A program made the translations under genes and the position numbers. A stretch of 33,922 bases of DNA. Source: an archaeon. GTDB lineage: Archaea > Thermoproteota > Thermoprotei_A > Marsarchaeales > Marsarchaeaceae. The stretch spans positions 1 to 33,922 of the forward strand of contig JAKAWJ010000020.1 in NCBI GenBank assembly GCA_021817005.1. The letters run 5' to 3'. The notes under the pieces were generated by a model. It worked only from the letters and a program-made list of their open reading frames with translations, did no database searches and was not told where the DNA came from. This document shows positions 1 through 33,922 of this stretch, piece after piece (position 1 is the stretch's first letter; the number at the start of each line of letters is the position of its first letter).

Positions 1-111
1 CGACAGCGATAAAGAGCATCAGAATCTGGCGTCAACTGTTAGATATATACTGTTTGGCCGCGAACCCTAAAAGATGCCTGGCCCCCGCGGGTCGCAAAGA
101 GCAACCAGAAC

Positions 112-1098
112 CTAATTCGCAGAGTCCGCAGTGACTAGAACCTTGATGGCGTTACCAGTTGCAGCTGCTTTTATCGCGAGTGCCGTGTCTTCCAAACGGA
201 ATCTCTCGCTAATCAACTTCTCAACGCGAAGCGCGTCACCCCCGTTCATCGACCTGATGGCTTCCGCAACGTCTGCATCATCTGCACCGTACGACGTAAT
301 TATGGATATTTCATTGTTGAGAAGTTCGGCGGTTTCAATGTCAAGATGATTCCCCTTGTAGGGGACGCCGAAGATACAAACCCTGCCCCCCCTTCGCACG
401 CTGCGGAAGCCGGCGGATATTGCGGAAGGATGTCCCGAGGCCACGATTACTAGGTCATAATCCTTTGCCCCGTCATCACTCTTAAAGCCCAGGGATCTGG
501 CGTAACCCGCTCTGAGTTCACTCACATCCTTAATTGATACTTCGGTGTACCCCCTTTTCCTAAGTAAAATAGCGTGCAGCAAACCCATGGGGCCGGCTCC
601 CACGACGAGAACGTGACTGTCAGTCGCCGGGTCGCACTTCCTTAGGCTTCGAACAACACAAGCTAGAGGCTCGATAAATGAACCGGCGTCATAGCTAAGT
701 GAATCAGGGATTTTTACGACCCCACCGTGCTTAACGTTCCATTTTGGCACCCGGAAGAACTCGGAGAAACCTCCCGGCTCAAGGTTATACCTTCGATAAC
801 TTTCGCACATGGTGGTGCTGCCATGCCTGCAGAGCCAACACGAATAGCATGGCACATGATGGTGGGGAAATACCCGATCGCCCGGCTTGAACTGTGGGGT
901 CCTTGATTCTACCACTTCACCCACAGCTTCGTGCCCAATTACGGGTGCGGAGGCGGTATAATGTCCCGCAACCTTCTCGATATCAGTTCCGCATACTCCG
1001 CATGCTTTCATCATAACTAGTATTTCGCCCTCGGCGAGTTCTGGTTTGGTACACTCAACAATCTCGACCGTCCCACCAGCAATTGATGCTGTGAGCAT
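112..1098 (-). CDS. Zinc-dependent medium-chain alcohol/polyol dehydrogenase
   Basis: A 328-residue MDR-superfamily oxidoreductase that should oxidise an alcohol or polyol with NAD(P). The GroES-like half carries the catalytic zinc set: Cys36 in GVCGTD, His56-Glu57 in GHE, and Glu143 in EPLAC. Four cysteines at 84, 87, 90 and 98 form the structural-zinc lobe. The Rossmann half has GAGPMG at about 167-172. The architecture is closest to sorbitol/threonine dehydrogenases, but the substrate cannot be read from sequence. It starts at ATG and is divergent from the dienelactone-hydrolase-like gene, with 98 bases between the two starts. A TATA-like element on the minus strand lies at about 1129-1137. 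The family call is firm; the substrate is unknown. Confidence 0.88.
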   Translation of the reverse strand: MLTASIAGGTVEIVECTKPELAEGEILVMMKACGVCGTDIEKVAGHYTASAPVIGHEAVGEVVESRTPQFKPGDRVFPHHHVPCYSCWLCRHGSTTMCESYRRYNLEPGGFSEFFRVPKWNVKHGGVVKIPDSLSYDAGSFIEPLACVVRSLRKCDPATDSHVLVVGAGPMGLLHAILLRKRGYTEVSIKDVSELRAGYARSLGFKSDDGAKDYDLVIVASGHPSAISAGFRSVRRGGRVCIFGVPYKGNHLDIETAELLNNEISIITSYGADDADVAEAIRSMNGGDALRVEKLISERFRLEDTALAIKAAATGNAIKVLVTADSAN

Positions 1099-1157
1099 TC
1101 CTGTCGAATTATGCTTGGTGGGTCTTGGAATTTAGCCTTTGGGTAGTATCGGTCGAA

Positions 1158-1165
1158 CTTTAAAA
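1158..1165 (+). promoter_or_regulatory. TATA-like box A upstream of the dienelactone-hydrolase-like gene
   Basis: CTTTAAAA sits about 35 bases before the ATG at 1197, which predicts a transcript start about 10 bases upstream of the coding region. It is called from position and AT content only. Confidence 0.4.
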
Positions 1166-1196
1166 CTCCGCGGGAATCTCACGTTATCGATTTGAT

Positions 1197-1838
1197 ATGA
1201 GGAGCCCGAACCTTAAGGAAGAAGTGGCCAGCATAAACAAAGGAACCTCAAAAACTGGTGTAGTAGTCGTTCATGAGGTATTTGGTCTGGATGATTACGC
1301 AAGGGGGGTTGCGCGCACTTTGGCGAACTCGGGATTCTGGTCTGTTGCGCCGGATTACTTTCGGGGCGAACGACCATCTTCATTAGAAGAGGGAATGAGG
1401 CTGAGGTCTTCGCTCAAAGAGGAGGACGTAGTCAACGCTACGAACCTAGCGGTCCAAGAGTTGCGGAAGCAGATTGGATGCGGAGCGAAGATAGGTTCGC
1501 TTGGATTTTGCATGGGTGGGGGCTTCGGCCTACTTTCCGCCTGCAAGCTCAATCTGGATTTTTGCGTAGACTATTACGGAGCGATGGAAAATGTCGACCT
1601 GCTGGACGGTGGCAAATTCCCGATTTTGCTCATTCTCGGATCTGAAGACCCCAGAGTCACGCCTTGGGCCTACTCCAGCTTTATGCCTGCAGCGACTAAA
1701 TGCAAAAGGCGCGTTGCGGTTGAGCTTTATCCAAACGCAGCCCACGCTTTTCACAGGCCGGGCTGGAATGGTCACAACAAGGAGGCTGCGGACGACGCAT
1801 GGAAGAGAACAATCGACTTTTTATCGGCGCTGAAATAG
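1197..1838 (+). CDS. Dienelactone hydrolase family protein
   Basis: A 213-residue cytoplasmic alpha/beta hydrolase of the dienelactone hydrolase family. The Cys-Asp-His triad is visible: Cys105 in GFCMGG, Asp151 in GSEDPR and His183 in AAHAF. Glu27 in HEVFG matches the glutamate that orients the nucleophile in this family. Length is close to the usual 210-240. Family members hydrolyse enol-lactones or other small esters, and the true substrate here is unknown because no aromatic-degradation genes lie nearby. Its last 40 bases overlap the following acetyltransferase gene, so the two are probably co-transcribed. Confidence 0.85.
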   Translation: MRSPNLKEEVASINKGTSKTGVVVVHEVFGLDDYARGVARTLANSGFWSVAPDYFRGERPSSLEEGMRLRSSLKEEDVVNATNLAVQELRKQIGCGAKIGSLGFCMGGGFGLLSACKLNLDFCVDYYGAMENVDLLDGGKFPILLILGSEDPRVTPWAYSSFMPAATKCKRRVAVELYPNAAHAFHRPGWNGHNKEAADDAWKRTIDFLSALK

Positions 1839-2302
1839 GTAGGTCGAGTCAGTCGTCGCAATCATCCCAAGTACTTGTAAGGGATATGGAAAGGAGAGAC
1901 CTCGGCAAAATAGCTGAGCTTGAGTCAATCTGCTTTGACGATCCGTTCAGCTTACAAACAGTAACAGCTCTTTTTGAAGAGGGCGGCGTTAATCTGGTGC
2001 TTGAGGACCCAACCGGTATACAGGCGTACCTGATGTGTTCTATAAGAGAAGCCACTGGGGAAATCACAACAGTTGCGACCCGTCCCGAGAAGCGCAGACT
2101 TGGCTATGCAAGAGCGCTTTTCAACAATTTGCTCTTGGAGCTGTCGAAGCGAGATATTTCCTGGGTGCGCCTTGAAGTAAGGACAGACAACCTGAATGCG
2201 ATAAGGCTCTACGAGAGTCTGGGATTTCGCAAAATTGGAGTAGCGCGCGCTTACTATGAAGATGGCAAGGACGCGTTCGTGATGAGTATGGCTCGAAGAT
2301 GA
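1799..2302 (+). CDS. GNAT acetyltransferase, RimI-like
   Basis: A 167-residue GNAT-fold protein. The acetyl-CoA pyrophosphate loop reads RRLGYA (about residues 98-103), and the C-terminal half has the RimI-like run LEVRTDNLNAIRLYESLGF followed by YYEDGKDAFVMS. RimI/Ard1-type enzymes acetylate protein N-termini. Archaea normally have one general enzyme of this kind, and this gene is a reasonable candidate. The ATG at 1799 lies inside the preceding gene. No other usable start occurs before the first beta strand, so a 40-base overlap is accepted. The first 24 residues contain a serine/glutamine run, SSQSSQSSQ, that is unlikely to belong to the fold. Confidence 0.8.
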   Translation: MEENNRLFIGAEIGRSSQSSQSSQVLVRDMERRDLGKIAELESICFDDPFSLQTVTALFEEGGVNLVLEDPTGIQAYLMCSIREATGEITTVATRPEKRRLGYARALFNNLLLELSKRDISWVRLEVRTDNLNAIRLYESLGFRKIGVARAYYEDGKDAFVMSMARR

Positions 2303-2312
2303 CTCCGGGATG

Positions 2313-2338
2313 ACCTGTCCGGGTTTTGAGACCCAGGT
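2313..2338 (+). terminator. Imperfect hairpin after the acetyltransferase gene
   Basis: An imperfect inverted repeat (GGGT, six-base loop, ACCC, with ACCT/AGGT flanks) starts 11 bases after the stop codon. There is no strong T-tract, which archaeal terminators usually need, so the terminator role is speculative. Confidence 0.2.
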
Positions 2339-2441
2339 TGGAGTTCAGAATTACAGAGTGAATCAGCGTAGCTCGATACGTGCTTTTGCTGGAGTCCCAC
2401 AATCGCCTGAGTTACGCCAACTCAAGCGCGGGCAACCTAGG

Positions 2442-2449
2442 CTTATTAG
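2442..2449 (+). promoter_or_regulatory. TATA-like element upstream of the fix/etf operon
   Basis: CTTATTAG lies about 50 bases before the TTG start of fixC at 2495 and is the best box-A candidate in the 192-base gap. It predicts a leader of about 25 bases. Confidence 0.35.
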
Positions 2450-2494
2450 TCGGGAAATCTTTTTCCTGCTAGTTCTTCACTTGGTCGAAAGCGA

Positions 2495-3796
2495 TTGTCT
2501 ACGGAGAAGTTCGACGCAATAGTGGTCGGGGCTGGACCTGCGGGAACGGCTGCGGCCCTGACTATGGCGAAAGGGGGGCTCTCGGTCGCCCTTATAGAGC
2601 GCGGCGAGACGCCGGGCGCTAAAAACGTGTTTGGGGGAGTAGTCTACAAATGGCCTTTAGAAGAAATCATCCCCAAGTTTTGGGAAAAGGCCCCCATTGA
2701 AAGGAAGATTATAGACCACAGAATGGTAATACTTGGAAAGGACTCGGGATTTTCAGTATCATACAAGGATGATTATCTAGGGATGGAGACAAGAGGGGGG
2801 TTTACCGCTTTGCGCTCCAAGTTCGATCCTTGGTTCGCCCAGCAAGCTGAAGAGGCCGGAGCTACCCTAGTCACATCCATGCCAGTCTCCGAGGTCATCG
2901 AGGAAGGCGGTCGAGTGGTGGGAATTCGCGCCGGCAGAGGAAAGGAGAACGAGCTCTATGCTCAAGCCATTGTGGCCGCTGATGGAGTTATGTCCACCGT
3001 GCTTCAGAAGGCTGGCATAAGGGGTCCTCCTGCCCCGGAAGACGTTGCGATTGGACTGAAAGAGGTGATTGAATTACCCTCCGAGACTATAGATTCAAGG
3101 TTCAACCTCAAAAGAGGATACGGCGCACGGCTGGATTATCTTGGTTCAGTTGCCAGAGGGAAATCGGGTGGCGGATTTGTTTACACAAACTCTAATACTC
3201 TTAGCGTTGGTATTGCAGTGCTTCTTAGCCATCTTCTTGAACTGCATTGTAAACCATACGAAATATTGGACGAATTCAAGTCCCACCCGGTAGTCGCCCC
3301 CCTGCTGGAGGGCGGGCGTGTGAAGGAGTATCAGGCGCACCTGATACCCGAAGGCGGGCTCCAATCTATTCCGCCGCTTGCTAGTCGTGGTGTCCTGGCA
3401 GTTGGCGACGCGGCAATGCTCTGTTTGTATCCAGAAGGTACTAACATGGCAATGGCATCGGGTGTAATGGCTGGTAAAACAATTTTAGAGAGCAAAAAGG
3501 CTGGAGACTTTTCGATCCAGAGACTCATGCTTTATGAAAGATTGATGAAAGAAAGTTACATCTTTAAGGAGCATTCTAGGAAAAAGAACTACCATAATAT
3601 CCTTACTTCAGGCGACAGATTCAACACAGACTATCCTGATGCGATTACTGAAATCATGCGGAATATACTTGTAGTTGATGGGGTTGACCGCGGATCAAAG
3701 CACGCAGCAGCTAGGAAGGTAATAAGAGACAAAGTTGGCTACGTGAGAGTTCTCCGCGACTTGTATCGCGATATTTGGTCGGCTCTGCCATGGTAA
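2495..3796 (+). CDS. fixC: FixC / ETF-quinone oxidoreductase-like flavoprotein
   Basis: A 433-residue FAD-dependent dehydrogenase of the FixC/EtfC family. The N-terminal dinucleotide-binding motif VGAGPAGTAAA is at residues 11-21, followed by the FixC-type GAKNVFGG segment. The second FAD motif is in GVLAVGDAAMLC, followed by PEGTNMAMASG. FixC receives electrons from the ETF heterodimer and passes them to membrane quinone. The start is TTG, since no ATG precedes the FAD motif. Its stop overlaps the ATG of fixX (ATGGTAA). It is the first gene of a four-gene operon with fixX, etfB and etfA, the set known as FixABCX or EtfABCX. Confidence 0.93.
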   Translation: MSTEKFDAIVVGAGPAGTAAALTMAKGGLSVALIERGETPGAKNVFGGVVYKWPLEEIIPKFWEKAPIERKIIDHRMVILGKDSGFSVSYKDDYLGMETRGGFTALRSKFDPWFAQQAEEAGATLVTSMPVSEVIEEGGRVVGIRAGRGKENELYAQAIVAADGVMSTVLQKAGIRGPPAPEDVAIGLKEVIELPSETIDSRFNLKRGYGARLDYLGSVARGKSGGGFVYTNSNTLSVGIAVLLSHLLELHCKPYEILDEFKSHPVVAPLLEGGRVKEYQAHLIPEGGLQSIPPLASRGVLAVGDAAMLCLYPEGTNMAMASGVMAGKTILESKKAGDFSIQRLMLYERLMKESYIFKEHSRKKNYHNILTSGDRFNTDYPDAITEIMRNILVVDGVDRGSKHAAARKVIRDKVGYVRVLRDLYRDIWSALPW

Positions 3797-4083
3797 ACCC
3801 TCCGTCAAGGAAGATTGATGAGCGCCTCTATGTAAATCGCTATAATGTACATTCCGAAAATCACCTTCATGTTGACCAGTCCAAATGTCAGGAGTGCAGG
3901 GACAAACCCTGCACTTTCTCGTGTCCTGTCGATGACTATGTCTGGGACCCTGAACTCAAGCGTCTTACTGTGTTTTACGAGGGCTGTGTCGAATGCGGAG
4001 CTTGCGTAGTGGTGTGCCCCTACCACAAGATAGCCTTGGATTACCCGCCTGCTGGCAGAGGTGTGAATTTCAGATTTGGTTAG
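3790..4083 (+). CDS. fixX: FixX ferredoxin-like iron-sulfur protein
   Basis: A 97-residue ferredoxin-like partner of FixC. It has eight cysteines in two groups: C33, C36, C41, C45 (C-x2-C-x4-C-x3-CP) and C66, C69, C72, C76 (C-x2-C-x2-C-x3-CP). The second group is a clear [4Fe-4S] motif. I chose the ATG at 3790, which overlaps the fixC stop in ATGGTAA. A TTG at 3775 would add five residues and lengthen the overlap. The 3' end overlaps the TTG start of etfB by eight bases. Together with FixC it should form the quinone-reducing module. Confidence 0.92.
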   Translation: MVNPPSRKIDERLYVNRYNVHSENHLHVDQSKCQECRDKPCTFSCPVDDYVWDPELKRLTVFYEGCVECGACVVVCPYHKIALDYPPAGRGVNFRFG

Positions 4084-4894
4084 TGGAGCGAGCGTTGGCC
4101 TGAACATTCTGCTTGCGGTGAAGCAGGTTCCCGATGTATCTGAACTCAGATTGGACCCCGTGACTCATTCGCTTTTGAGAGAGGGCGTACCGAGCGTGCT
4201 CAATCCCTACGACCGTTATGCGTTGGAAGCTGGTCTCCGTCTGAAGGAAATTCATGGAGGCAGATTAACAGTCGTGAGTATGGGTCCCCCTCAGGCGAGA
4301 AAGGCTCTTCAGGAGAGTTTGGCACTAGGAGCAGACGAGGCTGTGCTTCTTACTGACCGGGCTTTCGCAGCAGCAGATACTTGGGCAACTGCATATACTC
4401 TCTCAGTCTTTGCCAAAACTTTACCTTTTAATATGGTCCTTACAGGACTGAAAGCGATCGACGGAGAAACAAGCCAGGTTGGCGCCGAGCTCGCGGAGTT
4501 CCTTGACATTCCGCATGCTTCCTACGTTCGAAAGATCGACCTTAGGGAGGACATGCAAGGAGTGACCATAGAGCGCCAGCTTGAAAACGGCTACGATGTC
4601 TGGGAGCTTCCCCTCCCGTGTCTGCTAATGGTGGCCAAGGAGTTTGGTCAACCACGGCTTGCAACTCTTCAGGGTTACATTCGGGCAAAGAGGCAGAAGA
4701 TACGCATACTTACTGCCCATGACTTGGAGGCACTGGGGGCTAATTCCGCGAATTTCGGTCTAAAGGGTTCTCCGACATTCATACCCAAGGTCTCGCCACC
4801 ACCCGCCAAGCCGCCCGGAACAATATGGAGTGGTGACCCCAAGGACTCTGTAAGGAAGCTCGTGGACGCGCTCTCAAGGGAGGGATTCGTCTAG
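4076..4894 (+). CDS. etfB: Electron transfer flavoprotein beta subunit (FixA/EtfB)
   Basis: A 272-residue ETF beta subunit. The N-terminal strand is NILLAVKQVPD. It is followed by LLREGVPSVLNPYDRYALE, the SMGPPQA loop, GADEAVLLTDRAFAAADT and the AMP/FAD-loop segment KAIDGETSQVG, all typical of the FixA/bifurcating-type EtfB group. In that group the beta subunit binds NADH and the bifurcating flavin, so bifurcation is plausible here but is inferred from family resemblance. The start is TTG at 4076, eight bases inside fixX. A proline-rich tail (about residues 235-250) extends beyond the common core. Confidence 0.92.
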   Translation: MVSGASVGLNILLAVKQVPDVSELRLDPVTHSLLREGVPSVLNPYDRYALEAGLRLKEIHGGRLTVVSMGPPQARKALQESLALGADEAVLLTDRAFAAADTWATAYTLSVFAKTLPFNMVLTGLKAIDGETSQVGAELAEFLDIPHASYVRKIDLREDMQGVTIERQLENGYDVWELPLPCLLMVAKEFGQPRLATLQGYIRAKRQKIRILTAHDLEALGANSANFGLKGSPTFIPKVSPPPAKPPGTIWSGDPKDSVRKLVDALSREGFV

Positions 4895-6003
4895 TGTCCG
4901 CGCAAAGCCAGTTTGGTGTTGTTACAGATTCAGAGACTCTGCGCCGTCTCGCGGAATACAAGGGTATTTGGACCTATGCCGAAGTCGAGAGCGGACAACT
5001 AACCGAAGTCAGCCTGGAGCTCTTGACAGGTGCGCGTTCAATTGCCAAAAAGACAGGTGAGCAAGTAGCTTCAGTGCTGGTGGGTCAAGAGGTGGAGCGG
5101 TTCGTAGCGGAGTTATCGGCCTTTGGCGCTGACAAGGTCTTCGTGATCCAGGACCCCCGGCTGCGATCTTATGCTTCTGATTCGTATACCGAGGCAGTTG
5201 CGCAGCTCACGAGGGAAAAAAAGCCCTCGGTCTTCCTCTTTGGAGCTAACAGAAACGCGAGAGATTTGGCTTCCCGGCTTGCGGGCAGGTTGAACACCGG
5301 CCTTGCAGCTGACTGTATTAAACTTGAGGTGAACGAGCGTGGCCAGCTCGAGCAGATAAGACCGGATTTCGGAGGTAAGGAGCTTTCGGTTGTGCTCGCC
5401 CCGAGGCACAGACCCCAGATGACAACAATACGTCCGGGCTCTTACCGAAAGCAGGAGCCAGACTACAGCAGAGTCTCTTCATCCGAGTACTTTGTCCCCA
5501 AGCTTTCAGAAAATCACTGTAGGATCAAAGTTCTGAAGAACGTGCGCCAGCCCATAGATCCGAGCGAAGACATCGAAAAGGCCACAGTGCTTGTGTCTGG
5601 AGGAATGGGCCTCCGTAGCAAGGAGAATTTTGAGCTATTACGTAGACTTGCCGGGTTGTTCGGTAATGCTTCTGTGGCAGGAACCCGTTCAGTATGCGAG
5701 AAAGGCTGGTTGCCCTCAAGTGTGCAGGTGGGGCAAAGCGGGAAGACTGTGTCGCCCAAACTCTATTTTGCCGTAGGCCTGTCAGGAGCGATACAGCATC
5801 TTGTAGGAATGCAGAACTCAGAGATAGTGGTGGCCATAAATTCGGATGCTGAGGCCCAAATTTTCAAAGTTTGCACTTATGGAATAGTCGGCGATTTATT
5901 CCAGGTAGTGCCACTTCTGATTGATGAGATTAAGAAGGTAAGGGTCGAGCGGAAGCTGATGCGTGAGACGGTTACGGTTGGAACACCAGCGGGGGACCCG
6001 TAG
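4894..6003 (+). CDS. etfA: Electron transfer flavoprotein alpha subunit (FixB/EtfA)
   Basis: A 369-residue ETF alpha subunit. The N-terminal domain begins YKGIWTYAEVESG. The linker has RPDFGGKELS and RPQMTTIRPG. The C-terminal FAD domain has QVGQSGKTVSPKLY, GLSGAIQHL, VVAINSDAEAQIF and YGIVGDLFQVVP. The flavin-contacting arginine is kept in GTRSV. The loop usually written SGGRG reads SGGMG. No extra ferredoxin domain is present at the N-terminus. The GTG start overlaps the etfB stop (TAGTG), giving translational coupling. It ends the fix/etf operon. Confidence 0.92.
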   Translation: MSAQSQFGVVTDSETLRRLAEYKGIWTYAEVESGQLTEVSLELLTGARSIAKKTGEQVASVLVGQEVERFVAELSAFGADKVFVIQDPRLRSYASDSYTEAVAQLTREKKPSVFLFGANRNARDLASRLAGRLNTGLAADCIKLEVNERGQLEQIRPDFGGKELSVVLAPRHRPQMTTIRPGSYRKQEPDYSRVSSSEYFVPKLSENHCRIKVLKNVRQPIDPSEDIEKATVLVSGGMGLRSKENFELLRRLAGLFGNASVAGTRSVCEKGWLPSSVQVGQSGKTVSPKLYFAVGLSGAIQHLVGMQNSEIVVAINSDAEAQIFKVCTYGIVGDLFQVVPLLIDEIKKVRVERKLMRETVTVGTPAGDP

Positions 6004-6063
6004 GCTCTGGAGCAAATAATCATTTAACGCGATCCTCTCGCCCAATTTCGGGCTACTCTTCCC

Positions 6064-6072
6064 TTTATATTA
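6064..6072 (+). promoter_or_regulatory. Box A of the winged-helix gene, probably leaderless
   Basis: TTTATATTA is centred 26 bases before the ATG at 6094. This is the expected distance to an archaeal transcription start, so the message would begin at or next to the start codon. Confidence 0.55.
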
Positions 6073-6093
6073 CACAGATAAGGATTTCAGGGT

Positions 6094-6690
6094 ATGGGCC
6101 AGCGTCTCGTTACCGCAGGTGGCGGGATGACCGATCAGCTGAGAGGTTCGGACCGAACCGTTCTGGGTGCGATCGAGAAATCGGGGGTCGGGATGACCTT
6201 TCAGGCTTTGAGGCGGGCTACAGGTCTTCACCAGGAGTCGCTTGCTCGCAGCTTAAAGCGGCTAGAAGAGATTGGTGCTGTAGAAAGACGAGAAGATCAC
6301 TACTTTGCGAGCCGAAGTCGCACCGGCCAAGCAAAGTCCGGAGGTGGCTGGTACGCGATTGTTGAGGGCGTGTTACCGTATGGGTTTGATAAATCGATTA
6401 TTATTAGAGATTTGAGGGGCAGATGGTTCAAGAATTTGCGATGGTATGGCGCAGATGCTGTGCTGAGCAAATTGGTCTGGACGAATTTGGGAGGCTCTGT
6501 CAAGATTGCGCTCTCGTTCAAGGATAACGACGTCATGGTCAGCACCGATGCCGCAACGCTCGAGAAGGTGGCCGAGGCAATCCTGATGGCCTACCAACTA
6601 TTCGCCCGCGTATCTGAGATTTGCTCCTCGGCGAGCCCACTTGCTGCGGAGAAAGAAGAACTGACTGTGACCAACCGCGTCCACGACTAG
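6094..6690 (+). CDS. Winged-helix protein with an uncharacterised C-terminal domain
   Basis: A 198-residue protein. Residues about 20-75 form a winged helix-turn-helix: GVGMTFQALRRATGLHQESL looks like the helix pair and RLEEIGAVERRED the wing, similar to MarR/ArsR-like archaeal regulators. Residues about 85-175 form a mixed strand/helix domain that I do not recognise. There are no metal-binding cysteines. The ATG at 6094 is supported by a well-placed TATA box; an internal ATG at residue 12 is the alternative. It lies between the ETF operon and the proteasome genes, but each flank has its own promoter, so no target can be inferred. Confidence 0.65.
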   Translation: MGQRLVTAGGGMTDQLRGSDRTVLGAIEKSGVGMTFQALRRATGLHQESLARSLKRLEEIGAVERREDHYFASRSRTGQAKSGGGWYAIVEGVLPYGFDKSIIIRDLRGRWFKNLRWYGADAVLSKLVWTNLGGSVKIALSFKDNDVMVSTDAATLEKVAEAILMAYQLFARVSEICSSASPLAAEKEELTVTNRVHD

Positions 6691-6693
6691 TCG

Positions 6694-6699
6694 TTATAT
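6694..6699 (+). promoter_or_regulatory. Box A of the proteasome operon
   Basis: TTATAT is centred 27 bases before the ATG at 6724, consistent with a leaderless beta-alpha message. It begins right after the stop codon of the preceding gene. Confidence 0.55.
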
Positions 6700-6723
6700 G
6701 CAGAACTGCGGTAGTAAGTTGTT

Positions 6724-7287
6724 ATGACTACGGTAGTTGGTATAAAGACGCAGGGGGGAGTCGTGCTCGCGTCAGACAAGAGAGCGAGCAAGGGCTTCTT
6801 CATTGCATCAAAGGAAGCCCAGAAAATCTTCAAAATTGACGAATTCACGGCTTCGGCAATTGCGGGGCAAGTCTCGGATGCTGAGTATCTTGTCCACTTG
6901 GTGCAGGCCCAGAGAAGACTGATTGAATTGGAGCGGGGCTACAAGCCGTCAGTATTCGAAACTACGAGGTTGATCGCAAACTCTGCCTACTCCGGACTGC
7001 GAAACTACGCTCCTTTTCTTGCGGAATTTATTGTAGCCGGTATAGACACTGAGCCAAGGCTCTACTCTACAGATGTGAGCGGCGCAATATCACCCGAAAC
7101 TTTCGTCTCGAACGGCTCTGGTTCTCCGATTGCGTATGGAGTTCTAGAATCTACGTATAAGGATACAATGGACATCAAGCAGGCCGAGGCAGTAGCGAGA
7201 GAAGCGGTCAAGGCCGCGATGCAAAGGGATCCAGGTTCTGGAGACGGGCTCGAAGTGCTGGTTATCGCTGCGGGAGGCAGCCGCTAG
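6724..7287 (+). CDS. psmB: 20S proteasome beta subunit (catalytic)
   Basis: A 187-residue catalytic beta subunit of the 20S core particle. Counting the threonine after the initiator Met as Thr1, Asp17 and Lys33 fall exactly where the family has them (Thr1 TTVVG, Asp17 in ASDKR, Lys33 in AQKIF). The later catalytic-support residues are also present in GSGSPIAYG and RDPGSGDG. There is no propeptide beyond Met, so Met removal alone would expose Thr1. Many archaeal beta subunits carry a short propeptide instead. The stop overlaps the GTG of the alpha gene (TAGTG), giving a coupled beta-alpha pair. Confidence 0.95.
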   Translation: MTTVVGIKTQGGVVLASDKRASKGFFIASKEAQKIFKIDEFTASAIAGQVSDAEYLVHLVQAQRRLIELERGYKPSVFETTRLIANSAYSGLRNYAPFLAEFIVAGIDTEPRLYSTDVSGAISPETFVSNGSGSPIAYGVLESTYKDTMDIKQAEAVAREAVKAAMQRDPGSGDGLEVLVIAAGGSR

Positions 7288-7943
7288 TGTCAACCGGCCA
7301 GGAACGCTATCAGCCGTTCTTCTACGGCCCTGAGGGCAGACTGATTCAGGTTGAATATGCCCAAGAAGCGGTCGGAAAGGGTTCTACGACAGTTGGCATT
7401 AGAACGGACAATTTCTCGCTAATTGGCAGTCACGTGAGGCCGCCGAGAGAGCTAGTCGACCCCTATGATAAAATATTCGAAATAGATGAACATGTGGGCG
7501 CAACCGGAAGCGGTTACATCAGTGATATGCTAAGATTGATTGACGAGCTAAGAATTGAGAGTCAGCAGTACAGGCTCACCATGGGAACCCCAATCGACAT
7601 GTTCACGCTTGCAAAGAGACTCGGTCAGTATATTCACGAATATACTCTCTACTCCGTGCGCCTGCCTGCCTCGTCAATCATACTGGCTGGAGCCGACAAG
7701 CGGGGTACTCACCTGTATCAGGTCGACCCTTCGGGGACTTTCCTGAGAGGTTCAGCTTTTGCAGTTGGCAGGAACAGCGACAAGGCACTGGAGCTCATAA
7801 TCAAAGGCTACACCAGAGACCTTACTGTAGACAAAGCAAAGGATCTGGTTTCGTCGACCATTGAAGCTGCGGTGAATGAGAAACCGCTCTTGCAGTTCGG
7901 GGTTGTGGAGTCGCAGACAGGCAAGTTCAAGAGGGAAGTATAA
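7287..7943 (+). CDS. psmA: 20S proteasome alpha subunit, altered N-terminal gate
   Basis: A 218-residue alpha subunit, shorter than the usual 230-260. The H0-helix signature is intact: GPEGRLIQVEYAQEAV, then GSTTVGI. A lysine sits at the position used for docking ATPase C-termini (YDKIFEID). The gate segment before it is unusual. Alpha subunits normally read YDR followed by about six residues to SPDGR. Here YQP is followed by a spacer two residues shorter, so the gate Asp and Arg are missing. The GTG start overlaps the beta stop. A T-rich stretch after the stop (7958-7964) may end transcription. Confidence 0.92.
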   Translation: MSTGQERYQPFFYGPEGRLIQVEYAQEAVGKGSTTVGIRTDNFSLIGSHVRPPRELVDPYDKIFEIDEHVGATGSGYISDMLRLIDELRIESQQYRLTMGTPIDMFTLAKRLGQYIHEYTLYSVRLPASSIILAGADKRGTHLYQVDPSGTFLRGSAFAVGRNSDKALELIIKGYTRDLTVDKAKDLVSSTIEAAVNEKPLLQFGVVESQTGKFKREV

Positions 7944-7957
7944 ACCCCCTCTCTAAT

Positions 7958-7964
7958 CTTTTTC
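7958..7964 (+). terminator. T-tract after the proteasome operon
   Basis: CTTTTTC follows the alpha stop codon by 15 bases. Archaeal RNA polymerase often terminates at short T-runs. The assignment rests on position and composition only. Confidence 0.35.
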
Positions 7965-7984
7965 CAAATCGGCTCCTGGCAATC

Positions 7985-7992
7985 CTTATTTT
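7985..7992 (+). promoter_or_regulatory. Box A of the CBS/HPF-like gene
   Basis: CTTATTTT is centred about 26 bases before the GTG start at 8014, so the message is probably leaderless. Confidence 0.4.
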
Positions 7993-8013
7993 CTATTATT
8001 CTCGGGACAATAC

Positions 8014-9156
8014 GTGTTTGATGAACTCAAGAAGAAATCTATCCGTGACTTCCTTCGGCCGGTTCGAACTTTCGATGCAGACGAATCTCTTTCGCGCGTA
8101 GTTGGAGCGTTCAGTAATCCCCAAACGTTTGGGGTAGTAGTTAATCGAAACGGATCACACGGTGTGCTCACTGCGTCGAGGCTACTACGCGCGAAGTCTG
8201 CGGATACCAAGATAGCAACCATGCTGCAGCCTGCACCTCGGATTGAAGTCAGAGCAACAGTGGCCCAAGCGGCCCGCCTCTTCTACGAATCGAAACTTCC
8301 AGTGATGCCCGTCTATGATGGAACGGAATTCGCAGGATCGCTTTCCCCTTTCGACTTTTTGCCAGCCATGAGAGATTCGGAAACTGGCACGGAATTGGGC
8401 ATAAGTTCAATAATGGCGCCGGGGCCGGAGTCCATAAGCGCTCAGACACCGATATCCAAAGCAGTAGAACTCATGGCCTCAAAGAACATTGATTTTCTGC
8501 CGATAACCTCTGGACCGAGAAATGCAAAGATTATTGGAGTGGTCTCGTCGCGTGAGTTGGCACTGTATACGCTTGCTCCTGCGGGCAAAGTAAATGCAGG
8601 AGCTTTCGGGATTGAGGCACACAAAGCCTTCTCGAAAAGCATCAGGGGATTACTCGCGGTCAGCCCACTCACTCTGGAAATAACAGAAACTCTTCATGGG
8701 GCCCTTCAGAAGTTAGTCCCTGAGCGTTTCAATTGTGCGATAGTGTCTCTTGATGACGAAATGCAAGGGATTGTGACCCCACGAGAATTGCTCAGGCCCC
8801 TTACTGCAATGAATATTCGAACGGTATTACCAGTTACGATATCAGGGTTGGAAGCCAATTCAGCCGAAGTAGCCATAGCCAGACAGAAGCTCGGCGTAAT
8901 TGGAGACAGACTTTCCAAACTATACAAGGGGAAGTTCAGGATGAGCGCTACTGTGAAGCCTCTGCGCGGAACTCGGAAATTCGAAATTACCCTGCACCTT
9001 TACTCTCCTGGCTCTGAATCGGCCATCTATACTGAATCAGGCTTCGATTTGGGGAAGATATTTGATATCTTGGAAAGGCGGGCGAAGGAGCACTTGCATC
9101 GGGAAAGGAAGTCAAGGCATATTCGAACACGCAGAAAGTCCGAAGAATTCCAGTGA
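8014..9156 (+). CDS. Four-CBS-domain protein with a C-terminal HPF/RaiA-like domain
   Basis: A 380-residue soluble protein. Residues about 5-265 hold four CBS repeats (roughly 5-62, 66-120, 132-187 and 209-265), each ending in a strand plus GVV/GIV-type turn. CBS tandems bind adenine nucleotides. Residues about 271-370 resemble ribosome hibernation factors of the HPF/RaiA (S30AE) family. They show a first strand PVTISGLEANS, a helix ending in KLYKGK, three strands with FEITLHLY and ESAIYTE, then a final helix DLGKIFDILERRAKEHLHR with a basic tail KSRHIRTRRK. The domain match is by eye. I infer an adenylate-responsive ribosome-binding protein; it could instead be a CBS protein with an unrelated fold. 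GTG start. Confidence 0.75.
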   Translation: MFDELKKKSIRDFLRPVRTFDADESLSRVVGAFSNPQTFGVVVNRNGSHGVLTASRLLRAKSADTKIATMLQPAPRIEVRATVAQAARLFYESKLPVMPVYDGTEFAGSLSPFDFLPAMRDSETGTELGISSIMAPGPESISAQTPISKAVELMASKNIDFLPITSGPRNAKIIGVVSSRELALYTLAPAGKVNAGAFGIEAHKAFSKSIRGLLAVSPLTLEITETLHGALQKLVPERFNCAIVSLDDEMQGIVTPRELLRPLTAMNIRTVLPVTISGLEANSAEVAIARQKLGVIGDRLSKLYKGKFRMSATVKPLRGTRKFEITLHLYSPGSESAIYTESGFDLGKIFDILERRAKEHLHRERKSRHIRTRRKSEEFQ

Positions 9157-9175
9157 AGCCGGAAAGGTTCTGTTA

Positions 9176-9658
9176 TCAGTCTGGCTTTCCAAAAATGCCT
9201 ATGACTGGTCGGAAGCCAAGTTTCTGGTAGAAGGTGGAAGCGATTTTGTTCTGGAACGGAAACTCTGCGACGATAATTCCAGCTCCTTTACGCTTCAGTT
9301 GCGAAATAACTTCTGCAATCATCTGCTCGCCAAGTTTTTGCCGACGATATTCCGGCATAACATAAAAGTCGACAATAGCCCCTTCAATTCTGGGCTGGTA
9401 GTAGACTCTCTCTCTAGTCTTGGCTTTTACAACACCTACTACTTTATCGCCTTTCTTGGCCACGAGCACGACGCATTCAGGGTTCTCTACGCACTCTCGG
9501 TAGTCCTCCTGCGCTCTCCCCAGTGCGTCCTCGCGGACCTTGAGCAAAGGGTCAAATTCCTCATTCAGCTTCTTTAGCCTGATGACGAGTTCTGAGATTG
9601 ATTTGATATCTTCCGTTTTCGCTCGGGTTATGGAAACCTTCTGTCGTTGCTCTGACAA
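9176..9658 (-). CDS. GNAT family acetyltransferase
   Basis: A 160-residue GNAT protein with the acetyl-CoA loop RRQKLGEQ (about 104-111), the preceding strand GAIVDFYVMPEY, and the terminal FYQKLGF motif. The long helical insert between the first strands (residues about 20-55) is common in GNATs that act on small molecules or proteins. The substrate is unknown. It starts at TTG only seven bases after the malic enzyme stop, so it is read on the same message. It converges with the CBS/HPF-like gene, with 19 bases between stops. Confidence 0.8.
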   Translation of the reverse strand: MSEQRQKVSITRAKTEDIKSISELVIRLKKLNEEFDPLLKVREDALGRAQEDYRECVENPECVVLVAKKGDKVVGVVKAKTRERVYYQPRIEGAIVDFYVMPEYRRQKLGEQMIAEVISQLKRKGAGIIVAEFPFQNKIASTFYQKLGFRPVIGIFGKPD

Positions 9659-9665
9659 GAGACTA

Positions 9666-11030
9666 TCAACTCGGGAGGGGCGAAATGCTGCCAGAGCTGA
9701 TGCATGAGGAAATTGTGCGCCTCGAGTTCGCTATGATTTCCTTGGCTTGCTCCAAGTAGTCGGAGTATGACTGGCCACGCCTTGCAAGCCCTTCCTCCTT
9801 TGCTTTAGAGGCTACCCTGGCGGCCACTCTGGGGTATGCTTCCCACTCATCCATGGTAGGAAGAATATAATCGTCAGCGAGTCCCTTCTCTTCTGCGCAG
9901 AGGGCGAGCTCCGTTGACGCCGCAACAACCATGGTATCGGATATCCCTCTAGACCTGGAATCAAGCGCACCTCTAAAGACTGCTGGGAAAACCAAACTGT
10001 TATTCACCTGATTCGGAAAGTCGGACCTACCTGTCGCAATGATTCGTACGCCAGCTTCTTTGAGTTCCCAGGGCCATATCTCCGGTGTGGGGTTGGCTTC
10101 CGCGAAGACTATCGCGTCGCGATTCATTTTGGAGACCCATTCCTTCTTTATAGTACCTGGTCCGGGTTTTGAAGCAGCGATGAGAACGTCTGCTCCGATA
10201 AGTGCCTCTTCAAGCGAGCCCTTTCTCCTTGAGCCATTGGTCTTTAGGGCAAGCTCGTACTTCCACTTATGATGCAGCATAAGCTGGTCCATATCTTCTC
10301 TTTCTGCTTCCAGAATTCCCTTGGTGTCCACCAGCATTATCTTCTTGGGGTCTGCCCCGGCCGTGATCAGTAACCTTGCGGTTGCTATGTTCGCAGCCCC
10401 GGCGCCGAAGAGAACGACTTCAGAATCGCCGAGTTTTCTTCCTGTCAGCTTCAGAGAATTTATGAGTGCAGCCAGCGCTACACCGGCAGTGCCCTGCTGA
10501 TCATCATGCCAGACAGGAATATTCATGGTATCCTGCAAGTAATGCAACACTTCGAAACATTTGGGGGACTCAATGTCCTCTAGGTTGACTCCGCCAAACC
10601 CGGCCTCCAGCGCTGACACAGTGTCTTGGATTCTCTGCGGCTCTTGTGTCGAGAGAGGGAGAGGGATAGCATTTACTCCACCTAGATATTTGAAAATTAG
10701 TGCCTTTCCTTCGAGCACCGGCAGCGCCCCTTCACCGCCTATATTTCCGAGGCCAAGAACCCGACTTCCGTCGCCCACAATTGCAATCGTATTCCATTTT
10801 CCTGTCAGTTCGTATGCAAGCTCTTTATTCTTGCTGATTGCCATAGAGACTGCCGCTACACCGGGGGTGTACCAGTATGAAAAATCTCTCAGCCCGCTCA
10901 CGGGCACCTTCGGTATGACCTCGACTTTTCCTGCATAGTACTTTGAGTACCGCATCGCAAGAGAGTACCAGTCTTCCTTCTCGCCTGGGTTTTTAGACGG
11001 CGTCTGATTCTCGCTAGCTGGGGCGTCCAA
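9666..11030 (-). CDS. Malic enzyme (NAD(P)-dependent malate decarboxylase)
   Basis: A 454-residue malic enzyme that converts malate to pyruvate plus CO2 with reduction of NAD(P). The N-terminal catalytic domain has the Tyr54 region YWYTPGVAAV, catalytic Lys109 in LEGKALIFKYLGG, and metal ligands in NLEDIESPKCFE and WHDDQQGTA (Asp176/177). The nucleotide domain has FGAGAANIATARLL and LVDTKG. It is the short prokaryotic form without a phosphotransacetylase domain. The start is TTG. The nearest upstream ATG at 11037 is out of frame. It is the first gene of a two-gene unit with the acetyltransferase, and with malate dehydrogenase 5 kb away it covers the malate node. Confidence 0.93.
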   Translation of the reverse strand: MDAPASENQTPSKNPGEKEDWYSLAMRYSKYYAGKVEVIPKVPVSGLRDFSYWYTPGVAAVSMAISKNKELAYELTGKWNTIAIVGDGSRVLGLGNIGGEGALPVLEGKALIFKYLGGVNAIPLPLSTQEPQRIQDTVSALEAGFGGVNLEDIESPKCFEVLHYLQDTMNIPVWHDDQQGTAGVALAALINSLKLTGRKLGDSEVVLFGAGAANIATARLLITAGADPKKIMLVDTKGILEAEREDMDQLMLHHKWKYELALKTNGSRRKGSLEEALIGADVLIAASKPGPGTIKKEWVSKMNRDAIVFAEANPTPEIWPWELKEAGVRIIATGRSDFPNQVNNSLVFPAVFRGALDSRSRGISDTMVVAASTELALCAEEKGLADDYILPTMDEWEAYPRVAARVASKAKEEGLARRGQSYSDYLEQAKEIIANSRRTISSCISSGSISPLPS

Positions 11031-11066
11031 CAGGCATAACCACTCATTTCATTCTGCCCGAGGAGT

Positions 11067-11076
11067 GCTAAATATG
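11067..11076 (-). promoter_or_regulatory. Box A of the malic enzyme gene
   Basis: Read on the minus strand this is CATATTTAGC, about 40 bases before the TTG start at 11030. It predicts a leader of about 15 bases. Confidence 0.4.
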
Positions 11077-11081
11077 TTTCT

Positions 11082-11093
11082 CAAGTCGACTTG
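11082..11093. promoter_or_regulatory. 12-base perfect palindrome next to the malic enzyme promoter
   Basis: CAAGTCGACTTG is its own reverse complement and abuts the upstream edge of the candidate box A for malic enzyme, where an archaeal activator or repressor dimer could bind. A palindrome of this length can also occur by chance. Confidence 0.3.
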
Positions 11094-11197
11094 GAATTCA
11101 TGGCGGTTCATCCCCCCAGTGGGTGACCCAGTGTACCAAAAACTCGTCCGTGAGAGAGGAGGTAAAGCCTAAAACGGCATGATTCGCGCTACATCCC

Positions 11198-12430
11198 GTG
11201 AGGGCGGAACCAAAATCGGTCGCCAGGTTGTTCTATCTTCCGGGCAACGCGTGGATTATTGGATTCACGTCTGCCGTGTGGGCGATAGGAGGTTCCATGG
11301 TGAACCCTTACCAGTCGATATTCTTTACTGCGCTAGGCGCCCCTGTCACGTATATAGGCATTCTCGGAGCGTTGAGCGGCGGAATTACCGCGGTAATGTA
11401 CCTTGTAGGCGGTTTCGTAGCGGATGTCTGGGGCCGACGAAAGGTTATAATAGTTTTCAGCTTTGTGTCGGCCCTTAATGCGTTCATTTACGTATTTGTA
11501 AAGAGTTGGACACTGTTATTCCTACCTGTGATAGTGGGCGCGCTTTCAGGAATATATTCGCCTGCGCTGAACGCAACCGTAAATGACAGCTTTGAACCTT
11601 CGCTAAGGCCGCGTGGATTCGCGTCATTTACAATTGTGACCACAATACCCTCCCTCTTTGCCCCTGTGGCTGGGGGTTACCTCGCTGACTCCTTGGGTAA
11701 CGTGCCGGGGCTGAAACTTGGATATTTTTTGAGCGGACTGTTCGGTGTCGCAGCCGTCTCATACCGTGCGATAACGTTGAAGGAGACGTTCAAGGCGGAG
11801 AATCGAAATCACCTAGACCTCAAGGGGTTTATTCGAGGCGTGATCAACGATAATCGAAAAGCGCTTGCGGAGGCCAGTTCGGACGCAAAGAAACTTATCG
11901 CGTACGCTGGAGTTAGCAGCATAGCCACGGGTCTCTCCACACTCTATATTTCGCTTTATCTGGTTGATACAGTGCATATCAGTCTCGAAGTATATGGGGG
12001 ATTGACTGCTATCAGCGCACTCACCACCATATTGCTTCTGCTGCCCAGTACCTCGTTTATCGAAAAGGTAGGCTTAAGGGGGGCGGCTGTGCTTTCAGCG
12101 CTCACGTCTCCACTAAGTATGCTCGTGTTCGTCTCGGCTAACGGTATGAACGACTTGGTCACTTGGAGCGTGACCGGCGGTGTCAGCGGCGCATTGGTCA
12201 GCCCGGCGATACAGAGCCTCCAGGGAAACACTGTTCCCAGGCGAATTCGAGGGAGACTTATGGCAATGTTCAGCGTTGTCCCGTTGCTCATAGCGACACC
12301 GGCGCAGGTGATATCAGGTTACCTGTATGCCGATGTCTCCAGACTGGCACCATTCATCATCTCAGTTCCTTTTTATGCGTTATCCGTGGTTATTCTTGCA
12401 AAGGTGAATCCCCATGGGGAGCATGAGTAA
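11198..12430 (+). CDS. Major facilitator superfamily transporter
   Basis: A 410-residue integral membrane protein with about twelve hydrophobic segments. The signature loop between helices 2 and 3 reads GGFVADVWGRRK (about residues 71-82), the canonical MFS motif A. A longer hydrophilic cytoplasmic loop (about 195-235) separates the two six-helix halves, as is usual. No substrate-specific motif is recognised; drug or metabolite export is as likely as uptake. The GTG start leaves a short cytoplasmic N-terminus. A possible box A (GCCTAAAAC, 11167-11175) lies about 27 bases upstream. It is divergent from malic enzyme and convergent with the HAD gene. Confidence 0.85.
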   Translation: MRAEPKSVARLFYLPGNAWIIGFTSAVWAIGGSMVNPYQSIFFTALGAPVTYIGILGALSGGITAVMYLVGGFVADVWGRRKVIIVFSFVSALNAFIYVFVKSWTLLFLPVIVGALSGIYSPALNATVNDSFEPSLRPRGFASFTIVTTIPSLFAPVAGGYLADSLGNVPGLKLGYFLSGLFGVAAVSYRAITLKETFKAENRNHLDLKGFIRGVINDNRKALAEASSDAKKLIAYAGVSSIATGLSTLYISLYLVDTVHISLEVYGGLTAISALTTILLLLPSTSFIEKVGLRGAAVLSALTSPLSMLVFVSANGMNDLVTWSVTGGVSGALVSPAIQSLQGNTVPRRIRGRLMAMFSVVPLLIATPAQVISGYLYADVSRLAPFIISVPFYALSVVILAKVNPHGEHE

Positions 12431-12525
12431 CCGCGAGTCGGTAGGAAGTCTTAGGGGCGAGTTCCCTGTCCCGGGAAAGGTTTCAGCGCCCAAAACGGTT
12501 TTTATGGATTAATCTGCCAGAATTT

Positions 12526-13164
12526 CTAGGCGCCCAGAATTTCAGCTACTGCGTCTGCAAGCGAAGCGAATATGAGGTCAGCGGATTTCACTTCTTTTCC
12601 AGCCCTTTGGACAGCAATTGCTAGGGCGCCAATTCGGTGAGCGGGCACGGTATCATACTCCGTGTCGCCAACCACTGCGCCCATCCTCGGGGTAACCTCT
12701 ATTCTTCTAAATGCTTCGATATATATTTCAGGGTCCGGCTTTCCAAGTAGAACCTCATCGCCTCCAACAAGGGCGTCCGCATATGGCCGCAGTTTGGATT
12801 GCTCTAGCACTCTCAATGCGACAGCTAGTTCGCTCGATGATGCTACTGCGATTTTGATTCCGGCCCTTCTCAAGCTCGAAAGCGATTCTGGGGCCTCAGG
12901 GAAAGCCTTGATTTCATTGATGAGTTCGCCGAAATAGGTCTTGTAGTCGGTATCCACCCTTTCCATGATCTGGTCGTTGACGTTGCCGACAAAGGCCCGC
13001 ACAACTTTCGGGGAAGACAACCCGATAAAGGGCCGCAGCTTAGCCTCTTCAACGTGGAAGCCATTCCGTTTAAATGCCCTTGCCCATGCACGGACATGTT
13101 GCTCCACCGAATCGACGAGGGTGCCGTTTAGGTCAAATGCAACTCCTTTGATTCGCCCCGCCAA
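12526..13164 (-). CDS. HAD-superfamily hydrolase (subfamily IA)
   Basis: A 212-residue HAD-like protein with the helical C1 cap of phosphoglycolate phosphatase / beta-phosphoglucomutase relatives. Motif I is FDLNGTLVDS with nucleophile Asp11. Motif II is the serine in VASSSE, motif III the lysine in GKPDPEIY, and motif IV is GDTEYD. Motif I normally reads DxDGT in phosphatases; here the second Asp, the general acid/base, is Asn13. That makes ordinary phosphatase activity uncertain. TTG is the only start that precedes motif I closely. It is convergent with the MFS gene (95 bases between ends). Confidence 0.82.
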   Translation of the reverse strand: MAGRIKGVAFDLNGTLVDSVEQHVRAWARAFKRNGFHVEEAKLRPFIGLSSPKVVRAFVGNVNDQIMERVDTDYKTYFGELINEIKAFPEAPESLSSLRRAGIKIAVASSSELAVALRVLEQSKLRPYADALVGGDEVLLGKPDPEIYIEAFRRIEVTPRMGAVVGDTEYDTVPAHRIGALAIAVQRAGKEVKSADLIFASLADAVAEILGA

Positions 13165-13396
13165 ACAGGTTCAAATAACCGAAAGGGAGTGTATGAAAAG
13201 CCTTTCCAAATTGTGCATTGGTCTGGGTATGATATTGGCGGTTCTGGCTTTGAAAAATGGTCTCAAGAATTCATTTCCGCATTTAGGGCGGCTGGATTTT
13301 GGCTAAACAGTTTACCGAGAGCTTCCTTCGCCGAGTGCACTATTGGAATGAACCGTTGCTGGCCTCAAAAATAACCGAAACCTGTTGTTCATACGT

Positions 13397-13414
13397 CCCT
13401 TCTTGAAAGAAGGG
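13397..13414. repeat. Perfect 7-base inverted repeat (hairpin)
   Basis: CCCTTCT, a TGAA loop, then AGAAGGG gives a perfect stem. There is no T-tract after it, so it does not look like a simple terminator. Confidence 0.5.
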
Positions 13415-13580
13415 TGGGCCGGTGGTTTGCGCGACGACACCGCTCCCCCAGGGCCGGAATATTTAGAGCCGAGCGCAGCCAGCGTATGGAGGCAACGCTC
13501 GCACTAAGGTTCACTCCGAGGTAAGACAATTTCGAAAATAAGGGGCTAAGTGAGACACGGATTAAACCTGTGCTATCAAG

Positions 13581-13590
13581 GCTTATAAGC
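13581..13590 (+). promoter_or_regulatory. Box A of the nucleotidyltransferase-like gene
   Basis: GCTTATAAGC, itself a 10-base palindrome, lies about 38 bases before the ATG at 13623. A transcript start 25 bases downstream would fall after the GTG at 13599, which favours the ATG as the true start. Confidence 0.45.
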
Positions 13591-13622
13591 TCAGAATCGT
13601 GAGGCTTGTGGAGAAGCGCTGG

Positions 13623-14657
13623 ATGGCAACTAGCACTACGTCGGAAGCAGATTCTGCCTATATCGGTTGGGACAGAGACTCTCTCGACTATCAGCTTTTC
13701 CTGTTTAGAGTGTTGCAGGCCGCCAGAGGGTTGTTCGGTGGGGACAAGTTGGTGGTTCTCGGGTCAGTGGCCGCGAGCACATATCTTCGTGTTCCCGAAC
13801 AGCGACTGGTGACAGGAATTGACATCGCTCTCCCGGCTCCTCTGGCATTGCCATTGATACACGACGCCTTCTCCTTATCTACGGCGCTAAATTCAAAACT
13901 GAAAGACGTATCCGGCAGGAGCCGGCTGGCTTCTAACGGGTTTTCGATTGAACTGGGCGTATTTGAACCGGTGCGAGGGAATGTGAACGGCAGGGCCAGG
14001 TTGGTGAGTATTGTAAAAGGCGGCCATTCGACTCTGAGGAGCTGTGGAAAGATCGCCTCACAGTTGGGCTCCAGGGTCTCGCTCTTGGAGGGAGATTCCG
14101 CGACAGCCAAAGCCCGGTATTCTCCAATGTTTTTTGACGTTCGTGTGTGGTCAAATGGGCAACCAGATCGGTCCTCTTGGCTCATTAGCAAGTTTCTCCC
14201 GCGTGGGGCCTCATATAGCAATGCGTCCTCGAAGATGAATGGCCTCGGTTCGCTTGAAATCAATGTGCCTCCGCTTGAGTATATTGTTGCCTCCAAGTTG
14301 AATATGATTTATCAGTCAGGCGTGAATGAAAGATTGATCCGGGCGACGCCATTGAGCGGTCATCTCGCGGCCAAGTCATCCAGGATGAGAATTCTACCAA
14401 CCGATATCTACGACTTTGTGATACTTTCGAGAGGAGCAAGCGCGCTTACCGTGAGAAGGCTTCTTGAGCAGATTGCCAGTGAACCAGTAAATGCACTCTT
14501 GGATTTAACATCCGAAGCCTTCAAGAAAATCTCGGCTACAAAACTCTTTGCTGAACTTAATGACTTCTTGCCAAGCCGAAGTGTGTTTAACCAGAAGATG
14601 TGGGCAGACACCTGCGACAGCGCTATTTCCTACGTGAGGAAGATACGCGCTACCTAG
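13623..14657 (+). CDS. AbiEii-like nucleotidyltransferase-fold protein (tentative)
   Basis: A 344-residue protein. It resembles AbiEii/DUF1814-type nucleotidyltransferases: LVVLGSVAAS (Gly47-Ser48) followed by TGIDIAL at about 64-70, then FFDVRVW, PLEYIVASKLNMIYQ and the late motif PTDIYDFVILSR. In active family members the second element is DxD or DxE; here it is Asp67-Ile-Ala69, so one metal ligand seems missing. I see no AbiEi-like antitoxin next to it. It could be a degenerate toxin, a repurposed enzyme or an unrelated fold. I chose the ATG at 13623 because of the TATA box at 13581; a GTG at 13599 would add eight residues. Confidence 0.5.
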   Translation: MATSTTSEADSAYIGWDRDSLDYQLFLFRVLQAARGLFGGDKLVVLGSVAASTYLRVPEQRLVTGIDIALPAPLALPLIHDAFSLSTALNSKLKDVSGRSRLASNGFSIELGVFEPVRGNVNGRARLVSIVKGGHSTLRSCGKIASQLGSRVSLLEGDSATAKARYSPMFFDVRVWSNGQPDRSSWLISKFLPRGASYSNASSKMNGLGSLEINVPPLEYIVASKLNMIYQSGVNERLIRATPLSGHLAAKSSRMRILPTDIYDFVILSRGASALTVRRLLEQIASEPVNALLDLTSEAFKKISATKLFAELNDFLPSRSVFNQKMWADTCDSAISYVRKIRAT

Positions 14658-14789
14658 TGGTTTCTCTCGTTTGACCACTTCACATCTTGGAGCCAGAATC
14701 TTCGGGTCCAAGAGCGTAAAGGGTAAAGGTGTCAGATGATAAGCGAAGCTTCAACCCCGCTCATTGGCCAGAATGGGTGACGGAGCTGG

Positions 14790-15899
14790 ATGCGTAAAAT
14801 AAAGATTGCCGACCCCTACATTTCGGCTGAAATAGAGAGCAACGTAGTGAAAGTACTTAGGAGCAAGAATTTGGTGGGGGGCGAGACGGTGTCAAGGTTC
14901 GAAAGCAGGTTGAAAGAATATCTCGGGGTTAAGAACGCGCTCGCCGTTTCAAACGGAACTGCGGCCCTGCATATTGCCTTCTGCGCCTTGGGCATTAAGG
15001 GAAAAAAGGTTGTAACATCGGCGTTCACCTTTGCTGCAAGCGCCAACGCTATCGTTCTTGCAGGCGGTTTACCGGCGTTCGCAGATATTTCACTTGAGGA
15101 CTATAATTTGGACAGCAGCTCAGTTGAGGAACTGATGGATGATTCTGTGGTTGCGCTTGAACCCGTCCACCTCTACGGGCAGTGTGCGGATATGGATTCT
15201 GTTCAGAAAGTCGCAAAACAGTGGGGGGTATCGGTTGTTGAGGACGCAGCGCAGGCAATCGGGTCTACTTTTCGGGGCCAGATGGCGGGTAGTTTTGGGG
15301 TGATGGGTTGCTTCAGCACCTATGCTACAAAGAATCTGCAGACAGGCGAGGGCGGGTTCATTACTACGAATGATTCAGAGATTGCCCGATCAATCGAACT
15401 CCTGAGGAATCACGGGCAGCGAGGGAGGTATAATCACGTCGGCATAGGATTCAACTATCGAATGACCGAACTGCAGGCGGCGATCGGTCTTCCGCAAATG
15501 GATAAGCTCGAAGAATTCATAGCGGCAAGAAGGGAAAACGCAAGAATTTTGACCGAGGGTCTGGGTCAGCTTACTGGACTCACTACCCCCGTAGAGCGGC
15601 CCGAGGTGCGCCATGTCTTTCACCAATATACAATACTTGTCAACAAGGCGAAGGCCCCGATTGGAAGAGACAAGCTTGCAGAGAGGCTAGCTGCTAAAGG
15701 AATCGAAACATCGGTTCACTACCCCTTGCCTGTATATCTACAGCCTTACTATGTCAGCAAATATGGTTACAGACGGGGAACTTGCCCTAACAGCGAATAT
15801 GTGGCGTCTTCGGTTCTCTCCCTTCCTGTTCATCAATCGCTTAGCCCTGACGACCTAGATATTATAGTGAGGACCGTCAGAGAATCTATGACGAATTAG
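14790..15899 (+). CDS. DegT/DnrJ/EryC1/StrS family sugar aminotransferase
   Basis: A 369-residue PLP-dependent aminotransferase that normally transfers an amino group to a nucleotide-linked keto-sugar. The substrate-binding start is SNGTAALHIA (54-63). Asp152 in VVEDAAQAIG contacts the PLP ring nitrogen, and Lys181 in TYATKNLQTGEGGF forms the Schiff base. NHGQRGRYNHVGIGFNYRM is the typical helix-loop segment. Length and motif order are standard. The ATG start is preceded by GGAG. No other nucleotide-sugar gene is adjacent; the GT2 gene 10 kb away is the only other glycan gene here. Confidence 0.92.
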   Translation: MRKIKIADPYISAEIESNVVKVLRSKNLVGGETVSRFESRLKEYLGVKNALAVSNGTAALHIAFCALGIKGKKVVTSAFTFAASANAIVLAGGLPAFADISLEDYNLDSSSVEELMDDSVVALEPVHLYGQCADMDSVQKVAKQWGVSVVEDAAQAIGSTFRGQMAGSFGVMGCFSTYATKNLQTGEGGFITTNDSEIARSIELLRNHGQRGRYNHVGIGFNYRMTELQAAIGLPQMDKLEEFIAARRENARILTEGLGQLTGLTTPVERPEVRHVFHQYTILVNKAKAPIGRDKLAERLAAKGIETSVHYPLPVYLQPYYVSKYGYRRGTCPNSEYVASSVLSLPVHQSLSPDDLDIIVRTVRESMTN

Positions 15900-16094
15900 G
15901 TTCGGGACCAGTTCAGAAAAACCGAGAAAGAATATGTCTGGAGCAGGAACTGGTGGGATTACGGCGCGCACTCCCTCAGAGGTGACTGGGAGTCAAGCCA
16001 AACCCCCACGTGCTTTCTAACCTTCCGGCTCTTCCCAGGCCTCGATGGGCCCGACTTCGACGGTCGTCCAGTAAAGTTTCGGGGTAAAGTCGGT

Positions 16095-17018
16095 TTAAGG
16101 AATCGTGTCAGGGCTGAGACGAGCGATGGCCTCCCGCAGTGTGCTATAACTTTTCTGAAGCTCGTTTTTTTCATCGTTATCAAGGTCGATTTCTATGATC
16201 TTTTCAACTCCGGTAGCAGCTGCTATGATTGGCACATCCATCACGATGTCTTTGTAACCGTATTCCCCGTCAAGATAGGTAGAGGCGTTCAGAACCCTTT
16301 TGCGGTCGTTTACTATGGCATCCGCAAGCACCGTCACTGCTGCTGCGGGGCCGTGAATTGTTGCGCCCTTGGCGGCTATCACTTCCGCTGCGACGCCACG
16401 TGTGAGCTTCAAGATGGTTTCAAATTCGCTGGGGCTCATGAACTTGGTGCAGGGAATCCCTCCCACTGTAGTATAGTTAGGAACGGGTAGCATGTTTTCT
16501 CCATGCTCTCCAATTATCATGGGTTCTACACTGGCCACCGAGACCCCGAGCTTTTGCGCAATGAAGCCACGGAGTCTGGCCCCGTCCAACGTGCCGCTCA
16601 TCCCTACCACCCTGTTTCTCGGAAAACCCGACACCTTGTAAGCTATGTAGGTCATCACGTCCAAGGGATTGGTTACCATCATTAGCACACTACGTGGAGC
16701 ATAGTTCTTGATCTGTTTGACTACGTCGTGAATTATTCCTGCGTTCGAGTTCATGAGGTCAAGCCTTGTCTGGCCAGGTTTCCTCCCGAACCCAGCGGCA
16801 ACTATTACAAGATCTGAACCTGATATACTTGAAAAATCGTTTGAACCTTTGACCTGAATATCTGAGCCGTAAGCGGATAGCATATGCATAAGGTCAGCTG
16901 CTTCGCCTTGTGGAAGGCCCTTGACCACATCGACAAGCACAATGTCATCGAGGCCATGCAGCGCAACGTGGAGGGCCACGTTTGAGCCGATTTTGCCACT
17001 GCCGATTATCGAGATCAT
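16095..17018 (-). CDS. mdh: Malate dehydrogenase (LDH-like type)
   Basis: A 307-residue NAD-dependent dehydrogenase that interconverts malate and oxaloacetate. The Rossmann start IIGSGKIGS leads to Asp30 in LVDVV, which predicts NAD rather than NADP. The substrate loop reads GFGRKPGQTR, with Arg79 at the position that selects malate over lactate and Arg85 following. NPLDVMTY is typical of malate dehydrogenases. The catalytic pair is Asp145/His172 (LDGARLR and GEHGENM). The ATG start has GAGG a few bases upstream. Minus-strand CTTATAG at about 17049-17058 is a possible box A. It is transcribed away from the MMPL gene. Confidence 0.93.
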   Translation of the reverse strand: MISIIGSGKIGSNVALHVALHGLDDIVLVDVVKGLPQGEAADLMHMLSAYGSDIQVKGSNDFSSISGSDLVIVAAGFGRKPGQTRLDLMNSNAGIIHDVVKQIKNYAPRSVLMMVTNPLDVMTYIAYKVSGFPRNRVVGMSGTLDGARLRGFIAQKLGVSVASVEPMIIGEHGENMLPVPNYTTVGGIPCTKFMSPSEFETILKLTRGVAAEVIAAKGATIHGPAAAVTVLADAIVNDRKRVLNASTYLDGEYGYKDIVMDVPIIAAATGVEKIIEIDLDNDEKNELQKSYSTLREAIARLSPDTIP

Positions 17019-17455
17019 ATTCCTCGTAAAAAATTTCAGCCTGCTGCGCTATAAGTCTTGACAGTTGAAGTTTAGAGGGAGGAGTATTCGACTTCAGACT
17101 TCATATGGCTTTGTTGGCCAAAACGAATTTTTACTTATAGGAGAGGATTGTGGACCAATTTGGCTTGGCTTTATCTCATATAGCGAGAGTTAAAACCCAA
17201 GCGCTTTGACCGGAGGGAGATGGGGTTTCCTGCAATTGCAATCAGGCCGTTTTACTGACAATCACGGATTCGGGGTTTCCACTATAAGAATTGTTCGGCA
17301 TCTGAGGGATGATTTCACGCTCTTGCCCTTTCCGGATCGTAAAGTTTTGCGTCCCGAAGGGGTAAGGGGTACACGAGTGACATTTGTGATTGGTAACTCT
17401 TATGGGACGATGGTTTAGCTAGTAGCAATACCCAGCGCGGGCGGGTTAAAGCAAG
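17019..17455. other. 437-base intergenic region between divergent mdh and MMPL genes
   Basis: No gene is convincing here. A 70-codon plus-strand frame from TTG 17206 to 17418 has no recognisable family and ordinary-looking random composition. Plus-strand box-A-like elements occur at 17134-17140 (CTTATAG) and 17189-17194 (GTTAAA), and a 10-base palindrome TGCAATTGCA at 17231-17240. These are far upstream of the TTG at 17456, so the MMPL message may have a long leader or a small RNA may start here. Confidence 0.35.
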
Positions 17456-20400
17456 TTGGCCGCACTCGATCACGCATTCAAAAGTTACTCCAGTTTCATT
17501 GTCAGGCACCCAAAGATAGTAGTATTGGCGTGGATTATCGCCATAGTTGCAAGCATCCCCTTTGCTGTTTCTTTGCCATCGATAATTTCATATTCCGCGA
17601 GTGTGCCGTCTTCAAACGGACAGTCGCAGATCGCGGAAAATTTGGTTGCGACGCAGTTCAGGGCGTATACTTCGTCCAATTCGACATTCTACGTGATTAT
17701 CGAGGGGGGTAACGTGCTTGACCCAGCGTTTGTGACGAAGTATCTCCAGCTGAATTCGTCGTTATTTGGCAATCTTTCCGGGGAAGGCCTTAGTGGGATA
17801 CAGTCCGCCTATACCATAGAGTACTCAATCCTTTACTCGCTCGCGGCCAACCTAAGCACTCTTGCCCCGAGGGTGGCCAACCTACTAATCAACACAAATG
17901 CCGGTGCCTATCGCCTCCTGAGCAATATTACTTCTGAGAATGCTCATATACAGCAGCTCGCTTCAAACATTACCGGCCTTTCGGCGGCACTCTGGAACTT
18001 TTCAACTCTTGTCGGGAATATTGCGCTTCAATTGCACTCACTTGAACAAAACATCTCGGCCTCGAATCTCGCACTCTTTGCGACAAGGCAAAAGGCGCTT
18101 GAGGCCACAACACTTGTTGATTCATTGGTCACGACCGTGAACGTTACGGACCGGGAACTCTACGAGCTGAGAGCCCAAGTTAACGAGACTTCTCAGTTGA
18201 TGTATGGCGTAGCTGCATCTTTTGGGTCCGAGTGGCTGAATGAATATCGTCTTAACCCGAGCTCGACAACACTCGCAATAAACTCCGCTGCCAACACTAG
18301 TTTCTATCCCCATTTGGGCGCATTTGGTCCAGAAGCGAAAACCTTCTATAAGCAGTTCTATCAGGCCTGGGAGAGTGCAACAGATAGCGAAACCGCGCAA
18401 TCTGTATACGGCCATCTTGCCATAACTGCCGACACAGCAGTAGCCAGCTCAGCGCCGGGCTTCGCTAGCGCGGCCGGGCTGAATTCCACGGAATCCAAAC
18501 TAGTAGTAGCGGTTTCCACGTATTTCAACGTCACCACTTACTCGAACCTGACAGAGCTGAATCGTTTCACTCTTGATTATACCTCACAGGGTCAAAATGC
18601 CACTTACGTTGAATTCGCTCGCTCGGTCTTCATGCTTGGACCAAATCCGAACGCCACTCTAGTCGATGGCCTGGCTATTCATTTTGCGACTCTGAACATG
18701 AGCCCTCAGCAGGCGGCGTTTGTAAGCGATGCATTTTACGAAATACCTCTTATTGGCATTGAGAATTTTACAGTGCTAACTCTCGAAGCAAATCTCAACG
18801 CCACACAACCAGAGTTTGGTTCACAGCTCAACGAGCAGCTGAACATAAGCGAGTATGATTTTCTGAGCGAAGTATATTCCTTGGGCGCTAAGCCGCGTAG
18901 TACTGAACTGGCCGCTCTGGCAAGCTCACTACTTTCTCCGTTGCTTTCTTCTAAATTAGGTCCAGAACTGAGCCAGCTAGGAACAAACACATCTCAACTT
19001 TTGTCAAGAATTTCTCTGTTGCCTTTTCCAATTTCGACGCCGGATATGACCAGCATCCTTGTGCAAGTCTTCTCTAACAGTTCATACTTTAGCCGATATC
19101 CGGCTACTTCAGGATTCAATACTTCCGCGCTCATCAGCGGAGCGTACAATCTCGGAAGATATCCGTCGAATGCAAGCTCTCTCAAACTTGCCGTGAACCT
19201 ATCCGCAGAATCAATGAGCCCGCAAGAGGCTGAACAGGTAGTATCGCAGTTTGGGCTAAGCCCCGGCACGTTTTTGGCGCTCGTGACCTCAATCGGGACT
19301 GGACGCAATACCACTGAATCCATGGAAATCGCGGCCACTTTGTTCAGCGACTCCATTAGTGCTCTAAACTCGACCGTCGCAAATCAAATCTCAGATTCCT
19401 TCCTTATCAGGCCGAGCTCTTTTGCGCTGGAAGCTCTTCGCCTCGGTAATCCTGTTAATCATACTGGATTGTCGCACCTGGTCAAAGGATTGCTGGTTAA
19501 CTCTACGCTAAGTTACTCGAGGAATTCTCCCGTCTTGGTTTACAACCTCACGTCGCTCACCCGGCTGGCGGGCGAATCGATGAACAGTACGCTTAATCCT
19601 TCGATGGTGGCCAGAAGTTACCTGACGGCCCGCGCTCCTTCGGTCTACCCGTTATCGGCCTCAAATGTGGTCCTTTCGCCTTTCGTCGACTCTTCAAAGA
19701 ATACCACTCTTGTTATACTCCATTTTTCTTCACCTCCATCCGATAATGTCACGGCGCAGTTCGAGAAAATAGTGACCTCTGCACAATCTCCAGGATTCAA
19801 AACCTTTTACACGGCAGACACTATTGTGAACTCGGGAATTCAGTCAGTCGTGACCGCGGGGGAAAAGGTTTCCCTTCCGAGCGGGCTAATTTCGGCTATT
19901 GTGATCGCAGGGCTTTTCTTCTTTTCCCCCATTGCGGCGCTACTGCCTACGCTTTTGTTCGGTGTTACGGCGGCAGTTGGATTCGGGCTAGTTGATCTCA
20001 TAATGGGTCGACTTGGCCATCAGACTCTGAGCTTCATCAGTCCTCTTGTTGTTCTGCTTCTTGTGCTCGGTCTGATAACCGATTACGCCGTCCTCATGCT
20101 CAACCGATTCAGACAGGAGCTCAAACGCCGTAAGAAAGAGGCTGTAATGACGACCACGAGGAGGGCGGGCGAGGCAGTCTTCACAAGCGGTCTCACTGTT
20201 ATTCTCTCTTACGTGGCTCTTTCTGCAGCAGGAATACCCCTCTTTAGTGATGTGGGTTCAGCGAACCTGATCATGGTTTCCGTACTCGTTTTTGCTGCAC
20301 TAACTCTACTGCCGGCGATGATGACGCTCTTGGGAGAGAGGGCATTTTGGCCGGGTAAGTCTAAACGAATTCAACCTTCTAGGCTCGCAAACATCACTCG

Positions 20401-21535
20401 CGCCGCCGTGGCACGGCCAAAGAGGGTTCTTGCGGCGCTTGTAGTGATTACCTTGTTCACGACAGCTGTAGCTTTCACCCTTCCAACCAATATAGACTTC
20501 TATTCGCTTACGCCAAATAACGCAGGTAAGGAAGGATTAAACCAGATCACCCAGAATTTCGGGGGGAGTACGCTTGTTCCTACCTATGTGGTCGTGCAAC
20601 TCCCTTCTGCCTTGAGCGTTGGTAGTAATGTGTATAACGAATCAGAGTTATCGTGGCTAGCCAATCTGACTGCCCAGATTTCTAGGGCCTCTGGGGTGAC
20701 CCAGGTCTACGGCCCCCTTCGCATATCGAATCTTTCAGTTCCCTACAAAAATCTTCCAGCAGACTCTTCAGTGATACGTTCTCAATATGCTTCGCTGATT
20801 CAACAGTATGTCAGCACGAACAATCTGTCAGTTTATTTTCAGGTCGTGTTTGGTGGGAATCCGTTCGGAAACCAAGTGCTTGATGAGGCACATTCCTTGT
20901 CAACCGAACTGCGTGCAACTCCGGGGTACAAGTTGTATGTAGGAGGTGGATCGCTCGACTCCTACGGCATAATAAGCTACGTATACCAGATTCTTCCAGA
21001 ACTCGTGCTTGTTCTGACCGCTGCAATATTTGTTGTGCTGTTCTTTCAATTACGTTCCGTCTTTACCCCACTGCGACTTATAGCAACGATCTTGAGCAGT
21101 GTTGGATGGTCACTCTTTCTGGTTTGGCTGATATTCTATAAATTTTCAGGAGTTTCTGTTTTCATTTTTGCGCCACTTTTCTTGGTCACCACCATGCTCG
21201 GTGTAGGCATGGATTACGACATATTCATGATGGTGCGGGTGCGAGAGGAGGCAGCCAAAGGACGTTCTGACCCGGAAGCAATCATCACCACTGCTGAAAC
21301 CACGGCAGGAGTAGTTTTTGCCTGCGGGCTTATACTTTCAGCCGTGTTCCTCTCGCTGGGACTAACATCTATTGTTTTGCTCCAGCAAATTGGGTTAACT
21401 CTTGCCTTGGGTATATTGCTAGACTCGGTCATAGTCTGGCTAATCTACGTGCCATCGATAATGGTAGTGGCGAAGAGGCTGAACTGGTGGCCCGGCGACC
21501 CCCGAAGGAAACGGGAAGTCAGCGCAACTCACTAG
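17456..21535 (+). CDS. Giant MMPL/RND-family membrane protein with a sequon-rich outer loop
   Basis: A 1359-residue polytopic membrane protein. Helix 1 is at about 21-43. An extracytoplasmic loop of about 765 residues follows, then helices 2-6 from about 811 to 960. Helix 7 is at 990-1010, a second loop spans about 1013-1178, and the last helix group runs from about 1178 to 1340. Both halves have the RND/MMPL helix-4-like segment: LGLITDYAVLMLNRF in the first and LGVGMDYDIFMMVRV in the second, each with an Asp that relays protons in this family. Loop 1 holds about 33 N-x-S/T sequons by my count. Family members export lipids or other hydrophobic molecules. The cargo is unknown. TTG start. Confidence 0.88.
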   Translation: MAALDHAFKSYSSFIVRHPKIVVLAWIIAIVASIPFAVSLPSIISYSASVPSSNGQSQIAENLVATQFRAYTSSNSTFYVIIEGGNVLDPAFVTKYLQLNSSLFGNLSGEGLSGIQSAYTIEYSILYSLAANLSTLAPRVANLLINTNAGAYRLLSNITSENAHIQQLASNITGLSAALWNFSTLVGNIALQLHSLEQNISASNLALFATRQKALEATTLVDSLVTTVNVTDRELYELRAQVNETSQLMYGVAASFGSEWLNEYRLNPSSTTLAINSAANTSFYPHLGAFGPEAKTFYKQFYQAWESATDSETAQSVYGHLAITADTAVASSAPGFASAAGLNSTESKLVVAVSTYFNVTTYSNLTELNRFTLDYTSQGQNATYVEFARSVFMLGPNPNATLVDGLAIHFATLNMSPQQAAFVSDAFYEIPLIGIENFTVLTLEANLNATQPEFGSQLNEQLNISEYDFLSEVYSLGAKPRSTELAALASSLLSPLLSSKLGPELSQLGTNTSQLLSRISLLPFPISTPDMTSILVQVFSNSSYFSRYPATSGFNTSALISGAYNLGRYPSNASSLKLAVNLSAESMSPQEAEQVVSQFGLSPGTFLALVTSIGTGRNTTESMEIAATLFSDSISALNSTVANQISDSFLIRPSSFALEALRLGNPVNHTGLSHLVKGLLVNSTLSYSRNSPVLVYNLTSLTRLAGESMNSTLNPSMVARSYLTARAPSVYPLSASNVVLSPFVDSSKNTTLVILHFSSPPSDNVTAQFEKIVTSAQSPGFKTFYTADTIVNSGIQSVVTAGEKVSLPSGLISAIVIAGLFFFSPIAALLPTLLFGVTAAVGFGLVDLIMGRLGHQTLSFISPLVVLLLVLGLITDYAVLMLNRFRQELKRRKKEAVMTTTRRAGEAVFTSGLTVILSYVALSAAGIPLFSDVGSANLIMVSVLVFAALTLLPAMMTLLGERAFWPGKSKRIQPSRLANITRAAVARPKRVLAALVVITLFTTAVAFTLPTNIDFYSLTPNNAGKEGLNQITQNFGGSTLVPTYVVVQLPSALSVGSNVYNESELSWLANLTAQISRASGVTQVYGPLRISNLSVPYKNLPADSSVIRSQYASLIQQYVSTNNLSVYFQVVFGGNPFGNQVLDEAHSLSTELRATPGYKLYVGGGSLDSYGIISYVYQILPELVLVLTAAIFVVLFFQLRSVFTPLRLIATILSSVGWSLFLVWLIFYKFSGVSVFIFAPLFLVTTMLGVGMDYDIFMMVRVREEAAKGRSDPEAIITTAETTAGVVFACGLILSAVFLSLGLTSIVLLQQIGLTLALGILLDSVIVWLIYVPSIMVVAKRLNWWPGDPRRKREVSATH

Positions 21536-21693
21536 CTGCTGGACCGGGCTGGTCTTCCTAAGCCAAGCCCAGCATTCTTTGGATGCAATACCACTCGTTC
21601 GGGCGGCAAGCTGAAACCCTCATTCACTCCCTTGAGCCGTGCCTGCATCGAATTTTCTTCGGTCAAACTGCCGGCTGAACAAATCCACACGGC

Positions 21694-21699
21694 TTAAAA
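21694..21699 (+). promoter_or_regulatory. Box A of the HMG-CoA synthase gene
   Basis: TTAAAA is centred 27 bases before the ATG at 21723, which supports that ATG and a leaderless message. Confidence 0.5.
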
Positions 21700-21722
21700 G
21701 AGGGAGAAAGTAGTTTTTGCCA

Positions 21723-23099
21723 ATGACCGCAGCGAAGGTTGGCGTAGACGACGCTACGGTATACGTTCCCAAGCTCTACCTCGATATGGAGGAATTCGCA
21801 GAGAGACGGCATCTTGACCCTGACCATATCAAGAAGGGCATCGGCATGTTACAGATGGCGATTCCCGATAATTATGAGGATGCCGCCACCATGGCCTCCG
21901 ACGCGGCGCTCGAACTTATTCGGCGTAACGGTCTTCAGCCCTCGGAAATTGGGAGAATTTACGTCGGAACTGAGACGATGGAAGACAAGAGCAAGCCTGT
22001 GGCCTCAAAGGTTGTTGGTATGCTCGAACAAGTGTATGGACGTGACACGTTCTCTCATGTGGACGGAGTAGACCACGTTTTTGCTTGCATTGGAGGCACG
22101 TATGCCTTGGAGAACACTCTTGACTGGATTCGCAGCGGAAGAAATCGCGGGAAGGCTGGAATTGTGATAGCTACAGATGTGGCAAAGTATGAGCTGAATT
22201 CCGATGGGGAATACACGCAGGGGGCGGGTGCAGTGGCAATGCTGGTCAAGGAGGAGCCGAGGCTGATAGAAATTGAAGAATCCGTGGGCTCCTGTACGAA
22301 GCATGAAAGGGACTTCTTTAAGCCGCTAGATAGGGAGCACCCGGTAGTCGACGGCAAGTATTCGATAGCGGTCTATCTTGACGCAATGAAGACTGCCTAT
22401 TTGGGTTTCGCAAAGGACTTTGTTGAGAGAAGCCGTCCACCGCTTACCAAAGACAGTGCGCTGAGCGACTTCGCCGACTACTTCACCTATCATCTTCCCT
22501 TCCCAGAAATGGCAACTCAGGCCGCGGCCTATTACTTTATCCACGAGTGGAGGGACCTGGCTCGCTGGAAGGACATTGAGCGAGAGACCGGACCTCTTCC
22601 CCCAAGGAAGGATTACAGCGTAAACGAACTCTTATCTGAGGATTATCGAGCCTTTAGGAAAAAGTTCACCTCTTCCAGCGCATTTCGTAATGTGTACGCC
22701 TCAAAAGTGTATCCTTCGACACTAGCAGGTAGAAGAATTGGGAATACCTACTGCGCCTCGATATACATAGGATTTCTCGGGCTCACCGAAAGCCAGGCTG
22801 AAGCTGGTGCCGAGCTTACGGGTAAACGGGTAGGATTCGCCTCTTATGGAAGCGGCTGCAGCGCCAAGGTTTTCAGCGGGGTATATCAAGAAGGAGTGAA
22901 GGAAATTATTAAGAAAATGAATTTGTTCACTCAGCTCGATTTGAGAAAGAGGATTTCCTTCGAGGACTATGAGACCTTGCACAAGTCTAGGCCTTGCGAG
23001 GCTGAAAGCGTTCTTGAACCCCATTCGGAGTTTGCCATAAACATGGTGGGTAAAGGGAAGTTCGATTACGGCTTCAGGTATTACGATTTTGCAAGCTGA
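21723..23099 (+). CDS. Hydroxymethylglutaryl-CoA synthase (eukaryote-like)
   Basis: A 458-residue thiolase-fold enzyme that condenses acetyl-CoA with acetoacetyl-CoA to HMG-CoA, the second step of the mevalonate pathway for archaeal lipids. Glu84 in VGTETMEDKSK and nucleophile Cys122 in FACIGGTYALE are in place. FKPLDREHPVVDGKYSI, YHLPF, IGNTYCASIYIGFL and YGSGCSAKVFS match the larger eukaryotic-type enzyme better than the roughly 350-residue archaeal type. I prefer the ATG at 21723 over the TTG at 21717 because of the box A position. The thiolase and DUF35 partner usual beside the archaeal type are not adjacent. Confidence 0.9.
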   Translation: MTAAKVGVDDATVYVPKLYLDMEEFAERRHLDPDHIKKGIGMLQMAIPDNYEDAATMASDAALELIRRNGLQPSEIGRIYVGTETMEDKSKPVASKVVGMLEQVYGRDTFSHVDGVDHVFACIGGTYALENTLDWIRSGRNRGKAGIVIATDVAKYELNSDGEYTQGAGAVAMLVKEEPRLIEIEESVGSCTKHERDFFKPLDREHPVVDGKYSIAVYLDAMKTAYLGFAKDFVERSRPPLTKDSALSDFADYFTYHLPFPEMATQAAAYYFIHEWRDLARWKDIERETGPLPPRKDYSVNELLSEDYRAFRKKFTSSSAFRNVYASKVYPSTLAGRRIGNTYCASIYIGFLGLTESQAEAGAELTGKRVGFASYGSGCSAKVFSGVYQEGVKEIIKKMNLFTQLDLRKRISFEDYETLHKSRPCEAESVLEPHSEFAINMVGKGKFDYGFRYYDFAS

Positions 23100-23160
23100 G
23101 TGTTCCTGGCATTCTAGCTACTTCAGTGAAACGGAGGGCCACATTTGCCTCTCGAAGGAG

Positions 23161-24249
23161 TCAAAAGTTCGCGTTCTCTATTAAAGGATATAGCAAGTCT
23201 GCTAGTACCGCGCATGTAATGTCCTCGATAACGATTACACCGCGAATAGCGACGCAGGGGTCGTGACGACCCTTTACCGTAATTATTTCTTCCTTGAGCG
23301 TGTTCAAATCAATTGTCTTCTGCGGCTTCGAGATACTGGAGGTAGGCTTGAATGCGACGCGGAACTGAATAGGCATACCGTTCGTTATGCCGCCGAGGAT
23401 TCCCCCGTTCCTGTTTGTCCGGGTTAAAACCCGACCTTCCGCCACATAAAATTCGTCGTTGGCAGATGAACCTCTCATGCCTGAAATTGCGAACCCGTCC
23501 CCAAATTCAATCCCCTTTACTGCGGGCACACTGAAAATTGCATGAGCTATTTTGCTCTCCACAGAGTCGAAAATCGGTTCTCCATAGCCAGGGGGAACGC
23601 CAAAGGCAACGCATTCCACGATGCCCCCCAGGGAATCCCCGTCTCTCCGTGCTTCCAGCACGATTTGTTCAAGAGACTGGGAAAACTCAGGGATTGGGCA
23701 TCTTACAGGGCTTTTGTAGGTATTCTGAGCGATTTCCTCCCTTGATGGCTCTCTCGGGATGCTTTCCCCTCCTATCGCCCTCATAAAAGCGTAAACCTGC
23801 ACTCCCAAGCTTGAGAGTATCTGCTTTGCAGCTGCCCCGCCCATGACCATGGTCGCGGTCATTCTTCCAGACAGAAATCCACCGCCCCTGTAGTCGAAAA
23901 AACCTTTGTATTTTACATGAGCAGTATAATCGAGGTGGCTTGGCCTCGGGCGGTGACCTACATCTGCATATGTCGATGACTGCACGTCTGCGTTCTCGAT
24001 AAAGAGGGTGAGAGGACCGCCCGTTGTTCTCCCGTTGTAGAATCCGCTGAGCACCTGAACGGTGTCTTCTTCTTTTCTTAATGTTGTGTATATACTCTGC
24101 CCTGGTCTCCTCTTTTCCATGTCGCTCTGGATCTGCTCTAAGCTAAGGGGAAAACCAGGAGGAACACCATCAAGCACAACGCCAACGCCCATGCCGTGGG
24201 ACTCCCCAAAGGCCGTCATTCTGAAACGGTCTCCTAGGGTTGAAACCAT
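23161..24249 (-). CDS. aroC: Chorismate synthase
   Basis: A 362-residue FMN-dependent enzyme that makes chorismate from EPSP, the last step of the shikimate pathway. Signature GESHG holds His18. The second catalytic histidine, His105, is in RPSHLDYT, where most members read RPGHADYT. DYRGGGFLSGRMTA matches the family's RGGGRSSARETA with several substitutions. The late segment NRNGGILGGITNG is standard. ATG start. It is convergent with HMG-CoA synthase (61 bases between stops) and divergent from the Lon-domain gene. No other shikimate gene is in the window. Confidence 0.94.
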   Translation of the reverse strand: MVSTLGDRFRMTAFGESHGMGVGVVLDGVPPGFPLSLEQIQSDMEKRRPGQSIYTTLRKEEDTVQVLSGFYNGRTTGGPLTLFIENADVQSSTYADVGHRPRPSHLDYTAHVKYKGFFDYRGGGFLSGRMTATMVMGGAAAKQILSSLGVQVYAFMRAIGGESIPREPSREEIAQNTYKSPVRCPIPEFSQSLEQIVLEARRDGDSLGGIVECVAFGVPPGYGEPIFDSVESKIAHAIFSVPAVKGIEFGDGFAISGMRGSSANDEFYVAEGRVLTRTNRNGGILGGITNGMPIQFRVAFKPTSSISKPQKTIDLNTLKEEIITVKGRHDPCVAIRGVIVIEDITCAVLADLLYPLIENANF

Positions 24250-24404
24250 GTTCTAATCCAAGAGTGGTGTAGAGTGCATGTTCTAAAGTGCTCCGGTGGG
24301 ATAGTGCGGCTTCAGTCCACAAGTCCATCACTCGCAGGTTTGAAAAGGGCATTGGACTTGGAAAAATGAAACGATGTCTCTCTTTCTCGGCAACCCACAT
24401 TGAC

Positions 24405-24416
24405 GTTTAAATACTT
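24405..24416 (+). promoter_or_regulatory. Box A of the Lon-domain gene
   Basis: GTTTAAATACTT is a strong archaeal box-A-like element about 36 bases before the TTG start at 24447. Confidence 0.5.
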
Positions 24417-24446
24417 GCTCAAGAAAACAAACCTGAAAATATCATT

Positions 24447-25241
24447 TTGAGATTCCGCTTTGGTCTTCTTCAGAAATATCCTCCAATACTTTTTCTGGAG
24501 GATTTTGTTGGATTTCCCTACCTGAAGTTTGTTCTCCTTCTTCGTAAGGCCGAACAGGTTGAGGCTCTTAGAAGCGTAAGGAAGGGGGGAAAGATTATTA
24601 TCTGTCCAAGTGCAAAGCTGGAGAAACAGAACGTTTCCACTCTGTGCGTGCTGGAGCACAAAGCCTCTGGGGTAGATGGGACAAGAGCCATTCTGAGGGG
24701 CTTGGCAAGAGTAAGCGTGATTTCGCTCCATTCGAGATTTCCAGTCGTCAGGGCAGGCTATCGTGAGCTTGAGGAAAGAGATAATTTTGGGGGACGAGAG
24801 CAGAGCACGGATATAATTGAACTGATGAAGAACTTGCGTAGTAGCACCAAGGCAATTCCGGAGGGCTTGGTAATGCAGCTTGAGAAGGAGGTCTCTCCCG
24901 GACGACTAGCTGATTTGTGCATGTACGACCCTTATTTCTCTCTCGAGCAGAGAAGAGAAATCCTGTCCACCGTCGACAGTCTCGAGCGCATCCGTAAAGT
25001 TCGCGCGTATCTCAAGGAACAGGTGAATTCTCTTAAGAGCGGCTGGGGAGGCTCGCAAATTTCTGAATGCGAAGTTTGCGATGATTTTGCAGAGCGCGCT
25101 TATGAGGCCCCTCCACTGCAGAGATTTGAAATTGGCAGAAAATTCCTTGAACACGCGGTCGAGCGTCATCCTGACGAGGTACTCGGAGTGGTACTGCAGC
25201 GTTATGGTCCATATTTTGCGGAGCGCAGAGCATTGAGATAA
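24447..25241 (+). CDS. Free-standing Lon substrate-binding (LAN) domain protein
   Basis: A 264-residue protein matching only the N-terminal region of LonA proteases. Residues 12-110 follow the Lon-N strand order: LFLEDFVGFPYLKF, CVLEHKASGVDGTRAILRGLARVSV and FPVVRAGYRELEE. Residues 135-195 form the helical part with EVSPGRLADLCMY, LEQRREILSTVDSLERIRKV. There is no AAA+ ATPase or Ser-Lys protease domain, and the frame closes normally. Residues 208-211 are CEVC, with His236 and His241 later (C-x2-C then H-x4-H), a possible zinc site. Such domains bind unfolded or target proteins, so an adaptor role is an inference. TTG start; own promoter. Confidence 0.82.
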   Translation: MRFRFGLLQKYPPILFLEDFVGFPYLKFVLLLRKAEQVEALRSVRKGGKIIICPSAKLEKQNVSTLCVLEHKASGVDGTRAILRGLARVSVISLHSRFPVVRAGYRELEERDNFGGREQSTDIIELMKNLRSSTKAIPEGLVMQLEKEVSPGRLADLCMYDPYFSLEQRREILSTVDSLERIRKVRAYLKEQVNSLKSGWGGSQISECEVCDDFAERAYEAPPLQRFEIGRKFLEHAVERHPDEVLGVVLQRYGPYFAERRALR

Positions 25242-25271
25242 TCGCTGTGGGCTCAGACCCAAACAATTTTT

Positions 25272-26030
25272 TCAGGAACTGGTTCGCGGTAACAGGTCTC
25301 TTACGATAAGGTAAATTTGATATGAAACGTCGTAAGACCATAACTTGAATCCGATCCATCCGTCGGGGATACCTTGGAAGAGATAGACCTTCGTTCTTCT
25401 CAGGATTCCCTTGAATCGTTTAGAGAAAGCGTCCCTTGGCTCTAATCTCATATATCTTTCCCGCTTGGCAATAATGTCTGCTTCCGAGCCCCACGGCTCA
25501 TGATGTAGTTTTCCATTTGTTAGAATGGTCAGCCGGTTCTTTTGTGCGATAATTCCGTTAATATAGAGCTCCTCGTGAACTTGCCCCTTATAATGTGCAG
25601 AATGAACTGGAAATACCCTCACTTGGAGGCTGTGTCGGCCGAATCTTAATTCCTTGCCCATATAATGCCACGTGCGCCTCACTGCCACCGGTTCATTGGG
25701 AGGGGCTGATTTCAACTCCTCAAGGAATTTTCGGTCTACCCATTCATCCGAATCCATCATCATGACGTATTTTGTCTTGCACGCCGAGATCCCCGCATTT
25801 CGTAATTCCGAAAAGTCTCCCTTCATCTGGATTACTCTGTATGGATTGGCGATTTCTAGTGTGCGGTCCGTGCTATAAGAATCGATGATCAGGATATCGC
25901 CGACCCGGTTCTTTACTGAATCTATCGCTCTCTTGAGGGTTCCCTCCGAATTTTTGGTGAGGATACACACAGTTACCTCATTAAGGTTCATTTTTACGCT
26001 ACCCTGCTTGGCCATTTTGGCCAGTGCCAA
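25272..26030 (-). CDS. Family 2 glycosyltransferase
   Basis: A 252-residue GT-A-fold enzyme. The N-terminal strand VTVCILTKN and IIDSYSTDRT bind the nucleotide, and MMMDSDEWVD carries the metal-binding DxD. FPVHSAHYKGQVHEELY and HHEPWGS resemble the acceptor side of WaaE-like sugar transferases. It has no clear membrane helix, so it likely works at the inner face of the membrane on glycolipids or glycoprotein precursors. The frame opens at TTG 26030, but ATGs at 26015 and 25991 are in frame, and the last, just before NEVTVCILTKN, gives the more usual family N-terminus. No glycan cluster surrounds it. Confidence 0.85.
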   Translation of the reverse strand: MALAKMAKQGSVKMNLNEVTVCILTKNSEGTLKRAIDSVKNRVGDILIIDSYSTDRTLEIANPYRVIQMKGDFSELRNAGISACKTKYVMMMDSDEWVDRKFLEELKSAPPNEPVAVRRTWHYMGKELRFGRHSLQVRVFPVHSAHYKGQVHEELYINGIIAQKNRLTILTNGKLHHEPWGSEADIIAKRERYMRLEPRDAFSKRFKGILRRTKVYLFQGIPDGWIGFKLWSYDVSYQIYLIVRDLLPRTSS

Positions 26031-26132
26031 GGGCTGCCGTGTTGGGCAACCTCAGCCGCAAGTCATGGACAATACTTACCATTTTACCGCCTTTCGAGGT
26101 TATGGGATTTATCAACCATTTCAGGGCGCTGG

Positions 26133-27083
26133 CTACAGGCGATGGCCCTCACCTGTGTGGCTTGACATGTTTATACCTGAATTGTCCAACCGCTGCCAGG
26201 CCCGGATGAAATCGAGGCCCCCTACTGCAACAAAACTCTCCACTACCCTTGGAACCGTTTCAATAGGATTCGTTCCTCTTATCTCTACGTAGACCTTTTT
26301 CGATGCACCCGGGTCTGTTACACTCACACGTATTCTTGCCCTTCCGTCAGCCATCCGGTCGGCATACACGCCTAAAGGCGATGTGCAGCCTGCGCCTATC
26401 TTGTGGGCAACAAGTCTTTCGGCCAGTGTTTCCTCAAGCGTAGGCTTGTGACATATCCGAGTCAGTTCTGATCTCAGCTCGCCTGGCGCAGAGCCCAGAC
26501 ATGTCACTGCTATAGCTCCCTGACCTGGACTAGGAACAAACGTCTTTGCGCTGAGCCTGTGCCAGCAATGCAAGCCCAGCCTTCGAAAAGCGGCCTCTGC
26601 GCCTATCAAACCTTGGGCGTAGCCTCCTCGTACCTTCCTGACCCTCGTATCCATATTTCCTCTTATTTGTGCGGGAATTAGGTCTGGTCTGACCACTTTC
26701 AGGAATGAGCGGCGTCGCAGGCTTCCCACTGCAACTGCTGCACCGTACTCGATATTTTCCAGGGGCAGGGGCAATATGGCATCGAACGCCGGCGCGCGCC
26801 TTAATACTGCGACAACTTCCACTTCTCCTTCAAGCTCGTACGGCACATCCTTCAGGCTGTGCACTGCAGCCTCGGCGCTGCCGCCTAACACGAGGCGGTC
26901 TACCTCTTTTTCGAAAATGCCTTTCACCCCCATGCGCTCGAGTGGTGTATTCGGGTCCTGGTCGCCGTGCGACTCGACAGTTTCGAGCTCAACCCGGTTT
27001 CCATGTTTTCTTAGCTCTGCGGCAACTTCTTTCGCCTGCAATAGCGCGAGCTTGCTTCCCCTTGTGGCCAGCCTGATCTTCAT
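26133..27083 (-). CDS. hemC: Hydroxymethylbilane synthase (porphobilinogen deaminase)
   Basis: A 316-residue enzyme that links four porphobilinogen units into hydroxymethylbilane. Cys233 in GAGCTSPLG carries the dipyrromethane cofactor. Catalytic Asp79 lies in HSLKDVP. The N-terminal MKIRLATRGSKLALLQA is canonical, as are VGSLRRRS and RGNMDTRVRK. The ATG start follows hemB by 27 bases, so the two form a tetrapyrrole operon. The C-terminal end passes the usual core by about 15 residues. The other early heme genes (hemA, hemL, hemD) are not in the window. Confidence 0.95.
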   Translation of the reverse strand: MKIRLATRGSKLALLQAKEVAAELRKHGNRVELETVESHGDQDPNTPLERMGVKGIFEKEVDRLVLGGSAEAAVHSLKDVPYELEGEVEVVAVLRRAPAFDAILPLPLENIEYGAAVAVGSLRRRSFLKVVRPDLIPAQIRGNMDTRVRKVRGGYAQGLIGAEAAFRRLGLHCWHRLSAKTFVPSPGQGAIAVTCLGSAPGELRSELTRICHKPTLEETLAERLVAHKIGAGCTSPLGVYADRMADGRARIRVSVTDPGASKKVYVEIRGTNPIETVPRVVESFVAVGGLDFIRAWQRLDNSGINMSSHTGEGHRL

Positions 27084-27110
27084 CTTCTACCACGTAGCCG
27101 CGAGAAATTT

Positions 27111-28097
27111 CTATACTGTGATCTTCGCAAAATCGTCAGCAAAGTATGTGATTATCATGTCCGCACCCGCGCGCCTGATCGAGATAAGCGTTTCAAGAAC
27201 GACTGCTCTTTCGTCGAGGTAATTCATGGAGGCAGCTGACTTGATCATTGTATATTCTCCGCTTACCTGATAAGCCGCTATTGGAAGATCCGTCAAACTT
27301 CGTGCTTCGGCTATAATGTCTAGGTTCGGGAGAGCCGGCTTTACCATCACGACATCTGCGCCCTCACTCTCATCAATTCTGATCTCTCTAAGCGCTTCCC
27401 GGCGATTCCTTATATCCATCTGGTAGGTCCTTCTGTTTCCGAATTTGGGCGCCGACTCTGCCGCGCTCCTGAACGGCGCGTATAGGCTACTGGCGAACTT
27501 GGATGAGTATGACATTACTAATGTTTGCTTGAATCCTTCTTGGTCGAGGGCATTTCTGATGGAAACGACCTGGCCGTCCATCATGGCTGAGGGCGCAACT
27601 GCGTCAGCCCCCGCTCGCGCCTGCGAGACCGCCGTGCGAGTGAGAAGTTCCAGCGTCTCATCGTTGTCGATAATATCTCCTTTGACCACGCCGCAGTGAC
27701 CGTGAGAAGTGTATTCGCACAGGCAAGTGTCCGCAAAAAGCGTGATTTTCTCACCAAATGCCCTTCTCGCCTCGATGAGAGCCTTCTGCACGACTCCACT
27801 TTCGAGCCAAGCTCCGCTTCCGGTGGAATCTTTCGTCTCAGGTATCCCGAAGAATATGAAATTTCTGATTCCGAGCTCGACCGATTCTGCTAGTCTTTCG
27901 GCTAACCTGCCAATAGGGTAGCGTGAAACGCCTGGCATCCCCGCTATATCCTCCACCTTTGAACTCCTCTCGTGCACAAATATTGGCAGAATTAGCTTAC
28001 CTTCATCCAAGGCGGTTTCAGACACGAGCTCTCTCAGGACCTCTCTTGACCTCGCTCTCCTGGTTCTCCTGAATACGTGTGGCGAATCGACCTTCAA
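27111..28097 (-). CDS. hemB: Delta-aminolevulinic acid dehydratase (porphobilinogen synthase)
   Basis: A 328-residue enzyme that condenses two 5-aminolevulinates into porphobilinogen. The active-site lysines are Lys200 in SYSSKFASSLYAPFR and Lys253 in MVKPALPNLDI. Cys125, Cys127 and Cys135 in DTCLCEYTSHGHCG form the catalytic zinc site, so this is the zinc-dependent class. The start is TTG, about 30 bases after a minus-strand box A at 28124-28133. It is the first gene of the hemB-hemC unit. Confidence 0.95.
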   Translation of the reverse strand: MKVDSPHVFRRTRRARSREVLRELVSETALDEGKLILPIFVHERSSKVEDIAGMPGVSRYPIGRLAERLAESVELGIRNFIFFGIPETKDSTGSGAWLESGVVQKALIEARRAFGEKITLFADTCLCEYTSHGHCGVVKGDIIDNDETLELLTRTAVSQARAGADAVAPSAMMDGQVVSIRNALDQEGFKQTLVMSYSSKFASSLYAPFRSAAESAPKFGNRRTYQMDIRNRREALREIRIDESEGADVVMVKPALPNLDIIAEARSLTDLPIAAYQVSGEYTMIKSAASMNYLDERAVVLETLISIRRAGADMIITYFADDFAKITV

Positions 28098-28123
28098 TTG
28101 GACTACACCAAAAGGCTTTCGAC

Positions 28124-28133
28124 GTTAATATAC
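28124..28133 (-). promoter_or_regulatory. Box A of the hemBC operon
   Basis: On the minus strand it reads GTATATTAAC, centred about 31 bases before the TTG of hemB. The message would have a leader of only a few bases. Confidence 0.5.
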
Positions 28134-28352
28134 GGTTTGGTTTTATTGGAGAGTGCTGAACAAGCACCACCTGAGTTTCATTCATCTGTAAATTGAGTGA
28201 GGCAGCTCAGGTTGATGGGCCGGCACTCGAACCGAAGAGTTCCCGGTTAGTGTCGTCCTCCCGCCGTCTCCTCGGACGTAAACTGGTGTGCACAATCGAG
28301 GTGACGAATCATCCTAATTTATCCGCGTCGTGTCAGGTAGCGACGCACTATC

Positions 28353-28898
28353 TTGATTTCGAACCCGTCGCGTCAAAGCTGGAAGAGGCTCGCCTCAAAA
28401 AGAGTGTATCAATCGGATTACCTCAGCGTCTATTCTGACAAAGTTATGTTACCTGAAGGAATCACTCAAGATTTCACCTGGTACACGGCTCGGGACTTCT
28501 GTGTAATCGTGGCTCTTAAGGGCTCAAGACTCGTCATGATAAAAAATTATAGGTACCCGGCTGACCGTTGGTTCCTAGAGTTTCCAGCGGGCCATGTGAA
28601 AGACGGTGAGCGCATCGAGGACTGTGCAGAGCGAGAGCTACTAGAAGAGACTGGTTACACTTCGGCAAAGCTGAGGCATATTGGTTCGTATTATGTCTCT
28701 TCGAGAACGTTACAGAAAGGGCATGTCTTCAGCTGCACGGCTGGCACGAGACAAAGAGCGAATAGAGAGCCCGGTGAACTTCAGCACGTAACTCTAGTCA
28801 CTCCGCAATCCCTCAGGAGGCAGGTGGCCAGCGGAAAAGTAGTTCACGCCGCAACAATCATAGCTTGCTCGATGGCAGAACTAAAGCGCCTGATTTAG
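28353..28898 (+). CDS. Nudix hydrolase, ADP-ribose pyrophosphatase-like
   Basis: A 181-residue Nudix protein. The complete Nudix box GHVKDGERIEDCAERELLEETGY fits G-x5-E-x7-REL-x-EE-x-G. Upstream, NYRYPADRWFLEFPAG is the hallmark of ADP-ribose/nucleoside-diphosphate-sugar pyrophosphatases (QYR...ElPAG). The likely reaction is ADP-ribose to AMP plus ribose-5-phosphate. The start is uncertain: TTG at 28353 opens the frame, and a GTG at the YQSDYLSV segment is an in-frame alternative. The 255 bases before it hold no clear gene. It converges with guaB, with 20 bases between stops. Confidence 0.88.
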   Translation: MISNPSRQSWKRLASKRVYQSDYLSVYSDKVMLPEGITQDFTWYTARDFCVIVALKGSRLVMIKNYRYPADRWFLEFPAGHVKDGERIEDCAERELLEETGYTSAKLRHIGSYYVSSRTLQKGHVFSCTAGTRQRANREPGELQHVTLVTPQSLRRQVASGKVVHAATIIACSMAELKRLI

Positions 28899-28918
28899 AC
28901 GAGCGAGCGACTTGGCCA

Positions 28919-30358
28919 CTAGGAAAACCGAAAAACCATATCGCTTGGCCGCGTGTGACTTCCGCCAGTTGTCAGCGCAATAACCGCAGTCTCCTTTAGT
29001 TCCTGTAGCGATGCCGCCCCAGCGTAACCCATCGCTGCCATTAATGCTGCAGTAAGCTCTCCGACTACGCTGGCCACCTCGCCTTTATACGGGACCCAGG
29101 CTTCCGTTCCTTCTGGAATCCCCTTTGTTGGCTGGGAGTATCGATCCAGGGCCATCCGCTTTTCTCGGGCGCTTGCGCTTCCCATTCCCCTGTGCAGCTT
29201 GTACATTCTCCCCTCAACAGAGGTGGTCTCCCCAGGACTCTCCTTGCAACCCGCGAATACGTAACCCATCATAACGGCATCGGCGCCCAGTGCGAGCGAG
29301 AGCGCAATATCCCCGGCACCGCGAATGCCTCCGTCAGCGATCACCTTGCTGTCGAGACCGAGCTCACTCACCGCGTCTGCAACCTGTGCAGTAGCGAACG
29401 CCGTGGGGGAACCTGCTTTCGTAAGCTCTGTGGTTGTGCACACGGACCCGCCTCCCATCCCAACTCTGAACCCGCCCACATTGTCGAAAGCCGACGCAAT
29501 ATCGAGCGCTGCCTGTTTTGTGCCAATGTTTCCGAAAATAACATCTACATCTTCGATTTTCTTTACCATCTCCTTGGTGGAAGCTATTGCTCTAGCGTTG
29601 TGGTAATGGGCCACGTCCAGTACCAGCAAGTCTGCGTGCTTTGACAGCTCCTTGGCGCGCTCAATATCGAAGGGAGACACTGCGGCACCAACTACCAGCC
29701 TTCCCTCCGAGTCTCTCGTAGAAGATTTGAATTGTTCCCTGCTGTGGACGTCTTTGTAAGTAATGAGGCCGGTGAGTTTTCCATCGGCGTCAACTATCGG
29801 GAGTTTCTCTATCTTGTGTTCGCGCATGAGGTCGACTGCTTGCACAGGGTCAAGCGGCTCTCTTGCAACTACAGGAGACTTGCTCATCGCCTTTGCCACA
29901 GGGAGTCCCGGGTCAGCAAAGCGAACATCTCGTCCTGTTATTATTCCAACGATCTTCCCGTTGTCCACTACCGGTAGGCCGTTTATCGCGTTCCGCTCCA
30001 TCGCTTCATACGCTTCTCCAACTGTGCGCTCTGGCCCGATTGTTACTACGTCTCTTATTATGAAAGATTCGCTCCTCTTTACTCTTTTTACCATATCCAG
30101 CTCTTCCTCGGCACTGCAGTTTCTGTGAATAACACCCAGAGCTCCCAATCTTGCTAGTGCTATAGCCATCTCACTTTCGGTAACGGTGTCCATCGGAGAA
30201 GAAATGAAGGGAATGTTCAATCCTATTCTGCGGGAGGCGGCACTCGCAAGATTTACTTCTGAGGGTTCCACTTTCGACAGCCCCGGTAGAAGGAGCAGGT
30301 CTTGGAAAGAGTAGGCTCTGGCTGCTTCAACTATCTTTGAGGAAAACCCTTGAACCAT
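28919..30358 (-). CDS. guaB: IMP dehydrogenase with tandem CBS domains, divergent active-site loop
   Basis: A 479-residue IMP dehydrogenase that oxidises IMP to XMP, committing purines to GMP. The TIM barrel is interrupted at about 95-210 by two CBS repeats. Catalytic Cys307 lies in GMGGGSVCTTTELTKAG, and the flap dyad Arg406-Tyr407 in DRYSQ is present, which separates it from GMP reductase. The loop normally reads GPGSICTTR...GVGVPQ, so here the Pro, the Arg after CTT and the GVGVPQ end are changed. ADGGIRGAGDIALSLALGAD is normal. ATG start, with a minus-strand box A (30379-30388) 26 bases before it. Confidence 0.9.
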   Translation of the reverse strand: MVQGFSSKIVEAARAYSFQDLLLLPGLSKVEPSEVNLASAASRRIGLNIPFISSPMDTVTESEMAIALARLGALGVIHRNCSAEEELDMVKRVKRSESFIIRDVVTIGPERTVGEAYEAMERNAINGLPVVDNGKIVGIITGRDVRFADPGLPVAKAMSKSPVVAREPLDPVQAVDLMREHKIEKLPIVDADGKLTGLITYKDVHSREQFKSSTRDSEGRLVVGAAVSPFDIERAKELSKHADLLVLDVAHYHNARAIASTKEMVKKIEDVDVIFGNIGTKQAALDIASAFDNVGGFRVGMGGGSVCTTTELTKAGSPTAFATAQVADAVSELGLDSKVIADGGIRGAGDIALSLALGADAVMMGYVFAGCKESPGETTSVEGRMYKLHRGMGSASAREKRMALDRYSQPTKGIPEGTEAWVPYKGEVASVVGELTAALMAAMGYAGAASLQELKETAVIALTTGGSHTRPSDMVFRFS

Positions 30359-30378
30359 AATCGATTGAGATTCCCAAT

Positions 30379-30388
30379 CCCTTAAGCC
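30379..30388 (-). promoter_or_regulatory. Box A of guaB
   Basis: On the minus strand it reads GGCTTAAGGG, centred about 26 bases before the guaB ATG, so the message is probably leaderless. Confidence 0.45.
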
Positions 30389-30397
30389 TTGCCAGTC

Positions 30398-30407
30398 GTA
30401 TTTATCG
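30398..30407 (+). promoter_or_regulatory. Box A of the small unknown gene divergent from guaB
   Basis: GTATTTATCG is centred about 29 bases before the TTG at 30432. It lies back to back with the guaB box A within a 73-base region. Confidence 0.45.
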
Positions 30408-30431
30408 AGTATTCATAGAATTTGGTGAAGA

Positions 30432-30875
30432 TTGCGCACTGCGTCGGGAGACTTAAACGTGGCCAATTGGTTCGATGGTGATTGTCAAATGGTATGGGAA
30501 AAGACACTCAGATATCAGTCCAAGAACCGCGACTTGAATCAGCTGACTCAGCAGATATCTCAGCAACTTGAAACCGATGGCTACAAAGTTCAGAGCAAAA
30601 CAGCTCCAGTAGGGATAATAATTCAGGCGCAAAAAGCGGGGATCCTTAGAGACATAATTGCTGCTGACCGAGCTTTCACGATAATGATTGCGGGCCAGCC
30701 CAATGATTTTACGGTCCATGTCGGAATCGGAAAATGGATTCAGAATCTCGCCGTTGCTGCGGCTGAAACCTTGCTTCTCACAGAGCTATTCCTCGTCGTT
30801 GACGTCCCTGAAATATTTTGGACAAGGCACGTAGAAGGCGAACTGATCAAAAAGATCAACACAATAGTCGGCTGA
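30432..30875 (+). CDS. Conserved-looking protein of unknown function
   Basis: A 147-residue protein that I do not recognise. It has an N-terminal WFDGDCQMVWEK segment, a helix DLNQLTQQISQQLETDGYKVQ, strands VGIIIQAQK and AFTIMIAGQPNDFTVHVGIGKW, and a hydrophobic helix (about residues 107-128, rich in Leu/Ala/Val), then a charged C-terminus. The layout suggests a compact alpha/beta domain that might associate with membrane or lipid. The TTG at 30432 fits the box A; a GTG at 30459 would begin just before WFDGD. It is divergent from guaB and 48 bases before the ClC gene, with which it may be co-transcribed. Confidence 0.6.
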   Translation: MRTASGDLNVANWFDGDCQMVWEKTLRYQSKNRDLNQLTQQISQQLETDGYKVQSKTAPVGIIIQAQKAGILRDIIAADRAFTIMIAGQPNDFTVHVGIGKWIQNLAVAAAETLLLTELFLVVDVPEIFWTRHVEGELIKKINTIVG

Positions 30876-30923
30876 TTTGGCTCAGCGGCTCTTCAGAGCT
30901 CGCCGAGTAGGACTTACCTCCAT

Positions 30924-32831
30924 ATGAATCTACCTCACTTGCGGAGAATGAGGATGGACTCGGCTGCCGCCAGAGTGCGTTTGCGCGCTTCCCACGGGTC
31001 AGCAGTCGGAAAATTTCGCTCGCTAAATCGGCGCTTGATGCACGATAGCTTTCTCGGCAAGTGGGTGGTGGCTGGGATTGCTATCGGTATTATTGCTGGT
31101 ATCGGCGCTACGCTATTCCTTTACTTGATTCAGTACGTGACGAATTATTTACTGGGAGGAATTACCGGCTACTTTCCTCCAAATCCCGCGGGAGAATCCC
31201 CCGCTCCGCCCACTCTGCACCCGGTATTCTGGATGATTCCACTGGTGACTGGGCTAGGTGGTCTTATCGCCGGAGTTATCATTTACAAATTTGCTCCAGA
31301 AGCCGAAGGCCACGGAACTGACGCTGCTATAGACGCGTTTCACAGAAAGAACGGGGAAGTCCGAAAACGCATTCCGATAGTAAAGGCCATTGCATCGGCC
31401 TTCACAATTGGCTCTGGCGGCAGTGCGGGCAGGGAGGGGCCGACAGCTCAGATTGCGGCAGGATTCGGCTCGCTCGTTGGCTCGCTCTTGCATTTCTCGG
31501 CCAAAGATAGAAGAATAGCCGTAGCTGTCGGGATAGGAGCGGGAATTGGCACGATTTTCAAGACTCCTTTCGGCGGAGCCATTTTGAGCGCCGAAATTCT
31601 ATATAGCGGTGGTGACTTTGAAGCCGAAACGCTGATTCCCGGATTCATAGCTGCGCCCGTAGGCTACGTGATTTTTGCTTCGGTTGTTGGGTTCACCCCG
31701 ATTTTCGGTAACAGTTTCACCTATAACTTTACAGAGCCACGGAATCTGATTATCTATGCTGTGGCGGGCGTGTTCTGCGGGTTCGTAGCCAAACTCTATA
31801 CTACAAGCTTCTATGACATCAAGCACTTCTTCGATAGATTGAAAGCTCCGAAATATATCAGACCGGCCATAGGCGCCGCGGCAGCCGGTGTAATTGCGGT
31901 ATTCTTTCCGGAGGTTACAGGACTTGGTTATGGGTATCTTCAGTTTTTGGTAAACGGGCAACTCGGACTGATAACCTCAAATTATGTGGTCCTTCCGCTC
32001 GCCGCGGTCATTGTTCTTGTGATTCTTCTAAAGATACTTGCTACTTCGCTCACCGTCGGCTCTGGGGGGAGTGGAGGAGTATTCGCTCCCTCACTTGTGA
32101 TAGGCGGCTTCCTAGGAGCCGGCTTATGGGAGGCGTCAAGGGTTGTGGTGCCAGGCTGGATTCCTATTCCAGGACCTCTAGTCATAGTGTCTATGATGGC
32201 CCTATTTGCCGGGGCTGGGCGGGTGCCAATTGCAGTCATTCTCATGGTAAGCGAAATGACTGGAAGCCTAACTCTTCTTGCACCAGCCATGGTCGCGGTC
32301 GTGCTTTCGTATTACATAGTCGGACCCAAGTATTCTATTTACAAGAGTCAGGCCCTGACCCGAATGGAGTCTCCAGCGCACTTCGCTGAATATAGAACGC
32401 CACTAATGACGCGAATATCCGTAATGGATGCCATGTCTCCACGTGTGATTACGCTTACAAGTCAAGATAACGTTGAAACCGCGCAGAAGCTGATGCTAGA
32501 GCGGCAGATAAAAGGAATCCCAATTGTGGATGGAGCGAGCTTGGTTGGCATGGTCACCCTCAGCGACGTGATAAAAATGGACAGGGCAAAAATGGCTTCG
32601 ACGCCAATTAGTGCAGTCATGACCAAGGACGTTGCTACGCTTGACTCGGGTGACACTCTGCTCAAAGCTCTGAATTTGATGACAATGAGGGGAGTGGGGA
32701 GGCTTCCGGTGGTTAGAAAGGAAGACAAAGCGGTTATAGGAATAATCACGCTAACTGATATCGTGAGGACGTATGATAGGGTGTACGAGAGCCTGCTAAA
32801 GTCCGAAAATCCTAGCCCGTCCGAAGGCTAG
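30924..32831 (+). CDS. ClC-family chloride channel/transporter with C-terminal CBS pair
   Basis: A 635-residue ClC protein. After a basic cytoplasmic N-terminus (1-45) come the ClC helices. Gating Glu171 is in GSGGSAGREGPTAQ. The chloride-site helix GSGGSGGVFAPSLVIGG is present. The residue matching the proton glutamate of E. coli ClC (E203) appears to be Ile225 in ILSAEILYSG, so it may be a channel or weakly coupled. Residues about 495-620 hold two CBS domains (VMDAMSPRVITL and PISAVMTKDVATL) that could sense adenine nucleotides. ATG start. Confidence 0.92.
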   Translation: MNLPHLRRMRMDSAAARVRLRASHGSAVGKFRSLNRRLMHDSFLGKWVVAGIAIGIIAGIGATLFLYLIQYVTNYLLGGITGYFPPNPAGESPAPPTLHPVFWMIPLVTGLGGLIAGVIIYKFAPEAEGHGTDAAIDAFHRKNGEVRKRIPIVKAIASAFTIGSGGSAGREGPTAQIAAGFGSLVGSLLHFSAKDRRIAVAVGIGAGIGTIFKTPFGGAILSAEILYSGGDFEAETLIPGFIAAPVGYVIFASVVGFTPIFGNSFTYNFTEPRNLIIYAVAGVFCGFVAKLYTTSFYDIKHFFDRLKAPKYIRPAIGAAAAGVIAVFFPEVTGLGYGYLQFLVNGQLGLITSNYVVLPLAAVIVLVILLKILATSLTVGSGGSGGVFAPSLVIGGFLGAGLWEASRVVVPGWIPIPGPLVIVSMMALFAGAGRVPIAVILMVSEMTGSLTLLAPAMVAVVLSYYIVGPKYSIYKSQALTRMESPAHFAEYRTPLMTRISVMDAMSPRVITLTSQDNVETAQKLMLERQIKGIPIVDGASLVGMVTLSDVIKMDRAKMASTPISAVMTKDVATLDSGDTLLKALNLMTMRGVGRLPVVRKEDKAVIGIITLTDIVRTYDRVYESLLKSENPSPSEG

Positions 32832-33267
32832 AAAAGCACTTGTCAATTTCACCGATTGCGTCACCCATGAGCTCCACCGCTCTCCGCGTCAGTTGCGGTG
32901 ATGTCGAGACGAGACTCAGTAGCTCGCGCTGTTCTCCTTTAATTACGTCGAGCTGGGGACGCATATTTGCCGAATAGAGCATGCCTTCTGAGACCACAGT
33001 GTACACCGGCTTGTGGGCATCTACGCCAGCCGCCAGCTTGGAGAGGCCGTCCACACACACCCTAAAGGAGTTCCGCATCGCTATCAAACTGGCCCTTACT
33101 TTGATGCTCGTGTCATCTTCCTTGGTGTTGAACTGTTTGTAGATGTATGACCAATAAGCATTGAATTCAGAGTAGTTCTCGGCCAACTTCTTTAATGTGG
33201 CCACAATTTTGGGCTGATCTCCTTGTTCGATGGTGCCATCCCTCGTTCGGCAATCCAGATGCTGCAC
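32812..33267 (-). CDS. Unknown helical protein, possibly the 3' part of a frame-split gene
   Basis: A 151-residue frame opening at GTG. I do not recognise the family. It is almost all helix by eye, with KIVATLKKLAENYSEFNAYW, IYKQFNTKEDD, a central amphipathic stretch and a charged end, and no signal peptide or membrane helix. A TGA lies just before the GTG. A second frame upstream (33167-33382) overlaps it by 101 bases and reads like coding sequence until the overlap, so the real gene may be one protein of about 190 residues with a frame change near 33250-33275. The gene ends inside the last codons of the ClC gene on the opposite strand. Confidence 0.5.
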   Translation of the reverse strand: MQHLDCRTRDGTIEQGDQPKIVATLKKLAENYSEFNAYWSYIYKQFNTKEDDTSIKVRASLIAMRNSFRVCVDGLSKLAAGVDAHKPVYTVVSEGMLYSANMRPQLDVIKGEQRELLSLVSTSPQLTRRAVELMGDAIGEIDKCFSSLRTG

Positions 33268-33382
33268 CAGCCATCACAAAACCTTTCCGGTTGATATTGT
33301 CTCCCAAGGATTCAACCAGGTCGGAGGTAGATAGTGGATCGCGCGCTATTATAACCGACTTGTGTTTCACCGTAGCCTCCAT
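33167..33382 (-). pseudogene. Possible 5' part of the adjacent minus-strand gene in another frame
   Basis: An ATG at 33382, about 34 bases after a minus-strand GATAAG element (33411-33420), opens a frame beginning MEATVKHKSVIIARDPLSTS and continuing through LVESLGDNINRKGFVMAGAA. After that the frame turns into Gly/His/Arg-rich sequence of shadow type and stops at 33167, while good coding-like sequence continues in the frame starting at 33267. A one-base indel or sequencing error, programmed frameshifting, or two overlapping genes could explain it. Confidence 0.4.
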
Positions 33383-33410
33383 AACCCTTGGAGAAATGAG
33401 GCTTGAGCAA

Positions 33411-33420
33411 GTCTTATCCC
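33411..33420 (-). promoter_or_regulatory. Box-A-like element for the minus-strand unknown gene
   Basis: On the minus strand it reads GGGATAAGAC, about 34 bases before the ATG at 33382. It lies just outside the GTG of the divergent GcvH-like gene. Confidence 0.3.
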
Positions 33421-33424
33421 AGTC

Positions 33425-33922
33425 GTGACGCGGAAAGCAGTCGTGATAGTAAGGGATTGCCACTTTCCGGACGACCGCCTCTATCACGTTGACAGCCTTA
33501 CATGGTTGATTCGAGATGGTCGGACCGCAACCTTGGGGGTTACGTCGAGCCTTTGCTGGCTTGCCGGTGGTATCCGGACGATCTCTCTCAAGCCAGCTGG
33601 AACCAAGCTGCTAGCTGGGCAGAGCATTGGGTCAATTGAGGGACCGCGTCACTTCGATGTTGTAAGGACGCCACTGCCTGGCACAATATTAGAGCAGAAC
33701 GTTCGGCTCAATGCTGCACCCGAACTAGCTAATCATGACCCGTACGGCGACGGCTGGCTGATTCGACTTGGGGTTAACGAACTAGCATACGAAGGTGTTG
33801 AACTGCTCGAACCCGAAAAAGCCAGGATTAAGCTCGACGAAAAAATACGCCTGATGGGAATCAGGTGTTATTCGGCTTTTCCTGAAGTAGAAATGTACGA
33901 AATAGGGACAGAGTGCTCGTCA
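33425..33922 (+). CDS. GcvH-like protein lacking the lipoyl lysine (partial, runs off the window)
   Basis: A frame of at least 166 codons from GTG 33425 with no stop before the window end. It follows the glycine cleavage H-protein: FPDDRLYHVDSLTWL, ATLGVTSS, LLAGQSIGSIE, TPLPGTILEQN and LANHDPYGDGWLIRL. In H-proteins the segment ESVKA carries the lipoylated lysine a fixed distance before PVSG. With equal spacing and no gap, the aligned residue here is Arg75 (IEGPRHF), so it cannot be lipoylated there. The protein also extends past the usual 125-130 residues. It is probably an H-protein paralogue with another role. GTG is the first start after an in-frame TGA. Confidence 0.75.
   Translation, partial: MTRKAVVIVRDCHFPDDRLYHVDSLTWLIRDGRTATLGVTSSLCWLAGGIRTISLKPAGTKLLAGQSIGSIEGPRHFDVVRTPLPGTILEQNVRLNAAPELANHDPYGDGWLIRLGVNELAYEGVELLEPEKARIKLDEKIRLMGIRCYSAFPEVEMYEIGTECSS

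Follow-up and report, generated by a model that had tools for sequence, protein, structure and literature searches.

The open reading frame at positions 8014–9156 of the window (the whole 33,922-nucleotide stretch of DNA analysed, from an archaeon of the Marsarchaeaceae) very probably encodes a divergent archaeal ribosome hibernation factor of the HibA family, with the function assigned by homology. HibA was described in Pyrococcus abyssi (Pab0961) as a protein composed of four CBS domains and a C-terminal HPF/RaiA domain (Madru et al., Nat Commun, April 2026; PMC13324472). When P. abyssi was stressed, its 70S particles were seen to contain HibA: the HPF domain lay in the mRNA/tRNA channel of the small subunit (30S), and the CBS module was located at three positions on the 50S subunit. 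The deletion of hibA in T. barophilus delayed regrowth and lowered 70S (PMC13324472). The window protein was classified as a HibA member because of its sequence homology and predicted fold and, as the family was published in 2026, it adds a diverged sequence to a known family and does not found a new one. The preliminary description had read four CBS domains and an HPF/RaiA-like C-terminus in the same frame, and this layout was borne out by the Pfam CBS model, a chain of profile comparisons and a Foldseek search. The features of the gene are as follows:

8014–9156, plus strand: hibA-like gene, a single open reading frame of 380 aa with a GTG start, stop codon included
8041–8364, plus strand: CBS1 and CBS2 (PF00571), approximately residues 10–58 and 67–117, boundaries approximate
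8401–8562, plus strand: CBS3, residues 130–183, the best Pfam CBS stretch, with the motif GVVSSREL
8569–8637, plus strand: loop between CBS3 and CBS4, residues 186–208, putative counterpart of the HibA PTC loop, sequence TLAPAGKVNAGAFGIEAHKAFSK
8638–8799, plus strand: CBS4 (PF00571), approximately residues 209–262, with the motif GIVTPREL at residues 252–259
8806–9135, plus strand: predicted HPF-type domain, residues 265–374, from AlphaFold2, Foldseek and the hhalign chain
9073–9153, plus strand: basic C-terminal tail, residues 354–380

The gene and its CBS module

The GTG start of the gene is plausible, since GTG-FDEL also begins the relatives L007 and L008, encoded in two genomes from a different genus of the same family. 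Among the relatives collected from whole genomes, full-length homologues of the window protein were present in Thermoproteota. The nearest other genus showed 29–31% identity, and the scan of the genome collection returned solely two contig pieces of a sister species. Just upstream of hibA, a proteasome beta-type gene is directly followed by an alpha-type gene (6724–7943), and the region 2495–6003 encodes, in a row, an ETF dehydrogenase-like protein, a ferredoxin-like protein and two ETF subunit-like proteins, identified only by reading the translations. An ETF dehydrogenase-like gene was also seen on the sister-species contig terminating in the N-terminal part of hibA (L036). Proteasome genes adjoining hibA were not found in the relatives examined, in which unrelated genes occupied this place. 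Because the upstream neighbours differ in this way, no operon argument was made for hibA.

The Pfam CBS model PF00571 matched four stretches of the window protein (E 3.7e-22), corresponding to the four N-terminal CBS domains of HibA, and the motifs of the first two were GVLTASRLL (residues 50–58) and GSLSPFDFL (residues 108–116). In a phmmer search against the PDB, the window protein matched chain 9l96_a over residues 20–352 (E 6.4e-13) and chain 9sr9_H over residues 20–266, encompassing the CBS module (E 2e-10). The latter chain, labelled 'Dehydrogenase' in the PDB, most likely is the P. abyssi HibA, judging by its length of 392 aa, its date and its ribosome context. Homology to the characterised HibA is seen in the matches to 9sr9_H and to the CBS–HPF chain 9l96_a. 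The phmmer alignment of P. abyssi HibA with the window protein was free of gaps across the region holding the PTC loop (190–207), which suggests that the long loop between CBS3 and CBS4 is kept.

CBS modules commonly bind adenylates. The module of P. abyssi HibA shows the highest affinity for AMP, followed by ADP and ATP, with one AMP per module bound at the CBS3–CBS4 interface with a Kd of 12 uM (PMC13324472). These properties would favour a true energy sensor, in which AMP or ATP at CBS3/CBS4 switches the binding of the protein to the ribosome or its release; the preliminary description had supposed idling according to the energy state. However, AMP and ATP caused no clear change in the conformations of HibA, its ribosome binding or its distribution on ribosomes (PMC13324472). 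Moreover, the alignment revealed that both the CBS3 and CBS4 motifs of the window protein carry E where the HibAs called here Sulfolobales-type carry D, and that H, not D, is present in the CBS3 motif of 29/29 aligned ammonia-oxidiser and near relatives, the CBS4 of which keeps D (both names are working labels of this analysis). In L007 and L008, D is retained in both motifs. With E in place of D, even nucleotide binding by the window protein is only putative. Switching by adenylates is considered unlikely, although more probable than the other alternatives. Thus, of the idling of ribosomes according to the energy state proposed earlier, the hibernation part stands by homology with the HibA architecture, whereas the energy control finds no backing in the published ribosome data.

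The HPF-type C-terminal domain

The last 110 residues of the window protein were not matched directly by any Pfam or NCBIfam model, including PF02482 and TIGR00741. The curated PF02482 cut-off of 23.7 bits was not reached by the window protein, nor was there any match to this model in its genome. A search of the PDB with a four-sequence profile of the window C-terminus returned nothing, and a profile of PF02482-positive C-termini, when run on the window's own genome, missed the window protein. At the same time, Thermoproteota proteins of 370–440 aa with a like layout had C-termini scoring above the PF02482 cut-off, and L054, encoded in an ammonia-oxidising genome and related to the window protein over its full length, scored 32.3 bits. 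Since direct recognition failed, the assignment to HPF was tested through such intermediates by profile–profile comparison.

The hhalign comparison of C-termini linked the taxonomic family of the window protein with the ammonia-oxidiser homologues (probability 99.1, E 5e-19), and the ammonia-oxidiser branch with the PF02482-positive set of HibA-type proteins from Thermoproteota (99.3, E 2e-20), the two links being not fully independent because L054 was present in both sets. When the four sequences of the window's family were compared directly to the PF02482-positive set, the probability was 92.5 and E 4.8e-7. The PF02482-positive profile, confronted with the PDB, detected a bacterial HPF (E 5e-7) and the putative HibA chain 9sr9_H (E 4.2e-6), and with a profile including the window sequence, the top four PDB matches were bacterial HPFs (E 6.5e-4 to 5.9e-3).

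The structure of residues 265–374 was predicted with AlphaFold2 at moderate confidence (mean pLDDT 69.6, pTM 0.59) from two near-identical sequences, the window protein and the sister-species copy; a full-length model from two sequences was poor (pLDDT 41). Within the 110-residue domain, the model contained a strand at 10–12, a helix at 20–39, strands at 45–52, 59–66 and 73–80 and a helix at 82–107, so that the order of strand, helix, three strands and helix, earlier read from the letters in the last ~100 residues, was recovered. The best 19 Foldseek matches in the PDB were all HPF/RaiA/pY proteins, with the best E of 5.1e-4 and TM-scores of about 0.5–0.67 when normalised to the length of the query and up to 0.76 when normalised to that of the target; a prediction lacking the HPF fold, on which the earlier reading was to be dropped, was not obtained. 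As profile–profile comparison, the PDB profile search and structure prediction with Foldseek agreed, the predicted HPF/RaiA-type fold of the C-terminal domain was regarded as confirmed.

The basic character of the C-terminal tail, also indicated previously, was evident from 11 K/R versus 5 D/E in the last 27 residues, and basic tails were found in the relatives as well. By eye, the beta2–beta3 hairpin of the HPF domain is short (LRGTR), in contrast to the longer hairpin of other Thermoproteota members. In HibA, the HPF domain carries two archaeal-specific insertions (PMC13324472). A four-residue deletion between the last strand and the last helix of the domain was considered as a branch marker (32/32 versus 26/26) and rejected as an alignment artefact, because the branch aligns without gaps in this place to the profiles of Sulfolobales-type HibA and bacterial HPF.

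Proposed action on the ribosome

Judged from its P. abyssi homologue HibA, the window protein would insert its C-terminal HPF domain into the mRNA/tRNA channel of the 30S subunit, and its basic tail would lie close to the site where the mRNA exits. On the 50S subunit, the disk formed by the four CBS domains would fill vacant tRNA sites, at the peptidyl-transferase centre and on the uL5 or the L1-stalk side. Together, both parts may keep the 70S ribosome inactive and its active sites shielded until growth resumes. Ribosome binding, inhibition of translation and preservation of 70S particles are properties carried over to the window protein from the published family by homology.

A CBS–HPF protein could also act off the ribosome and regulate something else, like the related CBS-module protein HhpR, a transcription regulator. 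CM-3/HhpR demonstrates that modules of four CBS domains can serve as regulators, pull-downs in Thermococcales associated HibA with proteins of DNA replication and recombination (PMC13324472), and the C-terminal domain of the window protein is far diverged. However, this domain keeps the predicted HPF fold and the basic tail, and the entire domain order is conserved across many families, whereas the stand-alone HhpR-type proteins are devoid of the HPF domain, which makes a role away from the ribosome quite improbable. Less credible still is a chance likeness to HPF in a protein that has four CBS domains of the ordinary kind and an unrelated tail, since, even though no HPF model matches the window protein directly, the profile–profile chain, the profile search of the PDB and Foldseek each point to HPF.

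The divergent branch and known systems

In a quick tree, the family of the window protein grouped with the ammonia-oxidiser branch (support 96) and not with the Sulfolobales-type proteins, despite the fact that the window genome belongs to the same class as the Sulfolobales-type genomes; with long branches present, this grouping is tentative. In an ammonia-oxidising family designated f16, 86 of the 151 sampled genomes were matched by the HPF profile. About 68 of the 151 genomes (~45%, counted from the listing) encoded the fused CBS–HPF protein in a long frame, and 17 more possessed only a stand-alone HPF domain of 112–134 aa. The family f16 probably corresponds to Nitrosopumilaceae, as judged partly from archaeal AmoA, detected in 8/8 of its genomes tested, and from the number of genera. 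In the ammonia-oxidiser genome G398, a second copy was seen at C3:208045–209165, with the CBS–HPF frame apparently split in two pieces, and in another one, G282, contigs C84 and C26 encoded the fused protein as well as an HPF domain standing alone.

The profiles used to chart the published distribution of HibA may overlook diverged branches, and the main text names Nitrosopumilaceae among the lineages lacking identifiable factors (PMC13324472). The window protein reveals such a branch in an uncultivated lineage of Thermoproteota and, according to the census, the branch is present in many ammonia-oxidising archaea. It is conceivable, albeit at somewhat less than even chances, that the branch comprising the window protein fills much of the reported Nitrosopumilaceae gap and that adenylate sensing has been changed or lost in it. 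If these proteins are working hibernation factors, the suggested absence of such factors from this major group of nitrogen-cycling archaea would need revision.

Among other archaeal factors, Dri and stand-alone CBS-module proteins also employ CBS modules in hibernation but have no HPF domain (PMC13324472); Dri consists of two fused four-CBS modules, unlike the window protein with its four CBS domains and HPF domain in 380 aa. The window's own genome encodes a stand-alone protein comprising three or more CBS domains (L003:2-553, contig C30, truncated at the start of the contig), which in the PDB matched chain 9zni_6 best (E 2.9e-24). This may represent a distinct CBS-module protein present alongside HibA, a combination called rare in the published text (PMC13324472). 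The 'ribosome dimerising' factor mentioned in the preliminary description is a different protein, the 30S–30S dimerisation factor aRDF, which binds eS32 and, according to the same text, is confined to Pyrococcus (PMC13324472).

Bacterial HPF/RaiA/pY proteins (PF02482, TIGR00741) have the fold predicted for the window C-terminal domain but no CBS module, and are linked to it in sequence via intermediates only. The best phmmer match in the PDB, 9l96_a, is an archaeal CBS domain-containing protein of 406 aa, and its alignment, at low identity, reached part of the HPF domain. The Sulfolobales-type CBS–HPF proteins (L037–L043 and others, ~381 aa) share the architecture and the taxonomic class with the window protein; they exceed the PF02482 cut-off, whereas the window protein instead groups with the ammonia-oxidiser branch. 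In comparison with P. abyssi HibA, the window protein shows low identity, a C-terminal domain too diverged for PF02482, CBS3 and CBS4 motifs with E for the usual D, and a hairpin shorter than in other Thermoproteota members. Both proteins, of 380 and 392 aa, respectively, have in common the four N-terminal CBS domains, a CBS3–CBS4 loop of equal length and a C-terminal domain of the HPF/RaiA type, predicted in the case of the window protein.

Follow-up and report, generated by a model that had tools for sequence, protein, structure and literature searches.

A free-standing LonA-type substrate-binding domain protein with an extra C-terminal tail in an archaeal genus

Introduction

Proteins consisting of a LON substrate-binding domain alone form an already known class. 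Two bacterial members have solved structures (1zbo, which is BPP1347, and 7cay), and entries under the name LON peptidase substrate-binding domain-containing protein occur in bacterial plasmid records. In alphaproteobacteria, the lone Lon-N-like protein LotP co-precipitates its main partner GroEL along with ClpX and Hsp40 (PMC5404198). LotP also binds Lon and raises Lon activity, and it is reported to have no chaperone activity (PMC8371691). For archaea, our literature search for stand-alone LON proteins found no report, and little is known of dedicated client adaptors for the PAN-proteasome of archaea.

Here we analyzed a stretch of 33,922 nucleotides from an archaeon of the family Marsarchaeaceae (contig JAKAWJ010000020.1; the whole stretch is referred to as the window). 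A first-pass annotation had described one of its genes as a free-standing Lon substrate-binding protein and had proposed it as an adaptor for LonB or the proteasome, conceptually like the Lon domain of cereblon. The rarity implied by that description does not hold, because free-standing LON proteins are widespread in archaea and bacteria and LotP has already been studied. What sets this protein apart is its LonA-type ancestry together with its extra tail.

Results

A LON domain without catalytic domains

The gene lies at 24447-25241 on the forward strand, begins with a TTG start codon and encodes a stand-alone LonA-type LON substrate-binding protein of 264 amino acids. Its sole Pfam match is PF02190 (LON_substr_bdg), which scores 35 bits where the gathering score is 28.7 (E 1.8e-8), and the alignment joins residues 13-190 to profile positions 3-199/200, which is practically the full profile. 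The proposed family is therefore confirmed by the profile search, but the claim that the whole 264-residue gene belongs to it was wrong, as the match runs from residue 13 to about residue 196. PF02190, the AF2 model and the structural match to LonA N-domains together place the LON domain at 24483-25034 (forward strand, residues 13-196), and the PGRLAD motif common to LonA was found within it at 24897-24914 (forward strand, residues 151-156) from the sequence and the alignment. By sequence, a Lon protease N-domain is the closest solved relative (E 1.1e-9), followed by the mycobacterial Lon N-domains 6vbk and 6ihg.

In LonA proteases the N-domain is followed by an AAA+ ATPase and a Ser-Lys protease. 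When LonA sequences were used as queries against the window, the alignment ended at base 25037 (about residue 197), and no remnant of a Lon ATPase or protease was detected in the window past this base. The same locus of the sister species has nothing of the kind downstream either, as the first-pass annotation had stated for the window. The 264-aa ORF is thus confirmed to be a LonA-type N-terminal substrate-binding domain living alone, without catalytic domains.

Elsewhere in the window, a weak Lon protease-like match at 14261-14088 was rejected as a chance hit that contains in-frame stops and runs antisense to another ORF. A 352-aa ORF at 13599-14657 has no Pfam match, and its first part appears nucleotidyltransferase-like by eye. 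At 2495-6003, an ETF-quinone oxidoreductase-like FAD protein, a ferredoxin-like protein and ETF beta and alpha are encoded in a row, resembling a FixCXBA cluster.

Predicted fold

With an alignment of the two orthologs alone, AF2 reached a pLDDT of 48.7, which was too poor for use. A second alignment combined the two orthologs with 30 LonA N-domains from IMG/VR contigs, and the resulting model had a mean pLDDT of 77, mostly 80-94 across residues 10-190, with a beta-barrel (~13-110) followed by a helical bundle (~117-197). In structure comparison, this model matched LonA N-domains with Z of 21-23 and rmsd of 2.2-3.0 for the compact matches (the top one with Z 23.1 and rmsd 2.4 over 191 residues), the solved free-standing LON proteins 7cay and 1zbo with Z of 15.7 and 14.0, and the LON region of cereblon with Z of ~14. 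As the alignment held LonA sequences, the model leans to the LonA fold and serves as a consistency check, while the PF02190 match is the independent evidence. Read in this way, the prediction agrees with the Lon-N barrel that had been anticipated, and the protein is predicted to adopt the LonA N-domain fold of barrel plus helical bundle.

LonA-type ancestry and the other stand-alone LON proteins

The same genome encodes another free-standing LON protein, 202 aa long, whose Pfam match is far stronger (E 6e-33), and this ordinary type is present in 5 of the 6 genomes of the family. Its gene (G000:C26:81536-82099; L001:1477-2085, reverse strand) adjoins a thiolase-like gene and a gene of the ChsH2 type with an OB fold and zinc ribbon. 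Among 398 sampled genomes of the phylum, 43 that belong to one family (f18) encode a LON domain protein, and those of the proteins that were read are free-standing with ~235 aa. One f18 genome with its own stand-alone LON protein also holds a bacterial-looking LonA fragment (L026, G287:C19:1-2944), possibly on a contaminating contig.

Since both proteins occur in one genome and belong to one domain family, the 264-aa protein might be a divergent duplicate of the 202-aa one (C26:81536-82099). However, it scored 40.4 bits with a LonA profile versus 5.0 bits with a stand-alone LON profile, and 4.3 bits with a profile built from the family's own stand-alone LON proteins. The tree places it among LonA sequences, adjoining actinobacterial LonA with support of 89/93, on long branches. 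Moreover, the AU test rejected its grouping with the archaeal stand-alone LON proteins (p 0.006), although grouping with all stand-alone LON proteins was not firmly rejected (p 0.061). In the alignment, the protein lacks a 9-residue loop present in most LonA, and mycobacterial Lon lacks it too. We consider the duplicate improbable; by these sequence comparisons, the 264-aa protein is LonA-type in ancestry and not a copy of the genome's other LON protein. With an ordinary and a LonA-type protein in the same family, it is suggested that free-standing LON proteins arose more than once in archaea.

Conservation and neighbourhood of the gene

The known orthologs are only two sequences from one genus. 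In the sister species (G001, contig JAJYZJ010000095.1, locus L016), the ortholog occupies the same place, has the same length and stop, and is 94% identical. For this pair dN is 0.033 and dS 0.56, giving a dN/dS of 0.058, the lowest among the five shared genes (the others being the glycosyltransferase, hemC, hemB and nudix genes). A conserved promoter-like block, TTGACGTTTAAATACTTGCTCA, lies at 24400-24421 on the forward strand, ~26-47 bases before the start codon, and contains a TATA-like TTTAAATA at 24406-24413; its promoter function is inferred. All 22 of its 22 bases are identical in the sister species, and much of the intergenic DNA before it has drifted. Because of the 94% identical ortholog, the dN/dS of 0.058 and its own conserved promoter-like block, the ORF can be taken, on comparative sequence evidence, as a real gene under purifying selection.

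These data also bear on whether the gene is just the functionless, decaying remnant of a truncated LonA. Its sequence is indeed nearest to LonA N-domains and not to the stand-alone LON proteins, but a remnant would hardly show the strongest constraint among five shared genes, keep its promoter block, length and stop in both species, and leave no trace of the Lon ATPase or protease in the window. We therefore reject decay, which appears very improbable.

The LON gene is alone on its strand, flanked upstream by a divergent chorismate synthase gene and downstream by a convergent gene for a family 2 glycosyltransferase (25272-26030, reverse strand). In G005, a genome from another genus of the same family, hemB, hemC, chorismate synthase (aroC) and HMG-CoA synthase are contiguous, and the segment formed by the LON gene and the glycosyltransferase gene is missing between hemC and aroC. 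Judged from gene order, this segment may have been either gained in the present genus or lost in that of G005. GC content gave no sign of transfer, at 49% versus 51% for the window. A short-peptide-pattern scan of the genome collection, which finds close relatives only, returned the same-genus contig alone. In viral contigs no relatives were found of either this LON protein or the archaeal stand-alone type, and the plasmid collection yielded one marginal LonA match only.

The C-terminal tail

Residues 197-264 (25035-25238, forward strand) form a 68-aa tail of no known family, with no Pfam match over the cut-off. It is predicted to be all-helical in the AF2 model, at a low confidence (pLDDT ~40-67). 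Direct reading shows a CxxC (C208 and C211; 25068-25079, forward strand) and an HxxxxH (H236 and H241; 25152-25169, forward strand), the two halves of a possible zinc site. Both motifs are identical in the two orthologs, which as two close sequences are weak evidence of conservation. We suggest that the four residues would fit a putative zinc site closing a helical hairpin. Within the class, candidate tail relatives were discarded, as they are weak matches only (E 0.05-0.09) without the CxxC-HxxxxH pattern.

The tail also decides how far the comparison with cereblon can go. The LON fold part of that analogy stands, while the tail does not resemble the C-terminal CULT domain of cereblon, a beta-tent with zinc: it is short, predicted helical and without a Pfam match.

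Candidate partners

Neither Lon_C (PF05362) nor LonB (TIGR00764) gave a match in any of the six family genomes, which are 71-93% complete (this genome 85%). The proposal of a LonB adaptor is consequently unsupported in this organism, and LonB appears unlikely as a partner from these searches. In the sister family f2, Lon_C proteins of similar frame length (910-943) occur in 4 of 4 genomes; one of them (L017:43-2178, G006:C38) is a fusion that joins an AAA ATPase (PF00004) and a Lon protease domain (PF05362) containing GPSAG, and falls below the LonB cut-off. In family f1 no Lon was detected.

A PAN-type ATPase is present in all six family genomes, the proteasome beta and alpha subunit genes are adjacent in the window (6724-7943), and Cdc48-type ATPases are present as well. 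The proteasome with PAN, which only presence in the genome links to the LON protein, is a possible partner, and Cdc48 or the thermosome are further candidates.

In one reading of these facts, the protein would serve the proteasome as an adaptor in the manner of a primitive cereblon, with the LON domain docking or binding clients and the zinc tail recognizing substrates or PAN. This reading draws on the presence of PAN and proteasome where Lon was not found, on the CxxC...HxxxxH tail and on the structural match to the cereblon LON region. Nevertheless, the tail, which is short and predicted to be helical, does not resemble CULT, the LON gene stands alone with nothing in the genome tying it to psmA, psmB or PAN, and two sequences only are at hand, so that we regard this adaptor as unlikely.

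Discussion

We tentatively favor, with somewhat less than even confidence, the explanation that a LonA N-domain has been captured as a stand-alone, non-catalytic proteostasis factor that binds clients or partners. Counting against it, the gene's neighbours, chorismate synthase and a glycosyltransferase, give no functional link to a partner. According to this explanation, the ancestor of the genus would have acquired a bacterial-type LonA N-domain, which may then have gained the short, possibly zinc-binding tail. The domain would have been kept as a non-catalytic factor for unfolded or damaged client proteins. It would bind these clients, probably in a dimeric or oligomeric state, and might hold them or pass them to an ATPase machine. 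Because Lon was not found, the candidate machines would be PAN with the 20S proteasome, Cdc48 or the thermosome, to be compared with GroEL, ClpX and Lon in the case of LotP.

The protein might also act with no protease at all, as a holdase or a thermosome regulator. The precedent is LotP, which works mainly with GroEL (PMC5404198), but LotP is reported to be without chaperone activity (PMC8371691) and the precedent is not archaeal. Arguing from this analogy, we hold such an action to be a less probable option that still deserves some weight. A more far-reaching proposal is that an archaeal lineage, having lost Lon, turned the captured LonA domain and a new zinc tail into a client adaptor of the PAN-proteasome or Cdc48, parallel to cereblon and of independent origin, and this we offer as speculation with a rather small chance of being right. 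Whatever its partner, a LonA recognition module under strong selection, with no detectable Lon, would offer a simple test of whether such a domain can feed another machine. The preferred reading, a captured client- or partner-binding factor, can finally be set against four known systems.

First, the LonA N-terminal domain (PF02190; 7cr9, 9jwa, 6vbk and 6ihg) shares its family, its fold and the PGRLAD-type helical part with the 264-aa protein and is the nearest to it by sequence; the protein differs in having neither the AAA+ domain nor the Ser-Lys protease, in lacking the 9-residue loop of most LonA, and in a tail of its own. Second, the free-standing LON proteins (1zbo BPP1347 and 7cay) likewise consist of the LON domain alone, with ~200-260 aa and no catalytic domain, whereas the 264-aa protein resembles LonA in sequence, carries an extra tail of 68 aa and is known from one genus only. 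Third, LotP is also a lone Lon-N-like protein and is reported to work through protein binding within the proteostasis network; however, LotP occurs alongside Lon and raises its activity, while no Lon was found here, and the relation drawn here is one of likeness. Fourth, cereblon similarly joins a LON barrel and a helical bundle to a C-terminal extension, in contrast to which the 264-aa protein was found to have no CULT domain and stands outside a ubiquitin ligase context.
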